Source of the DNA: Candidatus Korarchaeum sp. | GTDB lineage: Archaea > Korarchaeota > Korarchaeia > Korarchaeales > Korarchaeaceae | Assembly: GCA_020833055.1 (NCBI GenBank) | Contig: JAJHQZ010000002.1 | Coordinates: forward strand, 62,001-126,000 | DNA: 64,000 nucleotides | Direction: 5' to 3' | In this document: positions 1-64,000 of the stretch, in pieces | How the letters are laid out: each line of letters begins with the position of its first letter | Position numbering within the stretch: position 1 is the first letter of the stretch | The notes under the pieces: generated by a model | Databases searched by the model: none | What the model saw: the letters and a program-made list of their open reading frames with translations, nothing else | Told to the model about the DNA's origin: nothing | Position numbers and translations under genes: made by a program

Positions 1-1
1 A

Positions 2-295
2 GCTTTAGTGACTTTACAAGCGAGGAAACCCGCTTTGATAGCGCTCGAGAGACTCGGTATCTTGGAGTTCTTCGATGTGATAGTAACGAGGGAGTCCTCC
101 TTGGATAGGAAGGAGCAGCTCATGATAGCTCTAGATGAGCTCGGGGTCGATCCCAGTAGGTGCATCTTCTTCGGCGATACCCCTTGGGACTTGGATGCTG
201 GCAGGGAGCTGGGGATCAAAACAGTCTGCGTTGGAAGGAGAATCGATGGATGTGATTATTTCATCCAGAAATTTGAGGATCTAGCTGTTCACTAA
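2..295 (+). CDS. HAD-superfamily hydrolase, C-terminal part (cut by window start)
   Basis: The reading frame is open to the first bases of the window, so the N-terminus with the nucleophile Asp motif is missing. What remains shows HAD motif II (hydrophobic strand ending in Thr, 'LVTLQ'), a motif III Lys in 'LDRKEQ' and motif IV 'FFGDTPWDLDAG'. This is the usual order of a phosphoglycolate-phosphatase-like HAD enzyme, which would hydrolyse a small phosphate ester in the cytosol. The substrate cannot be told from this fragment. The 3' end overlaps the convergent winged-helix gene on the other strand by 15 bases. Confidence 0.8.
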   Translation, partial: ALVTLQARKPALIALERLGILEFFDVIVTRESSLDRKEQLMIALDELGVDPSRCIFFGDTPWDLDAGRELGIKTVCVGRRIDGCDYFIQKFEDLAVH

Positions 296-529
296 AAGCT
301 CTGGTCTCTCCTTCTCTATCCTTTCGAGGAGCTTCTTCGCTCTCTCAGTCGCGTATACACGCATACCTCCTCCGCTGTAAGATACCTTAACGAGTCCCTC
401 GCTCTCTAAGAACTTTATCACTTTCAATCTATACTCTCTCTTCGAGACTAGCTTGCTCGCAGTGACTCCTTTCTCCCCCTTACTCACTAACTCCTTCAAT
501 ATCCTTATGTGGGATTTCAGCAGTGTCAT
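281..529 (-). CDS. Small winged-helix DNA-binding protein
   Basis: An 82-residue protein with the helix pattern of a winged-helix domain over almost its whole length: 'HIRILKELVSKGEKGVTASKL' gives helices 1-2, 'REYRLKVIKFLESEGLV' the recognition helix, and 'VSYSGGGMRVYATERAKKLL' the wing. It is probably a transcription regulator. It stands alone, convergent with the HAD gene, with an AT-rich upstream region at 530-700 that should hold its promoter. No ligand domain is present, so the signal it responds to is unknown. Confidence 0.6.
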   Translation of the reverse strand: MTLLKSHIRILKELVSKGEKGVTASKLVSKREYRLKVIKFLESEGLVKVSYSGGGMRVYATERAKKLLERIEKERPELLVNS

Positions 530-705
530 ACTTCCACCTCCACATTCACTTAACGGGCATAATTAATAAATATTCACGTTATGTCACCGGCATATAATTA
601 CTTCATATACACTAAATAGCTGTATAATAATAATTAAAAGGACACTTTCCTATATCTAAATTCAGGACTTCCCTATTAAGAGGATGTAAAGAGCTCGTGG
701 GCGGA

Positions 706-1152
706 CTACTCATTATCGCTAGCTCTCGTATATTCCTTAACGTAACTCAGGAAGAGTCTTATTAACTTCCTCAATTCATCAACTTCCCTCTTCTTATCGA
801 TAATCTCCTTACCAATCCGCATCACTTGATCTAATAGTAGCTTCAGACCTTCTTGAGAGGGAGCCGCGACTAGGACCTTCTCCGTCCTCGTAGATTCTAC
901 TCTCCTCAGGAAATGATCTATCTGCTGAATTAACTGTCCAGAAATATCTCTGTTCTGGTTCAGGGATCTCAAGCTAATCTTATATGCATTTAAAGCCCTC
1001 CTCTCCCTCTCCAGTGGATCGTACTTTATCTCTATCTTAACGATACTCCCTAGCGATGATACCTTAGTATGAGCATCTAAGCCCATATCGTTCAAGGCCT
1101 TTATGATAGAATCCAGGGTGATCCCCTCACTACTCCTTGATCTCATCCTCAT
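706..1152 (-). CDS. Uncharacterised protein, possible Pcc1-like domain plus coiled-coil tail
   Basis: This 148-residue protein is not firmly recognised. Residues about 10-70 ('ITLDSIIKALNDMGLDA', then 'VKIEIKYDP', then 'ALNAYKISLRSL') follow the order of the KEOPS subunit Pcc1: helix, strands, and a helix starting with a conserved L-N-x-Y. The match is weak and rests on pattern only. The last 60 residues are charged and helical, prefoldin- or coiled-coil-like. Its start overlaps by 23 bases the end of the Zn-ribbon gene upstream on the same strand, so the two are probably co-transcribed. In several archaea a Zn-ribbon gene, pcc1 and prefoldin beta are neighbours, which is the main support for this guess. 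Confidence 0.45.
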   Translation of the reverse strand: MRMRSRSSEGITLDSIIKALNDMGLDAHTKVSSLGSIVKIEIKYDPLERERRALNAYKISLRSLNQNRDISGQLIQQIDHFLRRVESTRTEKVLVAAPSQEGLKLLLDQVMRIGKEIIDKKREVDELRKLIRLFLSYVKEYTRASDNE

Positions 1153-1303
1153 CTACCTCAACTTCACCCACTATAGGCCCTCTATACCCGCAGTCCGGGC
1201 ATGTGTATTCATCGGGCAGCAGCCACCCCGAGAAGGGGGATGACTTCCTTATATTTAAGCTACCGCAGACGGGACATACGATGAGCTTCACTTTCTTCCC
1301 CAT
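1130..1303 (-). CDS. Small zinc-ribbon protein (57 aa)
   Basis: A 57-codon frame starting with ATG at 1303. It encodes two CxxC knuckles, 'CPVCGS' at residues 10-15 and 'CPDCGY' at 35-40, separated by a basic/hydrophobic loop containing 'SGWLLPDEY', and ends in an acidic tail. This is the layout of small archaeal zinc ribbons found near translation, transcription or KEOPS genes. It is likely a Zn-binding adaptor; the partner is unknown. The stop lies inside the start region of the downstream 148-residue gene. A candidate TATA element on the minus strand (TTATAAAAAT near 1355-1364) lies about 50 bases upstream. Confidence 0.7.
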   Translation of the reverse strand: MGKKVKLIVCPVCGSLNIRKSSPFSGWLLPDEYTCPDCGYRGPIVGEVEVDEDEIKE

Positions 1304-1676
1304 ACATACCGCTCTACACTATATGTGCTAGTTATCTACATTGCTACGTTAGAATTTTTATAACGATAGGCAAAATTTTGAAAGATTTTTTAGATAGTAA
1401 CACGTTCATGTCTTTACATACAGTTCTATTCAATCTCACGTTAATTAATTTGATATTTGCTCAGTAACTCAGGGGATCGCTCGATCATCCCTAGGATCGT
1501 TACACGATGAGATCCCTCTCCCAGAGAACTTTTGCCAGTACCCTCCCCTATCTCATGTACAGAGGATTTTGAGCAGGGAATGGACGCATGATACTCTGAG
1601 GGAGCTTCAGCGCAAGCTCTATCACTCTCCCTAAATTTTTTAATTGGCCTCAACTACCCCGGGTGTAGGTGGACGA
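1304..1676. other. Intergenic region with inverted repeats, no convincing gene
   Basis: This 373-base stretch separates the Zn-ribbon gene (minus) from leuS (plus). It holds a perfect 6-bp hairpin GAGCTT/AAGCTC at 1602-1619 with a 6-base loop, and a longer-range pair ATGAGAT (1507-1513) / ATCTCAT (1550-1556). An AT-rich element (AAATTTTTTAATTG, about 1633-1646) probably serves as the leuS TATA box. A 70-codon minus-strand frame here has no recognisable domain and runs into the leuS start region. The repeats could belong to a small RNA; this is unproven. Confidence 0.4.
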
Positions 1677-4541
1677 ATGTCAGCGGAAGAGCTCGTCGAG
1701 AGGATGAGAAGCATCGAGAGGAAATGGCAGGAGAGATGGGAGAAATCAAAGATATTTGAAGCAGATCCCGATGGAAATATCAAGAAATTTTACTTAACTG
1801 TGGCTTATCCCTATCCGAACAGCCCCCAGCACATAGGACACGGTAGGACTTACGGCCTCACGGACGCTTACGCTAGGTTCAAGAGGATGCAGGGATACAA
1901 TGTGCTCTTCCCCATGGCCTTCCATTACACCGGCACACCGATACTGGCTATGGCTAAGAGGTTGAAGGAGGGAGATCCGGAAATAATAGACTCTTTCCTC
2001 AGGATTTACGGTATCCCTGAGGATAAACTTAAGGAACTCGAGGACCCCCTAAATATGGCGAGGTACTTCCATGAGGAGATAAAAGCCGGGATGAAGTTGA
2101 TGGGATATTCGATAGATTGGAGGAGGGAGTTCACGACTATAGATCCAGCGTACAACAAGTTCATCACTTGGCAGTTCAAGAAGCTGCATGAGAAGGGATA
2201 CTTAACTAAGGGGAAGCATCCTGTGGGCTGGTGCCCGAGATGCGATAATGCTGTAGGGCAACACGATACTAGAGGAGATGTCGAGCCTGAGATAGCTGAA
2301 GTCACAATGATAAAATTCGAGGGGGATTCCCTGATAATTCCCACAGCTACTTATAGGCCTGAGACAGTCTTCGGGGTCACTAACATATGGATAAACCCCG
2401 AAGTGGAGTATAGGGTAGTTGAAGTGGATGGGGAGAGATGGGTATTATCTGAGGAAGCTGTAGTTAAGCTCCAGTTCCAAGGATTTCATGTAAAAGAATT
2501 GGGGAAATTGAAGGGAGAGGATCTCATCGGGAAGTACTTCAGGAACCCAGCTACAGGAAGAGATATCCCTGTCCTCCCAGCGAAGTTCGTCAAGCCTGAT
2601 TACGGTACAGGCATAGTGATGTCAGTACCTGGACACGCTCCTTACGATTTCCTGGCCCTCAGGGATCTGAAATCCGATCCGGAGACCCTGAGGAAATATC
2701 GTATTGAGGATATCGTGGGGAAATTAGAACCTATATCTATAATAGAAGTTGAAGGTTTCTCAGATTTCCCAGCTAGGGATGCTGTAGAATCCTTGGGAGT
2801 CAAGGATCAATTCGATGCGAGAGCTGAGGAAGCTACGCAACTGATTTACTCCAAGGAGTACCATACCGGTAGGATGAAGGCTAATACATCTTATCCAGGC
2901 ATGCCAGTCAGGGAAGCTAAGGAGAGAGTTAAGGAAGACCTTATAATGAGTGGGAAGGCCCATAAGTTCTATGAGATAGCGAATTCCCCCATCTACTGTA
3001 GGTGCGGGGCTAAGGTAGTGGTGAAGGTAGTGGAGGATCAGTGGTTCATAGATTACTCGAATCCCGAGTGGAAGGAGTTAGCTCACGAGGCCTTGAGGGG
3101 GATGAGGATAATACCGAAGGAATTGAGGAGAGAGTTCGAGGACGCTATCGATTGGATGAGGGAGAAAGCTTGCGCTAGAAAGAGCGGCCTTGGAACTAGG
3201 CTTCCATTCGATCCGAATTGGATAATAGAGAGCCTCAGTGATTCGACTATCTACATGGCTTTCTACACGATAAGTAAGTACATAAATTCAGGGATCTTAG
3301 ATGCCTCGAAGCTAGATGAGGAGGTCTTCGATTACATATTCCTCGGTAAGGGGGATGAGAAGGACCTCTCCTCGAGGAAGGGGATAGATGGGGATGTCCT
3401 TAGGAGAGTGAGGGAGGAGTTCCTCTACTGGTACCCTCTGGACTCTAGGCACAGTGGGAGGGACTTAGTCTGGAATCATCTCACTTTCTTCATATTCAAC
3501 CATGTCGCTATATTTCCGAGGGAGCTCTGGCCGAGGCAGATAGTCGTGAACGGTTCAGTGACGATGGAGGGCAAGAAGATGTCGAAATCCCTTGGAAACA
3601 TAATACCGATAAAGAGGGCAGTTGAGCTCTTCGGGGCAGATCCCATAAGGCTTTCCGTAATGGGATCCGCTGAGCTCTCCTCCGATGCTGACTTCTCCCC
3701 TATAGTAGCGAGTAGCACTCTCAAGAGGCTCTTCAGGATCCTAGATCTGGCTTCCAAATTCAGTAGTTTCGATGAGGAGATTGTAATTGAGGATCTCTGG
3801 GATATGTGGCTGGTAACGATGCTGAAGCTCCACGTGAAGGAGGTAACTGAAGCTATGGAGGAGTGCAGGGCTAGGGAGGCTATACACCACTCAGTTTACT
3901 TATTGCTCAATGAAGTTGAGGAGTACCTCGAAGCTAAGGGTGAAGCCAATGGAAGTCTTATGAAGTACGTCTTAAACGTTTGGGCTAGGCTACTCGCCCC
4001 CTTCGCTCCTCACACAGCTGAGGAGATATGGGAGACTATAGGAGGGGAGGGGTTCGTCTCGCTAGCACGATGGCCCTCCCACGAGGAGATCCCTGAGTAC
4101 AAAGAAGCCGAGATATCCTACAAAATTTTATCCAATATAATAGAAGATGTTAAAAATATTTCATCTTCTGGGATATCTGGGAAGAATTTATACATTTATG
4201 TAGCTTCTCAATGGAAGTACGAGCTCTTCAAGAGGATAGAGGAGCTCAAGTCCGAAGTTGGACTCGATCCCAGGAGACTGATCCCCGAGCTGATGAAGGA
4301 TCCAGTTTTCAGGGAGAGAGGCTCTTACGTCCCCGAGATAGTGAAGCAGCTCTCAAGTGGCGGATGGCCCTGGCTCCCCGATAGAGATAAGGAGTTATCA
4401 GCACTGGAAACTGCGAAGAATTACTTAGAGAGGAAACTTGGGATGAAAATAATAGTGGATCTCGAGGAGAATCCCTCATATGACCCGAAGAAGAGGGCCT
4501 CGAGGGCTCTCCCCGGGAGACCAGCTATATACATAGAGTAA
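1677..4541 (+). CDS. leuS: Leucyl-tRNA synthetase, archaeal type
   Basis: A 954-residue class I aminoacyl-tRNA synthetase that charges tRNA-Leu. The ATP-binding HIGH motif is at residues 52-55 ('PQHIGHGRTYG') and KMSKS at 634-638 ('KKMSKSLGN'). Between them lie the CP1 editing insertion ('YRPETVFGVTNIWI', 'GTGIVMSVPGHAPYD', threonine- and Asp-rich editing pocket) and a Zn-knuckle-like 'CPRCDNAVGQ'. The C-terminus carries the anticodon-binding helices and the extra archaeal C-terminal domain. The ATG at 1677 was chosen over an upstream TTG at 1644 because it has the ribosome-binding sequence GGTGG just upstream and gives the family's normal N-terminus. It converges with gap, 2 bases apart. Confidence 0.97.
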   Translation: MSAEELVERMRSIERKWQERWEKSKIFEADPDGNIKKFYLTVAYPYPNSPQHIGHGRTYGLTDAYARFKRMQGYNVLFPMAFHYTGTPILAMAKRLKEGDPEIIDSFLRIYGIPEDKLKELEDPLNMARYFHEEIKAGMKLMGYSIDWRREFTTIDPAYNKFITWQFKKLHEKGYLTKGKHPVGWCPRCDNAVGQHDTRGDVEPEIAEVTMIKFEGDSLIIPTATYRPETVFGVTNIWINPEVEYRVVEVDGERWVLSEEAVVKLQFQGFHVKELGKLKGEDLIGKYFRNPATGRDIPVLPAKFVKPDYGTGIVMSVPGHAPYDFLALRDLKSDPETLRKYRIEDIVGKLEPISIIEVEGFSDFPARDAVESLGVKDQFDARAEEATQLIYSKEYHTGRMKANTSYPGMPVREAKERVKEDLIMSGKAHKFYEIANSPIYCRCGAKVVVKVVEDQWFIDYSNPEWKELAHEALRGMRIIPKELRREFEDAIDWMREKACARKSGLGTRLPFDPNWIIESLSDSTIYMAFYTISKYINSGILDASKLDEEVFDYIFLGKGDEKDLSSRKGIDGDVLRRVREEFLYWYPLDSRHSGRDLVWNHLTFFIFNHVAIFPRELWPRQIVVNGSVTMEGKKMSKSLGNIIPIKRAVELFGADPIRLSVMGSAELSSDADFSPIVASSTLKRLFRILDLASKFSSFDEEIVIEDLWDMWLVTMLKLHVKEVTEAMEECRAREAIHHSVYLLLNEVEEYLEAKGEANGSLMKYVLNVWARLLAPFAPHTAEEIWETIGGEGFVSLARWPSHEEIPEYKEAEISYKILSNIIEDVKNISSSGISGKNLYIYVASQWKYELFKRIEELKSEVGLDPRRLIPELMKDPVFRERGSYVPEIVKQLSSGGWPWLPDRDKELSALETAKNYLERKLGMKIIVDLEENPSYDPKKRASRALPGRPAIYIE

Positions 4542-4543
4542 AC

Positions 4544-5557
4544 TTAAATACCCATTTTCTCCCTAAGATAATCCACTAGATCCACTACTCTAGCTGAATA
4601 ACCCCATTCGTTATCGTACCATCCGAACACCTTGACCATGTTCCCATCGACGACTTGTGTCAGGGAGGGATCGAAGACCACACTGTGCTCATCCCCTATG
4701 AGGTCTACTGATACTATGGGATCCTCAGCTATCCCTAAGTACTTCGGCATCCTCTTAGCTTCTTCCTCGAAGGCTCTATTGACTTCCTCAACGCTTACCT
4801 TCCTCTCAAGCTCAGCGGCGAAGTCTACGAGAGATACATCATAAGTAGGCACTCTTATAGCTATAGCGGAGAGCCTACCCTTGAGCTCAGGGAATATTAA
4901 CTCTATCGTCTTAGCCGCTCCAGTCGATGTGGGGATCATGGATATAGCAGCAGCCCTAGCTCGCCTCAGATCGGAATGAGGAGCATCTAATATCCTCTGA
5001 TCATTCGTATATGCGTGAATAGTGGTCATCACACCTCTCCTGATCTTGAACCTCTCATGGAGGACCTTCACCATTATAGCGAAGGCATTAGTCGTGCAGG
5101 AGGAATTGCTTATCACGTGATGCTTCCCTACATCTATTCCTCCCTCATTTACCCCCATCACGACAGTGTAATCAGCTGACTCCCCCTTAGAGGGAGCTGT
5201 TATAACGACCTTCTTAACGGACCCTCTCAAGTGCTTAGCGGCATCGCTCCTGCTCGTGAATACTCCTGAGGCTTCTATGACTAGATCGACACCTAGCTCA
5301 TCCCAAGGGATTGATGATGGATCCTTCTGGCTGAATACCCTTATCTCCTTCCCATTGACGATTATCGCAGACTCCTTATGGCTTATCTCAGCCTTAAACC
5401 TCCCGAAGACAGAATCGTACTTTAGGAGGTGAGCTAGGACTCTCGGCTCAGTTATGTCATTCAGAGCGACGAAATCTAAGTTTGGGTTCCTTAAGCCTAT
5501 CTTGAAGACCTGCCTACCTATCCTACCGAAACCGTTGATACCTATACGCATGGGCAT
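4544..5557 (-). CDS. gap: Glyceraldehyde-3-phosphate dehydrogenase, bacterial type (class I)
   Basis: The 337-residue protein has the NAD-binding GINGFGRIGR motif at residues 7-16, Asp34 in 'ALNDI' (favouring NAD over NADP), the catalytic Cys154 in 'SNSSCTTNA', the partner His181 in 'TTIHAYTNDQ' and the C-terminal 'WYDNEWGYS' signature. It catalyses the reversible oxidation of glyceraldehyde-3-phosphate to 1,3-bisphosphoglycerate. These motifs are those of the bacterial/eukaryal class I enzyme. Most archaea carry the distantly related class II enzyme beginning with 'GINGYGTIGKRVA', so this gene suggests lateral acquisition. Start ATG at 5557; a second ATG six bases inside is possible. Confidence 0.95.
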   Translation of the reverse strand: MPMRIGINGFGRIGRQVFKIGLRNPNLDFVALNDITEPRVLAHLLKYDSVFGRFKAEISHKESAIIVNGKEIRVFSQKDPSSIPWDELGVDLVIEASGVFTSRSDAAKHLRGSVKKVVITAPSKGESADYTVVMGVNEGGIDVGKHHVISNSSCTTNAFAIMVKVLHERFKIRRGVMTTIHAYTNDQRILDAPHSDLRRARAAAISMIPTSTGAAKTIELIFPELKGRLSAIAIRVPTYDVSLVDFAAELERKVSVEEVNRAFEEEAKRMPKYLGIAEDPIVSVDLIGDEHSVVFDPSLTQVVDGNMVKVFGWYDNEWGYSARVVDLVDYLREKMGI

Positions 5558-5571
5558 AAGTCGAGGGGGTA

Positions 5572-5586
5572 TTGAAAAATAAAAAA
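5572..5586 (-). terminator. T-rich tract after cdc48
   Basis: On the minus strand the 3' flank of the first cdc48 gene reads CTTTTTTATTTTTC before the gap start codon. Oligo-T runs of this kind terminate archaeal transcripts. The same AT-rich block could also serve as the TATA element of gap, so its role is uncertain. Confidence 0.4.
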
Positions 5587-5605
5587 GTTGGAGGATATTT
5601 GGAGG

Positions 5606-7804
5606 TCATGCTGACACTCTTCTCAAGAATTCCTCAGCTATCCTCTTATATCTCTCGATCTCCTCCTTCCCTAATGGTCTGACTTTCTTCATAGCTTCCT
5701 CAAAGTGCCTCTTCGTTATGATGAGCTCCGACTTATGAGCTGAGGCCTCCTTAGGATCCTTATACTTATTTATGTGCTCTTTCAGAGCCATTAAAGTGGC
5801 TAAATTCACTAAATTCGCTAAATCAGCACCTGTATATCCTTCCGTCTTTGATGAGAGTTCCTCGAGGTTCACATCAGGAGCTAAGGGCTTCCCCCTCGTA
5901 TGTATCTTGAGTATCTGCAGCCTAGCGGCTAAGTCGGGTGGGGGGACGTAGATCAGCCTATCGAACCTCCCAGGCCTCAGTAATGCTGGGTCTATTAAAT
6001 CCGGCCTATTAGTAGCAGCTATGACTACTACCTTCCTGAGCTCCTCTAAGCCATCCATCTCGGTGAGCAGCTGACTTATGACCCTCTCAGTGACTCCCGA
6101 GTCGCTTGAATACCCCCTTATAGGTGCTATCGAATCTATCTCATCGAAGAATATTATAGCTGGAGCTGCCTGCCTTGCCCTCTTGAATATCATCCTAATA
6201 GCTTTCTCGCTCTCCCCAACCCACTTGCTCATTATCTCTGGCCCTTTGACGCTTATGAAGTTGGCTTCGCTCTCGTTAGCTACTGCTTTAGCTAGTAAGG
6301 TCTTACCAGTCCCTGGAGGACCGAAGAGCAGTATCCCCTTCGGCTGCCTCGCACCGCTAGCTTCGAAGAGATCAGGGTATTTGAGCGGCCATTCTACTGC
6401 CATCTTCAGCTCTTCCTTCACTTCATCGAGCCCGCCTATGTCATCCCATCTCACGTTCGGGACCTGGACGACTACCTCCCTCAGAGCTGTGGGCGTTATA
6501 TCCTTGAAGGCCTCCATGAAATCATCCATAGTGACCTTGAGCTTCTCCAAGACTTCCGGTGGCAGCTTCTCACTCTCAAGTAGGTTAACTTCCTTCATCA
6601 ATCTCCTCAGAGCCCTCATAGCTGCCTCCCTAACTAGAGCGGCTAGATCAGCTCCAACGAAGCCGTGAGTTATATCGGCCAATCTATCGAGATCAACGTC
6701 ATCAGCTAGGGGCATGTTCCTAGTGTGTATAAGCAGTATCTCCTTCCTACCCTCCCTATCGGGCACTCCTATCTCTATCTCCCTATCGAACCTACCGGGC
6801 CTCCTCAGAGCAGGATCTATGGCCTCAGGCCTGTTAGTAGCTCCTATCACTATGACTTCGCCCCTGCCCTTCAACCCATCCATCAGGGCCAATAACTGAG
6901 CTACTACTCTCCTCTCAACCTCACCCGTAACTTCGTTCCTATTCGGGGCTATGGAATCCAACTCATCTATGAATATTATCGATGGAGCATTCTTCTCAGC
7001 TTCCTCGAATATCTCCCTCAGCCTCTTCTCGCTCTCACCATAATATTTGCTCATTATCTCGGGGCCTGAGATACTTATGAAGTGGGCGTTGCTCTCGTTA
7101 GCCACAGCTTTAGCTAGCAGAGTCTTGCCAGTCCCAGGAGGACCGTAGAGCAATACTCCCTTAGGTGGATCTATCCCCAAGTGCCTGAATAACTCAGGGT
7201 GCCTCAGGGGGAGCTCTACCATCTCCCTTATCTTTTGGATGGCATCCTTCAAGCCTCCTATGTCCTCGTAAGTGACCCTTGGGACCTTCCTTTCCTCAGT
7301 GACGGGCTTCTCGCTTATCTCAATCTCAGTATCCGCGCTCATGATGACTGCGTCTGCTACGGGATTGACAGCCGTGACCACTAAATCTATCAGGCTCCCG
7401 AAGACGTTTATCGTGACTCTATCCCCTCTAACCAGAGGCCTGCCCTCAAGCAACCTCTTTAGGTATTGCTCCCCTCCTAGCAGTTGTATAGGTTCGGTAG
7501 GTGCGAACACTACTTTCTTCGCGGGTTTAGCTACACCCTTCCAAACCTTGACAGTATCATCTATGGCTACTCCGGCGTTCCTCCTAGTGTAGCCATCTAT
7601 CCTTATCAAGTTCTTACCGTAATCCGAGGAGTAGGATGGCCACGCTATAGCTGCAGTCACCTTTGATCCTTCTATCATCACTACATCTCCTGTGTTTATC
7701 CCGAGGGCTTCCATCACCCTGGGATCGAGTCTAGCTATCCCCCTCCCTACATCTTTAGGATGGGCTTCAGCGACAGTGAGAGTCCCGACTTTCTTCTCAC
7801 TCAT
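5606..7804 (-). CDS. Cdc48/VCP-type AAA ATPase, copy 1
   Basis: A 732-residue unfoldase with an N-terminal Cdc48 N-domain (about residues 1-180: double-psi barrel '[17 protein letters not shown]' and the four-stranded subdomain) and two AAA modules. D1 Walker A 'GPPGTGKT' is near residue 221 with Walker B 'IIFIDELDS'; D2 Walker A is near 494 with '[12 protein letters not shown]'. Arginine fingers sit in '[11 protein letters not shown]' and '[11 protein letters not shown]'. It would extract and unfold proteins for the proteasome. The ATG at 7804 follows AGGTGA by 5 bases and was preferred to a GTG three codons upstream. Its D1 coding DNA is identical over 584 bp to the second cdc48 at 39.8-42.1 kb. 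It follows hsp20 by 30 bases. Confidence 0.97.
6621..7204 (-). repeat. 584-bp inverted repeat, copy A (inside cdc48 copy 1, D1 domain)
   Basis: Read on the minus strand this block is identical, base for base as far as I could compare by eye, to 40483-41066 on the plus strand. Identity breaks off at both ends: at 7205-7211 three synonymous changes appear, and at 6620 the codons after 'REAAM' diverge. About 80 bp beyond the 5' end remain nearly identical. Such sharp-edged identity at synonymous sites within otherwise diverged paralogues is typical of recent gene conversion. Confidence 0.9.
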
Positions 7805-7834
7805 AAAAATCACCTAAATATAAAAAATAGTAAT

Positions 7835-8341
7835 TTACTCGACTTTTATCCTAGTCCCTTCCTCCTTTATCGGTTGCTTGGGCGTGAGCGTGACTTCTAA
7901 GATCCCGTTATTGTATCTAGCCTTGGCGCTCTTCGGATCGACTTCAACCGGTAGATCTACTTGAGTCCTGTACTTCCTATCGTCATTCTCCGCCCTTATC
8001 CTCACTAACTTCTCAGTGACCTCTACGTCTATCTTATCCTTAGTGACCCCGGGTATCTCAGCTATCACCCTGACTTCATTGGCCTTGTTGTCAACTATGA
8101 CATCGACGAAGGGCTCCCTGTACCCTGCTTCCTCTACTACAGGTGGCTTAACATTACCGAACCTCCTCACTACAGGTTTCCCATCCGGTCCCACTGTTAT
8201 GCTGAATCCATAGACGTAAGGCCCTCTTATCTCAGCCTCTCCTTCGAAAGCCTTGAACATCCTGTCCATCATCCTCTCCAGCTCCTCGAAGTCCCTCTCT
8301 ATGTCCCTCATGAACCTCCTCCAGTACCTGTCCCACCACAT
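7835..8341 (-). CDS. hsp20: Small heat-shock protein, Hsp20/alpha-crystallin family
   Basis: The 168-residue protein has an N-terminal arm rich in Trp, Arg and Glu (residues 1-40), then an alpha-crystallin domain from about residue 80 ('PFVDVIVDNKANEVRVIAEIPG', here split in strands, ending with 'YNNGILEVTL') and a short tail with 'IKVE', an I-x-V motif used for oligomer contacts. It is an ATP-independent holdase that binds unfolding proteins. The start is preceded by GGTGAG. A TATA box and a perfect palindrome lie immediately upstream. Neighbours are cdc48 downstream and an ArsR-type regulator upstream on the same strand, the same gene set that the Phr regulator controls in Pyrococcus. Confidence 0.95.
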   Translation of the reverse strand: MWWDRYWRRFMRDIERDFEELERMMDRMFKAFEGEAEIRGPYVYGFSITVGPDGKPVVRRFGNVKPPVVEEAGYREPFVDVIVDNKANEVRVIAEIPGVTKDKIDVEVTEKLVRIRAENDDRKYRTQVDLPVEVDPKSAKARYNNGILEVTLTPKQPIKEEGTRIKVE

Positions 8342-8352
8342 GCTCTCACCAC

Positions 8353-8380
8353 TTATCCTAATGGATAACTTCTATATAAA
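8353..8380 (-). promoter_or_regulatory. hsp20 promoter: TATA box plus perfect palindrome
   Basis: On the minus strand TTTATATAGA (8371-8380) is a good archaeal TATA box about 30-40 bases before the hsp20 start codon. Directly downstream, at the expected transcription start, lies TTATCC-TAAT-GGATAA (8353-8368), a perfect 6+6 bp inverted repeat with a 4-base spacer. A dimeric repressor bound there would block polymerase. The ArsR-type protein encoded just upstream is the natural candidate; this link is inference. Confidence 0.65.
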
Positions 8381-8381
8381 C

Positions 8382-8903
8382 TTAACTTAACCTGCTCATG
8401 AATTTCTTGAGGGACTTGAGCACCTCATACCTCAACCAGATGAGCTGCGATTCGATCTCCTCAATATCGTCGAGAGTTTCTTCTATTTCTTTAATAATTT
8501 CTGTTGATTTATACACTATTTTTCCTAAAGAATCCGCATTATTCAACTCATTCACCATATCCATGACCCGCTTAAGCTTATCCTCTATATCAACCGGAAC
8601 CCCCTCAATCGGCCTGGCTTCCCTCACGTAGATCCTGACAGAATCACCATCTAAGCTCAATATAACTCTGATAGGCCTCGCAATTCTATAGCATCTCCTG
8701 ATCCTGCCGTACTGATCCCTCACCTTGTGTACTTCTATTATGCCCGAGGACTCGAGCTCCCTTATATGTTTCAGAGCCGCAGGTTGAGATATTCCAAGTC
8801 TTTCAGCTATTTCACTCAATGTTAGCGGCTCCATAGCTAGTAACTTGACTATCTTCCTTCTGGTCTCAGTTGCGAGGGCCTCTATTATATCCTCAGCTCT
8901 CAT
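8382..8903 (-). CDS. ArsR-type winged-helix regulator, candidate heat-shock repressor
   Basis: A 173-residue protein with an N-terminal ArsR-like winged helix: 'ALATETRRKIVKLLAMEPLT' (helices 1-2), 'LSEIAERLGISQPAALKHIREL' (helix-turn-helix) and 'YGRIRRCYRI' (wing). The C-terminal half holds a small sheet and a long coiled coil (about 125-170), as in archaeal Phr-type regulators that repress hsp20 and an AAA ATPase until heat stress. It lies upstream of hsp20 and cdc48 on the same strand, with the hsp20 promoter abutting its stop codon. No metal-binding cysteines of ArsR metal sensors are present. Function as heat-shock repressor is inferred from family and context. Confidence 0.75.
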   Translation of the reverse strand: MRAEDIIEALATETRRKIVKLLAMEPLTLSEIAERLGISQPAALKHIRELESSGIIEVHKVRDQYGRIRRCYRIARPIRVILSLDGDSVRIYVREARPIEGVPVDIEDKLKRVMDMVNELNNADSLGKIVYKSTEIIKEIEETLDDIEEIESQLIWLRYEVLKSLKKFMSRLS

Positions 8904-9011
8904 TTACCATCCAATTAAATTCGCTTTTATATATATTTAAGCTTTCCTTTAAGCAGAATTGCAACGTTCAGCAACGCTTTACTTAGCCCCCTTCTGAATA
9001 GACAGATCACT

Positions 9012-9491
9012 ATGCCTAGGGAGATGAGTAAGTTCGTTGCTACGGTCGGTGTTATGGCTACCTTGACAGCTCTAGCTACTATGGTGATACAGATACCCAT
9101 ACCACCAACTAGAGGTTACATAAACTTAGGAGACACTATCGTGATGCTCTCAGGTTCCCTCTTCGGCTCTATCATCGGCTCAATCTCAGGGGGCATAGGC
9201 TCTGCTTTAGCAGACCTCCTCACCGGTTACGGCCATTGGGCGCCCTTCACTCTAGTGATAAAGGGGATAGAGGGCTATATAGCTGGCCTCTCTAAGGATA
9301 AGAAGGGGATTCTCAGGATAACTCTGCTGATATTAGCTGGAATTGAGATGATAGCGGGCTATTTCATCGTAGAGACGATCATCTACGGGTTAGGTGCAGC
9401 TCTAGCGGAGCTCCCTGGGAATAGCTTCCAAGCCGTATCTGGTATAATCTTCTCTTATATCCTGACCCCGGTATTGAAGAAGGTGCTCTGA
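9012..9491 (+). CDS. ECF transporter substrate-binding (S) component
   Basis: A 159-residue membrane protein with five to six hydrophobic segments. The stretch 'YINLGDTIVMLSGSLFGS' followed by 'GGIGSALADLLTGYGHWAPF' and 'LVIKGIEGYIAG' is the hallmark of the HmpT/ThiW-like group of energy-coupling-factor S components, which bind vitamins or precursors such as hydroxymethylpyrimidine. The ECF ATPases and T component are not in the window and would be shared. It is followed after only 3 bases by an AIR-synthase-like gene, so the imported compound may be a substrate or product of that enzyme. Substrate not determined. Confidence 0.8.
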   Translation: MPREMSKFVATVGVMATLTALATMVIQIPIPPTRGYINLGDTIVMLSGSLFGSIIGSISGGIGSALADLLTGYGHWAPFTLVIKGIEGYIAGLSKDKKGILRITLLILAGIEMIAGYFIVETIIYGLGAALAELPGNSFQAVSGIIFSYILTPVLKKVL

Positions 9492-9494
9492 AGG

Positions 9495-10496
9495 ATGAAG
9501 TTGAGGGGGAAGCTGCCGCCTGACTTCCTAGTCGGGGAGATTTTTTCTAGACTTCCCCTCCCATCTGAGGAGGACGTTATCCTCGGACCTTCGATAGGTG
9601 AGGATGCAGCTATCCTCAGGGTGGGGGACGAGCTACTAGCTATACACTCGGATCCAGTCACTGGCGGAGGGAAGCTCGCCGGGTGGCTCTCTGTCTTCGT
9701 CGCATCGAACGATATAGCTACTAGAGGCGTGAGGCCACGCTGGCTCCTCCCCGTTTTCCTCTTCAGGGAGGGAGCTGATGAATCCGAGATACTGAGCTTA
9801 GTGGAGCAAGTGGGTGATGCCGCTAGGAGAGTGGGAGCTTCTATTATAGGTGGCCATACTGAAGTCACTCCCAATCTCAGCTTCAACATAGTTGTCACTA
9901 CAGCTATAGGATTGGGCAGGAGAGTCATAAATACGAGGGACGCTAAGTTAGGTGACTTAATAGTCCTAACTAAGGAATGCGCATTGGAGGGGACGGCTAT
10001 ACTCTCAACTGAACTCTTCAATGAGTTGAAAAGCAAGGGGATTGATGAGGATTTGCTTAAGAGAGCTGGAAGCTTTATAGAGGATATAAGCGTTCTAAAG
10101 GAATCCATTATCGCCTCTGAGTTTGAAGGAGTTCACTCCATGCACGATCCAACTGAGGGAGGGGTTCTGGGGGGTGTGCAGGAACTGGCTATAGCATCTG
10201 GCTTGGGGTTCAGGATCTACGAGGATAGGATACCAGTGAGAGAAGAGACTTTAGCGATATGCGATGCTCTGAAGGTAGATCCTCTGAAGCTAATAAGTTC
10301 AGGGAGCTTGCTTATAGCTGTATCGAGGGAGAGCGTTGATGAACTCATCTCAGCTCTGGAGAGGGAGGGTGTGAGGGCGAGTGTGATAGGCGAGCTCACG
10401 GATAGGGAGAGCGGCATGATCTTGCTCAGGAGGGACGGGAGTTCTGAGAGTATATCGGAACCAGTGATGGATGAGCTATGGAGATTGCTCAGTTAA
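9495..10496 (+). CDS. AIR synthase-related protein (HypE/ThiL-like)
   Basis: The 333-residue protein has the two-domain fold of the PurM superfamily: N-terminal 'GPSIGEDAAILRVGDELLAI' and 'VFVASNDIATRGVRPRW', and C-terminal 'HSMHDPTEGGVLGGVQELA' with the glycine-rich phosphate loop. Family members are HypE (hydrogenase cyanide ligand), ThiL (thiamine-phosphate kinase), PurM and SelD. The terminal PRIC-like Cys that HypE needs is absent; the chain ends '...MDELWRLLS'. It therefore probably phosphorylates or activates a small molecule. Three bases separate it from the vitamin-type ECF S component, suggesting a salvage role. Confidence 0.75.
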   Translation: MKLRGKLPPDFLVGEIFSRLPLPSEEDVILGPSIGEDAAILRVGDELLAIHSDPVTGGGKLAGWLSVFVASNDIATRGVRPRWLLPVFLFREGADESEILSLVEQVGDAARRVGASIIGGHTEVTPNLSFNIVVTTAIGLGRRVINTRDAKLGDLIVLTKECALEGTAILSTELFNELKSKGIDEDLLKRAGSFIEDISVLKESIIASEFEGVHSMHDPTEGGVLGGVQELAIASGLGFRIYEDRIPVREETLAICDALKVDPLKLISSGSLLIAVSRESVDELISALEREGVRASVIGELTDRESGMILLRRDGSSESISEPVMDELWRLLS

Positions 10497-10515
10497 GGGC
10501 CTCCTCAGCCCCTCG

Positions 10516-10541
10516 CTATAAATAAGTTTAAAAAAAATATA
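10516..10541 (+). promoter_or_regulatory. Promoter of the ETF operon
   Basis: Two AT-rich elements, CTATAAATAA (10516-10525) and TTTAAAAAAAATATA (about 10527-10541), precede the GTG start of etfB at 10560 with GAGGAG as ribosome-binding site. The first fits a TATA box with a short leader. Confidence 0.5.
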
Positions 10542-10559
10542 CTTCTCGAGGAGCCTAGG

Positions 10560-11324
10560 GTGGCCTTGGAAGTAGTCGTCTGCGTGAAGCTCACTCACGA
10601 TGAGACTCAGATACCTATAGAGGGGGAGAAGTTATTAGTGGAGAAGGCCCCCATTAAAGTGAGCGATATAGATAAGAACGCGATAGAGGAGGCCGTTAGG
10701 ATAAAGGAGAAGCTAGGGGGCAGCGTGACTGTCATAAGCGTAGTGACCGGGCCTTACGATGAAGCTGTACTGAATGAAGCTCTAGCTATGGGAGCTGATA
10801 GGGCTTTCATCGTCGAGGGGATCAGCGGCACCAATCCCGTTAGAACTGCTAAAGCTATAGCCGAAGTCATAAGGAAGATGGGGATCAAATATGACCTAAT
10901 ATTATGCGGTGAGGGATCTTCAGATCAGTATAGTTGTGCTATAGCTCCTATGTTGGCTGAATACCTCTCGATTCCAGTGATTACATTCGTTGGAAAGCTT
11001 GAGATCGAGGGAAACGTCATAAGGGGAGAGAGGTTACTGGAGAAGGGTTATGAGCTCGTTGAAACTGAGCTACCGGCTGTAGTTTCCGTAACATCTGAGA
11101 TAAATGAGCCCAGGATACCCAGCGTCCTCCAGGTAATGAGAGCTGGGAAGAGAGAGAAGGTCCTCGTGAAATCGAGCGATCTAGATTTAAAGACTCCTAA
11201 TGTCGATTTAGTCGATGTGAAAGCTTATTTGAGGGAGAGATTGAGGAAGAAGATCGAGGGGGATCTTGAGTCCGCTCTAAGGGAAGTTATCTCCGTCCTC
11301 AGAGAGAAGGGGGTGATATCATGA
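10560..11324 (+). CDS. etfB: Electron transfer flavoprotein beta subunit
   Basis: A 254-residue EtfB/FixA protein. Seen are 'VVCVKLTHDE' at the N-terminus, 'NAIEEAVRIKEKLGGSVTVISV', 'NEALAMGADRAFIVEG' and 'DLILCGEGSSDQYSCAIAPMLAEYL', the AMP-binding half of the ETF family. With EtfA it carries electrons from flavin dehydrogenases to a quinone or other acceptor, or takes part in bifurcation. The GTG start has GAGGAG upstream. The stop overlaps the etfA start by 4 bases (ATGA), so the subunits are translationally coupled. No dehydrogenase or ETF-quinone oxidoreductase is adjacent. Confidence 0.93.
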   Translation: MALEVVVCVKLTHDETQIPIEGEKLLVEKAPIKVSDIDKNAIEEAVRIKEKLGGSVTVISVVTGPYDEAVLNEALAMGADRAFIVEGISGTNPVRTAKAIAEVIRKMGIKYDLILCGEGSSDQYSCAIAPMLAEYLSIPVITFVGKLEIEGNVIRGERLLEKGYELVETELPAVVSVTSEINEPRIPSVLQVMRAGKREKVLVKSSDLDLKTPNVDLVDVKAYLRERLRKKIEGDLESALREVISVLREKGVIS

Positions 11325-12193
11325 GGGTACTCCTCGTCTCAGAAGCGTCCAATCTCCCAAAGCTTTTCTCCGCTATCTCTGGATTGAATCCCAGTTATGT
11401 AGAAGCTATAACTAACGGGGAGGCTAAAGTTAGTGTCGATAAGATAGTGATAGCTGATCTCAGCGTTAACGAATGCTGGGTGAACTTAGCGGCTGAGAGG
11501 GCCAAGGGATTCGATCTGATAGCCCTCCCTTCCAGCAGGGATATGAGAGAAGTAGCATCAAGGCTCTCCGTGAGGATAGGGGCTCCATATATAGCTGGAG
11601 CTGTTAATTTAAGTTTGAAGGATGGGCTCTTAGCTACTAAGCTTTGCTTCGGTGGGAGGGGGCTGGAAGTCCTCTCTTCTCAGCTCCCTTCCGTAGTGAG
11701 TGTGGATCTGAGCGGTTTCGAGCCCTCTTTCGGCGAACCGAAGGGGAGGGAATCTATCTCCCATGAGTGCAAGGGGAGGGTCAGGGTGCTGGAGAGGAAG
11801 GAGAAGGTCGCAGAAGTGGACCTCTCTAAAGCCGATATTATAGTATCCGTCGGGAGGGGGTTGAAGAGGAAGGAAGATCTGGAGATGATAAGGGAGCTAG
11901 CTAATCTGCTTAAGGCTGAGATAGCTTGCACTAGACCGATATCAGCTGATCTGAAGTGGTTGCCTGAGGAGAGGCACGTCGGTATGACTGGAGTCAGGGT
12001 GAGGCCGAAGCTATATTTAGCTCTCGGGATATCCGGGCAAGTCCAACACGTCGTCGGTTTCAGGGATGCAGATACAGTAATATCTGTGAACATAGATCCT
12101 GAGGCACCTATAGGTGAGGTGAGCGACTACTTCATAGTTGCAGATCTCTACGAGTTCGTTCCTAAATTGATAGAGGCCCTCGAGAAGAAGTAA
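11321..12193 (+). CDS. etfA: Electron transfer flavoprotein alpha subunit
   Basis: A 290-residue EtfA/FixB protein. The C-terminal FAD domain is clear: 'IIVSVGRGLKRKEDLEMI', 'CTRPISADLKWLPEERHVGMTG' (flavin contact Arg), 'YLALGISGQVQHVVGF' and 'VISVNIDPEAPI' followed by 'DYFIVADLYEFVPKLIEAL'. The N-terminal domain is short, so the chain is slightly smaller than the usual 310-330 residues. It binds FAD and forms a heterodimer with the EtfB encoded just upstream. It converges with the PhoU/TrkA-C gene, ends abutting. Confidence 0.93.
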   Translation: MRVLLVSEASNLPKLFSAISGLNPSYVEAITNGEAKVSVDKIVIADLSVNECWVNLAAERAKGFDLIALPSSRDMREVASRLSVRIGAPYIAGAVNLSLKDGLLATKLCFGGRGLEVLSSQLPSVVSVDLSGFEPSFGEPKGRESISHECKGRVRVLERKEKVAEVDLSKADIIVSVGRGLKRKEDLEMIRELANLLKAEIACTRPISADLKWLPEERHVGMTGVRVRPKLYLALGISGQVQHVVGFRDADTVISVNIDPEAPIGEVSDYFIVADLYEFVPKLIEALEKK

Positions 12194-13384
12194 TCACTCT
12201 ACTATCTTCCCTCCCAGTATTTTTACCGCGTCCATTATCCCTCTCTTCTTCCCTATCAAGATGAGCTGATCCCCTCCCATAAGCAACTCGCTATCCTTGG
12301 GGTCGAATATCCACCTCAATCCCCTCTTTATCGCTAGGATCCAGACTCCCGTGCGTTCCTCGAGATCTATATCCCCTATCCTCCTCCCAGCGGCTTCGCC
12401 CCCCTCCTCCAAGATCAATCTGCATATAGTGTCCTCGCTCTCCTCCACTACCATCTCTAGCACTGGATGTGCCGTTATCCCCCTCTCCACGAGGGAAGCT
12501 ATGGAGTAAGCAGCATCACCAACCCTCTCTGATGAAGATGCTATCCCTATAAGGGGGATGAGCTCCTTCGGATCCCTTAGAGACTTCATGGATGAGAATA
12601 AGGCCTCGTAAAACTCATCCTCTAGTTCATCGAGCTCCTCCTCTAACCTCTTCACTTCAACAGCGATCTCCACATTGTTGTAGAACATAGCAGCATAAGA
12701 TAAGTAGAGGGAGAGCTCTGATAGGTTCCTCATGCTGCTCAACATATCCGATATCCTCCTGATTTCATCACTCATCTCCTCTAGAGGGGCCTTGGGTACG
12801 TACTCCTCCCTCTTACCTGAAGCTAGAGCTCTGAGGTTCTCCAAGCTCTCCATCGGCCCCTCGACTAATAGGATATCTCCTCTCTCTATCTCAAACTCCT
12901 CCGGGATATTATATATCCACCTCCCCCCTCTCTTGAGAGCCAGGATCTCGCAACCAGCTAAGTTAACTGGATCCTTAGCCATCTCACCGCTCATGGATAT
13001 CAGGGAAGATCCCTCCTCGACCCTCACTAGACCTATGACCTCGTCCGCTCTGTAGAGCATCCAGCTTATCGAGGGATGTATCGGGAACTTCTTAACGACG
13101 AGCCTCGCTAGATCCGCCATTGCATCGGATACCTCGTCTACAGCCCTCCCTATATCGAGAAGGCCGGCTAATGCCTCGGCCTCCCTCCTCGAGGCCCCTG
13201 ACATTATCGCGACCTTGAAGAGTTCATGAGTCAAGGAATCGAGCTCATCCTCGAGGCTGAATACTTCATTCGCCAGTTCCTCATCGTTATACATGAGAGA
13301 TGCATATGCGAGACTCAGAGCGAACTCGGATAGCTCTTTCATCTCGAGGAGTATCTCCTTCACACTCCTTATCTCAATCTCCAT
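12194..13384 (-). CDS. Tandem PhoU / TrkA-C domain protein
   Basis: The 396-residue protein is a duplicated unit. Repeat 1 has a PhoU-like helical bundle (about 1-100, 'SLAYASLMYNDEELANEVFSLE' style Asp/Glu-rich helices) and a TrkA-C domain (about 115-200, 'CEILALKRGGRWIYNIP', 'IERGDILLVEG'). Repeat 2 has PhoU helices (about 215-300) and TrkA-C (about 310-396, 'ILAIKRGLRWIFDP', 'LLMGGDQLILIG'). Such proteins regulate ion (often K+) channels or transporters through ligand binding to TrkA-C. No channel gene is next to it. ATG at 13384 was preferred to the GTG at 13402 since it matches the family N-terminus. Confidence 0.8.
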   Translation of the reverse strand: MEIEIRSVKEILLEMKELSEFALSLAYASLMYNDEELANEVFSLEDELDSLTHELFKVAIMSGASRREAEALAGLLDIGRAVDEVSDAMADLARLVVKKFPIHPSISWMLYRADEVIGLVRVEEGSSLISMSGEMAKDPVNLAGCEILALKRGGRWIYNIPEEFEIERGDILLVEGPMESLENLRALASGKREEYVPKAPLEEMSDEIRRISDMLSSMRNLSELSLYLSYAAMFYNNVEIAVEVKRLEEELDELEDEFYEALFSSMKSLRDPKELIPLIGIASSSERVGDAAYSIASLVERGITAHPVLEMVVEESEDTICRLILEEGGEAAGRRIGDIDLEERTGVWILAIKRGLRWIFDPKDSELLMGGDQLILIGKKRGIMDAVKILGGKIVE

Positions 13385-13448
13385 TTTCCAATCCCATAAC
13401 ACGTGGATAATTATATATGTTATCCTCGATAGCGGAGGATATCGGGGC

Positions 13449-14810
13449 TCAGTCCCTCAAGAACTCTATGTCATTCGAACCCAGGTACTCCCCCGTGGCT
13501 ATCTCTATAACCTCCAGCGGGATCTTACCGACGTTTATTATGCTATGGGGAAGCCCTAGAGGTATCCTTATCCCCTCACCTCTCGCTATAATGGATTCCT
13601 TCCCATCTAAGATCACTTTGGCAGTCCCGCTTAGGACCTGCCAATAGATAGACCTGTGGAAGTGCCTCTTAGGCCCTAGAGATCTGCCCGGATATATCTT
13701 CAGCCTGCTCACCTCATAATTCTCGCTAGTAAGAAGTATTGTCTTCGTCCCCCACTCCTCATACTTCACTCTGTGCTCTATGACTTCCGGGAGCTCCTCC
13801 TTCAGCATACTCTCTACTAACTCCTTGAGGTCTTGGCCGCTCCCCTTAGGCATCACTAGTATGGCGTCCTCATCGTCTATCACTATCATGTCATTCACGT
13901 TAACGAGGGCTACGAGTCTCTTCGAGAGTATCAAGTTATTCCTAGCTCCATGATACCTGACCTTCCCACTCCTCGCGTTCCCCTCCGCGTCCTTCTGGAG
14001 GAGCTCGTATACGGACTCGAAGCTCCCTAGATCGCTCCAACCTAATTCCCTCGCTACAACGACTGCTAAGCTTTCTGGGACCTTAGATAGCGTTCCCGAG
14101 CTAACATCTATCTCTTGAACGTATTTGTATGCTTCATTCAATTCGAACTTCCTCAGGGGATCTGAGACTCCAGGCAACGTCTTCTCTATTAAATCCATCA
14201 TCTTAGAAGCCCTGAATGTCATTATCATCGTATTCCAGACCCAGTTTCCCTCCTTAAGCATATTTATTGCTTCATTCTGTCCCGGTTTCTCCTTGAACAT
14301 CTCGACTTCCCTCACGCCCTCGATTATCTCCTTCCCCAGTTTTATGTAACCTAAGCCTCCCTCTGGCTTGGATGGGGGGACCCCTATGAGGACTACTCTA
14401 TCATCAGCAGCATCCAGCGATTTCATATATGCCTTGAGGAGCTCAGAATCATTCATTATAACGTGATCCGATGGAAGTATTATTACTATCGATTCGGACC
14501 CGAATCTCTCGCTTATCTTCATGAGACTGTAGTAAATAGCTGGAGCGGTGTTCCTCCTCTCCGGCTCGAGTATTAGGTCGTCCTCATCTAGGTTCACATC
14601 TATCTCCTTCGCCTGCCCCACCGCTAGGTATTTGTAGAGACTAGATGTGACTACTACTATCCTATCTGCCATGAGCTTAGCTCTCTTCAGAGATTGTTGG
14701 TAAGTCGAAGAATCTCCTATTATCTTCGCGAATTGCTTCGGGAAGTCCTTCCTACTGAGGGGCCATAACCTCGTCCCGAATCCACCGGCCAGTACGAGGG
14801 CTACTTTCAT
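13449..14810 (-). CDS. manC: Mannose-1-phosphate guanylyltransferase / mannose-6-phosphate isomerase
   Basis: A 453-residue bifunctional ManC/AlgA-type enzyme. The N-terminal nucleotidyltransferase domain (about 1-280) has 'LAGGFGTRLWPLSRKDFPKQF' split over the pyrophosphorylase loop and Lys, and 'EPERRNTAPAIYY'. The C-terminal cupin (about 345-453) carries 'KRHFHRSIYWQVLSGTAKV' metal-site histidines and 'IPLGLPHSIINVG'. It converts mannose-6-phosphate to mannose-1-phosphate product GDP-mannose, the donor for glycoprotein or polysaccharide mannosylation, consistent with the Dol-P-Man synthase and PMT-type genes at 32-35 kb. A purine-rich ribosome-binding site precedes the ATG. Confidence 0.93.
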   Translation of the reverse strand: MKVALVLAGGFGTRLWPLSRKDFPKQFAKIIGDSSTYQQSLKRAKLMADRIVVVTSSLYKYLAVGQAKEIDVNLDEDDLILEPERRNTAPAIYYSLMKISERFGSESIVIILPSDHVIMNDSELLKAYMKSLDAADDRVVLIGVPPSKPEGGLGYIKLGKEIIEGVREVEMFKEKPGQNEAINMLKEGNWVWNTMIMTFRASKMMDLIEKTLPGVSDPLRKFELNEAYKYVQEIDVSSGTLSKVPESLAVVVARELGWSDLGSFESVYELLQKDAEGNARSGKVRYHGARNNLILSKRLVALVNVNDMIVIDDEDAILVMPKGSGQDLKELVESMLKEELPEVIEHRVKYEEWGTKTILLTSENYEVSRLKIYPGRSLGPKRHFHRSIYWQVLSGTAKVILDGKESIIARGEGIRIPLGLPHSIINVGKIPLEVIEIATGEYLGSNDIEFLRD

Positions 14811-14990
14811 CCCATCCCCTCCCTCCCTTGGGCCACTTAATTAATATAATTTCGGTAGAAGAGGTAATATAGCAACAACTATCCGGAATTCTCATTAATT
14901 ATATTTAGGGAATGCGACGCTCTAGTATCTGAAGTCATGGGCACACTCACCCTGAGTAAAATTAAAAGTATTCACGGAAAGGTATCGGGG

Positions 14991-15877
14991 ATGAGGCTGA
15001 TAAGTTTCTGGGGGAAAGGGGGCGTCGGGAAGACGACATGCTCCGCAGCTCTAGCTGTAGGCCTATCGGAGATCAGGAATGAGAGAGTGCTCCTACTGAC
15101 TACGGACCTCACCCCGACATTATCTGATGTGCTTAAGGTCAAGATAGGGAGCTCCCCTACCAAAGTAGACGGATATAATAACCTCTATGCGATGGAACTA
15201 AATGAAGTTACTGTAATAAAGAAGTGGAAGGATAGATTCGGTCCGAAGTATATGATGTCATATCTTCCTTCCTCCCCGTCGATGAGAGTTTCATAGATTA
15301 CGTTGCCGGGGCTCCGGGGATAGCAGAGCAGTTCATCCTATACCTCCTCTATGAACTGTTCGAGGATGGGAGTTACGATGCGATAGTCTGGGATACTCCC
15401 GCCTCGAGCAGTAGCTTGAGGCTCCTGAGGATAGAGAGGGAGTTATATGAGCATATGGGAGATGCTATAAAGCTATATTTGAGATTGAGGGGATTTCTAG
15501 AGAGGATGAAGAGTAAGGATTATGATCCACTTAAGCTCATAAGGAGCTGGAGGGAGTTAGCTGAGGATATATTCGATATGCTGGCTAGCGAGTACCATGA
15601 AGCTTACATAATCTCGACGCCCGAGATGATAGCGTATGAGCTATCTAAGAGGATAAGGGAGGAGCTCAGCAGCTTCGGTATAAGGGTGAGGGGTCTCATC
15701 ATCAATAAGTACCTCTTAAACCCTTGTGAGGGTCTCGAGAAGATCAAGAGGAATCAGGATGATGTCATTGAGCTCTTCAGGAAGGATTTCGATTCCCTCA
15801 GGATAATCGAGTATATGGATAGGGAGATACTCGGAAGAGAGGCCCTCTTGTCCTTCTACCGATCTCTTTCTATATGA
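14991..15877 (+). pseudogene. ArsA/Get3-family ATPase with a frameshift
   Basis: The N-terminal part carries the deviant P-loop 'GKGGVGKTT' at residues 8-16 and 'LLLTTDLTPTLSDVL'. It runs out of frame at about 15241-15250. The continuing sequence in the frame shifted by one base reads 'VYDVISSFLPVDESFIDY', 'AGAPGIAEQF' and 'AIVWDTPASSSSLRLL', the expected next blocks of ArsA, and goes on to a normal C-terminus at 15877. One missing base near GGTCCGAAG would restore a protein of about 295 residues. The break may be a sequencing error, a real mutation or recoding. The intact protein would be an ATPase for membrane-protein targeting or oxyanion export. ATG at 14991 was chosen over 14937. Confidence 0.8.
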
Positions 15878-15947
15878 TTAAGAGCTCCGAGAGATCCCAT
15901 CCTAATCCGGATTTTGTAGTTAGAGGAATATTCAAAAGTAGCTGATA

Positions 15948-16304
15948 TTAGGAGCGTAAATATCGCTTCAATATCCCCATATCATCCTTGATCGGAATAC
16001 CGCTCCTCAACGCCTCCATGACCATGGGCTCCTTCCTTCCGAACATATCGGCGAATTCCTCGGGGGTCAGGGGTATCACCTCATAGCCCGGTGGATGGTC
16101 TATTCTCATGAGCCTCTCCACCGGACTCCTCTCCGGGAATTCGGCTATGAGGATTATATCCACATCGCTCCACAGGTTGAAATCACCTCTAGCATAAGAA
16201 CCTATCAGGATTACAGTCGCTTTAAATGGTAACCCCTCAGCCCACTTTCTAACGCCTTCTATCACACTCCTCCTAAATTCGATCCTCCTGTTAAGTACTT
16301 CCAT
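15948..16304 (-). CDS. MNT-domain nucleotidyltransferase (HEPN-MNT pair)
   Basis: A 118-residue minimal nucleotidyltransferase with the catalytic signature 'GSYARGDFNLWSDVDI' (G-S-x10-D-x-D) near residues 36-51. In HEPN-MNT modules this protein is the antitoxin partner, in studied cases inactivating the HEPN protein by adding nucleotides. The ATG at 16304 lies 43 bases inside the upstream HEPN gene. A GTG at 16265 with a 4-base overlap and AGGAGG close upstream is an alternative, but would remove the first helix usual in this family. Confidence 0.85.
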   Translation of the reverse strand: MEVLNRRIEFRRSVIEGVRKWAEGLPFKATVILIGSYARGDFNLWSDVDIILIAEFPERSPVERLMRIDHPPGYEVIPLTPEEFADMFGRKEPMVMEALRSGIPIKDDMGILKRYLRS

Positions 16305-16699
16305 ACTTCCTCAACCCATTTTATGATCTCCTCAGCATATTTAACGGCTCTCATAGCGTCAGATTTCGAGAAATATTCGTGAGGAGATCCCTCTGGCCAT
16401 GCGTTTGGGTACCTCGCAGGCACGTAGTACTTATCGAGAGTGATCGCACCTTGCAAAATATCCTCTGGCACTTCGATCCCAGGAATGTTCGTTAATAACT
16501 TCGATACACTGCGACCGTAAGCCGGTAACCCGATACCGTGCAGTAGTGCTTTAACTGATAGCTCAGAAGCTTGCTGGGCCTTAAAGCAAGCCCAATTAAA
16601 ATCTCCTCTCTCAAGATCTCCTTGAGCTGATTTTAAGGTGTTTTTAGCTGCTTTTAACCACCTCGAGTACTCATTCTCATCCAACACGATGTATACCAC
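16262..16699 (-). CDS. HEPN-domain protein (HEPN-MNT pair)
   Basis: A 145-residue all-helical HEPN protein: 'WLKAAKNTLKSAQGDLERGD', 'WACFKAQQASELSVKALLHG' and the typical 'YYVPARYPNAWPEG' block followed by 'AEEIIKWVEEV'. In toxin-antitoxin modules HEPN proteins are RNases, but the R-x4-6-H catalytic motif of active members is not evident here, as in many archaeal HEPN proteins of the RYP type. GTG at 16699, GTG at 16687 or TTG at 16684 could start it. It overlaps the MNT gene, and the two are surely co-expressed. Confidence 0.85.
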   Translation of the reverse strand: MVYIVLDENEYSRWLKAAKNTLKSAQGDLERGDFNWACFKAQQASELSVKALLHGIGLPAYGRSVSKLLTNIPGIEVPEDILQGAITLDKYYVPARYPNAWPEGSPHEYFSKSDAMRAVKYAEEIIKWVEEVWKYLTGGSNLGGV

Positions 16700-16766
16700 C
16701 GGGCCATATATCTGGGGATCCTCATTTAATAGATTCTCATCGATAACAGAGGATTCTCCAGCGGAT

Positions 16767-16898
16767 ATGAACCATTATACTGAGCGGAGGGCTAGGGAGA
16801 GCTCAAAGGATCCTGAGCTATACGTACTCGCGATAGTTGGGGTTCTTTTAGTCGTCCTCGGCCTTGGGATAGTGGATTACCCAGTGCTCCTATCCTAA
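16767..16898 (+). CDS. Possible small single-span membrane protein (43 aa)
   Basis: A short frame from ATG at 16767 encodes a charged N-terminus ('NHYTERRARESSKDPE') and one strongly hydrophobic segment ('LYVLAIVGVLLVVLGLGIV'), ending four residues after a 'DYPV'. The layout is that of a small single-span membrane protein. The ribosome-binding site is poor and homologues cannot be checked, so this is tentative. The rest of 16700-17016 is AT-rich promoter-like sequence. Confidence 0.35.
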   Translation: MNHYTERRARESSKDPELYVLAIVGVLLVVLGLGIVDYPVLLS

Positions 16899-16979
16899 TT
16901 TTTCAGCTCGAAGCCCCCGTATCTGGAACATTCATTTTTTAATAGATGGATATGTTTGAAAAGATTGTAGTCTCTCCAA

Positions 16980-16990
16980 ATTTATATATT
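16980..16990 (+). promoter_or_regulatory. TATA box for the 17.0-17.7 kb membrane genes
   Basis: ATTTATATATT at 16980-16990 lies about 27-35 bases upstream of the ATG at 17017, the right spacing for an archaeal TATA box with a very short leader. Confidence 0.55.
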
Positions 16991-17016
16991 TTTACTTTCC
17001 CATAATAGGGGGTGTG

Positions 17017-17148
17017 ATGAGGATATTAACTTTCATCCTCCTGCTGTTAATACTCACCCTCATGTTAACTTCCTACAGCTCGAGCGAGCTATCGCCCGAT
17101 TATAATAACATATTGAGCAGACTCTGTGCAAGTTTAAAGTATCATTGA
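17017..17148 (+). CDS. Small membrane or secreted peptide (43 aa)
   Basis: The frame from ATG at 17017 follows GGGGGTG and a well-placed TATA box. It starts 'MRILTFILLLLILTLML', a signal-anchor-like segment, then about 26 polar residues including one Cys, ending 'LKYH'. It ends 11 bases before the next gene's ATG, so the two look like one transcript. No family is recognised. The good promoter, ribosome-binding site and hydrophobic leader make it more likely real than random. Confidence 0.5.
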   Translation: MRILTFILLLLILTLMLTSYSSSELSPDYNNILSRLCASLKYH

Positions 17149-17159
17149 GGGGGAATGAG

Positions 17160-17666
17160 ATGTCGAAGGTCGACTACTTGATCCTCCTGATGGCCTTCTC
17201 CCTATTCGTCCTAGGTATCTACGATCACAAACTTCCCGCTATCATCTACTCTACCTTTCCACTACTTCCGGCTGCTGTGTTCTATGGAAAGGATTTTCCA
17301 CCAAAGAGCTCTAAGTTCTTATGCTTACTCACTTATGCCTCCGTTGCTCTAGTGAACACGATGCTCCTGCTACAAGATACGGAGGGCTTCGTAGCGGAGT
17401 ACCTGACTAAACCCTTCGCATGGGTCATAATCCTTTCCGCAGTTTTCTCAGCGATGGGACCGCGTCACTATAGCCTGAAGGGCTATAGGGGCATCATGGA
17501 TCTTCTAGCGGGATACATCGTCATATACTTTTTCCCATTCAGCTATTTCGGATACGCTGAGGGATGGCTCTCTGAACCCCTCTTCATACAACTGTTCCTC
17601 GTCTCGCATCTTATATTAGTTCCTCCGATCTACATGTTCTTGAGGGCTTATAGCAATCGTAAATAG
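17160..17666 (+). CDS. Uncharacterised multi-span membrane protein
   Basis: A 168-residue protein with about five hydrophobic segments, e.g. 'YLILLMAFSLFVLGIYDH', 'FLCLLTYASVALVNTMLLL', 'AWVIILSAVFSAMG', 'IMDLLAGYIVIYFFPFSYFG' and 'LFIQLFLVSHLILVPPIYMFL'. No catalytic or transport motif is recognised. The ATG at 17160 has GAGGGGGA just upstream and was preferred to a TTG at 17145 overlapping the previous gene. It is in line with the 43-residue peptide gene upstream. Confidence 0.65.
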   Translation: MSKVDYLILLMAFSLFVLGIYDHKLPAIIYSTFPLLPAAVFYGKDFPPKSSKFLCLLTYASVALVNTMLLLQDTEGFVAEYLTKPFAWVIILSAVFSAMGPRHYSLKGYRGIMDLLAGYIVIYFFPFSYFGYAEGWLSEPLFIQLFLVSHLILVPPIYMFLRAYSNRK

Positions 17667-17901
17667 AGGCATAGGAAAGAGCTTCCTCCCCTTTTCCTGT
17701 AGCCTTCTCATTGATTTTATATGCCTGAAAGTCCTTCTAATCTACCAGAGCTTAGGATGCGAGGGGCCCCGGGCATTGAACCATCAGATCATTTTTCGAG
17801 AGAGTAAATTCGAGTACTTTCTGCTCATTTTTAGATCGCGATAGCTCCGATTCCCTGAATCGACTCAGCCAGATTTCCATCATAGGAGCTCGGATATAGC
17901 A

Positions 17902-18699
17902 TTAGAGAGCTGAATCTAGGTATAGCATCACCATAAATCCTATGAGGAGCCCTAATGTAGCCTTCAACGTGGAGTAATTCTCCCCATATACCTCCGGTAT
18001 CACCTCCTTCAGAGTGATGAAGAGCATAGCACCTCCAGCGAAGCCCATCCCTATTGGAAGCAATTCCTTGAGTTCCGTGAAGATTAGAGTCCCTATTATA
18101 GCCATTAGAAACTCGCTCACCCCGCTTAGCACCCCTATGAGGAAGCCAAGCTTCTTCCCTCCCGTGGAGCTGACGGGAAGCGCTACAGCGAAGCCCTCCG
18201 GTATGTCCTGGATCCCTATCGCTATAGCTGTAGCTATGCCGAGCGGTATTGAGTATGCCACTGAGACGCCAACAGCTATTCCCTCAGGGAAGTTATGTAT
18301 CAAGATAGCTATCGCTATCAGCCAGGCCTTCCTGAGCAAACGTCTCGCTGACTCAGGGCCCTCATAACCCAAGATCGGGTGCTCATGCGGGATCAACCTC
18401 TCAACTACCAATATAGCTCCGAATCCCGAGATTATCCCTAGTGAGACCGTGGGGAAGGAGGAGGCTCCTATCGCTGGAAGTATCAAGCTAGTGAAACTGG
18501 CCACTAGCATTATGCCAGCGGCGAATGCCATCGAGAAGTGTAAGCTCAGCTTCTCTCTTCTGAGTATGAGGATCATAGCCGCGCCTGAGCTAGTGGTGAG
18601 AGCCACGAAGGCTCCAGCTATTGAGCTAGCTATCAAGGGGTCCCTCCCGATCAGTGACTCGAGGAGGTATGCCAGCTGAATGGATCCCTCTGAGACCAT
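17902..18699 (-). CDS. ZIP-family divalent metal transporter
   Basis: A 265-residue protein with about eight membrane segments and both ZIP metal-site signatures: 'HNFPEGIAVGVSVAYS' in TM4 and 'IQDIPEGFAVALPVSS' in TM5 (H-N-x-P-E and Q-D-x-P-E). It would take up zinc, iron or manganese. The first site keeps His-Asn-Glu; the second has Gln-Asp in place of His-Asn, a change seen in prokaryotic members. It is a single gene, divergent from the thioesterase gene with a short shared upstream region (18700-18756). The 17667-17901 gap holds nothing I can name. Confidence 0.92.
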   Translation of the reverse strand: MVSEGSIQLAYLLESLIGRDPLIASSIAGAFVALTTSSGAAMILILRREKLSLHFSMAFAAGIMLVASFTSLILPAIGASSFPTVSLGIISGFGAILVVERLIPHEHPILGYEGPESARRLLRKAWLIAIAILIHNFPEGIAVGVSVAYSIPLGIATAIAIGIQDIPEGFAVALPVSSTGGKKLGFLIGVLSGVSEFLMAIIGTLIFTELKELLPIGMGFAGGAMLFITLKEVIPEVYGENYSTLKATLGLLIGFMVMLYLDSAL

Positions 18700-18756
18700 C
18701 CCAGCTCAATACCGGGAATTATTTTAAGGGTAGTAAGGTATAGAGGGGGGATCGAG

Positions 18757-19137
18757 ATGGGATTGGAGCCGGGGCTGAGAGGGACTTTCGAGTTCAAGGT
18801 CGAGGAGAGGTTTTCAACAGGGCATGTGGGCATTCAAGTGCTCTCCACACCAGGGATGATAGCGATGATGGAGCTAGCCTCTATGAAGCTCGTCCAACCT
18901 TATCTGGATGAGAGGAGCACTACTGTGGGTACTAGGATCTGTGTCGACCATAAGGCACCAGCGCCAATTGGTGCCAGCATATCCGTCACTTCAGAGCTCA
19001 TCTCAATAGAGGGGAGGAAGCTCGTCTTCAGGGTATCAGCTCACTGGGGGGATAAGCTCTTAGGGGAGGGCTCTCACGAGAGGTTCATCGTGGATAAGGA
19101 GAAGTTCTCAGCGAAGCTCAAGGAGGAGTTAAAGTGA
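18757..19137 (+). CDS. Hot-dog thioesterase, fluoroacetyl-CoA thioesterase (FlK)-like
   Basis: The 126-residue protein has a single hot-dog fold: 'STGHVGIQVLSTPGMIAMMELASM' contains the catalytic Thr/Glu region and the long central helix, and 'TTVGTRICVDHKAPAPIGASI' the V-G-x-x-x-x-x-x-H strand. It is similar to FlK, which hydrolyses acyl-CoA thioesters. The physiological acyl-CoA is unknown; archaeal members are probably housekeeping thioesterases. It overlaps the endonuclease III start by 4 bases (GTGA), so it is co-transcribed with it. Confidence 0.8.
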   Translation: MGLEPGLRGTFEFKVEERFSTGHVGIQVLSTPGMIAMMELASMKLVQPYLDERSTTVGTRICVDHKAPAPIGASISVTSELISIEGRKLVFRVSAHWGDKLLGEGSHERFIVDKEKFSAKLKEELK

Positions 19138-19805
19138 GAGATGGTAAGGAGATATTGAGGAGACTTTCCGCCCTAGATTTCAGGGAGGATGAATATGCTT
19201 CTTTAGTGGCCTCTAGGTCCTCGAACCCATTCGAGACCCTAGTGGCTACAGTGATATCTCAGAATACCAACGATAAGAACACTATGAGAGCTATGGAGAA
19301 CCTCAAGGGGAGGCTGGGATACTTAACTCCGGAGAAGATAATTGAGTTGAGCGATGAGGAGCTCGAGGAGTTGATAAGGCCCGCTGGCTTGCATAAGCAG
19401 AAGGCAAAGTACCTGAAGCTGATAGCTGAGAGGCTATCTGGGGGAGTTTTGGAGGAGATATTGAGCCTTGAGACTGAAGAAGCTAGGAATAGACTCCTAG
19501 AGATCCCTGGAATAGGACCCAAAACGGCTGATGTGCTCCTCAGCTTCATGGGGAGGGAGACTGTGGGCGTGGACAGGCATATAGCTAGGGTCTCATCGAG
19601 GCTGGGGATATCCGATGGGAGTTATGAGGGAACTAGGAGAGCTCTCATGGATATTTTCGATAAAAAGGATTATTTAAGGGCTCATTTACTTTTAATAAAG
19701 CTGGGAAGAGAGTATTGCAGGCCGAGGAACCCGAGGTGCGGGGAGTGCCCCTTGAGGGATATCTGTGATTTCTCACATTCTCTCAAGCCTGGGGATTCCT
19801 ATTAA
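19134..19805 (+). CDS. nth: Endonuclease III (DNA glycosylase/AP lyase)
   Basis: The 223-residue enzyme removes oxidised pyrimidines in base-excision repair. Motifs: 'VATVISQNTNDKNT', helix-hairpin-helix 'EIPGIGPKTADVLL' with the catalytic Lys, catalytic Asp in 'GVDRHIARVSSRLG' and a C-terminal [4Fe-4S] loop with Cys spacing 6-2-5 ('CRPRNPRCGECPLRDIC'). The GTG start at 19134 overlaps the thioesterase stop. The 3' end overlaps the convergent argS gene by 33 bases. Confidence 0.95.
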   Translation: MRDGKEILRRLSALDFREDEYASLVASRSSNPFETLVATVISQNTNDKNTMRAMENLKGRLGYLTPEKIIELSDEELEELIRPAGLHKQKAKYLKLIAERLSGGVLEEILSLETEEARNRLLEIPGIGPKTADVLLSFMGRETVGVDRHIARVSSRLGISDGSYEGTRRALMDIFDKKDYLRAHLLLIKLGREYCRPRNPRCGECPLRDICDFSHSLKPGDSY

Positions 19806-21671
19806 GTCCATCGCTAGGCCCAAAGTCCCTCTGACAGCGTTGACTAAATTGAGCCTCGCCGCCCTCTCCTCGGGCCTCGCGGCGCTCAACACAGGATGAC
19901 CTTCGTAGAACTTATTGAATTGGGAGGCGAGTTCGTTAGCGTACGAAGCTATTATATCGGGCCTCATGAGATTGAATGCATTCCATACTCTCTCGGGGAA
20001 CTCGGATATCATTTGAACGATCGTGATCTCAGCATCGCTCTTCAGCTCATTGGGGTCGAAATCCTCCGGCACTTCCTGAGCTTTCTTAATTATGTTCAAT
20101 GCCCTAGTGTATGCATACTGTATGAAGGGTCCGCTGTTCTCCTCTAAGTTCAGTACTCTCTCCCACCTGAACTGGACCACTTTACTCGGGGATACGCTGA
20201 TCAATCCATACCTCAGAGCACCTACAGCGACTTTCTCGCATATCTCCTCATCATATATTCCTCTCTCCCTCAATATCTCTTCAACTCTCCTCTTAGCCTC
20301 ATCTAAGACTTCGTCCAATGTTATGTACAAGCCCCTCCTCCCCGACATCGCTGCCCCCACTAAGTTTACCATCTCGTAGGAGAGGTGCACGAGCTTGCCC
20401 GGATCGTGGCCCATCAGAGCGAGGCACGCTCTCACTCCCTTCTGCTCCATGTTCTGCTCTGAAGCTATTACGTTGTAACAGAAGCTCACACCCAATCCCT
20501 CGAATTTGTATAAGGAGTAAGCTACATCAGTCCCCGTGTACAGCCAAGTCCCATCGGATCTCGTGAGATAGAACTTCCTCGGTATCACTTCCCCCAGCCT
20601 CCCTTCCCTCTCCAACTTAGATATATCATCTTCGCTCAATTCGAACACCTTCCTCACATTTTCATCCCCTTTAGCTGCCTCCCAGAGGTCTACGTAAGCG
20701 GCTTTCCCCTCTCTTTTCAGATAACCCGTTCTCTCTAGCTTCTCAATAGCCCTATCGACCCACCCATTCCATATCAACTCGCTCTCCCAATCGAAGCTAT
20801 CGTGAGTTATGCCCATCCTCTCCAAAGTCTCGACGAAGCCCCTGATTACGGACTCAGTTATCTCCCTGAACATCTGAACGGAGTCACCTTCCTTCCTCTG
20901 ATATCTCCTGAGGAGCGACATGACTTCCTCCTCACTAAGTTCCCCTATCCTCAGTAGCTCCGGCTCTATCCTCCCTATACGCTCAATTACCTCATTCCAT
21001 TCCTCTAGCTCAGATTCCGAGCTGAATCCATTCTTTATCCTCCAGATCTCAAGAAATGCATTTGAAATAGCATATATAAGACCGAACCAATGATCCGCTT
21101 TCCCTTTAGGGATCAGATCCCTCACTTTAGATCTCCCAGCAACTAAGATAGCTACTTGTAAGTTGCAATCGTTGACTAAGTAATGCCTCCTCACATCCCA
21201 TCCCAAGAAGTCGAGTATCCTCGAGAAGGAGTCGCCTATGACAGCGTTCCTCCCGCTCCCCACGTGAAGAGGGTGAACTGGATTGGCGCTAGTGTGCTCT
21301 ACCATCCCCACGACTCCCCTCCTCTCACCCCTCCCCAACTCCTCGCTCGACGCTAGCCTCAGTACATCCCTGAAGAACCTCGCTTTATCGACCCTCAAGT
21401 TCAAGTAGCCGCTCTCCGCGTATGCATCCGAAGAGTAAGCTATCTTACTCATGTCGATCTTACCTAGGACTGTTTCAGCGGCTCTCTCAGGATCTAAGTT
21501 CAGTTCCCTCGCTACCTTGAAACCCACGGGGAGGCCGTAACTCGCGTAATCCTTACGGACCCTAGATACTTGAATTGGGGAGAAGCGGGCTGTAGATCCT
21601 AGTTCTCCGAGCACTCTATTCACTTCCTCAACGAATGTCGACTTAACTGCACCTAGAGGGTCCCTGATCAT
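19773..21671 (-). CDS. argS: Arginyl-tRNA synthetase
   Basis: A 632-residue class I synthetase charging tRNA-Arg. Seen are the N-terminal tRNA-binding domain ('YGLPVGFKVARELNLDPE'), the HIGH-equivalent 'NPVHPLHVGSGRNAVIGD', 'VRRHYLVNDCNLQ', 'DGTWLYTGTDVAYSLYKF', and the DALR anticodon domain ('GPFIQYAYTRALNII'). In place of KMSKS it has 'MSGRRGLYITLDEVLDEA', as in many ArgRS. ATG at 21671 has GGTGG as ribosome-binding site. Confidence 0.96.
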   Translation of the reverse strand: MIRDPLGAVKSTFVEEVNRVLGELGSTARFSPIQVSRVRKDYASYGLPVGFKVARELNLDPERAAETVLGKIDMSKIAYSSDAYAESGYLNLRVDKARFFRDVLRLASSEELGRGERRGVVGMVEHTSANPVHPLHVGSGRNAVIGDSFSRILDFLGWDVRRHYLVNDCNLQVAILVAGRSKVRDLIPKGKADHWFGLIYAISNAFLEIWRIKNGFSSESELEEWNEVIERIGRIEPELLRIGELSEEEVMSLLRRYQRKEGDSVQMFREITESVIRGFVETLERMGITHDSFDWESELIWNGWVDRAIEKLERTGYLKREGKAAYVDLWEAAKGDENVRKVFELSEDDISKLEREGRLGEVIPRKFYLTRSDGTWLYTGTDVAYSLYKFEGLGVSFCYNVIASEQNMEQKGVRACLALMGHDPGKLVHLSYEMVNLVGAAMSGRRGLYITLDEVLDEAKRRVEEILRERGIYDEEICEKVAVGALRYGLISVSPSKVVQFRWERVLNLEENSGPFIQYAYTRALNIIKKAQEVPEDFDPNELKSDAEITIVQMISEFPERVWNAFNLMRPDIIASYANELASQFNKFYEGHPVLSAARPEERAARLNLVNAVRGTLGLAMDLIGIPRLERM

Positions 21672-21769
21672 CGACCCACCTTGGGATCAGAGAATATAAT
21701 GATGTTGCTTTAAGTACTTAGGGGGAGCTCACGGAGGGCCGGAGGGGTCTCACCGCCTTCCAGAGGATA

Positions 21770-22615
21770 TTGAGGGAGGCCTTAGAGCAGATACCCTATG
21801 GAGAGGTCACCACCTTCAAGATAATAGCTGAGGCCCTCGGGGATGGGAGAGCCGCTCTAGCGGTCAGAAACGAGTGCTTGAAGCTCTCCAAAATAGATCC
21901 AGATATCCCCTGGTGGAGGGTAGTCTCATCTAAGCTCGAGCCCATGCCAGGGGCTGAGGAGAAGCTGAGGGAGGAGGGGGGTATCGAGAGAGCGAAGATT
22001 GGGAAGTTCTTCAGGGAGTTAGATGTATGGCCTATCTTCAGAGTCATGGCATCTGATCAAGTGAAGCTCTCTGAGAGGTTGATCTTGAGCGAGCTCGGGG
22101 ATGTTAGCGTAGCAGCTGGAGTCGATGTGAGTTACATCGATGACAGAGCCGTGGCTTGTTGCGTGACTGTCGATGAGGAGCTAAATATCGTAGAGGTGAG
22201 GTACGAGAGGTTCTCACCCCAGATACCGTACGTACCGACTTACTTAGCTTTCAGGGAATTGAGGGGGATGTTGCCGGCAGCTATGAAGTGCGACTTCGAT
22301 GTGATATTCGTTGATGGTCACGGGATACTCCATCCAAGGGGCTTAGGAGAGGCCTCCCATCTGGGCTTGCTCTTGGGTAAGCCGTCTATAGGAGTAGCGA
22401 AATCTAAGCTAGTCGGGGAGGTAGAAGGGGGCTACGTTAAGTTCATGGGTAGGGATGCCGCTGCCTTGTACAGAGGAGGGTTCGTATCACCCGGACATCT
22501 ATCGGACCTTGAATCAGCTTTAAAAACTGCTATAAAATTTTGGAGGGAGGGAAATCAACCTCTCCCTCTGAAACTCGCCCATTCACTCTCTAAGATCGCT
22601 AAATCCTCAGATTGA
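21770..22615 (+). CDS. nfi: Alkyltransferase-like (ATL) domain fused to endonuclease V
   Basis: Residues 1-90 are the DNA-binding domain of O6-alkylguanine-DNA alkyltransferase ('QIPYGEVTTFKIIAEALGDGRAA', split by its helix-turn-helix). The active-site PCHR is replaced by 'PWWRVV', so no alkyl transfer is possible; this is an ATL protein. Residues about 100-281 are endonuclease V ('VAAGVDVSYIDD', 'VRYERFSPQIPYVPTYLAFRE', 'FVDGHGILHPRGLGEASHLG', 'IGVAKSKLVGE'), which cuts near deaminated adenine. The start is doubtful: family homology ('LTAFQRIL') continues upstream of TTG 21770 to about 21749, yet no ATG, GTG or TTG lies between there and the stop at 21719. Confidence 0.9.
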   Translation: MREALEQIPYGEVTTFKIIAEALGDGRAALAVRNECLKLSKIDPDIPWWRVVSSKLEPMPGAEEKLREEGGIERAKIGKFFRELDVWPIFRVMASDQVKLSERLILSELGDVSVAAGVDVSYIDDRAVACCVTVDEELNIVEVRYERFSPQIPYVPTYLAFRELRGMLPAAMKCDFDVIFVDGHGILHPRGLGEASHLGLLLGKPSIGVAKSKLVGEVEGGYVKFMGRDAAALYRGGFVSPGHLSDLESALKTAIKFWREGNQPLPLKLAHSLSKIAKSSD

Positions 22616-24044
22616 TTTGATGGGGTTTATTCTCCTCTAGACTGACATCTAAAACTGTCTCCTTACCATCAGGAGGTATAACTAATAGCTGGACATCTAT
22701 CTGCTTTTGGGAAGTTATCTTCCCCTCTAAGTATCTCCTATCGTACCTGAACGTCCCTCTCAAGCTCTGCAACCCTTCAAGCCTCTCTATCATCTTGGAG
22801 GGGGTGGTGATCCATATCTCCCTCTTTGAAGCTTCATTTATCGCTGCCAAGATGCTCAGCTCTGTCATAGCATCCAAACTGACGAAACTCCCCCTCTTAG
22901 CTATCTCCTCCATTACCTCAGTTACTCCCTCCCCCCTCACCCTCCCGAGGGTGGGTATGCTCCAGAGCGACCCTATCTTCAGGGGTCTCGAGACCCCTAG
23001 TGGATATCCGAAGCCTTGATATACCTCACCGACTATCGTATATCTAGCTTTAACGAACATAGCTGACTCTAGGGCATCTTTTACGGTAGATTCAATGCTC
23101 CTGAACCTTATACCGAGATCCCCTCTCTTCAAGATCTCCGCTAACTCCCTATACTCATCTAGTATAGCATCATGACTCACAGACGCTTTAGGGGAAGCCA
23201 GGAGGCCTACTTCATGACCGCTCTCCTCTAAATTGAGCAAGCTCTCCCTTATGCTCGATGGACTATAATCCTCGCCCCTTCCCGTGAAAAATGTTACTGA
23301 TTCTTGTAATTTGCTTATTTTTTCTATCCAAATTTCCCTCTTTCTTAATAAATTTTTAAGCTTTCCTAGGAGGGATCTGCTCCTCCCTATCCTCTGGACA
23401 GGTACTGAGATAGCTAGAGCCCCCCTCCTCCCGGGCGGGGATATCCTCTTGAGCACGAGTGGAAGGCCCTCAGACTTATGGAGCATGAGTATGAGACTTA
23501 GGAGGAGCCTAGCGTGAAGATCGGCCGCAGGTACCCTTGCCTCAACTCCCCTTATCTCAGATATCGCTGCTAGATTTATCCTATTGTCCGGGGTCTTCAC
23601 TTGCTTAATCCCTAGAGATAGTTCGGCCCCCATCAAGAAGTAAGCTATAGTCTTGAAGAGATCGTAGCCCACTAATATATTCCCATCCCTCCTGAAGATC
23701 GGGTTGGTCCTCGAGAGCCTCTCGCAATCGAAACTGTATTTATATCCGAAGAAAGGGGATTTCTCCTTATTTAATTCGAGGAATCCGGAGGGCATAGGAG
23801 GGGATCTCTTACTCTCCACTCTATCTCCACCGAAGTAAGCTAAAGCCGTACTCCCTATGAATATGGATGGTGTGACGATAGGTACGAATTCCGATTCCTC
23901 TGGAAATATTGAGACCATATGCCTTATCGGGTCGGGCTCATGCACTTCCTCCCAGAAGAGCCCGAGAGAGTTTAAAGTGTACCTGACAGCTTCCCTCACT
24001 CTCGGGTCTCTCGACTTTATGACAGCTATGTTCGTCTGAACCAC
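22599..24044 (-). CDS. Uncharacterised protein, degenerate polysaccharide-deacetylase-like
   Basis: A 481-residue soluble protein. The centre ('ESVTFFTGRGEDYSPSSIRE', 'NLEESGHEVGLLASPKASVS', 'DEYRELAEIL') follows the NodB/polysaccharide deacetylase pattern in which a later 'E-x-G-x-H' strand follows the first Asp. The second His is replaced ('EVGLLAS') and the D-D metal pair is not seen, so catalytic activity is doubtful. The N-terminal 100 residues with 'SIFIGSTALAYFGG' and 'GYDLFKTIAYFLMGAEL' resemble the uncharacterised N-terminal region of some deacetylase family members. GTG at 24044 follows GAGGGGGA. It ends overlapping the endonuclease V gene by 17 bases. Confidence 0.5.
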   Translation of the reverse strand: MVQTNIAVIKSRDPRVREAVRYTLNSLGLFWEEVHEPDPIRHMVSIFPEESEFVPIVTPSIFIGSTALAYFGGDRVESKRSPPMPSGFLELNKEKSPFFGYKYSFDCERLSRTNPIFRRDGNILVGYDLFKTIAYFLMGAELSLGIKQVKTPDNRINLAAISEIRGVEARVPAADLHARLLLSLILMLHKSEGLPLVLKRISPPGRRGALAISVPVQRIGRSRSLLGKLKNLLRKREIWIEKISKLQESVTFFTGRGEDYSPSSIRESLLNLEESGHEVGLLASPKASVSHDAILDEYRELAEILKRGDLGIRFRSIESTVKDALESAMFVKARYTIVGEVYQGFGYPLGVSRPLKIGSLWSIPTLGRVRGEGVTEVMEEIAKRGSFVSLDAMTELSILAAINEASKREIWITTPSKMIERLEGLQSLRGTFRYDRRYLEGKITSQKQIDVQLLVIPPDGKETVLDVSLEENKPHQINLRI

Positions 24045-24058
24045 TCCCCCTCATGGGG

Positions 24059-24194
24059 TGGTGGGGCCGGTGGGACTCGAACCCACGTCTTACGGGTGTC
24101 CCCCTCATTGCTCCAGGGACTGGAGCCCGCCGCCCTACCTTTCCAGGGCATGACCCCTATATCATAGGGGGACGCCAGGCTGGGCCACGGCCCC
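24059..24194 (-). tRNA. tRNA-Trp (CCA anticodon) with two introns, CCA end encoded
   Basis: On the minus strand the acceptor stem GGGGCCG (24188-24194) pairs with CGGCCCC (24063-24069), followed by A and encoded CCA. The T arm is GTGGG-TTCGAGT-CCCAC, D stem GCCC/GGGC, anticodon stem GCGGG/CCCGT. The anticodon loop CTCCAG...A holds CCA (24121-24123) and is interrupted at position 37/38 by a 22-base intron (24098-24119). A second insert of about 37 bases (about 24138-24174) splits the D loop, leaving AGCCTGG-TA. Removing both gives a 77-base tRNA including CCA with normal arm lengths. The exact cut of the D-loop intron may shift by a few bases. Confidence 0.9.
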
Positions 24195-24213
24195 TCATCA
24201 GATCCTGAGTAGA

Positions 24214-24224
24214 GATTATATAAA
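24214..24224 (-). promoter_or_regulatory. TATA box of tRNA-Trp
   Basis: TTTATATAATC on the minus strand, about 20-30 bases upstream of the tRNA 5' end, is a standard archaeal TATA element for a tRNA gene. Confidence 0.65.
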
Positions 24225-24299
24225 TTTGAAGGGGCCTCCTAACTGAGGGGGTTATAAAAAATTTATGTCAGCTGGGGGCTTAGAGCAGAGGGAAGGGAA

Positions 24300-25175
24300 A
24301 TGAGATGTGCCTACTGCGGTAAGGAGGCAAATATATACGTGGAAAACCTAGGTTCTTGGGTCTGTGAGGAGCATTTCGAGAGATACTTCCTTAAGAGAGT
24401 CGATAGAGTGCTTAGGAGAGTTAAGAGAGGTAGCTCCCTATTATTCGGGATATCCGGTGGGAAGGATTCCGTCGCTGCGATACACTCAACTAGCCTCCTC
24501 AAGGAGAAATATGGATTCAGGATAGGGGCCGTAATGATAGATACTGGTTCGGATGAGTGCTCGAAGGTATTCAACGAGTTGAGGGATATGCTGGGCTTCG
24601 AGGGAGAGGTCCTGAAGTTGAGGGATTGGGGGATAGAGATCCCTAGAGATCCCAAGCTCGCTTGCTTCGTCTGCGGGGTCGTCAATAGGTACTTATTGAA
24701 TAGATACGCTATCGAGAGGGGGTACGATTACGTCGCCACTGGTCATAACTTAGATGACATGGCTTACTTCGGCTTGAATAACTTAATAAAGCACTCCTTA
24801 GATTACCTCTTATATCAATACGACTCAGTGACGGATCCCGTGCCTGAGTTGAGGATGGCTGGGAAGGTGAAGCCCCTCTTCTGGTTGAGCGATTCCGATT
24901 CCCTGAATTACGTCAAGCTGAAGGGACTACCTAGATGCAGTACTAAGTGCCCCGAGGGGTTGGATAAGCAAGCGATAATAAAGCCTATACTCTATGAGAT
25001 AAGGAAGAAATGGCCTCCATCTCTAGTGAACTTCGTCAGCAGCATAAGAGAGCTCGTGAGAATGGTGGATCATCCCCAGAGGAAGGTGAACTTATGTGAG
25101 AGGTGCGGATACCCGACATCCGGGAGGATATGCGCTTTCTGTAGGCTCAGGGAATCGATAGGGGATCTTAAATGA
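24300..25175 (+). CDS. ttuA: tRNA 2-thiolation enzyme, TtuA/TtcA family
   Basis: The 291-residue protein is an N-type ATP pyrophosphatase with the PP-loop 'SGGKDS' at residues 52-57. It has an N-terminal Zn finger ('CAYC' at 3-6, 'CEEH' at 22-25) and a C-terminal one ('CERCGYP', 'CAFC'), plus 'ACFVCG' and 'RCSTKCPEG' cysteines for the Fe-S cluster. TtuA thiolates U54 of tRNA, which stabilises tRNA in thermophiles. The stop overlaps the tatD-like start by 4 bases, and trm5 follows, forming a tRNA-modification operon. A TATA-like GGTTATAAAAAA precedes it. Confidence 0.9.
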   Translation: MRCAYCGKEANIYVENLGSWVCEEHFERYFLKRVDRVLRRVKRGSSLLFGISGGKDSVAAIHSTSLLKEKYGFRIGAVMIDTGSDECSKVFNELRDMLGFEGEVLKLRDWGIEIPRDPKLACFVCGVVNRYLLNRYAIERGYDYVATGHNLDDMAYFGLNNLIKHSLDYLLYQYDSVTDPVPELRMAGKVKPLFWLSDSDSLNYVKLKGLPRCSTKCPEGLDKQAIIKPILYEIRKKWPPSLVNFVSSIRELVRMVDHPQRKVNLCERCGYPTSGRICAFCRLRESIGDLK

Positions 25176-25927
25176 AGCTCTTCGATGTCCATTGCCATCT
25201 AGAGGATGAATCCTTCGATGAGGACAGGGAGGAAGTATTGGAGAGAGCTAGGAAATCTGGTATAGTGGGGATAGTCACATCTCCATTGGATAGGGAGGAC
25301 TCCATCAAAGCTCTTTCCCTCTTCTCAGGGAGTGATCTAGTCAAGATATCGATAGGCCTCGATGTGAGCTATTACGGAGATGATTATGAGATAGAGGGGA
25401 CTATCGAGCTCATACTGGAGAATAGGGACGAGATAGTAGCGATAGGTGAAGTCGGCCTGGATTATAGAGTGGCTTCGATGGGAGGGCCCGGGAAGGAGAG
25501 GCAGAAGGAAGTGTTCAGGAGGTTCATAAGGCTCTCCGAGGAGTTGGATAAACCGTTGGTGGTGCACAGTCTGTGGGCTCAGAGGCCCGTCCTCAGGATC
25601 TTGGATGAGGAAGGAGCGACTAGAGTCATCTTACATGCATTCGGTGGGAAGGAAAGCGATGTTAAATTCGCTGTAAGTAAGGGTTTCTTCATAAGCATAC
25701 CTACGAATGTCATCAGATCCTCTAATGTGAGATCGGTAGCTGAAGCTACTCCTTTGGAGAGTATGGTTCTGGAGTCGGACTCCCCGGTCCTAGCCCCGGA
25801 TGGGGGGAGGAACGAGCCCTCCAATATATTACGCTCAGTCGATTTCTTATCGAAGCTCAAGGGCTGCAGCCCCGAGGAGCTCTCGGATATAACTACGAGT
25901 AACGCTAAGAGGGTGTACGCTATTTGA
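25172..25927 (+). CDS. TatD-family metal-dependent hydrolase
   Basis: A 251-residue TIM-barrel hydrolase with the metal motif 'FDVHCHLEDESFDEDREEV' (H-x-H), 'AIGEVGLDYR' (Glu ligand), 'PLVVHSLWAQR' (His), 'VILHAFGGKESD' (His) and 'VLESDSPVLAPDGG' (Asp). TatD proteins are deoxyribonucleases/exonucleases linked to DNA repair and tRNA 3' processing. It overlaps both neighbours by 4 bases (ATGA before, TTGA after), so translation is coupled. Confidence 0.9.
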   Translation: MKLFDVHCHLEDESFDEDREEVLERARKSGIVGIVTSPLDREDSIKALSLFSGSDLVKISIGLDVSYYGDDYEIEGTIELILENRDEIVAIGEVGLDYRVASMGGPGKERQKEVFRRFIRLSEELDKPLVVHSLWAQRPVLRILDEEGATRVILHAFGGKESDVKFAVSKGFFISIPTNVIRSSNVRSVAEATPLESMVLESDSPVLAPDGGRNEPSNILRSVDFLSKLKGCSPEELSDITTSNAKRVYAI

Positions 25928-26718
25928 GGATAGCATACGATCTCATAGGATCTAGGGAGACCGGGGCTGTAGCTATAGTGGATATCCCGGAGGGGGTTGA
26001 TCCGCTGAAGGTAGCGGAGGAGATATTCAGGAGGCACCCTCACGTCAAGTCCGTCCTGAGGAAGGCTGGGAGTAGGGAGGGCGATTACAGGACGAGGCCC
26101 CTCGAACTCATAGCTGGATCTGAGGATACTGAAGTGATACATAAGGAGCACGGATACAAACTCAAACTAGACCCTAAGTTCGTTTATTTCTCCCCTAGGG
26201 AGGCTACTGAGAGGCAGTTGATCTCAGATTTAGTTGAGGATGGGGAACTAATATTCCTGATGTTCGCTGGCGTTGGGCCTTACGCTATAGCGATAGCTAG
26301 GAGGAAATCCGTCCAGATAGTGGGAGTGGAGATAAACAGTATTGCAGTCAGGTACTTCCAGGAGAATATAAAGATGAATGGATTGGGCCATAAGATCTTC
26401 CCGATAGAGGGGGACGTCTCTTACTTAGCTCCAGCTATGAGGGGGAGGTTCGATAGGGTCGTGATGCCCCTGCCCCTGGGTGCTTACCGCTTCATAAGGG
26501 AAGCCCTCATCTCGCTCAAGGAAGGGGGAGGTTACGTCCATTTCTATTACTGGGGTGGTGAGGATGCCCTAAAGCAAGCTGAGTCCTTATTCAAGAGGGA
26601 GGCTGCGAGTTTCGGGCTCGAAGCTAAGTCAATCGGCTTCAGAGTCGTCTCAAGCTATGCTCCGAGGGTGGATAAGATCAGGATCGATTTTTTCGTAAAA
26701 CCCATGTTAGTTAAATGA
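25924..26718 (+). CDS. trm5: tRNA (guanine37-N1)-methyltransferase, Trm5 family
   Basis: The 264-residue protein has 'VIHKEHGYKLKLDPKFVYFSPREATER' elements (the K-V-Y-F-S-P-R strand and turn), the SAM-binding 'LMFAGVGPYAIAIARR', 'VVGVEIN' type acidic end of strand 2 ('IVGVEINSIAVRYFQENI') and 'DRVVMPLPLGAYRFI' in place of the N-P-P-like loop. These identify aTrm5, which methylates G37 next to the anticodon to prevent frameshifting; a Taw22-type wyosine enzyme is the alternative. It starts with TTG overlapping tatD. The D1 domain typical of aTrm5b is reduced or absent. Confidence 0.88.
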   Translation: MRIAYDLIGSRETGAVAIVDIPEGVDPLKVAEEIFRRHPHVKSVLRKAGSREGDYRTRPLELIAGSEDTEVIHKEHGYKLKLDPKFVYFSPREATERQLISDLVEDGELIFLMFAGVGPYAIAIARRKSVQIVGVEINSIAVRYFQENIKMNGLGHKIFPIEGDVSYLAPAMRGRFDRVVMPLPLGAYRFIREALISLKEGGGYVHFYYWGGEDALKQAESLFKREAASFGLEAKSIGFRVVSSYAPRVDKIRIDFFVKPMLVK

Positions 26719-26796
26719 AATGACCAGACAGGATTATATAATCGGGGCTAGGTAGAGTAAGGAGGGTCCTCGGGACCTCAAAAGGGGGAAAGAGGG
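26719..26796 (+). promoter_or_regulatory. Promoter and hairpin leader of the 26.8-31.2 kb gene run
   Basis: TTATATAA near 26733-26740 is a TATA box. The leader then contains GTCC-TCG-GGAC with flanking GAG/CTC, a short hairpin, before the purine-rich ribosome-binding region GGGGGAAAGAGGG. The hairpin could influence translation; this is not shown. Confidence 0.45.
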
Positions 26797-27552
26797 ATGG
26801 AAGGTAAGACGCTTATCTCTGATAAAATTCAGGTCAAATTTCAGGAGCATCTAAATTATCTGAATAAGTTATATCCGTATGAGGAGTCCCCTTTTCATAA
26901 GCTCTCGATCTCTTACAAGAGGATGGCCGACGCTATTAAGGAGGTCCCAAGGCTCCTCTCCGATGGCCTATCCGAGCTCTTCGTTAGCCAAAAACAGGAG
27001 ATCCTGAACCACTTCTCAGAGGATATAAAGTTCTTAATAAGCTCCGGAAACCTTAGGGAGCTGGATGATGGGGAGATAGAGACAATTTTGAGCTTCTTAG
27101 GTGATCTAATCGATTCGATATATACTATGGTGATAAGGAGGACCTCTAGCGATATCCACAATTACTTGAGATGGACCCCGGAGCTCGGGGATTCTGGAGA
27201 GAACTTGATTAAGAGTTGCGAGCTCTTCTATAAGGAGCTATTGGAGGAGATAGCTAAAGCTAAAGCTGAGAGAGACATCTATAAGGAGAGAGCTGAGTCA
27301 ATGGAATCCCTCGATGTGATAGTTACGGGGAAGTATAAGATACTTGAACTCCTAGAGAGAGAAAACAGACCCCTGAAGCCAGTAGAGATAGCTAGTAAGC
27401 TCAATCTCAGCGAGGTGACTGTGAGGAAGTACATAAAGGAGCTCGTTGAGGAGGGGTTGATAATCAAGGACAATAAGACCAGACCTTACACGTACTACTT
27501 AGGTGATCCGAATTGGAGAGCGAGATTGAGGATAAAGGAAAGGAGCTTATAA
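26797..27552 (+). CDS. Uncharacterised protein with C-terminal winged helix
   Basis: A 251-residue protein. Residues 1-175 are helical with no recognised family; 'DIKFLISSGNLRELDDGEIETIL' and a coiled coil ('EEIAKAKAERDIYKERAESM') are visible. Residues about 185-245 form a winged helix: 'GKYKILELLERENRPLKPVE', 'IASKLNLSEVTVRKYIKELV', 'EEGLIIKDNKTRPYTYYLG'. It is probably a regulator, perhaps of the run of genes that follows, since it is the first gene after a clear promoter and overlaps the next gene by 40 bases. Confidence 0.65.
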   Translation: MEGKTLISDKIQVKFQEHLNYLNKLYPYEESPFHKLSISYKRMADAIKEVPRLLSDGLSELFVSQKQEILNHFSEDIKFLISSGNLRELDDGEIETILSFLGDLIDSIYTMVIRRTSSDIHNYLRWTPELGDSGENLIKSCELFYKELLEEIAKAKAERDIYKERAESMESLDVIVTGKYKILELLERENRPLKPVEIASKLNLSEVTVRKYIKELVEEGLIIKDNKTRPYTYYLGDPNWRARLRIKERSL

Positions 27553-27785
27553 TACTGGTCTCGCCTATATGCGAGGAATCTTTAGAGGCTTCGATGAAAT
27601 TGAGGGAATGGGCGCGTCAGAGAGGTTACTCCATAAGGGAGGTCTCAGCTCTAGAGGATGAGGGCTTGAGTATCATAATGGACCTGAATATAAAGAGGTT
27701 GCCCGCTCTAATCTCTAACGGTAGGCTGATTTCTCAAGGTAAGATCCCAGAGGACCTCGATTCCCTCTTGGGAGATCTCATTTGA
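27513..27785 (+). CDS. Thioredoxin-like small protein with a single cysteine
   Basis: A 90-residue protein with the beta-alpha-beta start 'KELIILVSPICEESLEASMK', a cis-Pro-like 'IKRLPALISNGRL' and a final helix, the thioredoxin/glutaredoxin fold. The active-site CxxC is reduced to one Cys ('SPICEES'), as in monothiol glutaredoxin-like proteins. The only usable start in frame is TTG at 27513, 40 bases inside the previous gene. It overlaps the GGR gene by 4 bases, so a redox link to that reductase is possible. Confidence 0.6.
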   Translation: MESEIEDKGKELIILVSPICEESLEASMKLREWARQRGYSIREVSALEDEGLSIIMDLNIKRLPALISNGRLISQGKIPEDLDSLLGDLI

Positions 27786-28897
27786 GGACTGATGTCCTCG
27801 TAGTCGGAGGTGGTATAGCTGGCTCTACTCTCGCCTCAATCCTATCCTCCAGGGGCTTCGATGTGACTATAGTTGAGAGGAGGCCGAGGGTGGGATATCC
27901 TCATCACTGCTCCGGCATCCTGGGGTTCGATGCTATAAGGGAGCTCGTGACGTTCTCAGAGGATTGGGTCCTATCTGAGATAAATCACGCTACATTCATC
28001 TCCCCTGGGGGCTTTAAGATCGAGATAGATAAGCCACTCGCGAAGGTAGTAGATAGGTCGATTATGGACCTAGAGACGTGGGAGCATGCCCTCTCATCAG
28101 GAGCTAAGGGTATGTTATCGACACCATTCAAGGGACTGGCATCTAAGAGTGAAGCGATTGTGAGAGGGGGCACTATATCTTTCGACTTGATAGTCGGTGC
28201 CGATGGGTCCCTCTCATCAGTAGCTAGGGCCTTCGGGCTGAGGAGTTTGGAAACTGAGTTAGGACTTCAGAGGAAGTGCGAGGGGAGGATAGGGGATGAG
28301 TACGTGGTTAGGGTCTTGAGGGGGAGCCGCTTCTCCTGGATGCAGCCCTGGGGAGATTGCATGAAATTAGGGGCTATAGGCGAATTTGGAGAGATAATAG
28401 AGGTCATGAGAAGTTGTAAAGTCCCTATAGGGAAGATTGAGGGTAATCTGATACCTAGAAGACCTAGGAAAAAGTTTTACGGTGAGAATTTCGCTCTAAT
28501 AGGGGATGCCGCTGGCCAAGTTAAGCCTTTGAGCAGAGGGGGTGTCCTCCTCGCCGTGAGAGCTGCTAAGATCCTAGCTGAGGAGTTCGAGCGAGGCGGG
28601 TTGAGGAGGCTGAGCTCCTATGAGAGGAGATGGTGGGAGATCAACGGCAGGGAGGTAGCGTTAGGGATGGCGGCGAGGAGGTACTTAGAGGGACTGTCCC
28701 CGAGAGATCTGGATAATATTTTCCTATTTTTGAGGGATTTTGAGGATATCATTCAGGAAAGTTTCGAGACGGATAGGCAAACTTCCCCACTCAGTAGGAT
28801 ACCCAAGGCTAAAGTTCTTAAGCTGACTCTCATGAGACCTGGGGCGATGCTCCGAGCTATGATGGAGTTAGTGAAGCAAATGGTGGTAACATGGTGA
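27782..28897 (+). CDS. Geranylgeranyl reductase-family flavoprotein
   Basis: The 371-residue protein has an N-terminal FAD dinucleotide fold 'VLVVGGGIAGSTLASILSSRG' split by its G-x-G-x-x-G, the family signature 'RPRVGYPHHCSGILG' (P-x-H-C-S-G), a second FAD motif 'ALIGDAAGQVKPLSRGG' and the C-terminal helical end. GGR reduces the double bonds of geranylgeranyl chains to make saturated archaeal ether lipids at the membrane. It begins with TTG overlapping the thioredoxin-like gene and overlaps the rhomboid gene by 7 bases. Confidence 0.9.
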   Translation: MRTDVLVVGGGIAGSTLASILSSRGFDVTIVERRPRVGYPHHCSGILGFDAIRELVTFSEDWVLSEINHATFISPGGFKIEIDKPLAKVVDRSIMDLETWEHALSSGAKGMLSTPFKGLASKSEAIVRGGTISFDLIVGADGSLSSVARAFGLRSLETELGLQRKCEGRIGDEYVVRVLRGSRFSWMQPWGDCMKLGAIGEFGEIIEVMRSCKVPIGKIEGNLIPRRPRKKFYGENFALIGDAAGQVKPLSRGGVLLAVRAAKILAEEFERGGLRRLSSYERRWWEINGREVALGMAARRYLEGLSPRDLDNIFLFLRDFEDIIQESFETDRQTSPLSRIPKAKVLKLTLMRPGAMLRAMMELVKQMVVTW

Positions 28898-29502
28898 CGA
28901 TAACTAACGCTCTACTCGGTCTATCTACTTTCCTGATCTCAATAGCCCTCATAAGGAGATACTCGAACACCCCGGAGATAACGTCCATCCTGATGAGCCT
29001 CAATATAGGCGTATACTTCCTCACATCCCCTAGTATAATATTCGCTGATAACTCCATCTTGTTCAAATACGGTAGCTCAGGCTCTTACTTGATCTCCGGG
29101 AGGTACGAGACCCTGATAACTTCTATGTTCTTACACGCCAATCTCATACACTTATTCCTCAATATGTACGCTCTCCACATCTTGGGGAAGGTGGCCGAGA
29201 TATCCCTCGGGAGGGCTAAATTCATCTCCCTCTACTTCCTCTCGGGGCTAGTCGGCGATCTCCTCTCCTGCATAATTGACTCGAGTAGCGTGAGCGTTGG
29301 TGCTTCCGGAGCTATCATGGGGCTCCTCGGATATATAGTAGCTATGGAGTATAGAGTGACGGGGAGGTTCAATCCATCGACAGTACTCTTAGCTATCTTC
29401 GTGATATTCGGTGGCTTCTCCGCTAATGTAGATGTTTTAGCGCATCTGGGTGGTTTCCTAGTGGGTTTAGGGTTAGGACTCTCTAGAGCTCCTCCATGGT
29501 GA
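28891..29502 (+). CDS. Rhomboid-family intramembrane serine protease
   Basis: The 203-residue membrane protein has about six spans, the catalytic Ser139 in 'VGASGAIMGLLG', catalytic His185 in 'VLAHLGGFLVGLGLG' and the TM2 motif 'HANLIHLFLNMYALHILG' with the His/Asn oxyanion residues. It would cleave membrane proteins within or near the bilayer. The gene lies between GGR and archaemetzincin, 7-base overlap and 4-base gap, and shares their transcript. Confidence 0.93.
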   Translation: MVTITNALLGLSTFLISIALIRRYSNTPEITSILMSLNIGVYFLTSPSIIFADNSILFKYGSSGSYLISGRYETLITSMFLHANLIHLFLNMYALHILGKVAEISLGRAKFISLYFLSGLVGDLLSCIIDSSSVSVGASGAIMGLLGYIVAMEYRVTGRFNPSTVLLAIFVIFGGFSANVDVLAHLGGFLVGLGLGLSRAPPW

Positions 29503-29506
29503 GAGG

Positions 29507-30055
29507 ATGTTAGTGAGGCTGGTCCCGTTCGGCTTCATATACTACTGGATCCTGGAGTACCTCAGTGAGAACCTCCCTAAAGCTTATGGAATCGGTGTCA
29601 TAATCAATAAGAGCTCTCTCAATATCCCAAAATTCGTTTACGATACTGTCAGTTCTCAGGTAGTGAGCGAGAAGTTCTTAGACTACTTGAGGGTCGTGGA
29701 TAAATGGCCCAGAGATGAGAAGATATTGGCGATAGTCGATGGGGATGCTTACGCTAGGGGCACGAACTTCGTCTTCGGACAAGCTGAGGTCGGGGGTAGG
29801 TTCGGAGCTGTCTTCATAGCTAGATTGAATCCTTCCTTCTACGGCGGCCCTGAGAACGATGGCCTCTTCCTCTTGAGGATATTGAAGGAAGCTTCTCATG
29901 AGCTCGGCCACATGCTGGGGCTGGGTCACTGCGATAATGCTAGGTGTGTCATGAGCTTCAGTAACTCTATATGGGAAGTGGATAGGAAGGGTTGGATGCC
30001 CTGTGATAAGTGCAGGAGGTCGATAGGCCTTGATCCCCAAGCTCGATTATTATGA
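29507..30055 (+). CDS. amzA: Archaemetzincin metalloprotease
   Basis: The 182-residue protein has the zinc motif HELGHMLGLGHC starting at residue 131 and the archaemetzincin cysteine signature: C, then 'CVMSFSNSIWEVD', then 'CDKC', which binds a second zinc. The Met in 'CVM' is the metzincin Met-turn. It would be a cytosolic aminopeptidase or peptidase; natural substrates are unknown. It overlaps the downstream HAD gene by 26 bases. Start ATG at 29507. Confidence 0.95.
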   Translation: MLVRLVPFGFIYYWILEYLSENLPKAYGIGVIINKSSLNIPKFVYDTVSSQVVSEKFLDYLRVVDKWPRDEKILAIVDGDAYARGTNFVFGQAEVGGRFGAVFIARLNPSFYGGPENDGLFLLRILKEASHELGHMLGLGHCDNARCVMSFSNSIWEVDRKGWMPCDKCRRSIGLDPQARLL

Positions 30056-30779
30056 TTTACTCATTTTAGATATAGATGGGGTCGTTTGGCTCGATGGTAA
30101 GCCGATAGAGAGTTCTGTAAGGGCTATAAATGAGATAAGATCTGAGATCAAAGTAGTATTCCTGACTAATAACTCCACGAGGCACAGGAGGACTATCGCA
30201 AGCCTATTGAGGGATATAGGGATCCCATGGGTCTCTGAGAAAGATATATTCACGAGCGCGAGCGTCCTAGCTAGCCTATCCAGTAGCTTGGGAATAAGGG
30301 ATTGTTACGTCATTGGCGAATCTGGTCTCATTATGGAACTTGAAGAAGCAGGTATTGAGATATCCGATGAGGGGGATGTTTGCGTGGGCTTGGATAGGGG
30401 CTTCAATTATGAGAAGCTCAAGGTAGCCGTGAGGAACATATTATCTGGGGCTATGTTCCTAGCCACGAATTACGATAGGCTCCTCCCCACTCAGGAAGGG
30501 GCTATCCCTGGAGCCGCATCTATTGTCTCTGCTATCTCAGCTGCTTGCGGCAGGGAGCCTGATATAATCGTCGGCAAACCTAACCCTATAATGTTCCTAC
30601 ACGCTTCAGCGAGCGTCGGTGCTAAGAGGCCCCTAGTCATAGGGGATAGCGTGGAGACAGATATCCTAGGGGCTATGAGGGCCGGTATGGACTCAGCCTT
30701 ACTGCTGAGGGAAGGGAGAGGAGGGATCGGACCACGCCCGAAGTACGTGCTGAGGGATCTGGAGGAGCTGATACGCTGA
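30030..30779 (+). CDS. HAD-superfamily hydrolase, NagD-like
   Basis: The 249-residue protein has motif I 'LILDIDGVVWLDGKPI', motif II 'VFLTNNSTRHRR', Lys in 'IIVGKPNPIMF' and motif IV 'VIGDSVETDILGAMRAG'. A type II cap lies between motifs II and III. It belongs to the NagD/4-nitrophenylphosphatase/phosphoglycolate phosphatase group; the exact substrate is open. The TTG start at 30030 lies within the archaemetzincin gene. The next gene starts 2 bases after its stop. Confidence 0.88.
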   Translation: MIPKLDYYDLLILDIDGVVWLDGKPIESSVRAINEIRSEIKVVFLTNNSTRHRRTIASLLRDIGIPWVSEKDIFTSASVLASLSSSLGIRDCYVIGESGLIMELEEAGIEISDEGDVCVGLDRGFNYEKLKVAVRNILSGAMFLATNYDRLLPTQEGAIPGAASIVSAISAACGREPDIIVGKPNPIMFLHASASVGAKRPLVIGDSVETDILGAMRAGMDSALLLREGRGGIGPRPKYVLRDLEELIR

Positions 30780-30781
30780 GG

Positions 30782-31213
30782 GTGAAGGGGGCTTACATAA
30801 TCATAATGAGGTCCTCAGGCGGTCTCCTGAGGGTAGGGGCCCTAGGGACCTTCGAGGTACCAGAGGGGACGCTAGCTTACGTGGGCTCAGCTAAAGGGCC
30901 CGGTGGCTTACTAGCTAGGGTATCGAGGCACCTCAGGAAGGGGAAGCGTCTGAAGTGGCATATAGATTACCTAACTGAGAGCGGGATCGTGGAGATCGAG
31001 GAGGTAATAGCTATCCCCTCAGCTGAGGAGGAGGATTTAGCGAAAATTTTAATGGAATTCGGTAGTCCAGTTATACTCGGTTTCGGTTGCTCGGATCGTA
31101 AGGATGATAAGTCCCATCTATTCTCATTGAAAGATCTGGGTTCCCTGAGAGCCTTCCTGAGGGAGAGGTATATATTTCACGAGCTTAATCCCAGGTCCTT
31201 AGGGGATATGTAG
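30782..31213 (+). CDS. GIY-YIG-like DUF123 protein
   Basis: The 143-residue protein has the DUF123 pattern 'GAYIIIMRSS', 'EGTLAYVGSAKGPGGLLARVSRHLR', 'LKWHIDYLTE' and 'FGSPVILGFGCSDRKDDKSHLF'. DUF123 is a distant GIY-YIG nuclease-like domain, often stand-alone or fused to endonuclease III in archaea, and thought to act in DNA repair. Start GTG at 30782. Its 3' end overlaps the convergent GTPase gene by 37 bases and closes the gene run that began at 26.8 kb. Confidence 0.85.
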   Translation: MKGAYIIIMRSSGGLLRVGALGTFEVPEGTLAYVGSAKGPGGLLARVSRHLRKGKRLKWHIDYLTESGIVEIEEVIAIPSAEEEDLAKILMEFGSPVILGFGCSDRKDDKSHLFSLKDLGSLRAFLRERYIFHELNPRSLGDM

Positions 31214-31983
31214 AAGTTGAGCTTACACGTATGATAATCCCTTATTATCTGCCTAGCTGCTTCCTCGACTCTGAGCTCCCCTCCGCTCACCCATCCCCTC
31301 TTCCTGGCCAATTCCTCAATTATGCTGAGAGGATCTCTCCCCTCTATACCGTAAGCCCTCTTTATCGCACTCGGATCCGCTCTCAGGGCCCTCTCAATTA
31401 GGGATGAAGCTGCTTCAATCGGATTATTCAATTTCTCGGGAGGGCATCCCCTTATAGCCATCTCCAGGGGGCCGCCCTCTATCGGGATTATACCCGGGGA
31501 ATCTATGAGGTAAAGCTTCCTCTCTATCCTGAAGAGTTGAAAGCTCCTCGTATACCCAGGGTTCCCCGGTATGGGGCTCGTAGATGCTGAGGACCTCCCC
31601 TTCAGCACATTTATTATGGAGCTCTTCCCCACCTTCGGAAATCCGACGACAAGTACCACAGCTGGGAATTCAGGAGCCTCCCTTTTTATGAATCTCCTCA
31701 GCTTCATCGTGCCCATCCTCTCTCTAGCGCTTATATAAGTCGCTTTCAATCCATCCTCCCTGAATACCTCGACCCACTCATCCAGGACCTCTCTTGGGAC
31801 TAGATCCGACTTATTCATCACTAATATCACTTTCTTCCCAATGGAGGAAGCCATTTCCTCCACTTTCCTGCTCCTAGTGGTCCAAGGATCTCTGGCATCT
31901 AGCACCTCCAATACCAAGTTAGCCTTACTCATGGCCCCCTTTATCTCTCCGAAGTCAGCGAGCCTCATCAATTGAATATGCAT
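31177..31983 (-). CDS. Circularly permuted GTPase, RbgA/YlqF family
   Basis: The 268-residue protein has the permuted order of G motifs: G4 'LVMNKSDLVP' (about residue 58) first, then G1 'VGFPKVGKSSIINVL' (about 113), then G3 'LIDSPGIIP'. This is the RbgA/YlqF/Nog2-like group that assists assembly of the large ribosomal subunit. It stands alone on the minus strand, with a divergent promoter region shared with the glycosyltransferase gene (31984-32041). Confidence 0.92.
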   Translation of the reverse strand: MHIQLMRLADFGEIKGAMSKANLVLEVLDARDPWTTRSRKVEEMASSIGKKVILVMNKSDLVPREVLDEWVEVFREDGLKATYISARERMGTMKLRRFIKREAPEFPAVVLVVGFPKVGKSSIINVLKGRSSASTSPIPGNPGYTRSFQLFRIERKLYLIDSPGIIPIEGGPLEMAIRGCPPEKLNNPIEAASSLIERALRADPSAIKRAYGIEGRDPLSIIEELARKRGWVSGGELRVEEAARQIIRDYHTCKLNFYISPKDLGLSS

Positions 31984-32041
31984 CCTCGCTTTATCATGTT
32001 ATCGATGGATTTATATCCTTCAGCTCCGGGGCAGAATTGAA

Positions 32042-33076
32042 TTGCTAAGCATAGTGATCCCCACGTTCAATGAGAAGGAGAACTTAGAGGAGCTGCTGAG
32101 GAGGATAGACTCTACCCTCAGGGGCTTGGATTACGAAGTGATAATAGTAGATGATAACTCACCCGATGGGACCGCTGAAGAGGCCCTGAAGCTCTCAGAT
32201 AGGTATCCTGTGAGGGTTATGCTGAGAACCGAGAGGTTAGGCCTCTCCTCAGCCGTCCTAGATGGGATTAAGATGGCTAGGGGCGATATCATATGCGTGA
32301 TGGATGCGGATCTCCAGCACCCCCCTGAGTTGCTCAAGGAACTATACGAGAGGGTCCTTGAGAATGAAATAGTGATCGCATCTAGGTACGTTAAAGGGGG
32401 CTCTGTAGAGGGATGGAGCTTCCTCAGGAGGCTCATATCCAGGGCTTCGATATTATTAGCTAGGTTACTCATCCCCAAGGTCAGGGGGATAAGGGACACA
32501 TCCTCAGGATACTTCATGCTCAGGAAGGGATGCTTAAATCCTGAGGTGAATCCCAGGGGGTTCAAGATACTCCTCGAGATATTAGCTAAGACTGAATGCA
32601 CTAGAATTTACGAGGTCCCATATTCCTTCGGCTTGAGGAGGCATGGGGAATCCAAATTGGGATTGGGTACTATGATAAATTACGCAATCCAGTTACTGGA
32701 GCTCTCCTCTCCCTTCGTTAGGTTCTCAATAATAGGGGCCTTAGGCACCCTCGTCAACCTCCTCTCACTATATGCGATGAGGTACTTCCTCGGATTGGAG
32801 CACGAATTAGCTTCTATAATCGCTATAGAGATCTCTCTCCTGAATAACTTCATCCTAAATGATATCTGGACGTTCAGGAAGAGGAGGAGAGGGGGTATCA
32901 TCAGCTCCCTCCTCAACTACCATCTAGCTAACTTCATGGGGATAATAACGCAGTTTTCCATCTCCATGTCACTCTACAGGTTCTTCGGGATCGAATCCAT
33001 TCTCTCTCAGTTCATAGGAATAATAGTGGGGTTCATAGTGAATTACTCCTTGAGCAAGAGGGTAGTCTGGTGGTAG
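32042..33076 (+). CDS. Dolichol-phosphate mannosyltransferase with GtrA-like domain
   Basis: The 344-residue protein combines a GT2 catalytic domain (1-220: 'SIVIPTFNEKENLEELLRR', 'VDDNSPDGTAEEAL', 'CVMDADLQHPPELL') and a four-span GtrA-like membrane domain (about 225-344: 'FSIIGALGTLVNLLSLY', 'NNFILNDIWTFRKRRRGG'). It transfers a sugar from a nucleotide donor, probably GDP-mannose made by ManC, to dolichol phosphate on the membrane's inner face. Start TTG at 32042. It is followed after 1 base by the PMT-type gene that would use the lipid-linked sugar. Confidence 0.92.
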   Translation: MLSIVIPTFNEKENLEELLRRIDSTLRGLDYEVIIVDDNSPDGTAEEALKLSDRYPVRVMLRTERLGLSSAVLDGIKMARGDIICVMDADLQHPPELLKELYERVLENEIVIASRYVKGGSVEGWSFLRRLISRASILLARLLIPKVRGIRDTSSGYFMLRKGCLNPEVNPRGFKILLEILAKTECTRIYEVPYSFGLRRHGESKLGLGTMINYAIQLLELSSPFVRFSIIGALGTLVNLLSLYAMRYFLGLEHELASIIAIEISLLNNFILNDIWTFRKRRRGGIISSLLNYHLANFMGIITQFSISMSLYRFFGIESILSQFIGIIVGFIVNYSLSKRVVWW

Positions 33077-33077
33077 G

Positions 33078-35405
33078 ATGAGGTCCTTCACGATAGGCTT
33101 GATTATATCAATAGTTCTGGCCTCTTCCTTCTTCATATACGCTTACAGCGAGGCCTCTTCCCCTAAGTACAGGGGAGATGATTATTACGTGAGTGATGAA
33201 GTCTGGTACGTCACCTCATCGAGGAACTTGCTCCATGAGGTCTTCGGTTTGCATCCCAAGTACTCAATAGATGGCTACGTCTTCGCTACTCTCTCCTTCA
33301 ATTCTGAGAGCGATCTGAAGGAGCATTTAGACGATCTAGACTCGTTGCTGAGATCCATAGGTGGTGAGATAGTCAGAGCGAATTACACAACGACAGGTGA
33401 TAGGATAGCAGCTATCTGGGTCATGGTCCCCGGATCCAATTCCTCCAAACTCGAAAAAATAGGATATGCTAAAGTCAGATATGGTTTTGAATATCCATCG
33501 AAATCTGGGATATTGGAATATCTTAACTTAGAACATCCACCTCTCGGAAAGTACTTCATAATGCTGTCTATGATGCTATTGGGGGATTCCCCAGCTAACT
33601 GGAGGATCCCCGGTATTTTAGAGGGATCTATCATAATAATTTTGGTTTACTTGACTGTTTCTAGGCTTTTGAATCCTTTTTGGGGAGTAGTAGCTTCTAT
33701 CGCGATTGCTCTCGATCCAATATTACATGCTATGAGCATTGTCGCGATGCTCGATATACACTTAACTTTCTTCACCGCCCTCTGCCTCCTCTTCCTCGTC
33801 TACGATAGACCGTTAGCCGCTTCGATATCCTCCTGGCTCTCTTTCTCAGTGAAGTTCAGCGGGCTATTCCCAGTCGCATGCACTTATCTCTACCTCAGGA
33901 TCTACAGAGGGGAGAGGCCCCTGAGGGCTCTGGTAATTTCTATATTGCCTAGTTTAGTCTACTTGGCTCTCTCAATACCTCTAATAAGTTACTTAGGCCC
34001 TGAGAGGTGGATCCAGGAGAACTTGAATGCGATAGCTTGGCACACGACTAGTAGGGGGAGCGGACCCACTCCATCCCCTCCCTGGGCTTGGTTCTTCAAT
34101 CTAGCTCCCATGGCCCTCCACTTGAATCCAGATTTAATCGCCAGGGTCAACTTCGTGTCTTATATTCTCTCATTCGCTTTCACTATACTCCTACTCCCCT
34201 TGATGCTGAAGGGGGAGAGACTCTACATACCGATGATGATGATCCTCTCAATAGTCCTAGGTTACACTGCAGTGTATATAGCTGGTAACAGGACCCTTTA
34301 CAGTTTTTACGCTGTCCAACTCTCTCCTTCAGTCGCTTCAGCCTTCTCAATCTCCCTCTTCTATCTGATGAGGGAGGATCTCGGGGATATTGTGAGGAGG
34401 GAGTGGGGATCAGTTTTGGACATTATATTCGGGGATGAAATCGAGCTTCCGGAGGAGATAAAACCTTTCCTCCTTTTGAAAGGAGATAGGTCATTTTATG
34501 TGCTTAGCATGATTCTTCCTGTCTTAGTCTCGATAATACTGCACCATAATTTCTATCTCCCGGGAAGCCCTGTGTTCTCAACTAATGTGAGGGATTTCGG
34601 GCTCTCAGGGGTCTTAAACGATCTCTTAATGAGATCATCTGACAAGATATGGGTAAGGGAACTAATCTTCTCCTCCATAACTGTGATATCAGCTCTGATA
34701 GTCTCCCTCGACTTAGTTGAGCTCTCAATATATCCGATCCCCATGTCCTTATTAGTGCTATCTGGTTACGACTGGACACTCCTATCCCTAGCCCTAGCTC
34801 TTGAATCGATCTCTCTTATGAGGAGGGGTAGGGAGAAGATCTCTATCGTACTCGCTATACTATCTTCTTCATTGAACCCAATAAACATACTGCTATTCCC
34901 ATTGATCTTCAGGAAAAGGACTTCTATAATATTCGCCGCATCCCTGATACCTCTCTCACTCCTCTCATGGCCAGAAGAGGGGACGAGCGGAATCCTTCAG
35001 GGCTTCGCTGGAGCTTACGCTCCAGTAATAGCTTTAACGACTTCTGTAGCCTTGACAGCTTATCTGATGAGATATAGTACCCTCTGGAGCTCTGTCTTGG
35101 GGATGGGCCTTATGACCCTCCTCTCAGGTATCAAGCAGTCCTGGGGCCTCACAGCCCTGGCTCTAGTATCCAGCAGTCCCTCTATCCCATTGATCGAACT
35201 TCTCTTATCGCTCTCCCTCATAACATATAATAATCCTTCCCTCCTCTCCGGGATTTTATTCAAGTGCAATCCATCTAACCCTAAGGACGCTTGCTCGGAT
35301 CCCTCGGTATCGATAGCACTCTTCTCCCTAGCGATAATATACTTGGGGTTGAGGGGATTGTATCGAGGGAATAAAATTAAATTAAGAGTACCCCATCTAG
35401 AATAA
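33078..35405 (+). CDS. PMT-family protein glycosyltransferase
   Basis: A 775-residue polytopic membrane protein (about 14-18 spans). The first extracytoplasmic loop carries 'DEVWYVTSSRNLLHEVFG' with acidic residues as in GT-C enzymes, and 'LNLEHPPLGKYFIMLSMM', the H-P-P-x-G-K motif of PMT/PMT_2 enzymes. It would transfer sugar from dolichol phosphate to secreted proteins. The C-terminal third is a second block of membrane helices, making it longer than usual archaeal members. It is co-transcribed with the Dol-P-Man synthase-like gene. Confidence 0.85.
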   Translation: MRSFTIGLIISIVLASSFFIYAYSEASSPKYRGDDYYVSDEVWYVTSSRNLLHEVFGLHPKYSIDGYVFATLSFNSESDLKEHLDDLDSLLRSIGGEIVRANYTTTGDRIAAIWVMVPGSNSSKLEKIGYAKVRYGFEYPSKSGILEYLNLEHPPLGKYFIMLSMMLLGDSPANWRIPGILEGSIIIILVYLTVSRLLNPFWGVVASIAIALDPILHAMSIVAMLDIHLTFFTALCLLFLVYDRPLAASISSWLSFSVKFSGLFPVACTYLYLRIYRGERPLRALVISILPSLVYLALSIPLISYLGPERWIQENLNAIAWHTTSRGSGPTPSPPWAWFFNLAPMALHLNPDLIARVNFVSYILSFAFTILLLPLMLKGERLYIPMMMILSIVLGYTAVYIAGNRTLYSFYAVQLSPSVASAFSISLFYLMREDLGDIVRREWGSVLDIIFGDEIELPEEIKPFLLLKGDRSFYVLSMILPVLVSIILHHNFYLPGSPVFSTNVRDFGLSGVLNDLLMRSSDKIWVRELIFSSITVISALIVSLDLVELSIYPIPMSLLVLSGYDWTLLSLALALESISLMRRGREKISIVLAILSSSLNPINILLFPLIFRKRTSIIFAASLIPLSLLSWPEEGTSGILQGFAGAYAPVIALTTSVALTAYLMRYSTLWSSVLGMGLMTLLSGIKQSWGLTALALVSSSPSIPLIELLLSLSLITYNNPSLLSGILFKCNPSNPKDACSDPSVSIALFSLAIIYLGLRGLYRGNKIKLRVPHLE

Positions 35406-35506
35406 ATTCGCTTTTTTACTAAATATAGTTATTTTCCTTAAGGACTTTCTGTAGGGTGGCTTAGTCTTTTAAGTGAAAAAGTTTTATTATTTTATAGATC
35501 CGAAAC

Positions 35507-36913
35507 ATGGGATGGGCTATGAATGAGCTAGAGAAGCTATTCAATCCGTCGGCGATAGCCGTAGTTGGGGCATCGAGAGACCCCAGTAAGATAGGGTCCC
35601 GAATTTTAAGGAATCTCCTGAGCTATGGATTCAAGGGGAAGATCTATCCGATAAATCCGACTGCGGATGAGTTGATGGGGCTCAAGTGCTATCCTAAGGT
35701 ATCTGATGTACCCGATGAAGTGGATGTAGCTGTGATATCAGTACCTCCCGATAGAGTACTGGAGGTGATAGATGACTGCGGTAAAGCTGGAGTTAAGTTC
35801 GCTGCCGTAATAACTTCAGGATTCAAGGAGGTAGGGAATGAGGAGTTGGAGGAGGAGCTGGTGAGGAGAGCTCACAGTTATGGGATGAGAGTACTTGGAC
35901 CGAATATATTCGGCTACCTCTATGCCCCAGCTAGGCTCAACGCTACCTTCGGACCCAAGGATGTGCTCCCAGGGAACGTAGCTTTCATCACACAGAGCGG
36001 GGCACTGGGGATAGCTTTGATAGGGTATACGGTAGTTGAGAACATAGGGATCTCGTCTATAGTGAGTGTGGGTAATAAGGCGGATCTGGACGATGTGGAT
36101 CTCCTCGATTTCTTCGATAGGGATCCGAACACCGGTGTTATAATGATATATTTGGAGGGGATAGCCCCCGGCAGGGGGAGGAAGTTCATAGATGTCGCCT
36201 CTAGGGTGAGCTTGAGGAAGCCCATAATCGTGATAAAGGCCGGTAGGACTGAGGTGGGTGCTAGAGCTGCTGCAAGTCATACGGGATCGATAGCAGGGAG
36301 CGTAGCTATTTATGAGAGCGCTTTCAAGCAGAGCGGGATTCTCATGGCTAAAAGTGTTGAAGAAGCCTTCGATTGGGCGAAGGCCCTCTCATGGAACAAG
36401 ATTCCGGAGGGAGAGGGGCTCATAGTTTTAACTAATGGAGGGGGAGCTGGTGTGCAAGCGGCTGATACTTTCGCTGATAATGGGATTTACCTCGGCAAAC
36501 CTCCAGAGAGCTTAATTCGGGAGATAAAGAGGTTCGTTCCGCCCTTCGCTTCCCTCGCGAACCCTGTAGATATGACGGGGATGGCTACTGATGATTGGTA
36601 CTACATGGGAACCCTAGCTGCACTTAAGAACCCTGATGTAGATGCTCTGACAGTCCTATATTGCCAGACTGCAGTAACTACACCCATGGGAGTCGCGAAA
36701 GGGATAGTGGATGCTATGAAGGAAGCTGGGGACAACAAACCAGTGACGGTGGGGATGGTCGGGGGCCCCGAGGTAGCTGAGGCCCTGAGCTTCCTCAACA
36801 AGCAGAGGATAGCTGCTTATCCTACCCCGGAGAGGGCCTCCTCAGCTATGTCAGCTCTCTACGCATACGCTAGGGCCAGGAGCCGCGTTATGAAGAGCGT
36901 GGCCGTGAGGTGA
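35507..36913 (+). CDS. acdA: Acetyl-CoA synthetase (ADP-forming), alpha subunit
   Basis: The 468-residue protein has a CoA-binding Rossmann domain ('SAIAVVGASRDPSKIGSRIL', 'GKIYPINP') and ligase-CoA domain with the phosphorylated His in 'AAASHTGSIAGS' (about residue 258). It is the alpha subunit of ACD, which makes ATP from acetyl-CoA or another acyl-CoA in fermenting archaea. The ATP-grasp beta subunit is not adjacent and must lie elsewhere. Start at 35507 or ATG 35522 (MNELEKLF). A TATA-like TTTTATTATTTTATAG lies just upstream, so the mRNA leader is short. Confidence 0.93.
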   Translation: MGWAMNELEKLFNPSAIAVVGASRDPSKIGSRILRNLLSYGFKGKIYPINPTADELMGLKCYPKVSDVPDEVDVAVISVPPDRVLEVIDDCGKAGVKFAAVITSGFKEVGNEELEEELVRRAHSYGMRVLGPNIFGYLYAPARLNATFGPKDVLPGNVAFITQSGALGIALIGYTVVENIGISSIVSVGNKADLDDVDLLDFFDRDPNTGVIMIYLEGIAPGRGRKFIDVASRVSLRKPIIVIKAGRTEVGARAAASHTGSIAGSVAIYESAFKQSGILMAKSVEEAFDWAKALSWNKIPEGEGLIVLTNGGGAGVQAADTFADNGIYLGKPPESLIREIKRFVPPFASLANPVDMTGMATDDWYYMGTLAALKNPDVDALTVLYCQTAVTTPMGVAKGIVDAMKEAGDNKPVTVGMVGGPEVAEALSFLNKQRIAAYPTPERASSAMSALYAYARARSRVMKSVAVR

Positions 36914-36917
36914 TATA

Positions 36918-38099
36918 GTGACGTTCATCGTGAGGGATATCGCCGAGGGAGTCATCCTCTTCAGGATATTGAATAGAGTGACGGAGAAGTTTGAGAATTT
37001 CTGGCCAATTCCAAAGGGTACGTCTTACAATTTTTATATAGTGAGGGGGAAGGATCGAACAGCTCTTATAGATGGGGCTGATGCCAGATTCTCCGATGAG
37101 TTCTTCAGGGCCTTAGAGGAGAGGATCGAGGTAGAGGAGATAGATTACGTGATAACTCAGCACTCGGAACCCGATCACTCCGGTACTCTGGCTGAAGTCA
37201 TGAGGAGGGCCAGTGGAGCTGAGTTACTGGGCACGAAGCAGGCTTTAGCTATAGGAGCCTCTCTCTCCAATTACCCTCTCGAGAGAGCTAGGGAGATAAG
37301 AGATAGTGAGAGGCTCGAGCTCGGTGGAAAGACCCTGAGGTTCGTAGTAGCCCCTATGATACACTGGCCCGACACCATGATGACCTTCCTGGAGGAGGAT
37401 CGCATATTATTCACTTGCGACCTCTTCGGATCCCACGGAGCGAGCGAGAAGGTCTACTTCGATGAGGATGATTTCGAGCTCGCGGATTATTACGCCTCGA
37501 TACTCATGCCCTTCTCAGCCATGGTAACTAACGCTCTCCAGAAGGTGAGAGCTCTCGAGCCGAGGGTCTTGGCCCCGAGCCACGGCGCCCTCCACAGGCA
37601 TGTAGATCCCATACTGAGGACTTACGAGGATTGGGCATCTTGGAAGCCGAAAGGCAGGGCTTTGATCGTAGTAGGAAGCCAATATGGGAACTCAGAGACC
37701 TTAGCGAGGGAGGCCGCTGATGGATTAAGGGAGGAGGGGATCGAGGCAACTCTAGTCGATAGCTCTTACGCCCACCCCGACGATCTGTTAGCGCTCACGC
37801 TGGAGTCATCAGCTATACTCATAGTGTCCTCTACTCACAATGGGAGGCCCTTCCTAGGTGTGAGGTATTATCTAGATCTACTGGAGGAATATAAGCCAAA
37901 GAATAGGGTCTTTGGTGTCATAGGGACTTTCGGGTGGGGAGGAGGCGCTGGTAAGTATATAAAAGATTTCCTGGAATCCCTCAAGATCCCAGTAGTAGCT
38001 TATATGGAGGCCAAGGGGAAGCCCGGGGAGAGGGAGCTCAAGGAGGCAAGGGAAATAGGGAAGCTCCTCGCTATCGAGGCTAAGAAGCTCCTGAAGTGA
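36918..38099 (+). CDS. Flavodiiron protein (O2/NO reductase)
   Basis: The 393-residue protein has a metallo-beta-lactamase-like diiron domain (1-245: 'TQHSEPDHSGTLAE' giving H-x-E-x-D-H, 'MIHWPDTMMT', 'DLFGSHGA', 'PSHGALHR') and a C-terminal flavodoxin domain (about 250-393: 'VVGSQYGNSETLAREA'). It reduces O2 to water in the cytosol, protecting oxygen-sensitive enzymes; NO is an alternative substrate. The electron donor (rubredoxin or F420H2) is unknown. It starts with GTG 4 bases after acdA. Confidence 0.95.
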   Translation: MTFIVRDIAEGVILFRILNRVTEKFENFWPIPKGTSYNFYIVRGKDRTALIDGADARFSDEFFRALEERIEVEEIDYVITQHSEPDHSGTLAEVMRRASGAELLGTKQALAIGASLSNYPLERAREIRDSERLELGGKTLRFVVAPMIHWPDTMMTFLEEDRILFTCDLFGSHGASEKVYFDEDDFELADYYASILMPFSAMVTNALQKVRALEPRVLAPSHGALHRHVDPILRTYEDWASWKPKGRALIVVGSQYGNSETLAREAADGLREEGIEATLVDSSYAHPDDLLALTLESSAILIVSSTHNGRPFLGVRYYLDLLEEYKPKNRVFGVIGTFGWGGGAGKYIKDFLESLKIPVVAYMEAKGKPGERELKEAREIGKLLAIEAKKLLK

Positions 38100-38112
38100 T
38101 CTACCTCTATTT

Positions 38113-38985
38113 CTATCCCTTTGAAATCTCTTGAAATGTCTTTTGAAGTTCCTTGAGTATGACGAAAGGATGCTTCTTTAATCTATCCCTCGGAACTCCC
38201 TTCTCCAAAGCTAGGAACGACTCTAACAGGGCTATCCCTTTAACTATCCCACGTAACCTTCCCGCGGGTCCGAAGATGAGGAAATCAGCACCCCTCATCC
38301 TCAAATAAGCTAGAGCTGATATCAGCATCGGATATGCATCATCCCCATACCTCTTCTTACTCAAGAACGATAGGGCATTGGCTGGGGCGCAGCCTACCTT
38401 GTATCCGTGCTCCTTGAGGAAGCTCAGGGATTCAGCAGCTATGTGAATGGAAGCCGGATCTAAGACCACTACATCTATCATGAAGTCATCTAAACAAGCT
38501 CCTTCAGCTTTAGGCAGGAGTTTCTCACGGATTATCTTGAGCTTGTTCTCTTTCTTCATGCTCTCCAGAGCATCCCTAGGATCGAAGGCCACTAGTACTG
38601 CTGACCTTATTCCGGATTCCCTTATCGCCTCAAGTTCCTCCCTCCCAGTGTCAGGGTAGATAGCATTAGCTACAGCTAGATCTTGAATCCCCAGTTCCTT
38701 TACCTTCCTGTAGGAGCGTATCCTCACCTCGGGGCTTATGCCATCGACGAATATAGGGACATTGAAGCTCGAGGCGAACTTGAGGTAAGGCTCAGCTGCT
38801 TCCGCCGAAGATATCATGACATCTAATGCATAGGGGATATTGAGAGATCTAGCAGCTTCTAGATCAGCTTCGACTAATCTCCTCTCCCCTCCCTCATCGA
38901 ATATCCCCCTGCCGTGGTCCGAGACCCTCCTATCCCCCTTGTAGAAGATAGAAGCTACCATGAGGGCTGGCTCCATCGGATTCAC
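38113..38985 (-). CDS. MtrH-like methyl-tetrahydropterin methyltransferase
   Basis: A 290-residue TIM-barrel protein like subunit H of N5-methyl-tetrahydromethanopterin:coenzyme M methyltransferase: 'SIFYKGDRRVSDHGRGIFDE' near the N-terminus, 'VFVDGISPEVRIRSYRKV', 'VLDPASIHIAAESLSFLKEH', 'GCAPANALSFL' and 'FGPAGRLRG'. MtrH transfers methyl from the pterin to a corrinoid. None of the membrane Mtr subunits is nearby, so this is a stand-alone MtrH, probably working with a soluble corrinoid protein. GTG at 38985 overlaps the stop of the MetF-like gene by 4 bases. Confidence 0.85.
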   Translation of the reverse strand: MNPMEPALMVASIFYKGDRRVSDHGRGIFDEGGERRLVEADLEAARSLNIPYALDVMISSAEAAEPYLKFASSFNVPIFVDGISPEVRIRSYRKVKELGIQDLAVANAIYPDTGREELEAIRESGIRSAVLVAFDPRDALESMKKENKLKIIREKLLPKAEGACLDDFMIDVVVLDPASIHIAAESLSFLKEHGYKVGCAPANALSFLSKKRYGDDAYPMLISALAYLRMRGADFLIFGPAGRLRGIVKGIALLESFLALEKGVPRDRLKKHPFVILKELQKTFQEISKG

Positions 38986-39662
38986 CTCAGGATCTCCAGA
39001 GCCTTAGATATCCCCTTTGGAGAGCTTATGATCACACCTCTCACTTTAGTCCTGCTTATATCTCGGAGGAGAGCCTTATAATCTACATCCCTCACTTCAT
39101 TCAGCCCCATCTCCCTGAGGACGCTGAGATCTAGATCCTCCAGCCCCGGCATTATCATAGTATAGATGGGGATGTCCCCTAGGAAGTCTATCAGCTCGGA
39201 TAACTCCCCGACATCTTGTATGGGTTGAGTGACCACGAAATCCGCTCCTGCCTCTATCTTCGCCCTCAATGTATCGCTAGGCTTTGTGAATGTCGCTACA
39301 CCCACTTCGATATCTATACCGTGCTCCTTTACCAGTTCTATAGCCCTCACTGGATTCAGGGATGTTGGCATCCCTATGGATGGTAGATCGCCCCTAACTA
39401 TGACTACCCTCCTTATGCCGACTTCGGAGAGGGCCATTATCTCAGAGATGAAACCCAGCTCACTCCTATCCATTACCCTGTAGTTCGGGATGACCTCCAA
39501 CCCTAAGCTTTTAGCTACCACTGAGAGTACGAGAGGGGATGGGAGAGGCCTCCCGAAGGGGCACTCTGGGAGGGAGATGAAATCAGCATGGCCTATTATA
39601 CTCGAGAGGGATCTCAGAAACCTTGGGAGGCTAGAGGGGACTATCTCTATACCTATCTCCAA
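38982..39662 (-). CDS. Methylene-tetrahydrofolate reductase (MetF)-like protein
   Basis: A 226-residue TIM-barrel protein: 'FISLPECPFGRPLPSPLV', 'VIPNYRVMDRSEL', 'VVIVRGDLPS' (the R-G-D-P/L strand of MetF), 'EVGVATFTKP' and 'GADFVVTQPIQDVGEL'. It is shorter than bacterial MetF (about 290) and probably lacks part of the flavin site. MetF reduces methylene- to methyl-pterin. It is translationally coupled to the MtrH-like gene, so the pair would make and hand over a methyl group. TTG at 39662 has a strong GGAGGTGAT ribosome-binding site. Confidence 0.8.
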   Translation of the reverse strand: MEIGIEIVPSSLPRFLRSLSSIIGHADFISLPECPFGRPLPSPLVLSVVAKSLGLEVIPNYRVMDRSELGFISEIMALSEVGIRRVVIVRGDLPSIGMPTSLNPVRAIELVKEHGIDIEVGVATFTKPSDTLRAKIEAGADFVVTQPIQDVGELSELIDFLGDIPIYTMIMPGLEDLDLSVLREMGLNEVRDVDYKALLRDISRTKVRGVIISSPKGISKALEILR

Positions 39663-39843
39663 TAGAGATCACCTCCCGGATAATGATCTCCTGGTAAATA
39701 TTGGTAAGGATTTGAGATAATGTGAGAAAGTGCAGAGTATGTGCAAGAGCTCCCCCCGAGCGGCTCGATCATAGGACCCATTAGCCCTCAGCTTGAGTCC
39801 TAACATTAATAAACACTTCCTCCCATGATACTAGGTGTCGTGA

Positions 39844-42072
39844 TTGGTTAAGAAGCAAAATCCCGGGGATGATGAGAGGGAGAGCAGGGATGTTACATTG
39901 ATAGTAGCCGATATAATAAAGCAAGCTGACTTCGGCAGGGGAATAGTCAGATTGGATCCGGAGATAATGAAACAGTTGGACCTAACGAGCGGGGATTACT
40001 TGAGGATCTATGGATCTAGGGTCACCCACTGCAGGGTGATGCCCTCTGTCAGCATGGACGTGGGCACTAGGTACATAAGGATGGATAAGATAGTGAAGGG
40101 TAACGCTGGAGTTAGGACGGGAGATAAAGTGAGAGTGAGGCCCGTGGATATAGGGGAGGCATCTAAGGTAGTATTGGCTCCCCAGGACCATATGATAAGG
40201 GTCGCCCCCGATTTCCACACTTGGGTGAAGAGGAGGCTCCTGGACTTCGCCGTGACGAAGGGGGATGTTGTGCTCATACCCATATTCCAGAGGTTCATAT
40301 CCCTCATAGTCGTCAGCCTGACCCCCGGGACTTACGGGAAGATAGGTCCAAATACGATAATAGAGGTCAGGGAGTCCCCGGTTGAGCTAGCGAGGGTAGT
40401 GCTCCCCACTATAACTTACGAGGACATAGGAGGCTTGAAGGATGCCATCCAAAGGATAAGGGAGATGGTAGAGCTTCCTCTTAGGCACCCTGAGTTATTC
40501 AGGCACTTGGGGATAGATCCACCTAAGGGAGTATTGCTCTACGGTCCTCCTGGGACTGGCAAGACTCTGCTAGCTAAAGCTGTGGCTAACGAGAGCAACG
40601 CCCACTTCATAAGTATCTCAGGCCCCGAGATAATGAGCAAATATTATGGTGAGAGCGAGAAGAGGCTGAGGGAGATATTCGAGGAAGCTGAGAAGAATGC
40701 TCCATCGATAATATTCATAGATGAGTTGGATTCCATAGCCCCGAATAGGAACGAAGTTACGGGTGAGGTTGAGAGGAGAGTAGTAGCTCAGTTATTGGCC
40801 CTGATGGATGGGTTGAAGGGCAGGGGCGAAGTCATAGTGATAGGAGCTACTAACAGGCCTGAGGCCATAGATCCTGCTCTGAGGAGGCCCGGTAGGTTCG
40901 ATAGGGAGATAGAGATAGGAGTGCCCGATAGGGAGGGTAGGAAGGAGATACTGCTTATACACACTAGGAACATGCCCCTAGCTGATGACGTTGATCTCGA
41001 TAGATTGGCCGATATAACTCACGGCTTCGTTGGAGCTGATCTAGCCGCTCTAGTTAGGGAGGCAGCCATGGCGGCTCTGAGGAGAGTACTTCCTAAGATA
41101 GATCTAGATGCTGAGAGCGTACCGCTAGAGGTACTTGAGGAGCTTAAGGTGACGATGAACGATTTCATGGAAGCCCTTAAGATAGTCCAACCATCTGCCC
41201 TCAGGGAGATCTCCATAGAGATACCGAACGTCACTTGGGAGGATGTCGGAGGGCTGGAGGATGTCAAGAGGGAGTTGAGAGAGGTCGTAGAGCTACCCCT
41301 CAAGAACCCCGATGCCTTCAAGAGGATGGGGATAGAGCCTCCTAGAGGGGTCCTCCTCTACGGACCCCCGGGATGCGGCAAGACGCTGATAGCTAAAGCA
41401 GTAGCTAACGAGAGCGAAGCTAACTTCATAAGTGTCAAAGGGCCCGAGCTCCTCAGTAAGTGGGTTGGGGAGAGCGAGAAGGCTGTTAGGATGATATTCA
41501 GGAAGGCCAGGCAGGTGACTCCAGCTATAGTCTTCATAGATGAGATAGACTCCCTATTCCCGAGGAGGGGAATCCATGCCGATTCTGGAGTTAGCGAGAG
41601 AGTAGTGAGTCAGATGCTGACTGAGATAGATGGGATACACCCGCTCAGGGATGTAGTGGTCATAGGAGCTACTAATAGACCGGATCTGATAGATCCGGCT
41701 TTATTGAGACCAGGAAGGTTGGAGAGGCTAGTATACGTCGGCCCTCCGGATTTCCAGTCCAGATACCAGATATTGAAAGTGTTAACGAGGAAAGTGCCCT
41801 TAGCTAAGGATGTAGATCTTAGGAGCATAGCTCTGATGACGGAGAGGTACAGCGGCGCCGATCTAGCTGCTTTAGTAAGGGAAGCTGCTATGGCAGCTCT
41901 GAGAGAGGATATAAATGCTGAGAGAGTGGAGTCGAGGCACTTCGAGATAGCATTGAGTAGAGTGAAGCCGAGTTTGACGGATGAGATATTGAAGTACTTC
42001 GAGGAGATAAAGAAGACCCTCAGAGCTGCGACTATACCGGAGGAGAGGAAGGAGGAGACTTACGTCTACTGA
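39844..42072 (+). CDS. Cdc48/VCP-type AAA ATPase, copy 2
   Basis: A 742-residue paralogue of the first Cdc48: N-domain (1-195), D1 Walker A near residue 234 and D2 Walker A 'GPPGCGKT' near 507 with Walker B '[15 protein letters not shown]'. D1 is the same protein as in copy 1 because its DNA is identical for 584 bp, whereas the N-domain and D2 have clearly diverged ('[21 protein letters not shown]' region in D2). The C-terminal tail 'KEETYVY' is aromatic and acidic and resembles the hydrophobic HbYX-type ends by which AAA ATPases dock on the proteasome; copy 1 ends 'RRVSA'. The start is TTG with AGGTG upstream. Confidence 0.96.
40483..41066 (+). repeat. 584-bp inverted repeat, copy B (inside cdc48 copy 2, D1 domain)
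   Basis: Identical to the minus-strand sequence of 6621-7204. At the 5' edge the copies differ at 40454, 40476, 40479 and 40482, and at the 3' edge at 41067 and beyond. Flanking paralogous DNA is well diverged. Confidence 0.9.
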
Positions 42073-42201
42073 GCCCCTCGAACCCTCTCACAGATAAAAT
42101 TTTTAAACTGATATTAGGAGCGGGCCCGGTGGTAGCTTGGAACTAGCGTAGCTTACGTATCTGATTTCAATTCCGTAGCTAGATCCGGGGTTCCCGAGAG
42201 G

Positions 42202-43713
42202 GTGAGGATCTTCGATACTACGCTTAGAGATGGGGAGCAGACACCTGGCGTCTCCTTAACTTGCAGTGAGAAGATTGAGATAGCTGAGGCTTTAAATGAA
42301 CTAGGAGTCGATGTGATAGAGGCCGGATTTCCGATAACGTCTGAGGGCGAAGCTGAGTCAGTGAGGGAGATAGCTAAGTCTATAGCTGAGATAGAATCAG
42401 TGAGCAGGGCTGAGGTATGCGCCCTCGCTAGATGCAACTTCAAAGATATAGATATAGCTGTGGACTCCGGAGTAGATTCAGTTCACGTTTTCATAGCCAC
42501 TTCCCCGCTTCACAGGGAGTACAAACTCAAGATGAGCAAGGATGGTGTTTTGAGGAAGGCTGTGGAAGCAGTAGAGTATGCTAAATCCAGAGGCGTCATT
42601 GTGGAATTCTCAGCTGAGGATGCGACGAGGACTGAGCTCGATTTCCTGATCCAAGTTTTCAAAGCCGTTGAAGAGGCTGGCGCGGATAGGGTGGATATCC
42701 CGGATACCGTGGGCGTGATGACTCCAGTAGCTATGAAGTACCTCGTCTCCAGAGTTGTCAGTGAGCTCAGAGTCCCGGTAAGTGTGCACTGCCACAATGA
42801 CTTCGGTTTAGCTGTAGCTAATTCCTTAGCAGCAGTAGAGGCTGGAGCTCAACAAGCTCATGTGACTGTGAATGGACTGGGGGAGAGGGCTGGAAACGCC
42901 TCCCTGGAGCAGTTCGTAGCTTCCCTCCACTACCTCTACGGGGTCAAGACTAGGATCGATCTGACGAAGCTCAGGGAGGTATCTGAACTCGTTGAAAAAC
43001 TGACCGGCATCCAGGTCCCGCCTAACTATCCGATCGTTGGGGATAATGCTTTCTCCCATGAGTCGGGGATCCACGTGCACGGGGTCCTGGAGCATCCGGG
43101 GACTTACGAGCCCCTGATGCCCGAGGCCGTGGGGATGAGGAGGAGGATAGTCCTGGGGAAGCACAGTGGGAGGCACGCTATAGAGGAAGCCGTCAGGAAG
43201 TTGGGATACGATGCTAGGGGTGAGGAGATAGAGGAGATAATGAGGAGGGTGAAGGGTTACGGGGATAGAGGCATAAAGGTCACGGAGAAGCTGTTCGGCA
43301 GGATAGTGGCTGAGGTCATGGGGGGAAGGGAGGGCGCCAGGAAGCTAGAAGTGGGGGAGTGGCTCGTCGTCACTGGTAGCGGGATCACTCCATCGGCTTG
43401 GATAAGGGCCAAAGTTGGAGGAAGGGACATAAGGAGCTGGGGTTGGGGAGTCGGTCCCGTCGATGCCCTATCCAATGCTCTGAGATCGATAGAGGGCATA
43501 CCTAATTTCAGGCTCTCTAGGTTCAAGCTCAACGCTACTAGCAAGGGGACGGACGCCCCTGGAGAGGTTTACGTTAAGATAGAGAGCAATGGGATCACTG
43601 CTGAAGGATACGGGATAAGCGAGGATATAGTAAGAGCTAGCCTGGAGGCCCTGCTGGATTCCCTGAACAAGGTGATGAGCGATGAAAACAGCAGTGGAGA
43701 AGATACTGAGTAG
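42202..43713 (+). CDS. leuA: 2-isopropylmalate synthase family enzyme
   Basis: A 503-residue enzyme with the DRE-TIM barrel: 'FDTTLRDGEQTPGVSLT' (Arg and metal Asp), 'SVHCHNDFGLAVANSLAAVEAGA' (metal HxH) and 'GLGERAGNASLEQFV'. The C-terminal LeuA dimer/regulatory domain (about 370-490) is complete, which favours isopropylmalate or citramalate synthase over homocitrate synthase. It condenses acetyl-CoA with a 2-oxoacid. GTG at 42202 is the first start codon in frame, though the preceding 'VPER' also fits the family. It overlaps leuC by 32 bases. Confidence 0.92.
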   Translation: MRIFDTTLRDGEQTPGVSLTCSEKIEIAEALNELGVDVIEAGFPITSEGEAESVREIAKSIAEIESVSRAEVCALARCNFKDIDIAVDSGVDSVHVFIATSPLHREYKLKMSKDGVLRKAVEAVEYAKSRGVIVEFSAEDATRTELDFLIQVFKAVEEAGADRVDIPDTVGVMTPVAMKYLVSRVVSELRVPVSVHCHNDFGLAVANSLAAVEAGAQQAHVTVNGLGERAGNASLEQFVASLHYLYGVKTRIDLTKLREVSELVEKLTGIQVPPNYPIVGDNAFSHESGIHVHGVLEHPGTYEPLMPEAVGMRRRIVLGKHSGRHAIEEAVRKLGYDARGEEIEEIMRRVKGYGDRGIKVTEKLFGRIVAEVMGGREGARKLEVGEWLVVTGSGITPSAWIRAKVGGRDIRSWGWGVGPVDALSNALRSIEGIPNFRLSRFKLNATSKGTDAPGEVYVKIESNGITAEGYGISEDIVRASLEALLDSLNKVMSDENSSGEDTE

Positions 43714-44926
43714 GGCATCAGGTAGAGATGCTGAGGCCGGCGATATCGTTGAGGCCGAGATAGATGTTTACATGATTCACGATCCCATGGGGGCTCTAGT
43801 TGATGATGCTTTGAGGGATTTATGCGGGGAACCGAGGCATCCAGAGAGAGTGGTAGCTGTCCAAGATCACTTCGTCCCGGCTAAGGATATAGAGTCAGCT
43901 AACCTCAGCAAGAGGCTCAGGGAGTTCTGCTCGAAGTGGGGAGTTAAGTATCATTACGATGTGGGATGGGGCATATGCCACGCGGTCCTGCCCGAGGAGG
44001 GTCACGCAGCCCCCGGTGATGTCATCGTGGGCACGGATTCCCATATGCCCACTCTAGGGGCCTTAGGGGCTTTTTCGGTCGGAATAGGGGCTACTGAGAT
44101 GGCAGCAGCATTGATCATGGGGAAGCTCTGGTTCAGGGTCCCCGAGACTATCTTAGTTAAGTTGGACGGCTCCCTCCCTGAGATGGTCTTCGCTAAGGAC
44201 ATCATATTGAAGCTCATCTCTATGATAGGAGTAGATGGAGCTAATTACAAAGCTCTGGAGTTCAATGGGAGCGTTTTGAAGGCTATGGAGATGGATGAGA
44301 GGTTCGTCCTCACGAACATGTCCGTCGAGGCCGGAGCTAAGACCGCGATAATACCTGTCGATGATGTGACGCTCTCCTACTTGAATGGGAGGTTGAGGAG
44401 GGCTCCCAGGCCTGAGTACTCCGACGATGGGAGTCACTCTGATGAGATCTCCATTGATGTAAGCTCACTGGAGCCGCTAGTTGCGATCCCGCATTCGCCT
44501 GCAAATGTCAAACCGGCTTCCGAGGTGGATGCTGAGATAGATCAGGCTTTCATAGGCTCCTGCACCGGAGGGAGGCTGAAGGATCTCGAGGTAGCGGCCA
44601 GGATCCTCAGGGGGAGGAGGGTCAAGGAGGGGGTTAGGCTCATCGTGATACCCGCGAGCAGAAGAATATACCTAGAGGCCCTGAGGAGAGGTATAATCGA
44701 TATATTGATTGAGAGCGGAGCTACAATAGGACCTCCTAGCTGCGGTCCCTGTCTTGGGGCCCATCTCGGAGTTCTGGCTGAGGGGGAGGTAGCTATATCC
44801 ACATCCAACAGGAACTTCAGGGGGAGGATGGGCCATCCGGAGTCGAGAGTGTATTTAGCCAGCGCAGCCACAGTAGCGGCTTCCGCCGTTGAGGGCAGGA
44901 TAGTGGATCCGAGGGTGATAGTGTGA
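43682..44926 (+). CDS. leuC: 3-isopropylmalate dehydratase large subunit
   Basis: The 414-residue aconitase-family protein has 'VGTDSHMPTLGALGAFSVGIGATEMA', with the three Fe-S cysteines split as one in 'FIGSCTGGRL' and two in 'GPPSCGPCLG', and 'SNRNFRGRMGHP'. With LeuD it isomerises isopropylmalate (or a homologue such as homocitrate or citramalate). The short archaeal form is normal at about 415 residues. It overlaps leuA by 32 bases and leuD by 4. Confidence 0.95.
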   Translation: MKTAVEKILSRASGRDAEAGDIVEAEIDVYMIHDPMGALVDDALRDLCGEPRHPERVVAVQDHFVPAKDIESANLSKRLREFCSKWGVKYHYDVGWGICHAVLPEEGHAAPGDVIVGTDSHMPTLGALGAFSVGIGATEMAAALIMGKLWFRVPETILVKLDGSLPEMVFAKDIILKLISMIGVDGANYKALEFNGSVLKAMEMDERFVLTNMSVEAGAKTAIIPVDDVTLSYLNGRLRRAPRPEYSDDGSHSDEISIDVSSLEPLVAIPHSPANVKPASEVDAEIDQAFIGSCTGGRLKDLEVAARILRGRRVKEGVRLIVIPASRRIYLEALRRGIIDILIESGATIGPPSCGPCLGAHLGVLAEGEVAISTSNRNFRGRMGHPESRVYLASAATVAASAVEGRIVDPRVIV

Positions 44927-45420
44927 TAAGGGGGAGAGCTATAAAGTACCCTGATAACGTCGATACTGACGTCATAATCCCGGCTAGATACTTGAAGCAT
45001 GGCTCTGATCCCGAGATCCTGAGGGGTCATGCTATGGAAGATCTAGATCCTCTATTCCATCAGAAGGTCAGGGAGAGGAGGATAATAGTGGCTGGAAGGA
45101 ACTTCGGTTGCGGATCGAGTAGGGAGCAAGCGGTACTAGCGCTCAAATATTCGGGGATTGAGCTCATCATCGCTCAGAGCTTCGCTAGGATATTCTTCAG
45201 GAACTCCATAAACTTGGGGCTTCCGGTCATGGAAGTTCCAGAGGCATCTATAATTGAGGATAACGAATATTTAGAGGCGGATCTTGAGAAAGGTCGCGTG
45301 TACCTGCCTGAGAGGGGGATAGAGCTCATCGGAACTAAGATCCCAGAATTCATGATGAGCATACTGAGAGCTGGAGGCATAGTCCCTTACCTCAGGGGGA
45401 TGAGGGGATGCCGAGGATAG
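44923..45420 (+). CDS. leuD: 3-isopropylmalate dehydratase small subunit
   Basis: The 165-residue swivel domain has 'DNVDTDVIIPARYLKH', 'IIVAGRNFGCGSSREQAV' and 'IIAQSFARIFFRNSINLGLP', the aconitase C-domain pattern. The substrate loop 'RYLKH' is the type seen in archaeal isopropylmalate/homoaconitate small subunits. GTG start overlaps leuC, and its end overlaps leuB by 13 bases. Confidence 0.95.
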   Translation: MIRGRAIKYPDNVDTDVIIPARYLKHGSDPEILRGHAMEDLDPLFHQKVRERRIIVAGRNFGCGSSREQAVLALKYSGIELIIAQSFARIFFRNSINLGLPVMEVPEASIIEDNEYLEADLEKGRVYLPERGIELIGTKIPEFMMSILRAGGIVPYLRGMRGCRG

Positions 45421-46412
45421 CGGTAATACCCGGGGATGGCGTTGGTCCTGAGATAATAGATGCGGTCATTCCGGTGCTGGAGACCCTCTCAGATCTGATG
45501 AACCTGCCACTCGACTTGAGGTTCTTCGAGGCCGGGGATGAGACGAAGAGGAAGAGGGGGGTCGCCCTACCCGAGGAGACGCTAAATGGCGTGATGAATT
45601 CGGATGCCACGCTCATGGTAGCTATAGGGGAGAGCGCTAGAGAAGTCATACTTCCTTTGAGGCAAAAATTAGATCTCTATGTTAACTTAAGGCCGGCAAA
45701 ATCATATCCAGTCCCTAGGGCCATTCCGGGATTCGATCTAACTATAGTAAGGGAGAACACTGAGGATCTATATGTGATGTCCGGCTGGAGGGGGCAGGAT
45801 ACTGCTGTGGACTTGAGGATAATAACGAGGAGAGCTAGCGAGAGGATATGCAGGTTCGGTTACAGGTACGCTAGGGGGAAAGGGAAGTCAAGGGTTTACG
45901 TAGTTCATAAGGCTAATGTCTTGGGAGGATGCATGCTCTTCAGGGAGGTTTGCTCGAGAGTAGCTGAGGAAGAGGGTTTTGATTACAGAGAGATGTATGT
46001 GGATAGCGCTGCCATGAGGATAGCGATGGATAGGCCTTTCGATGTCATAATAACGACCAATATGTTCGGAGACATACTATCGGACCTAGCTGCCGCATTC
46101 ATAGGGGGACTGGGCATGTACCCGAGCGCTAATATAGGGGAGAGTAGGGCTATATTCGAGCCCGTCCATGGGACAGCTCCTGAAATAGCTGGGAAGAACA
46201 TAGCGAATCCAATGGCAACTATACTCTCCGTCGCTATGATGATGGGATGGCTGGGTCATGAGGGGGGATCTAAGCTCATAGAGGAAGCCGTTAGGAGGGC
46301 TTGCGAATTAGGTTACACGACTCCGGATGTGGGGGGCAGCATGAGGACTAAGGAAGTTGGCCTTAAGATCTCGGAGATCATGAGGGAGATCTGTGGATCG
46401 ATTAATTTTTGA
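45408..46412 (+). CDS. leuB: 3-isopropylmalate dehydrogenase family enzyme
   Basis: The 334-residue protein has 'AVIPGDGVGPEIIDAV', 'IVRENTEDLYVMSGWRG' (substrate arginine/metal region), 'VVHKANVLGGCMLF', 'DVIITTNMFGDILSDLAA' and 'EPVHGTAPEIAGKNIANP'. It oxidatively decarboxylates isopropylmalate or a homologue. With leuA, leuC and leuD it completes the chain-extension pathway, most simply for leucine. The start ATG lies inside leuD. Confidence 0.93.
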   Translation: MPRIAVIPGDGVGPEIIDAVIPVLETLSDLMNLPLDLRFFEAGDETKRKRGVALPEETLNGVMNSDATLMVAIGESAREVILPLRQKLDLYVNLRPAKSYPVPRAIPGFDLTIVRENTEDLYVMSGWRGQDTAVDLRIITRRASERICRFGYRYARGKGKSRVYVVHKANVLGGCMLFREVCSRVAEEEGFDYREMYVDSAAMRIAMDRPFDVIITTNMFGDILSDLAAAFIGGLGMYPSANIGESRAIFEPVHGTAPEIAGKNIANPMATILSVAMMMGWLGHEGGSKLIEEAVRRACELGYTTPDVGGSMRTKEVGLKISEIMREICGSINF

Positions 46413-46471
46413 GCTCGTAACGCGGCCACCCTTCCTAAATATTTTTAATTGTTTCCGGGAGAAGAATAGCT

Positions 46472-46482
46472 AAATTATTTAA
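46472..46482 (+). promoter_or_regulatory. TATA box for the FAH-family gene
   Basis: AAATTATTTAA at 46472-46482, about 21-30 bases before the ATG at 46503. With this spacing the mRNA would be leaderless; no ribosome-binding site is seen directly before the ATG. Confidence 0.5.
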
Positions 46483-46502
46483 GGAGTGCGTCACGATCCC
46501 TT

Positions 46503-47372
46503 ATGAGACTGTTGAGCTTCAAGCACAAGGGCTCGCTGGATTACGGAGTTATTATAGATGATGAAGTGATACCGTCGAGCGAGCTATCGATGAAAATTGG
46601 GAAGAAGCTGCCTCCGACCCTGGAGGAGCTCATAAGGCTTCCGGTAATAGATGAGGTGATAAGCCTCCCGGATAGGTCATTCGGGAGGACAATAAAGGTA
46701 GAGGAAGTTGAGATCCTGAGGCCGATATCGAATCCTCCGAAGATAATTTGCTTGGGGAGGAATTACGTCGAGCACGCTGCTGAGACCGGTAGCAGCCCTC
46801 CGGAGGAGCCGATAATATTCATGAAGCCCAGGACGGCGCTCAACGATCCCTTCTCCGATGTCATAGTGCCCGATGATTACACGAAGGAAGTCGATTACGA
46901 GGGGGAGATAGCATTCGTGATGAAGAGAGGCGGGAGGAGGCTTAGCGGCCGTGAGGCTAAGGCTTCGATACTCGGGTACATGGCTTTCGATGACGTCACA
47001 GCTAGGGACCTGCAGAGGAGAGATAAGCAATGGGTGAGAGGGAAGAGTATAGATGGATTCGCCCCAATAGGCCCTTGGATAGATGTAAGTGCGGATTTCG
47101 ATGAGCTTGAGATACTCACTTTCGTCAACGGTGAGCTGAGGCAGAGAGCGAGCTCCGGGGAGATGATATTCAAGCCTTGGGAGATAATAGAGATATTGAG
47201 TAAGGGGATGACTATAGAGCCCTGCGACATAGTGGCTACGGGCACTCCATCTGGTGTAGGTGCCTTCTCGAACCCTCCGAGGCTCTTGAATCATAGCGAT
47301 ATCGTGGAAGTGGAGGTCAAAGGGGTCGGCAGGATCAGGAACAGGATAGTGTTTGAGAGCAAGCTATCTTAA
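46503..47372 (+). CDS. Fumarylacetoacetate hydrolase-family protein
   Basis: The 289-residue protein has the FAH fold: 'KIICLGRNYVEHAAETGS', 'PIIFMKPRTALNDP', metal ligands in 'VDYEGEIAFVMKRGGR' (E-x-E), 'FDDVTARDLQ' and 'VATGTPSGVGAF'. Family members hydrolyse or decarboxylate acylpyruvates and 2-oxo acids in aromatic or sugar breakdown. No pathway neighbours pin the substrate. The stop overlaps the convergent VIT gene by 4 bases. Confidence 0.9.
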   Translation: MRLLSFKHKGSLDYGVIIDDEVIPSSELSMKIGKKLPPTLEELIRLPVIDEVISLPDRSFGRTIKVEEVEILRPISNPPKIICLGRNYVEHAAETGSSPPEEPIIFMKPRTALNDPFSDVIVPDDYTKEVDYEGEIAFVMKRGGRRLSGREAKASILGYMAFDDVTARDLQRRDKQWVRGKSIDGFAPIGPWIDVSADFDELEILTFVNGELRQRASSGEMIFKPWEIIEILSKGMTIEPCDIVATGTPSGVGAFSNPPRLLNHSDIVEVEVKGVGRIRNRIVFESKLS

Positions 47373-48214
47373 TCTATGCTGAGCCCCAAGATCCCTCTAG
47401 CCGCTATACCTATAATATATGAGAGAGCTGCCACGCCTAGGCTTATAGATAGCATCTCCAGGGCGGATCTAACTATGCTCCTCTCCCTTATGACCGCTAA
47501 GTATACTGAGAAGAATATCACCATTAATGAGGCGGAGGATAGCATCGATAGGAGGGCTGAGAATACATCTTCCATCAGGAGGAACGGTAGGACCAAGAAT
47601 ATCACGACGGCGATGTAAGTTATCCCCGTATAGAAAGCCCCCCTCAAAGGATTGCCCCTCAACTCCGACTTCCTCGATAGGTACTCTGAAGCAGACATTG
47701 AGAGGCTAGCTGCTATCCCCGTGATGAGGCCCGCGGCCGCTATGTACTTCGAGCTCTGAAGAGCGATTGAGAATCCCGCTAATGAACCTGTAAGCTCAAC
47801 TAGAGCATCACTTAGCCCCAGTATCATCGATCCTATGTATTCCACCCTCTCCTCCTTTATCATACTGGCTAACTTCTCCTCGTGCTCTAGCTCGTCATCT
47901 ATTATCCCCTTGAACTCCTGAGATATCCCTAGGAGTCCTTCATACCCTTCCTGAGCCCTCTCCTCGGATCTCTCCATCAGCTTAACTACGAAGGTGAGCC
48001 CCAAGATCCTCGATAAAGCGTAATAGAGGAAGATCTTCACTCTATCGGGTTTTATATCCCTCCCAGTGAATCTCCTTATGATCTCGTAGTGCCTCAGCTC
48101 ATCTTCAGCTATCTTCCTGATCAACTCCCGATTCTCCCCACTCAGCCTCTCCGATATCTTCATATAAGTGTGGTAAGAGTTTATCTCATCCCTCTGGAAG
48201 TCCAGCAGATTCAC
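47369..48214 (-). CDS. Ferritin-like / VIT1-CCC1 membrane protein
   Basis: The 281-residue protein has an N-terminal rubrerythrin-like four-helix domain (1-135: 'DEINSYHTYMKISERLSGEN', 'AEDELRHYEII', 'DDELEHEEKLASMI', diiron-type E-x-x-H motifs) and a C-terminal VIT1/CCC1 transporter domain (about 140-281) with 'ILGLSDALVELTGSLAGFSIAL' and 'MSASEYLSRKSE'. Such fusions move iron or manganese across the membrane, with the ferritin-like part binding the metal. Single gene with start at 48214. Confidence 0.9.
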   Translation of the reverse strand: MNLLDFQRDEINSYHTYMKISERLSGENRELIRKIAEDELRHYEIIRRFTGRDIKPDRVKIFLYYALSRILGLTFVVKLMERSEERAQEGYEGLLGISQEFKGIIDDELEHEEKLASMIKEERVEYIGSMILGLSDALVELTGSLAGFSIALQSSKYIAAAGLITGIAASLSMSASEYLSRKSELRGNPLRGAFYTGITYIAVVIFLVLPFLLMEDVFSALLSMLSSASLMVIFFSVYLAVIRERSIVRSALEMLSISLGVAALSYIIGIAARGILGLSID

Positions 48215-48263
48215 AAGCTAGCTGAACCCAGGGAAAATAAAAAATTTGAATTGGAATTTCGGA

Positions 48264-48730
48264 TCACTTCCTCGATATGATCGCGCCTAATGCACCTATT
48301 AAGGCACCGAGCCCCGCCAAAGCTGTCCCTATACCGGCAGGGAGCACGAAATTAACTAGCCACAAGTGTATCTGTTGAATCGGTATCTGCTGGCCCGGGT
48401 TGTGGACTGGATATACGTGCATCATCCAGCCAGCATAGTAGCCACCGTAGATCAGGGAGAAAGTCGCGAGGAATACCCCTATAGTGTATATAATGAATGA
48501 GATCGTGCCCACTATCGACTTCCTCTCCCCGTATAAAGAGGAGAAGTAGAGACTGCCCAATGGCCCCGCTATGAGGTACATGAGGTACCCATCGTGTACC
48601 ACATACCAGCGCTTCCCCCAGATATTATCCTGGGGATCTCGAGGGGCTCATATGCTATTAGGAGCGTTAATAAGGCTGCTATAATTGCGTGAATTATCGA
48701 AGCATATCTGAACAACGTTCCCGGGGTCAT
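48264..48730 (-). pseudogene. Multi-span membrane protein interrupted by a frameshift
   Basis: Two frames on the minus strand belong together. The first (from ATG 48730, 'TPGTLFRYASIIHAIIAALL', ending its true sense at 'EPLEIPR') and the second ('DPQDNIWGKRWYVVHDGYLM', 'YLIAGPLGSLYFSSLYGE', three more spans, ending 'GALGAIISRK') join in about 48625-48645, where runs of C occur. A one-base change restores one protein of about 155 residues with four or five membrane spans and several His residues. Family unknown. ATG 48730 has GGTGAT at the right distance and a TATA-like TTTATAAC upstream (about 48765). Confidence 0.65.
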
Positions 48731-48897
48731 AGGATCACCAATTCTCATTCCATAACTATAGTTATAAAGCGCGGTGATCGATTGTTTAGATCTTTTCATG
48801 TAGGTTCGGGAGATGCCATGGAAAAGCTTAAATGAGTCCTTCGCTCATCAACAGGATAATATCCACAAAGTCGCGTTGAGAGGATTAGGGGGTGCGG

Positions 48898-49566
48898 ATG
48901 GGCACCGTGATGCCTAGAGCTCAGTTGGTCAGGAACGCGCTCACCGATATATTGGGAGCTACTCCAGCGGAGGTGTTGGGGAAGACCTGCTCCATCTTCA
49001 TGAGGGTAGTTGAGTCCTCTCAGGAAGGGGACATCATGCTCTACCTCTTCGGATTGAGGCTGGGAGAGAAGTTGGGGAAGGAGTTAGGGGAAGTAGCTCA
49101 GGAAGATTCATGGAGCACGCTATCAGAGATCTTCACCTTTCTGGGATTGGCTGGAGGCATTGAGATCCTCGCTGAGAGGCCCAGAAGCGTGCTAATATGC
49201 GTAAAACCCCCCGGGGACCCAGAGAAGAGGGTCAGCTGCAGCTTGGCTAGGGGGATAGTACTGGGCTTCACCTCCATGATCTCCGGTGATCAGCTCTATG
49301 TCAAGGATCGGGGCCCCTGTCCGGGTGAGAGGGGATGCCTCCTGGAGTTGACCAAGACTTCGGAGGATGTCCTCATGAACCCGATCAGGAGGGCCATAGT
49401 GGAGTACCTTAGGGTCAATCAAGGGGCCCATATGAGGCAGATCTCGAGGGACCTAGGTATAAGCTTAGGATCCCTCAGATGGCATCTGGATGTGCTAGAG
49501 AGGAAGGGTATCGTGAGGGAGAAGAGGAAGGGGAATATGACGGAGTTCTACCTCTCCGATATATGA
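48898..49566 (+). CDS. V4R-domain transcription regulator with C-terminal winged helix
   Basis: The 222-residue protein has an N-terminal V4R (vinyl-4-reductase-like) ligand domain (about 20-150, with conserved 'GCLLELTK' end and Cys residues at 'CSLARGIVLGF' and 'CPGERGC') and a C-terminal ArsR/MarR-like winged helix ('MNPIRRAIVEYLRVNQGAHM', 'ISRDLGISLGSLRWHLDVLE', 'VREKRKGNMTEFYL'). V4R domains bind small hydrophobic or metal-linked ligands. ATG 48898 or GTG 48892 starts it. It abuts the convergent 49.6 kb gene. Confidence 0.8.
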   Translation: MGTVMPRAQLVRNALTDILGATPAEVLGKTCSIFMRVVESSQEGDIMLYLFGLRLGEKLGKELGEVAQEDSWSTLSEIFTFLGLAGGIEILAERPRSVLICVKPPGDPEKRVSCSLARGIVLGFTSMISGDQLYVKDRGPCPGERGCLLELTKTSEDVLMNPIRRAIVEYLRVNQGAHMRQISRDLGISLGSLRWHLDVLERKGIVREKRKGNMTEFYLSDI

Positions 49567-49992
49567 TCACCAAGGATCATCATCCCATGGCACATCCTGG
49601 CTCTCGCATATGCGACCGCTGAAAACTATCTCCAAGACTTCACCAGAGGACCTCGTGAATACATCAACCTCCCCTGAGTCATCCTCCCTTATAGCGAGGA
49701 CCACCACGCTGCAACCGTTCTCATCCTCGAGCGAGACGTAGAGCTCCTTATCCTTTATGATACTCAGCTCCGATTCATCCTCATCCAAATCGATCCTCTC
49801 CATCCTAGCGTACCACTTCCCCCACTCGAAAGATATCGCTTTCATCCCCAAGAACCTAGCGAGGGGCTCGAGGTTCTTCAAGATCACTCTCTTCATCCCC
49901 TCGATCCCGAGGGCTATCAACTCGTGAGGTTCCTCCTCAACGCTCTGAACGAACTTATCCCAGTTCAATCCTATCTGCTCTACCTTATCCAT
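49567..49992 (-). CDS. Uncharacterised acidic protein (141 aa)
   Basis: A strongly acidic, soluble protein with an all-alpha start ('DKFVQSVEEEPHELIALGIEGMKRVI') followed by beta strands ('GKWYARMERIDLDEDESELS', 'LYVSLEDENGCSVVVLAIRE', 'EVDVFTRSSGEVLEIVFSG') and the ending 'VPWDDDPW'. I do not recognise a family. ATG 49992 was chosen over 50064 since the upstream extension is low in coding character. It is convergent with the V4R regulator gene, with touching ends. Confidence 0.5.
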   Translation of the reverse strand: MDKVEQIGLNWDKFVQSVEEEPHELIALGIEGMKRVILKNLEPLARFLGMKAISFEWGKWYARMERIDLDEDESELSIIKDKELYVSLEDENGCSVVVLAIREDDSGEVDVFTRSSGEVLEIVFSGRICESQDVPWDDDPW

Positions 49993-50188
49993 TTCCGCTC
50001 GCTCGCCCCTCTCTGTACTAGGTAATAAGTTTTTTGGTCCAATTCCTCTGGGGAATTGAAACATTTCAGGAGAGCTTAGAAGATCGCTCGACAGCTATTA
50101 TTCCTTCTCTCAAGCTAGCTGACATGTTTGAGAGAGAATTCCATGAAATGATTTATCAATTGACTTCCAAGATCGCAGCGAAGTGAGA

Positions 50189-52057
50189 TCATCCGCTCAA
50201 CCTCCCCGCTACTCTATCAATAATTTTAACATAAACATCTTCAAATGTCCTATAAATAAGCTTAATTAAATCGTAGATGAAAATTATTAGAAAGATAATT
50301 ACCGCTATTGAGAGGATCCTATAGGCCCAGTCCCCGAGGAAAGGTCTAGAGAGACTCGGTAAGTACGTCCAGAGTACCGCTAAAAGTATCGTGTAGAATA
50401 GATCTGTGATCATCCTCCAGAACACTGTCTTGGTTATCCCAGCTCTCTCGACTATGAGCTCTGATATCAGGTCCATTATCCCCTTGAGGGGATTCAGCAT
50501 CTTGTAACCGAAGTATATTATTATGAGGAAGTCGAGGAGAGTCAACAGGAATCCGCCCTCTATTGAGAGGTCCTGCATAGATATAGTTAGATCCGAGACA
50601 GATGGTGAGATCAGTCTGACTAATAGGAGAGCGAAACCCATCTTGAAGCTATTGAGTAAGAACTCCCTGATGAGTTTTATAACTTCAGATTGCTCTTCTA
50701 ATACCTCTGGGAAGGGCTTCCCCTTCTCCAAGGTCTTCTCCTCTGCCCCACTACCTGACTTATATGCGATGTAGATTGATGCGAGTGAGTAGGGTATGGG
50801 GAGCGTCGAGATGTATAAGAGCGCTGCTATAGGGACTGAGAATATGCATGACAGGAATATCACGAAGATCCTCGCATCCCTAGCCACAGGAATCATCCTG
50901 AGCTTCCTCAAATTCACATTAAGCGATTTAAGGCCGTGAGCTACGTAACTCACTAGGATGCTATTAGCGGAAGCCATTATAGCTAATATGAGGATAGAGC
51001 GATCCAGAATCCCTAGGGAGAGGGTTAAGCCTGAGATAAGGGCCACATCAGCAATCCTATCTAAGATCGCGTCTATGAAACCTCCCCAACCGGATGCCCT
51101 TCTGAACAACCTGGCTACTTCACCATCTACACCGTCCAGTATCGATGCTAATTGAGCGAGAAGGCCTCCTAAGATCAGCATACCGTTAGAGAGTGAGATC
51201 GCGGAGATAAGGCAGAGGATAAAAGATATTGCTGAAATGAGCATCGGATTGACCCTCATCCTCCTCTTATAAATCGCTAGTGATAACCTGGTCGATATAG
51301 GTCTGTTCAAATATCTTGAGATTATCCCATCATCCTTCTTTATTAACTCCCTCCTCAAGATCTCCCAGTATATTCTCCTAGCCTTAACTAAGTCTTCGGG
51401 TGTATCTATATCCTTCCAGAGCCTCCCAGTGACGTCTACGTAGTCCACTTCCCCATCGGAAGCCGCTAAGTTTAGGGCATCGGATATCCTAGCTTCAGGG
51501 CCTTTAGCCCTTATCGCTTCCTCTATGTAACCCCTGGCTTTCTCCCTACACAATATCAGGCCCGTATCTATCCCGTAGCGGGGAGTGATATCTTTACCAG
51601 CTTTGATCACTTTTTCATCGATAAGATGGAGCTTCAAGCCTTCCATAGCTTCTGATCTACTGGGATTCCTGTCCAAACAAACAGTGAATGCTCTATCACT
51701 TTTATGCGATATCAAATCCATTAGCATCGAGCTCTCAAATATATGATCGGACATCGCGATGAGGAAAGGGTTTCCAACTCTATTTAAGGCCAAATAGACG
51801 CTATATAAGTTCTCAAATTCATCTAAATCGGCTTCTATTATCTCCACTCTGTCCCCCACTCTCCTCTCGAAGGAATCCCTGAACTCGGGCCTCGTGACCA
51901 AGACTATCTTCTGCGGTTTGGCACTCTCTATCCTCTCCAAGACATGATCTAAGATCGTGATCCCTGGTTCTAGTTCGAAGAGGGATTTAGGTGAGTTAGA
52001 GGAGTACTTCCCCATCCTAGAGGCTAATCCACCAGCGCATATTATTGCGAACATCAT
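50189..52057 (-). CDS. Inositol-1-phosphate cytidylyltransferase / DIP-phosphate synthase with extra membrane domain
   Basis: A 622-residue bifunctional enzyme. The cytidylyltransferase domain (1-230) has 'IICAGGLASRMGKYSSNSPK' and 'IAMSDHIFE'. The CDP-alcohol phosphotransferase domain (about 235-430) has 'LDGVDGEVARLF' and 'SGWGGFIDAILDRIAD', the D-G-x2-A-R-x8-G-x3-D-x3-D signature. Together they activate inositol phosphate and join it into di-myo-inositol phosphate, a hyperthermophile solute. An extra 190 residues with four to five membrane spans follow; these have no counterpart in the usual enzyme of about 430 residues. The inositol-phosphate synthase gene is not in the window. Confidence 0.88.
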   Translation of the reverse strand: MMFAIICAGGLASRMGKYSSNSPKSLFELEPGITILDHVLERIESAKPQKIVLVTRPEFRDSFERRVGDRVEIIEADLDEFENLYSVYLALNRVGNPFLIAMSDHIFESSMLMDLISHKSDRAFTVCLDRNPSRSEAMEGLKLHLIDEKVIKAGKDITPRYGIDTGLILCREKARGYIEEAIRAKGPEARISDALNLAASDGEVDYVDVTGRLWKDIDTPEDLVKARRIYWEILRRELIKKDDGIISRYLNRPISTRLSLAIYKRRMRVNPMLISAISFILCLISAISLSNGMLILGGLLAQLASILDGVDGEVARLFRRASGWGGFIDAILDRIADVALISGLTLSLGILDRSILILAIMASANSILVSYVAHGLKSLNVNLRKLRMIPVARDARIFVIFLSCIFSVPIAALLYISTLPIPYSLASIYIAYKSGSGAEEKTLEKGKPFPEVLEEQSEVIKLIREFLLNSFKMGFALLLVRLISPSVSDLTISMQDLSIEGGFLLTLLDFLIIIYFGYKMLNPLKGIMDLISELIVERAGITKTVFWRMITDLFYTILLAVLWTYLPSLSRPFLGDWAYRILSIAVIIFLIIFIYDLIKLIYRTFEDVYVKIIDRVAGRLSG

Positions 52058-52103
52058 CAATAGAGGTGGGAATAAAAATAAAGGATTGGCTCAGCTCCCG
52101 AGA

Positions 52104-52820
52104 TCAGATTCTCATCAGAGTGAGCTCCCTGGGGCAGTTGATCCTTATCGGATTCATCTCCCCGAGTCCCCTGCTGACGTATAAGTAGCTTCCACCCTTG
52201 GAGAAAAGGCCGCTCGCGTACCTCCTGCCGTACTTACTGGGAGTCCATATAGGGCCTATTACGGGGAGGCAGACCTGACCCCCATGAGTGTGCCCGGCCA
52301 GGACGACTCTAGCATCGGGGTTCAGTTCAATTATATCTGGAGTATGGGATAGAAGCAGATCTACTTTACCCAGCTCACGCAACTTCCTCCCGATGGTATT
52401 GTCCTCGTACCAATCCACTCCGCCTATCCTGATCCCCCTGTACTCCACAGCTCTATCCAATAATAGAGTGACGCCAGCTCGCTCTAAAACCCTAATCCCA
52501 TCCGGGATTGGGATCTTCGGATCCGCCCAATGCTCATGGTTCCCCAGAACCCCGAACTTAGGCTTATTCACTCGCCCCAGGATCCTGTAGATGGGCTCTA
52601 AGCTCTTCGTCCTCTCATCGTAAGTATCTCCGAGTACGAAGATGATATCTACTTCCTCCGATGCGCTCTTGAGGACCTCCTCTAGCTCCTCCTCCCTCCT
52701 CCCGAATCCGTGGATGTGCATATCAGCGAGGATCATGGCATCCAATCCCATGCCCGTATCCAAAATGACTCTCTCTATCCTGATGTAGTTCCCCAGTATC
52801 TCTGAAAGCCTCTTTCTCAT
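52104..52820 (-). CDS. Metallophosphoesterase
   Basis: The 238-residue protein has the dimetal motifs 'ADMHIHGFG' (D-x-H), 'IIFVLGDTYDE' (G-D), 'GVLGNHEHWAD' (G-N-H-E), 'LLLSHTPDII' and 'VLAGHTHGGQVCLP' (G-H-x-H). It resembles YkuE-type and UDP-diacylglucosamine-pyrophosphatase-like enzymes and probably acts on a lipid-linked or nucleotide phosphodiester. It overlaps the 82-residue gene upstream by 4 bases. Confidence 0.9.
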   Translation of the reverse strand: MRKRLSEILGNYIRIERVILDTGMGLDAMILADMHIHGFGRREEELEEVLKSASEEVDIIFVLGDTYDERTKSLEPIYRILGRVNKPKFGVLGNHEHWADPKIPIPDGIRVLERAGVTLLLDRAVEYRGIRIGGVDWYEDNTIGRKLRELGKVDLLLSHTPDIIELNPDARVVLAGHTHGGQVCLPVIGPIWTPSKYGRRYASGLFSKGGSYLYVSRGLGEMNPIRINCPRELTLMRI

Positions 52821-53065
52821 CTCTTCCTCCCTACCTTCAGCCCCATTATCTTCGCGAAAGCCCTGGCTTCATGCACCTTCCTATTAGCTATGAACCACTC
52901 GAGCGCTTCCTCAACTTCACCCTCACCTATCGGGTTTCCCCGGATGAACTCGAGGAGGCCCTCCTTGATGACTTCATACCTCTGCCCCTCGCTCATCTTC
53001 TTGAAGTTCTTGAACCTACCGGTCGAGTTGAGGTAGTGATGAGCCCTCCTCGCCCATTCACTCAT
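52817..53065 (-). CDS. Small uncharacterised helical protein (82 aa)
   Basis: A basic helical protein starting 'SEWARRAHHYLNSTGRFKNF' and ending 'FAKIMGLKVGRKR'. No family recognised. Start ATG 53065 was preferred to TTG 53077. It overlaps the metallophosphoesterase by 4 bases, so they form a two-gene transcript. Confidence 0.6.
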   Translation of the reverse strand: MSEWARRAHHYLNSTGRFKNFKKMSEGQRYEVIKEGLLEFIRGNPIGEGEVEEALEWFIANRKVHEARAFAKIMGLKVGRKR

Positions 53066-53093
53066 CGATTGACCCAACGATTGACCAATAAAA

Positions 53094-54044
53094 TCATTGC
53101 TTAACTTTCCTCAAGTAAGCGAGTACAAGTATCGCTAGAGCTAAGAGTGAAGCGGCTATAATGTAAGTATATAAGTAAGTCTTATGAGCTCCCTCTCGAG
53201 CTACCTCGACTTCCCCGAGCGATGAGATCACTGCGTTCAGCTTATCCAAGACGCTGCCCTGCTCCGTCGGTGAGGGCACCTTCAGGACCCTTATCCCGAA
53301 TTCCTCCGAGATCTCCATAGCCTTCCTGTTGCTAGCAGTATTCTCATCCCCCACTACTATTATTAGATCTATCTCCTTATTCCTCGCTCTATTATAAATC
53401 TCCGCTAGCTCTGATGGAGTTATCGGTGTCTCTTCCTCCTTCACTAGCAGGTACTTGACATCGATCCCCAGCCATTCTACATAGTACTGCGCCCTGGGAT
53501 CAGATGCCAGTGCAGTGAGGTTGAACCTCGGGGCCTTCAAGAGCTCATCAACCTTCCTCCTGATTTCCTCAAACTTCTCATCGTATTGATCTCCGCAGCT
53601 TGGGTTCATCTCCTTCAGAGAATCCCTCAATGCTCTCATGAACTTGATGTAGTTCGAGGGATCGAGGATCGGCATATGGTAATTCGGGCCACCTGTCATC
53701 GGGTTCCTCAGTATATTCATCCCCTCTATCCAGGGGATCTCCAGGAGCCTCGCCTTAAGCTCCCCTCTCGATATCATCCCCTTTATTGAGGCCTCGAAAG
53801 GTGCATGGGCTGTAGATACTATCAGATCGGCCTCCCTTAGTTTCTCCATATCTCCCGGCCTCAGCTCGTATTCGTGGGGATCCAGGCCAGGCGGCACTAA
53901 GTAATCGACTTCATCAGTTGGGCAGGATATCAATTTCACATCGTAAGCCAAATTACTGAAAGTGACTAATATTTTTACCCCGCTTCCCGAGTTGAGCGGG
54001 AGCGTCGGTAGGAGCGAGATGAGTAATGCGGCCGCTAGCTTCCT
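53094..54044 (-). CDS. Metal ABC transporter substrate-binding protein, ZnuA/TroA family
   Basis: A 316-residue lipoprotein-like or membrane-anchored binding protein. A signal sequence (1-20, 'RKLAAALLISLLPTLPL') and a C-terminal span ('YTYIIAASLLALAILVLAYLRK') anchor it. TroA-type metal ligands are seen: 'PPGLDPHEYELRPGD', 'STAHAPFEA' and 'VVGDENTAS' (final acidic region). Metals of this family are Zn, Mn or Ni. The ATG at 54044 lies about 27 bases from the shared TATA element, so the mRNA is likely leaderless. It is divergent from the ATPase and permease genes. Confidence 0.88.
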   Translation of the reverse strand, partial: RKLAAALLISLLPTLPLNSGSGVKILVTFSNLAYDVKLISCPTDEVDYLVPPGLDPHEYELRPGDMEKLREADLIVSTAHAPFEASIKGMISRGELKARLLEIPWIEGMNILRNPMTGGPNYHMPILDPSNYIKFMRALRDSLKEMNPSCGDQYDEKFEEIRRKVDELLKAPRFNLTALASDPRAQYYVEWLGIDVKYLLVKEEETPITPSELAEIYNRARNKEIDLIIVVGDENTASNRKAMEISEEFGIRVLKVPSPTEQGSVLDKLNAVISSLGEVEVAREGAHKTYLYTYIIAASLLALAILVLAYLRKVKQ

Positions 54045-54060
54045 CATCGCACATAACCTT

Positions 54061-54098
54061 GTGCACATCTTTATAAATATTTCCTGATATATGTGCAC
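54061..54098. promoter_or_regulatory. Bidirectional metal-transport promoter with two GTGCAC palindromes
   Basis: A near-palindromic TATA element TTTATAAATAT (54070-54080) sits between TGTGCACA (54060-54067) and ATGTGCAC (54091-54098). The centres of the GTGCAC palindromes are 32 bp apart, three helical turns. Starts on both sides (ATG 54044 minus, ATG 54100 plus) lie 20-30 bases from the TATA, so one element may drive leaderless transcripts both ways. The NikR-like protein encoded downstream is the probable binding protein. Confidence 0.65.
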
Positions 54099-54099
54099 G

Positions 54100-54840
54100 A
54101 TGCGCGTAGAGGTTGAGGGGCTGAGGGCTCACTACGGTAATGAAGTGCTATTCGATGGGGAGTCATTCGAGCTGAGCGGACCCGGATTGATATTAGTGAT
54201 AGGGCCCAATGGAGCTGGAAAGACCACCCTCATGAGATCATTGCTGGGGCTCGTGAGGATCGATGGTAAGGTTTTCATAAACGGAGTAGATGTCACGGGG
54301 AGGCCTGAGAGAGCTGGTAAGTTCGTGGGATATGTCCCGCAGATAGGACCTCAGGATCTGGCCGTACCCATCAGCGTCATGGAGCTACTATCCTCATCTC
54401 TGAGGTCGAAGCTCCCTAGAGGATATGAGCGTCTCAGGGAGATTATAGATCTCTTAGGGCTGAGGGAAGTATTGAATCTCCCATTCTCGAGCCTCAGCGG
54501 CGGGCAGAGGCAACGAGTCCTTCTGGCCAGGGCTCTAGCACCGGATCCACAGATACTGATGATGGACGAGCCCATCTCATCCATAGATCCCGCCGGCAGG
54601 GAGACGATAATAGATCTCATACTGGACCTATCTAAAGGGAAGTTACTGATCTTGAGCAGCCATGATCCAGCTCTTTTCGCGAATCACTCGAAGGAGGTGA
54701 TAGCACTGAATAAGAGGATAGTATCGATAGGCCCTCCCGAGGATGTCCTCAATGAGAAAGTAATGAGGGAAGTTTATGGGAGGAGCTTGATCCTAGTAGA
54801 GAGGTGTCTTCATGTTGTGGACTACCATGGAACTTATTGA
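54100..54840 (+). CDS. Metal ABC transporter ATP-binding protein
   Basis: The 246-residue protein has Walker A 'VIGPNGAGKTTLMRSL', the Q-loop 'GYVPQIGPQDL', ABC signature 'FSSLSGGQRQRVLLARALA', Walker B 'ILMMDEPISSIDPAGRE' and His in 'ILSSHDPALFA'. It is the ZnuC/MntA type powering metal import. The ATG at 54100 is preferred to 54091, which would lie inside the GTGCAC palindrome. It overlaps the permease by 29 bases. Confidence 0.93.
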   Translation: MRVEVEGLRAHYGNEVLFDGESFELSGPGLILVIGPNGAGKTTLMRSLLGLVRIDGKVFINGVDVTGRPERAGKFVGYVPQIGPQDLAVPISVMELLSSSLRSKLPRGYERLREIIDLLGLREVLNLPFSSLSGGQRQRVLLARALAPDPQILMMDEPISSIDPAGRETIIDLILDLSKGKLLILSSHDPALFANHSKEVIALNKRIVSIGPPEDVLNEKVMREVYGRSLILVERCLHVVDYHGTY

Positions 54841-55624
54841 TCCTAGATGGTTTATAGTAATCTCCCTCTCATCGATAGTATTCGCTGTGATGAGCTCAAT
54901 GGTCCTCTCCAGGAGGATGCTCTTCCTAGCTGGCTCCCTTCCGCATTCAGCCTTACTATCGGCTCTACTCTCCATAATAATCGAGAGGACGCTGGGCCTC
55001 CCTAGTCAAGTGGGATCCCTCATCATGAGCGTGGCCCTTATCTCCCTCTTCTCCTTAATGATATCTAGGGGCCTGAAGACTGATGTAGCTACAGCTATCT
55101 TCCTATCTATGACGGTCTCCCTAACAGCGATATCCCTCTACTATATCCTAACGAAGTTCCCTATCGCTGGGAGCGTCTGGTCGTACCTCGTCGGAGATCC
55201 CCTGCTCGTCACGTGGGAGGATGTGATCTACACTGCGATAATCTCCTCAATCACTCTGATAATGATAATCCCGTTCCTGAAGGAGCAAGCGTTAATAGGG
55301 ATTGATAGAGACTTCGCTAAGCTATCTGGAGTCAATGTCTCCTTTTATGACGCTATTGCAGTAATTTCCCTAGCCATTGGTGTAGTTGGGATGCTCAGGG
55401 TAGTTGGGTTCATTTTAGAGCATGTGATGATACTCCTCCCCGGGGTAATCGCTGCATCTATAGCTAGAAGCTATAGGAGCTTCCTGATATACGCTTTTAT
55501 AATTTCCCTAATGGGTGGTCTGGGTGGCCTCGCCCTGAGCATCATGACTTCCCTAGCCCCTTCCGGATGCACTGGCCTCTTGATGCTCTCATTCTACATA
55601 TTAGCGATCAGGAGGGGGAGATAG
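54812..55624 (+). CDS. Metal ABC transporter permease, ZnuB family
   Basis: A 270-residue protein with about eight membrane spans and the family pattern 'LAGSLPHSALLSALLSIII' (conserved A-x-x-H-S-x-x-P/S), 'GDPLLVTWEDVIYTAI', and 'LSGVNVSFYDAIAVISLAIG'. With the divergent binding protein and the ATPase it forms a Zn/Mn/Ni importer. AGAGGTG precedes ATG 54812; 54827 is a second candidate. It overlaps the NikR-like gene start by 1 base. Confidence 0.92.
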   Translation: MLWTTMELIDPRWFIVISLSSIVFAVMSSMVLSRRMLFLAGSLPHSALLSALLSIIIERTLGLPSQVGSLIMSVALISLFSLMISRGLKTDVATAIFLSMTVSLTAISLYYILTKFPIAGSVWSYLVGDPLLVTWEDVIYTAIISSITLIMIIPFLKEQALIGIDRDFAKLSGVNVSFYDAIAVISLAIGVVGMLRVVGFILEHVMILLPGVIAASIARSYRSFLIYAFIISLMGGLGGLALSIMTSLAPSGCTGLLMLSFYILAIRRGR

Positions 55625-56004
55625 TGAAGAGGAGGTTCGGTATATCCATCCCGGAGGACCTCTTAGATAAGCTGGATTCCCTCTCGAGGGAGCTGATGGT
55701 GGACAGGTCCTCGCTGATAAGGGAGATGATAGAGGAGAGCATAGAGGGTAGATCCCATTTACTCACCCCGCATGAATGCACCGGGATACTTCTGGTCGTC
55801 TCGAGGGGATCAGAGGATGCGGGGAGGGTCCTGGAGAAGTACTGCAGATGCATAATATCGAGGAGCCATCACCACTCGGAGGATTGCTGCGTGGATATAA
55901 GCTTCGTCAGGGCGAAATCCGAGGAGATACTTAAGTTGGAAAGGGAGCTGAGAAGGATCAAGGGGGTCTCAGAGAGGTACATACCGCTCTCATGCGTAAA
56001 GTGA
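55624..56004 (+). CDS. nikR: NikR-like ribbon-helix-helix metalloregulator
   Basis: A 126-residue protein with an N-terminal ribbon-helix-helix ('KRRFGISIPEDLLDKLDSLS', 'VDRSSLIREMIEESIEGR') and a C-terminal ACT-like metal domain with 'LVVSRGSEDAGRVLEKYCRC', then 'SRSHHHSEDCCVDISFVRAK', in the place of the NikR His-His-Cys site. It would bind nickel or zinc and repress the transporter genes with which it shares a transcript. GTG 55624 overlaps the permease stop by 1 base; an upstream in-frame start (55567) would add a non-family extension. Confidence 0.85.
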   Translation: MKRRFGISIPEDLLDKLDSLSRELMVDRSSLIREMIEESIEGRSHLLTPHECTGILLVVSRGSEDAGRVLEKYCRCIISRSHHHSEDCCVDISFVRAKSEEILKLERELRRIKGVSERYIPLSCVK

Positions 56005-56009
56005 TCAAG

Positions 56010-56516
56010 ATGAAGAAGCCTAGGAACTTCTCATTCGTAGATGAGTTCGTCGCCGGCTCCGCCATCATAAGCTCGAAGGAGGAGGTCGAGTGGTTATACG
56101 CTAACGGATTCAGGACTGTGATCTCATTAGTAGAGCCCAATGAGGAAGTTAGAGAGAGTATGGAGGAGCTTGGGATAGAGAATTTATTATTCCCGGTCGA
56201 TGACTTCGAGGCCCCTCCTATAGAGGTCCTAGCTAGGATCGTCGAGATCCTGAGGGAGAGGGGGAGGAGGGGCGAGAGGGTCTTAGTCCATTGCTTCGCT
56301 GGTTGCGGGAGGACTGGAACTTTGCTGGCTTGCTACCTCATATCCAAGGGTATGAGGCCCGATGATGCCCTCTCCTATCTGAGCTCTAGGAGGCCCTGCT
56401 CCTTGGAGAGCCAAGCTCAGTACAATGCCCTCTGGCATTACTACTCCTACATGAGCAATTCAGATCGCTTGAGCCAGCATTATTATGGAGAATACACCGA
56501 TCAAATGCAACGATAA
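56010..56516 (+). CDS. Dual-specificity-type protein phosphatase
   Basis: A 168-residue cysteine phosphatase with the signature 'VHCFAGCGRTGTLLACYLIS' (H-C-x5-R, Cys near residue 97) and the general acid Asp in 'PVDDFEAPP'. Archaeal members dephosphorylate Tyr or Ser/Thr of proteins. ATG 56010 was preferred to 55992, which is inside nikR. It starts 5 bases after nikR and probably shares its transcript. Its 3' end overlaps the convergent membrane gene by 57 bases. Confidence 0.9.
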   Translation: MKKPRNFSFVDEFVAGSAIISSKEEVEWLYANGFRTVISLVEPNEEVRESMEELGIENLLFPVDDFEAPPIEVLARIVEILRERGRRGERVLVHCFAGCGRTGTLLACYLISKGMRPDDALSYLSSRRPCSLESQAQYNALWHYYSYMSNSDRLSQHYYGEYTDQMQR

Positions 56517-56993
56517 TATCAGAGCTAGGAGCTCAGCCTTGCGTAGGTCCTTGACCGAGGATAGGAGAACCACCCCCAGTTCAGTTGGGAGGGGTAAAGC
56601 TATTAAAATGCATGAGAGGATCACTTTGAATTGATTCGTCCTCATTAAGGCCGGTATCCTACTCAGGAGCGATTCTACATCCCTCTCCTCGGTTAGAAGA
56701 TAGATCTCGTCGCTCAGGACTTCCCTCACTAAGATTAATATGAAGGAATCCCCTATCAGGAGACCTAACCCAGCGGATATTCCTATTATGGGGCCGTTAA
56801 CCTTAGCTAGATCTATCAGCATTAACGTCGCCGGGCCTGTGGTGAGAGTGTATACGTATAGGATGCCAGCCAGGAAGGCTCCGATGTGACCGAGCCTCTC
56901 TATGTGCAGAAAGGGCGAGATGATCTCATAGATAGCTAAAGCTGAGATGTATCCAATTATCGAGAGTATTATCTTCGGATACCTCAATCTCAA
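56460..56993 (-). CDS. Uncharacterised membrane protein
   Basis: A 177-residue protein with five or so membrane spans: 'IILSIIGYISALAIYEII', 'IGAFLAGILYVYTLTTGPATL', 'GPIIGISAGLGLLIGDSFIL', 'VILSCILIALPLPTELGVVLL' and 'ELLALILSLHLIGVFSIIML'. The 'GISAGLGLLIGDSFI' plus 'LPLPTELG' pair is reminiscent of SNARE-associated (DedA-like) proteins, but the match is loose. It overlaps the phosphatase gene by 57 bases at the 3' end. Confidence 0.65.
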   Translation of the reverse strand: MRLRYPKIILSIIGYISALAIYEIISPFLHIERLGHIGAFLAGILYVYTLTTGPATLMLIDLAKVNGPIIGISAGLGLLIGDSFILILVREVLSDEIYLLTEERDVESLLSRIPALMRTNQFKVILSCILIALPLPTELGVVLLSSVKDLRKAELLALILSLHLIGVFSIIMLAQAI

Positions 56994-57300
56994 CAGTCAA
57001 TTCGAGAGGGGATCTACCGTCATAGTCGCACCGAGTTATCTCACACTGCCATTTAAAAAGGTGACTCCTCATATATGATAAATATTTTCCTGTAAGTCGC
57101 AGGATAGATATAAATATGTGACTTCTAGTGGCTTCTGCATTTCTTTAATTTTCATCGGGAGATTCGCGGAGGCTTATTAATTGTGAGTGATCCCTACGCT
57201 CCAGACCGTACGGAATATTTAAATATAGGCGGGACCGGATGCCCAGGTGTCAGTATGGGAGGGCTCCTCGTCCTGAGGTTAGATGAGGCCTTCCTAGGAG
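56994..57300. other. Intergenic region with two promoter-like elements
   Basis: No gene longer than 30 codons is seen here. TATA-like elements lie at about 57105-57120 (ATAGATATAAATATG) and 57212-57223 (AATATTTAAATA), the second 30 bases before an ATG at 57254. That ATG opens a 29-codon frame ending with TGA at 57344, overlapping the dehydrogenase frame that starts at 57301. Confidence 0.45.
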
Positions 57301-58665
57301 GTGTCAACTTTTCGAACCTCTGGGGTGGCTTCCTTTGGCAATGATTGCTCTTATTATTGGAAATACTGTTTGAAAAAGCTTTCAGACCTCCTTCTGGGGT
57401 TAAGGGAGGAGGATTTCTACGAGATAGCTAGGCCCAGAGGGGAATTTGATTGGATCGAGCGTTACAGGGGATGGAATATAGCTGCGGTAGGATGGGGCTT
57501 GGCTCCCACAGCGTCTAAACTGACTAGAGCTGACCTGACACTAGCTTCCTTCCCTATTTTCAGTAATGGCTACTTATCTGAGCTCAATAATCCATACGAT
57601 GACTTCGGATCCGCAGTTAATGCTGCCATGAGGTTGAATTTGAAGCTGAAGGATGAGCTCGCTATAGTATCCGATGTAGCCACTGGCATGAGGGGAGTCT
57701 CCCAGTATTACCCCGGGGACAGGATCCAGACGAATCCATCTGGAGATGAGCTGATATTAGTAGCTGATAACATTCCTAAGGACTTAGATAAGGAGCTAGA
57801 GCCTTACGGAGAAGTTAGCAGGGATTGGAACAGGCTTGAGGATGCCACTGTCCTCATAATCAGGACTGATAGGAAATTAGATGCAGATGATTTCTCTAGA
57901 GCGCCTATGCTCAAGCTGATCATAACTGCGACGCATGGCCTCGATCATATAGACATTGAGGAAGCTAAGAGGAGAGCAGTAATAGTTGAGAGAGCTCCCG
58001 TTAGGGCTAGAGCTGTAGCTGAGCTCGCTCTGGGCATCATACTAGCTTTAGCTAGGGGGATAGCTTACTCAGATAGGAAGATGAGGGGGCTGGAGTGGGT
58101 TAAGGGGAAAGTTAGGGGATTCGAGCTCGCTGGTAGGAGAGCTGGGGTTATATCCATGGGTATAGTTGGCAGGGAGGTCGCTGAAGTACTAAAGGGGATA
58201 GGGATGCACGTAGATTATTATGACAAGTATAGGACGGGAGGGAGGAGCTTGGAGAGGTTACTCAGGGAGAGCGATATCATAGTGCTGACATCCCCCCTCA
58301 CCGAGGAGACTAGGGGCTTGATAGGCAGGAGGGAGATAGCTATGATGAAGGACGGAGCTATATTAGTCAACGTAGGCAGGGGGGAGCTGCTGGACTTAGA
58401 TGCCGCTTTAGAAGCTCTAGAAACCGGTAAACTCGGAGGGCTAGGTTTGGACGTATATCCTAGGGAGCCCCCCTTCGGGGATGGTGCTTTCGAGAGGTTG
58501 AGGAACATGGATAACGTCATCCTCACACCTCACTTGGGAGGGAGCAGTGAGGAAGCTGAGAGGAGGATGGTATCTGAAGTATTGGGGATAATGGGCAAGT
58601 GGTTCGGGAGGAGATCCGAGGTCAGTAGAGATATCAGTGCCTTAGGATCCCTTAATCCTATCTGA
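57301..58665 (+). CDS. D-3-phosphoglycerate dehydrogenase-like protein with unknown N-terminal domain
   Basis: Of 454 residues, about 148-454 form a 2-hydroxyacid dehydrogenase: 'DELILVADNIPKDL', 'ITATHGLDHIDIEEAKRR', NAD motif 'GVISMGIVGREVAEVL' (G-x-x-G-x-x-G-like), 'LTSPLTEETRGLIG', 'GAILVNVGRGELLDLDAAL', 'GGLGLDVYPREPP' and 'TPHLGGSSEEAERRM'. It would oxidise a 2-hydroxyacid such as 3-phosphoglycerate. The N-terminal 147 residues ('WNIAAVGWGLAPTASKLTRA', 'MRGVSQYYPGDRI') match nothing I know. The start is doubtful: GTG 57301 touches AGGAGG, and a leader frame from 57254 in another frame may be the true N-terminus. Confidence 0.75.
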   Translation: MSTFRTSGVASFGNDCSYYWKYCLKKLSDLLLGLREEDFYEIARPRGEFDWIERYRGWNIAAVGWGLAPTASKLTRADLTLASFPIFSNGYLSELNNPYDDFGSAVNAAMRLNLKLKDELAIVSDVATGMRGVSQYYPGDRIQTNPSGDELILVADNIPKDLDKELEPYGEVSRDWNRLEDATVLIIRTDRKLDADDFSRAPMLKLIITATHGLDHIDIEEAKRRAVIVERAPVRARAVAELALGIILALARGIAYSDRKMRGLEWVKGKVRGFELAGRRAGVISMGIVGREVAEVLKGIGMHVDYYDKYRTGGRSLERLLRESDIIVLTSPLTEETRGLIGRREIAMMKDGAILVNVGRGELLDLDAALEALETGKLGGLGLDVYPREPPFGDGAFERLRNMDNVILTPHLGGSSEEAERRMVSEVLGIMGKWFGRRSEVSRDISALGSLNPI

Positions 58666-60195
58666 GAAAACTTCCATGAAGCTCCTTATATCGAACTCAA
58701 ACTCCTGTTTCTCCTCATTCCATAGATCCACAGGCACCTGCCAGCTGGAAGGTCCTGCCGCTATAGCTGGTTCCATCAACTCGAGCCTCTCCCTGAAGAG
58801 TATCTTAGCAGCTCTCATTAGAGGCCCTATTATCTCCCCATTGACTAGAGCTACTCCCGTCACTCCGTTGAGATCGCCCTCAGTGAAGGACAGTATGACC
58901 GAGCAAACTCTTGAGAACGCACCTCTGAGTCTAGAAAAATCCTTAAATGGCGCATTTATCCTGAATACGATTCCCTCCCCCATCCCTAAGCCCGTAGGGA
59001 AGTAGCCCTTCACTACTATGCCGGCCTTCCTGTATTTGGAGAACCTCTCAGCTGGATTCGGTAGACCCATACTCCTGAGCTGATCTCTGGATACCCTGCC
59101 TCTCTCATCTATCTCCTTGAGCGCGAGGAGATCTTTCCTATCCAAGGATATAGGTGGCTTCCTCGGACTAGCTAGTTCCTTCATCTCCTCGGGGGTGTCC
59201 TTGGCAGAATAGTAGCCATCCATCATTCTCTCTAAGACGAGCTCAGGGCTTATTAGAGGATCCTGTAACATATTGAAGCTTAAAGCTACCCTCTTACCGA
59301 ATCTAATGCCTGACCCTCTCAAATTCTTAAATATAGGCTCTATCTGATGAGGTATAAGTAGGTTAACGTAATATGTATCGCTCGAAGTTATAAAAGCCGA
59401 GTAGGTGAATGGGAATTCATCGAGAAATCTTATCTCCTCATCCTTCGGATTTCTAAGCTCCATCAAGTATGTAGCTAATCCCAGTCTAGAGAGATAGAGT
59501 ACGTAAGGTCCCACTATTACGCCCTTGTTGACTAGCTCTCTCACAGCCCTCGATACAGTGGCTAGAGATAAGCCACTCTTAATAGAGAGCCTCTCTATTT
59601 TCGCCTCCCCCTCATGAGCTAAAGCATATACTATTGAGCTGAGGACCCTCTCCTCCTTCTTGCTCATATGTATATATGGATACCCTCTGGCTGCCATTAA
59701 GAGCTCCAGGAACTTCCTTAGGGTGATCCCCCTCCCCTCCCTCCAGAGGCTTATGAGAGATTTCGTGACGCTCCTTATGACATCTAGCGCATTCTTAGGG
59801 TTTATCGAGAGGAAGTCCTCCGGGGATCTGTAGATGGGCAAGGTCCTCAGCCTAGCTCTCGAGGGACACTTGGACCAGAGGCCCAAGTGACCTGAGTAGA
59901 ACCATGCTAGATCGTATATCTGAGGGAAGTCCACCCCAGGTAAGAAGTTGATGAAAGCCTCTCTTTTTATTACAGCGTCTATTTCATCAGTCGATAGATT
60001 CTTATCGACAATAATAAGATCCCCTTCGTCAATAACACCTATTCTAGGGCATGAAGATCCTTCAACCCTTCCTAGAACAACTTTTTTGTCAATATTCCTG
60101 ATAGGGCTTTCTCCTAATAGGAATCGGATGTTCTGAATCTCTCTGAGGAACTTCTCCATTAGCTCCTCATTTTTTTCAATTTCATTTAGAGGCAC
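58642..60195 (-). CDS. Large protein with two winged-helix domains, function unknown
   Basis: A 517-residue soluble protein. A winged helix lies at about 180-240 ('KEERVLSSIVYALAHEGEAK', 'IERLSIKSGLSLATVSRAVR', 'LVNKGVIVGPYVLYLS') and a second at about 345-395 ('KDLLALKEIDERGRVSRDQL', 'SMGLPNPAERFSKYRKAGIV'). N- and C-terminal regions have alpha/beta character with no recognised family. A regulator or DNA-handling protein is likely. It overlaps the dehydrogenase by 24 bases at the 3' end and has an AT-rich divergent promoter region upstream. Confidence 0.65.
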   Translation of the reverse strand: MPLNEIEKNEELMEKFLREIQNIRFLLGESPIRNIDKKVVLGRVEGSSCPRIGVIDEGDLIIVDKNLSTDEIDAVIKREAFINFLPGVDFPQIYDLAWFYSGHLGLWSKCPSRARLRTLPIYRSPEDFLSINPKNALDVIRSVTKSLISLWREGRGITLRKFLELLMAARGYPYIHMSKKEERVLSSIVYALAHEGEAKIERLSIKSGLSLATVSRAVRELVNKGVIVGPYVLYLSRLGLATYLMELRNPKDEEIRFLDEFPFTYSAFITSSDTYYVNLLIPHQIEPIFKNLRGSGIRFGKRVALSFNMLQDPLISPELVLERMMDGYYSAKDTPEEMKELASPRKPPISLDRKDLLALKEIDERGRVSRDQLRSMGLPNPAERFSKYRKAGIVVKGYFPTGLGMGEGIVFRINAPFKDFSRLRGAFSRVCSVILSFTEGDLNGVTGVALVNGEIIGPLMRAAKILFRERLELMEPAIAAGPSSWQVPVDLWNEEKQEFEFDIRSFMEVFSDRIKGS

Positions 60196-60530
60196 GATAA
60201 TTTATAGGTTAGAGAATATATAAATGTTTTCTTAGCAAAATACGAGGTTACTGAACCTCTGAATGTATTTAGGAGATTCTTACATTATCAACAAAACAAA
60301 ATAAGCTAGAAGATGGAAGATCATCATGACAACACGAGATAACTCAAAGAGAGTATATGAGGTGATTTGAATGAATGGGCCGATAATTCCGCCCGATCCA
60401 CCCATCGTATAAGCTGAGACTTCTCTTTTTTTAATATTTACACTGAACTATCATTTTTGCTGGCTCTGTAATGTCTTTGAAAAAAATGTCGGAGGAGATA
60501 GGTTGATATCCTCTCATCCCTCAGAGGCTA
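60196..60530. other. AT-rich intergenic region with two coupled mini-frames
   Basis: This 335-base gap lies between two divergent winged-helix genes. TATA-like sequences are at 60203-60230. In the plus direction two mini-frames follow each other: ATG 60326 to TGA 60370 (14 residues, 'MTTRDNSKRVYEVI') and, directly adjoining, ATG 60371 to TAA 60412 (13 residues, 'MNGPIIPPDPPIV') with GAGGTGA as ribosome-binding site. An AT-rich block (about 60425-60440) may be the promoter of the 60.5 kb gene. Nothing else is recognised. Confidence 0.35.
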
Positions 60531-61550
60531 GTGCAGAAGCATCTGCTCGTGATGAAATGTGAAAATGAGAGCGATCTGACAAGACCTAAGTACTTAGAGA
60601 TCCTCAACTCTATCATTGAGAGGAAGCTAGGCGAAGAATGGATCATCCTATGTCATATAGGGGAGAACTTCAGGGCTTACAGCTTCGGATTTTGCGTTAA
60701 ACTCGTTGATGAAGCAGAAGAAAGCTTAGCTGAGGTCTCGCTCGAGGGAGATGAATTAGAGCTCATCCTCCCCTGGGATAGAGTGAGAATGAAGATTGAA
60801 GAAGAAGCCATTATCCCGATCGATATAGCTATGATCAGCTTGTTCTCCTTCAGGAATCCTCAGCTCATTCTGGAGGAGGGTCTCCTATCTAAAGTCCTCT
60901 TCTACACGAACCCTCATATATGGTCGGATCCCTCCCTAGTAGGGGCTAGCGTATCCTCAATCTACAGGAGCATTTCGGAGAGGTTGGAGTTGAAGAGGAG
61001 GTACTACTCATTTGCGAGGGCCGTCCATTTCATGAGCAGCATCGATAGCATTGAGGAATTCGCGGAAGCATTCAGGGCTCTCGCTTCCATTGGGATAGCT
61101 CCTCCCATCGGGAAGATGGAGCTCTTCCACCTCCCGGATCTCTCACCGGTAGAGATGAATGTCTTAAGAGCTCTTTGCGCTAAGGAGGCTATAGACAGGA
61201 TCCCAGGTCTCTTGGATAGGCAAGTCTCCTCATTGTTCTCTGATCTCATAGGGATACCTTCATCGGACCCTAGGAGAGCTAGGATAACTAAGTCCATCTC
61301 GAGTAGGAGCTCCAGAGAGGGGCTGACCCTGACAGAGCTATCTCTCTCAGTCGGGATAGATAAAGCCTACTTGTGGAGGTACGTGATCCCAAAGATGGTG
61401 GACTCCTGCCTGATAAGGGCTGAGAGGGATCTATCTAGGGGGAGGGAGGTGAAGGTCTACAGGCCCAATCCCTTCATGCCATTCGTAAGCGATCTAATGA
61501 TGACATATAGCATAAAGCTCTCGCATATCCTCGGGATTAGAGGCACTTAG
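60531..61550 (+). CDS. Uncharacterised protein with C-terminal helix-turn-helix
   Basis: A 339-residue soluble protein. The N-terminal 100 residues are alpha/beta ('EWIILCHIGENFRAYSFGFC'), the middle is helical ('RYYSFARAVHFMSSIDSIEE', 'LSPVEMNVLRALCAKEAIDR'), and 255-325 looks like a winged helix ('SREGLTLTELSLSVGIDKAY', 'LWRYVIPKMVDSCLIRAERD', 'GREVKVYRPNP'). No family recognised. The only in-frame starts are GTG 60531, GTG 60549 and ATG 60552. It lies head-to-head with the 517-residue winged-helix gene and overlaps the 61.5 kb gene by 4 bases. Confidence 0.6.
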   Translation: MQKHLLVMKCENESDLTRPKYLEILNSIIERKLGEEWIILCHIGENFRAYSFGFCVKLVDEAEESLAEVSLEGDELELILPWDRVRMKIEEEAIIPIDIAMISLFSFRNPQLILEEGLLSKVLFYTNPHIWSDPSLVGASVSSIYRSISERLELKRRYYSFARAVHFMSSIDSIEEFAEAFRALASIGIAPPIGKMELFHLPDLSPVEMNVLRALCAKEAIDRIPGLLDRQVSSLFSDLIGIPSSDPRRARITKSISSRSSREGLTLTELSLSVGIDKAYLWRYVIPKMVDSCLIRAERDLSRGREVKVYRPNPFMPFVSDLMMTYSIKLSHILGIRGT

Positions 61551-62818
61551 ATCTTCTCCAATGTCATAAGCACCTCTATCTCATCGTAACTGACATCCCC
61601 ATCCCCATTCAGATCCTTCCAGTGGATCAAGTAGAGCTGCTTCTCCAACTGAGTGTTCTTCATGAAGAGGGAAGCCGCTAGCGTACCGAACCTAGTGAAG
61701 CCCTCACCCACTACGACGAACCTCCCCTCCCACCTCAACCAGTACACAACAGCGTAGTCCTCCTTACCGAATGTCACGCTCAGATCGTACTCCTTTGATC
61801 CTATGAATAGCTTTACATATTTACCTTTGAGGATCATGGAGACACCTGCTATCGAATTGAACTCAGGGACGAAGGGATTAGCTTTCGGTCCCCCTAAAAG
61901 CACTACATTATCCTTCGGCAGACTTTTAGAACTTTTAGCATTCTGATTTATTATCTTACCAGCTCTCTCATCGTGAGTCCCGTAGACGACATCGTAGCTC
62001 TCTATACCCCTCGGCTTATTTGGGAGCACCGTTATCTTAACTTCCCTCGTCTCCGATAGGGAGGAAGCCCTAGCTACCCAGGTCCCCTCCATATCTGGCG
62101 TGAAATCCACTGAGAACTGACCGTTCCCGATCACCCTCGGCCTTACGTTTATCTCCTCCCCATCGGGCCTTATTATCGTAACATTGACCCCTACCGATGG
62201 TGGCTGGACCTCCCCCTGGAGGGTCACGGTATCGCCTACGAAAGCTAGCCTGGGGGCTGAGAAGCTGAATCTGAGCACTTTAGCTTCGGCTCCTCTCTCC
62301 TTAACCTTCATGATAGTATAGGATACCATCTCATCTATCTTAGGATGGGCCTGCGGCTCTACCTTCTCTACTACGTTCCCCTGCTTATCTATGATCACTA
62401 CCGATGCAGTATATTTGATGCCGAAGACCTGTATGGAGTGCCAGGCCTCGGGGAGGAGGATCCATCCCGAGGGAGGGGAGAAGGAATCGAAGGCTTTCTT
62501 ATCCTCAGAGACACGTGTAGCTGGGAGAGGATGAGCTGGATCCAGCATAACAACAGCTAAAACGTATTTTCCGCTCATTAGCTCGCTATCCGACTTCCAA
62601 GCCTTCGACAGGGCTGGTAGGAATTCCTTACAGTGAGGGCAGCTCGTTTGAGCTATTACTATCACTACAACTTTCCCCTTGAAGTCGGAGAGCCTGAAGG
62701 TCCCTCCTCCATATATATCGGCCTCGAAATCCGTCGCTGAGAGCACTAGAGGTTGTAGTATGATGGGTAAGGCCACTGCCACTAATACTATCGTGATTAG
62801 GGCCGCGTACTTCAGCAT
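61547..62818 (-). CDS. Secreted TlpA-like thiol-redox protein with Ig-like domain and EF-hand-like loop
   Basis: A 423-residue exported protein. Residues 1-28 are a signal/anchor sequence. Residues 30-175 form a TlpA/ResA-like thioredoxin domain with active site C60-P-H-C63 ('TSCPHCKEFLPALSK'), 'VVVIVIAQ' before it and a 'DKQGNVVEKVEP' hairpin. Residues about 185-260 look like an Ig-like/S-layer beta domain ('LAFVGDTVTLQGEVQPPS', 'FTPDMEGTWVARASSL'). Near the end 'DLNGDGDVSYDE' is a canonical calcium-binding loop of dockerin/EF-hand type. It is probably a cell-surface thiol oxidoreductase. Confidence 0.85.
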   Translation of the reverse strand: MLKYAALITIVLVAVALPIILQPLVLSATDFEADIYGGGTFRLSDFKGKVVVIVIAQTSCPHCKEFLPALSKAWKSDSELMSGKYVLAVVMLDPAHPLPATRVSEDKKAFDSFSPPSGWILLPEAWHSIQVFGIKYTASVVIIDKQGNVVEKVEPQAHPKIDEMVSYTIMKVKERGAEAKVLRFSFSAPRLAFVGDTVTLQGEVQPPSVGVNVTIIRPDGEEINVRPRVIGNGQFSVDFTPDMEGTWVARASSLSETREVKITVLPNKPRGIESYDVVYGTHDERAGKIINQNAKSSKSLPKDNVVLLGGPKANPFVPEFNSIAGVSMILKGKYVKLFIGSKEYDLSVTFGKEDYAVVYWLRWEGRFVVVGEGFTRFGTLAASLFMKNTQLEKQLYLIHWKDLNGDGDVSYDEIEVLMTLEKI

Positions 62819-62892
62819 CGATAACTCGACCTCACACCCTATTTATCCTTAACTGACGTCCGATCATCGCCTAAATATGAGAGCTTGAAACA

Positions 62893-63438
62893 TCAGACCT
62901 TCCCCTTAGCCATGACGAATTCGCCCACTTTGAAGAACCCCCTACCCCAATTGTGCAGGGGTATGTTGACCTTCTTGAAATCCCAGCCCGCCCTCTCATT
63001 GAAGAACCTCTTATCAGCTTTAGCCGATAGGACTTCTCCTATTACCAATTTAACATCACCTAGCTCTACTTCTTTCATGAGCTTGCACTCCAGGACTCCC
63101 AGGGAATCCTTCACTATGGGAGCACTGACCTTCTCCCCTCTCTCAGCTCTGAACACCTTCGACTTATCCTCATCCCTCCCGCTCCTGCTACCGACGTAGT
63201 AAAGCTCTTCAACGAGGGATATAGGGATTACATTTACTGTGAACTCCCCGTAAATCTCTATAAGCTCTAATGTGAGGGATTCCTTCCCTAAGGCTACTAT
63301 GAGAGATGGTGGCTCCTCCCCGACTGGAGATACCCAGCTCGCTGCCATGAAATTCACCCTCTCCCCCCATCTCCCGCTACCTATCACGTAAGCGGGCCTA
63401 GGGTGGAGTAGGAGGTAAAAGCCCCCCACCTCTTCCAT
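62893..63438 (-). CDS. Flavin reductase-like FMN-binding protein
   Basis: A 181-residue split-barrel flavoprotein: 'FMAASWVSPVGEEPPSLIVAL' (M-T/A-x-S-W-x-S-P), 'FTVNVIPISLVEELYYVGSR', 'LGVLECKLMKEVELGDVKLVIGEV' pieces. This is the DIM6/flavin reductase-like family common in archaea, often described as NAD(P)H:flavin oxidoreductases. Single gene between the TlpA-like gene and the recombinase. Confidence 0.88.
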   Translation of the reverse strand: MEEVGGFYLLLHPRPAYVIGSGRWGERVNFMAASWVSPVGEEPPSLIVALGKESLTLELIEIYGEFTVNVIPISLVEELYYVGSRSGRDEDKSKVFRAERGEKVSAPIVKDSLGVLECKLMKEVELGDVKLVIGEVLSAKADKRFFNERAGWDFKKVNIPLHNWGRGFFKVGEFVMAKGKV

Positions 63439-63502
63439 AGGGATCGAGTGAATAGTGATTAAATAAATTTAGTGGGTGAAATTGAGACTCTTGAAAGATC
63501 CT

Positions 63503-64000
63503 CTAAAACGTAGATCTAGCGGATCTCTCAACTATCAGCCTATATTCCCTCTCTATCAAGCTCTGGGAGATATCCAAGTATATCTCGGTAGTCCTCAAGT
63601 TGCTGTGGCCGAGTATGTGCTGTAGCACCCTCGGGTTACCCCCGCTCGAGAGGAACCATACTGCGAAAGCGTGCCTCACTGCATGCGGGTGCGTCTTGAG
63701 GAGCTGGGAGACCCACCTCCTGACTGTCCTATCGCTCACTGGGAAGACCCTGTCCCCCCTCCTCTCCAGCTCCCTGAGGAACCTCTCAGTCCTCTCGGTG
63801 AAGTATACGTATCTGCTCTTATCCCCCTTCCCCTTAACTAATGCCCTCCTGTTCCCGAGATCCAGGTCCTCCCACTTCAATGATACTAGTTCCCCGACCC
63901 TCATCCCCGTCTCAGCTAGCATCATTATGGCAGCTCTCACCACAGGCTTAGCTCCCTCTATCAGTTTCTCTATCTCCCCATAAGTCCTTATCAGTCCCTC
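63503..64000 (-). CDS. Tyrosine recombinase (XerA-like), N-terminus beyond window
   Basis: The frame is open to the window end, so the core-binding domain is missing. The catalytic domain shows Arg in 'ETGMRVGELVSLKWEDLDLG', Lys region 'VKGKGDKSRYVYF', H-x-x-R in 'HPHAVRHAFAVWFLSSGG', His in 'LQHILGHSNLRTTEIY' and the nucleophile Tyr in 'TEIYLD'. All five catalytic positions are present. It resembles archaeal XerA, which resolves chromosome dimers at dif; a mobile-element integrase is the alternative. No att site or other mobile gene is seen beside it. Confidence 0.9.
   Translation of the reverse strand, partial: EGLIRTYGEIEKLIEGAKPVVRAAIMMLAETGMRVGELVSLKWEDLDLGNRRALVKGKGDKSRYVYFTERTERFLRELERRGDRVFPVSDRTVRRWVSQLLKTHPHAVRHAFAVWFLSSGGNPRVLQHILGHSNLRTTEIYLDISQSLIEREYRLIVERSARSTF

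What the first reader, a model, noticed from the sequence alone, without database searches (positions are those of the whole stretch)
21749..22615. Alkyltransferase-like domain fused to endonuclease V
One gene joins a catalytically dead AGT domain (PWWR instead of PCHR) to a deaminated-base endonuclease. ATL proteins flag bulky O6-alkylguanine for other repair routes. Fusing this sensor to EndoV suggests a direct cut near alkylated bases, coupling two lesion types.
Basis: partly seen in the sequence, partly recalled or inferred. Interest (0 to 1): 0.6.

Follow-up and report, generated by a model that had tools for sequence, protein, structure and literature searches.

The report
Endonuclease V with hollowed-out alkyltransferase domain
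This gene from a korarchaeon-type archaeon joins an intact DNA-nicking repair enzyme, endonuclease V, to a relative of the alkylation-repair protein AGT; such fusions were already known, but here the AGT part has lost almost everything it needs to detect alkylated DNA and yet is still strongly conserved.

Summary
One open frame (21722-22615, +) encodes an AGT/ATL-type DNA-binding domain (Pfam PF01035, 49 bits) followed by endonuclease V (PF04493, 138 bits), with PWWR where AGTs have PCHR. It is not a frameshift or an artefact: every readable EndoV gene in its family is fused in the same order. It is not a new kind: AGT-EndoV (Ferroplasma) and archaeal ATL-EndoV fusions are in the literature, and I found the same fusion in Thermoplasmata, Micrarchaeota, Diapherotrites, Njordarchaeia and several bacteria.

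The 'alkyl-lesion sensor' reading is weakly supported. Against 45 fusions from other lineages, this domain has lost the active Cys, the arginine finger (Leu), the base-flipping Tyr (Phe), the Asn hinge, the catalytic His (Trp) and part of the lesion-pocket loop. ATL proteins normally keep the finger and the Tyr. A separate PCHR AGT sits elsewhere in the genome, and no UvrA was found. Even so, the domain is under purifying selection about as strong as EndoV's. Best reading: an EndoV whose AGT-derived arm now positions or stabilises the nuclease and no longer reads O6-alkylguanine. A modestly interesting variant of a known fusion.

The parts
21722..22615 (+). Whole open frame, 297 codons plus stop. 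Start uncertain: TTG at 21770 is the only standard start codon; ACG at 21731 lies where the sister genome has ATG.
21749..21985 (+). AGT/ATL-type winged helix-turn-helix domain (residues 10-88)
   Evidence: Pfam PF01035; similarity to Ada 1sfe and Atl1 3gva; confident predicted fold
21815..21817 (+). Phe32, at the position of the base-flipping tyrosine (Y114 of human AGT)
21857..21859 (+). Leu46, at the position of the arginine finger (R128 of human AGT)
   Evidence: invariant Leu in 13 of 13 genus members
21908..21919 (+). PWWR motif replacing PCHR (Trp64, Trp65)
   Evidence: W64, W65 and R66 invariant in the genus; W64 invariant in the family
21986..22057 (+). Linker; the fastest-changing part of the protein in most pairs compared
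22058..22594 (+). Endonuclease V domain (residues 113-291), catalytic set D135, E179, D198, K227 and H259 present, wedge motif PYVP present

Best explanation
The gene encodes an endonuclease V that should nick DNA next to deaminated bases (hypoxanthine), with metal-dependent chemistry carried by the intact EndoV domain. Its N-terminal arm descends from an active AGT that was already fused to EndoV. In the korarchaeal family the arm first lost the alkyl-accepting cysteine (Cys to Trp); in this genus the arginine finger, the catalytic His and part of the lesion-pocket loop are gone too. The arm most likely remains as a fixed accessory module that binds or orients undamaged duplex, or otherwise supports EndoV on DNA, without flipping or reading O6-alkylguanine. 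Alkyl repair in this organism is likely done by the separate PCHR AGT. Shown: the fusion, the residue losses, their placement on the tree, the purifying selection, the separate AGT gene. Inferred: EndoV activity, and what the arm does.
For: Residue table: fusions outside the family keep Y114 in 45/45, R128 in 43/45, N137 in 41/45, C145 in 43/45; in the Korarchaeum-type family Cys is Trp in 20/20, R128 is Leu in 15/20, N137 is absent in 20/20, and His is Trp throughout the genus. Stepwise loss on a well-supported tree: one origin of Trp145 (98/91), one of Trp146. dN of the ATL part equals that of EndoV (median ratio 1.0 over 77 pairs); ATL omega is 0.00-0.08 in eight of ten unsaturated pairs and 0.27-0.28 in the other two. 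A canonical PCHR AGT lies elsewhere in the genome and in most relatives checked. EndoV residues intact. AlphaFold2 gives one compact two-domain protein, pLDDT 96.6, pTM 0.91. Cys was also lost in other fusions: Ser in L063, Ala in L075, Thr in L067/L070.
Against: A leucine can serve as an intercalating wedge in other repair enzymes (own knowledge), so base flipping is not excluded. The window's ATL domain has net charge -2, which does not favour strong DNA binding. No binding or cutting data exist for this protein. The tool gave no interdomain error map, so domain orientation rests on pTM alone.
Confidence: 0.5

Rival explanations
1. ATL-type sensor: the domain still flips or grips O6-alkylguanine, perhaps with Leu46 as wedge and Trp64/Trp65 lining the pocket, and hands it to EndoV, which cuts nearby.
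For: Cys to Trp is the usual ATL change and the Asn hinge is missing in ATLs as here (PMC10779285). Basal family members L007, L010 and L013 keep PWHR and the arginine finger, so they look like true ATL-EndoV fusions. The domain is under strong selection. The review already proposes EndoV as the incision nuclease.
Against: Arginine finger, base-flipping Tyr and PWHR His are all replaced in this genus, and the loop after the motif is shorter than in PCHR fusions. No UvrA is detectable in the genome, so a hand-off to bacterial-type excision repair is unlikely.
Confidence: 0.2
2. Structural remnant: the arm no longer touches DNA and is kept because EndoV in this lineage folds or stays stable at high temperature only when packed against it.
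For: High-confidence single packed unit; net negative arm; loss of nearly all DNA- and lesion-contact residues; invariant positions include hydrophobic ones such as F13, F32, L46, W64 and W65.
Against: Lone EndoVs in other families of the same phylum do without such an arm, and the helix-turn-helix is still predicted to fold.
Confidence: 0.25
3. Assembly or gene-calling artefact joining two genes.
For: The start codon in the window is non-standard or truncated.
Against: Same fusion in every readable gene of the family, from many separate assemblies, with purifying selection across both domains.
Confidence: 0.01

Closest known systems
AGT-EndoV fusion of Ferroplasma acidarmanus (Kanugula et al. 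2005, as cited in PMC10779285)
   Same: Fusion of the C-terminal half of AGT with endonuclease V
   Different: The Ferroplasma protein repairs O6-alkylguanine; here Cys, His, Tyr, the arginine finger and the Asn hinge are all lost
Archaeal ATL-EndoV fusion (reported by Tubbs et al. 2009, as cited in PMC10779285)
   Same: Alkyltransferase-like domain without the cysteine joined to EndoV; possibly the same lineage, which I could not check because the paper is not held
   Different: No experimental data found in the held papers; the loss of arginine finger and Tyr in this genus is not mentioned in the text I read
Stand-alone ATL (S. pombe Atl1, PDB 3gva; E. coli ATL)
   Same: AGT fold without the cysteine, Trp in its place, no Asn hinge
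   Different: Atl1 keeps Tyr, the arginine finger and PWHR; the window has Phe, Leu and PWWR
Endonuclease V (Thermotoga maritima, PDB 2w35)
   Same: Catalytic residues, PYxP wedge and fold
   Different: Extra N-terminal AGT-derived domain

Membership tests
Alkyltransferase-like (ATL) proteins | AGT fold with the active Cys replaced, usually by Trp | tested here: met
   PF01035 hit; Trp64
Alkyltransferase-like (ATL) proteins | Arginine finger conserved | tested here: not met
   Leu46, invariant Leu in the genus
Alkyltransferase-like (ATL) proteins | Base-flipping tyrosine conserved | tested here: not met
   Phe32
Alkyltransferase-like (ATL) proteins | Asn hinge missing | tested here: met
   No Asn at the hinge
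Alkyltransferase-like (ATL) proteins | Tight binding of O6-alkylguanine DNA | not testable with these tools
   Needs an assay
AGT-EndoV fusion | AGT C-terminal domain followed by EndoV in one frame | tested here: met
AGT-EndoV fusion | Active PCHR cysteine | tested here: not met
   PWWR
Endonuclease V | Catalytic acidic set, Lys and His, PYxP wedge | tested here: met
   D135, E179, D198, K227, H259, PYVP
Endonuclease V | Cuts near hypoxanthine | not testable with these tools
   Needs an assay

The most novel reading that the evidence does not exclude
The genus-wide PWWR/Leu domain is a re-purposed AGT fold with a new recognition role, for example a leucine-wedge sensor of a different lesion or DNA structure, that targets EndoV.
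Probability: 0.15. Interest if true: 0.6.

Novelty: new variant of a known kind. Interest (0 to 1): 0.3.

Why it matters
It gives a natural series from active AGT-EndoV, through ATL-EndoV with the arginine finger, to a hollowed-out arm that selection still maintains, and the cysteine has also been lost in other fusion lineages. That makes it testable whether the value of the fusion lies in alkyl repair or in how the AGT fold helps EndoV hold DNA.

Tried and rejected
Frameshift or split gene: rejected, the family is uniformly fused. Viral spread: no encoded relative in viral contigs. Plasmids: matches to EndoV, none covering 80% of the query. Hand-off to UvrABC: no UvrA over the cut-off in the own genome; the hits are ABC-ATPase-level only. 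The fold search listed EndoV structures first and then unrelated nucleases, and no solved structure of the fusion turned up. The 2005 and 2009 primary papers and the 2011 review are not held, so statements about them rest on PMC10779285.

Full report
What is there. The frame 21722-22615 (+) is open for 297 codons. Pfam places PF01035 at residues 13-74 and PF04493 at 119-287, both over the curated cut-offs. The AGT active-site motif reads PWWR at 21908-21919. EndoV keeps the residues that align with the Thermotoga catalytic set, including the PYVP wedge.

Not an artefact. In the same phylum, 27 of 29 genomes have EndoV; in the window's own family every gene that is not cut by a contig end is fused in the same order, while genomes of three other families (f2, f3, f4) carry a lone EndoV in open frames of 231-248 codons. 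A scan of GTDB genomes found the fusion in Thermoplasmata and DHVE2, Micrarchaeota, Diapherotrites, Njordarchaeia, Bipolaricaulota/Acetothermia, Fraserbacteria and Pirellulales. The literature already describes AGT-EndoV in Ferroplasma and an archaeal ATL-EndoV fusion, with the idea that EndoV is the incision nuclease (PMC10779285).

What is odd. Against 45 fusions from outside the family, the Korarchaeum-type family (20 sequences in the table) has Trp in place of the alkyl-accepting Cys in every case. In the genus, the arginine finger is Leu, the base-flipping Tyr is Phe, the Asn hinge is gone and the catalytic His is Trp. The loop after the motif, which forms part of the lesion pocket in AGTs (own knowledge), is shortened. 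The alignments to Ada and to Atl1 place the Leu opposite the Arg in both. The review says ATLs keep the arginine finger and tyrosine, so this domain fails two of the ATL tests.

Order of events. A tree of 68 fused proteins puts the family in one clade (bootstrap 98, SH-aLRT 91), next to PCHR fusions of Micrarchaeota and Diapherotrites (that join 90/64). Within it the PWHR members that keep the finger (L007, L010) branch first, then L013 with Arg beside L008/L009 with Lys, then L012 with Arg beside L019/L022 with Leu, and the PWWR genus. Trp145 arose once and Trp146 once; the finger position needs 5 changes over the whole tree. The root is a midpoint root and motif columns were not removed. A tree of EndoV domains alone also groups the family (SH-aLRT 89). 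Cys is replaced elsewhere too: Thr in L067/L070, Ser in L063, Ala in L075.

Still selected. Within the genus the ATL part changes as slowly as EndoV (median dN ratio 1.0 over 77 pairs). Of ten pairs with unsaturated dS in both parts, ATL omega is 0.00-0.08 in eight and 0.27-0.28 in two. F32, L46, W64, W65 and R66 are invariant in all 13 genus sequences. AlphaFold2 predicts a compact protein with pLDDT 96.6 and pTM 0.91, with a long helix at residues 34-50 of the modelled construct.

Context. The genome has a second, separate AGT with PCHR, arginine finger, Tyr and Asn, and so do most relatives whose locus I could read. UvrA was not found (assembly 99.5% complete).

Conclusion. The fusion is real and known in kind. 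The sensor reading is possible but weak for this genus; I favour an accessory arm that helps EndoV, with a purely structural remnant as the main rival.

Noticed in passing
window:21731-21770 and loci L016, L024, L026, L028: The fusion's start codon shifts within the genus: ATG in L024, an apparent TTG in L026 and L028, possibly CTG in L016, ACG or TTG in the window.
   Followed up: partly
window:24059-24157: tRNA gene on the - strand, 99 bases with an ambiguous four-base anticodon in ARAGORN, possibly intron-containing; Rfam tRNA at 34.3 bits.
   Followed up: partly
window:22599-24044: 481-residue ORF on the - strand without a Pfam match, overlapping the 3' end of the fusion gene by 17 bases.
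   Followed up: no
L054, L055, L065, L066, L068, L069, L073, L078, L080, L082-L085, L087, L092, L093, L101, L102, L106, L108: Twenty of 45 other AGT-EndoV fusions keep the cysteine but have Tyr (12), Phe (1) or Arg (7) at the catalytic His, as in PCYK and PCRR; whether they are active is open.
   Followed up: no
L004 (G003, another family of the same phylum): Fragment reading GVHRV followed by EndoV, a likely further fusion with the Cys replaced by Val, cut by the contig end and with one TGA in the EndoV frame.
   Followed up: no
L074: PCHR fusion with Met at the arginine-finger position, so the finger can be lost while Cys is kept.
   Followed up: no
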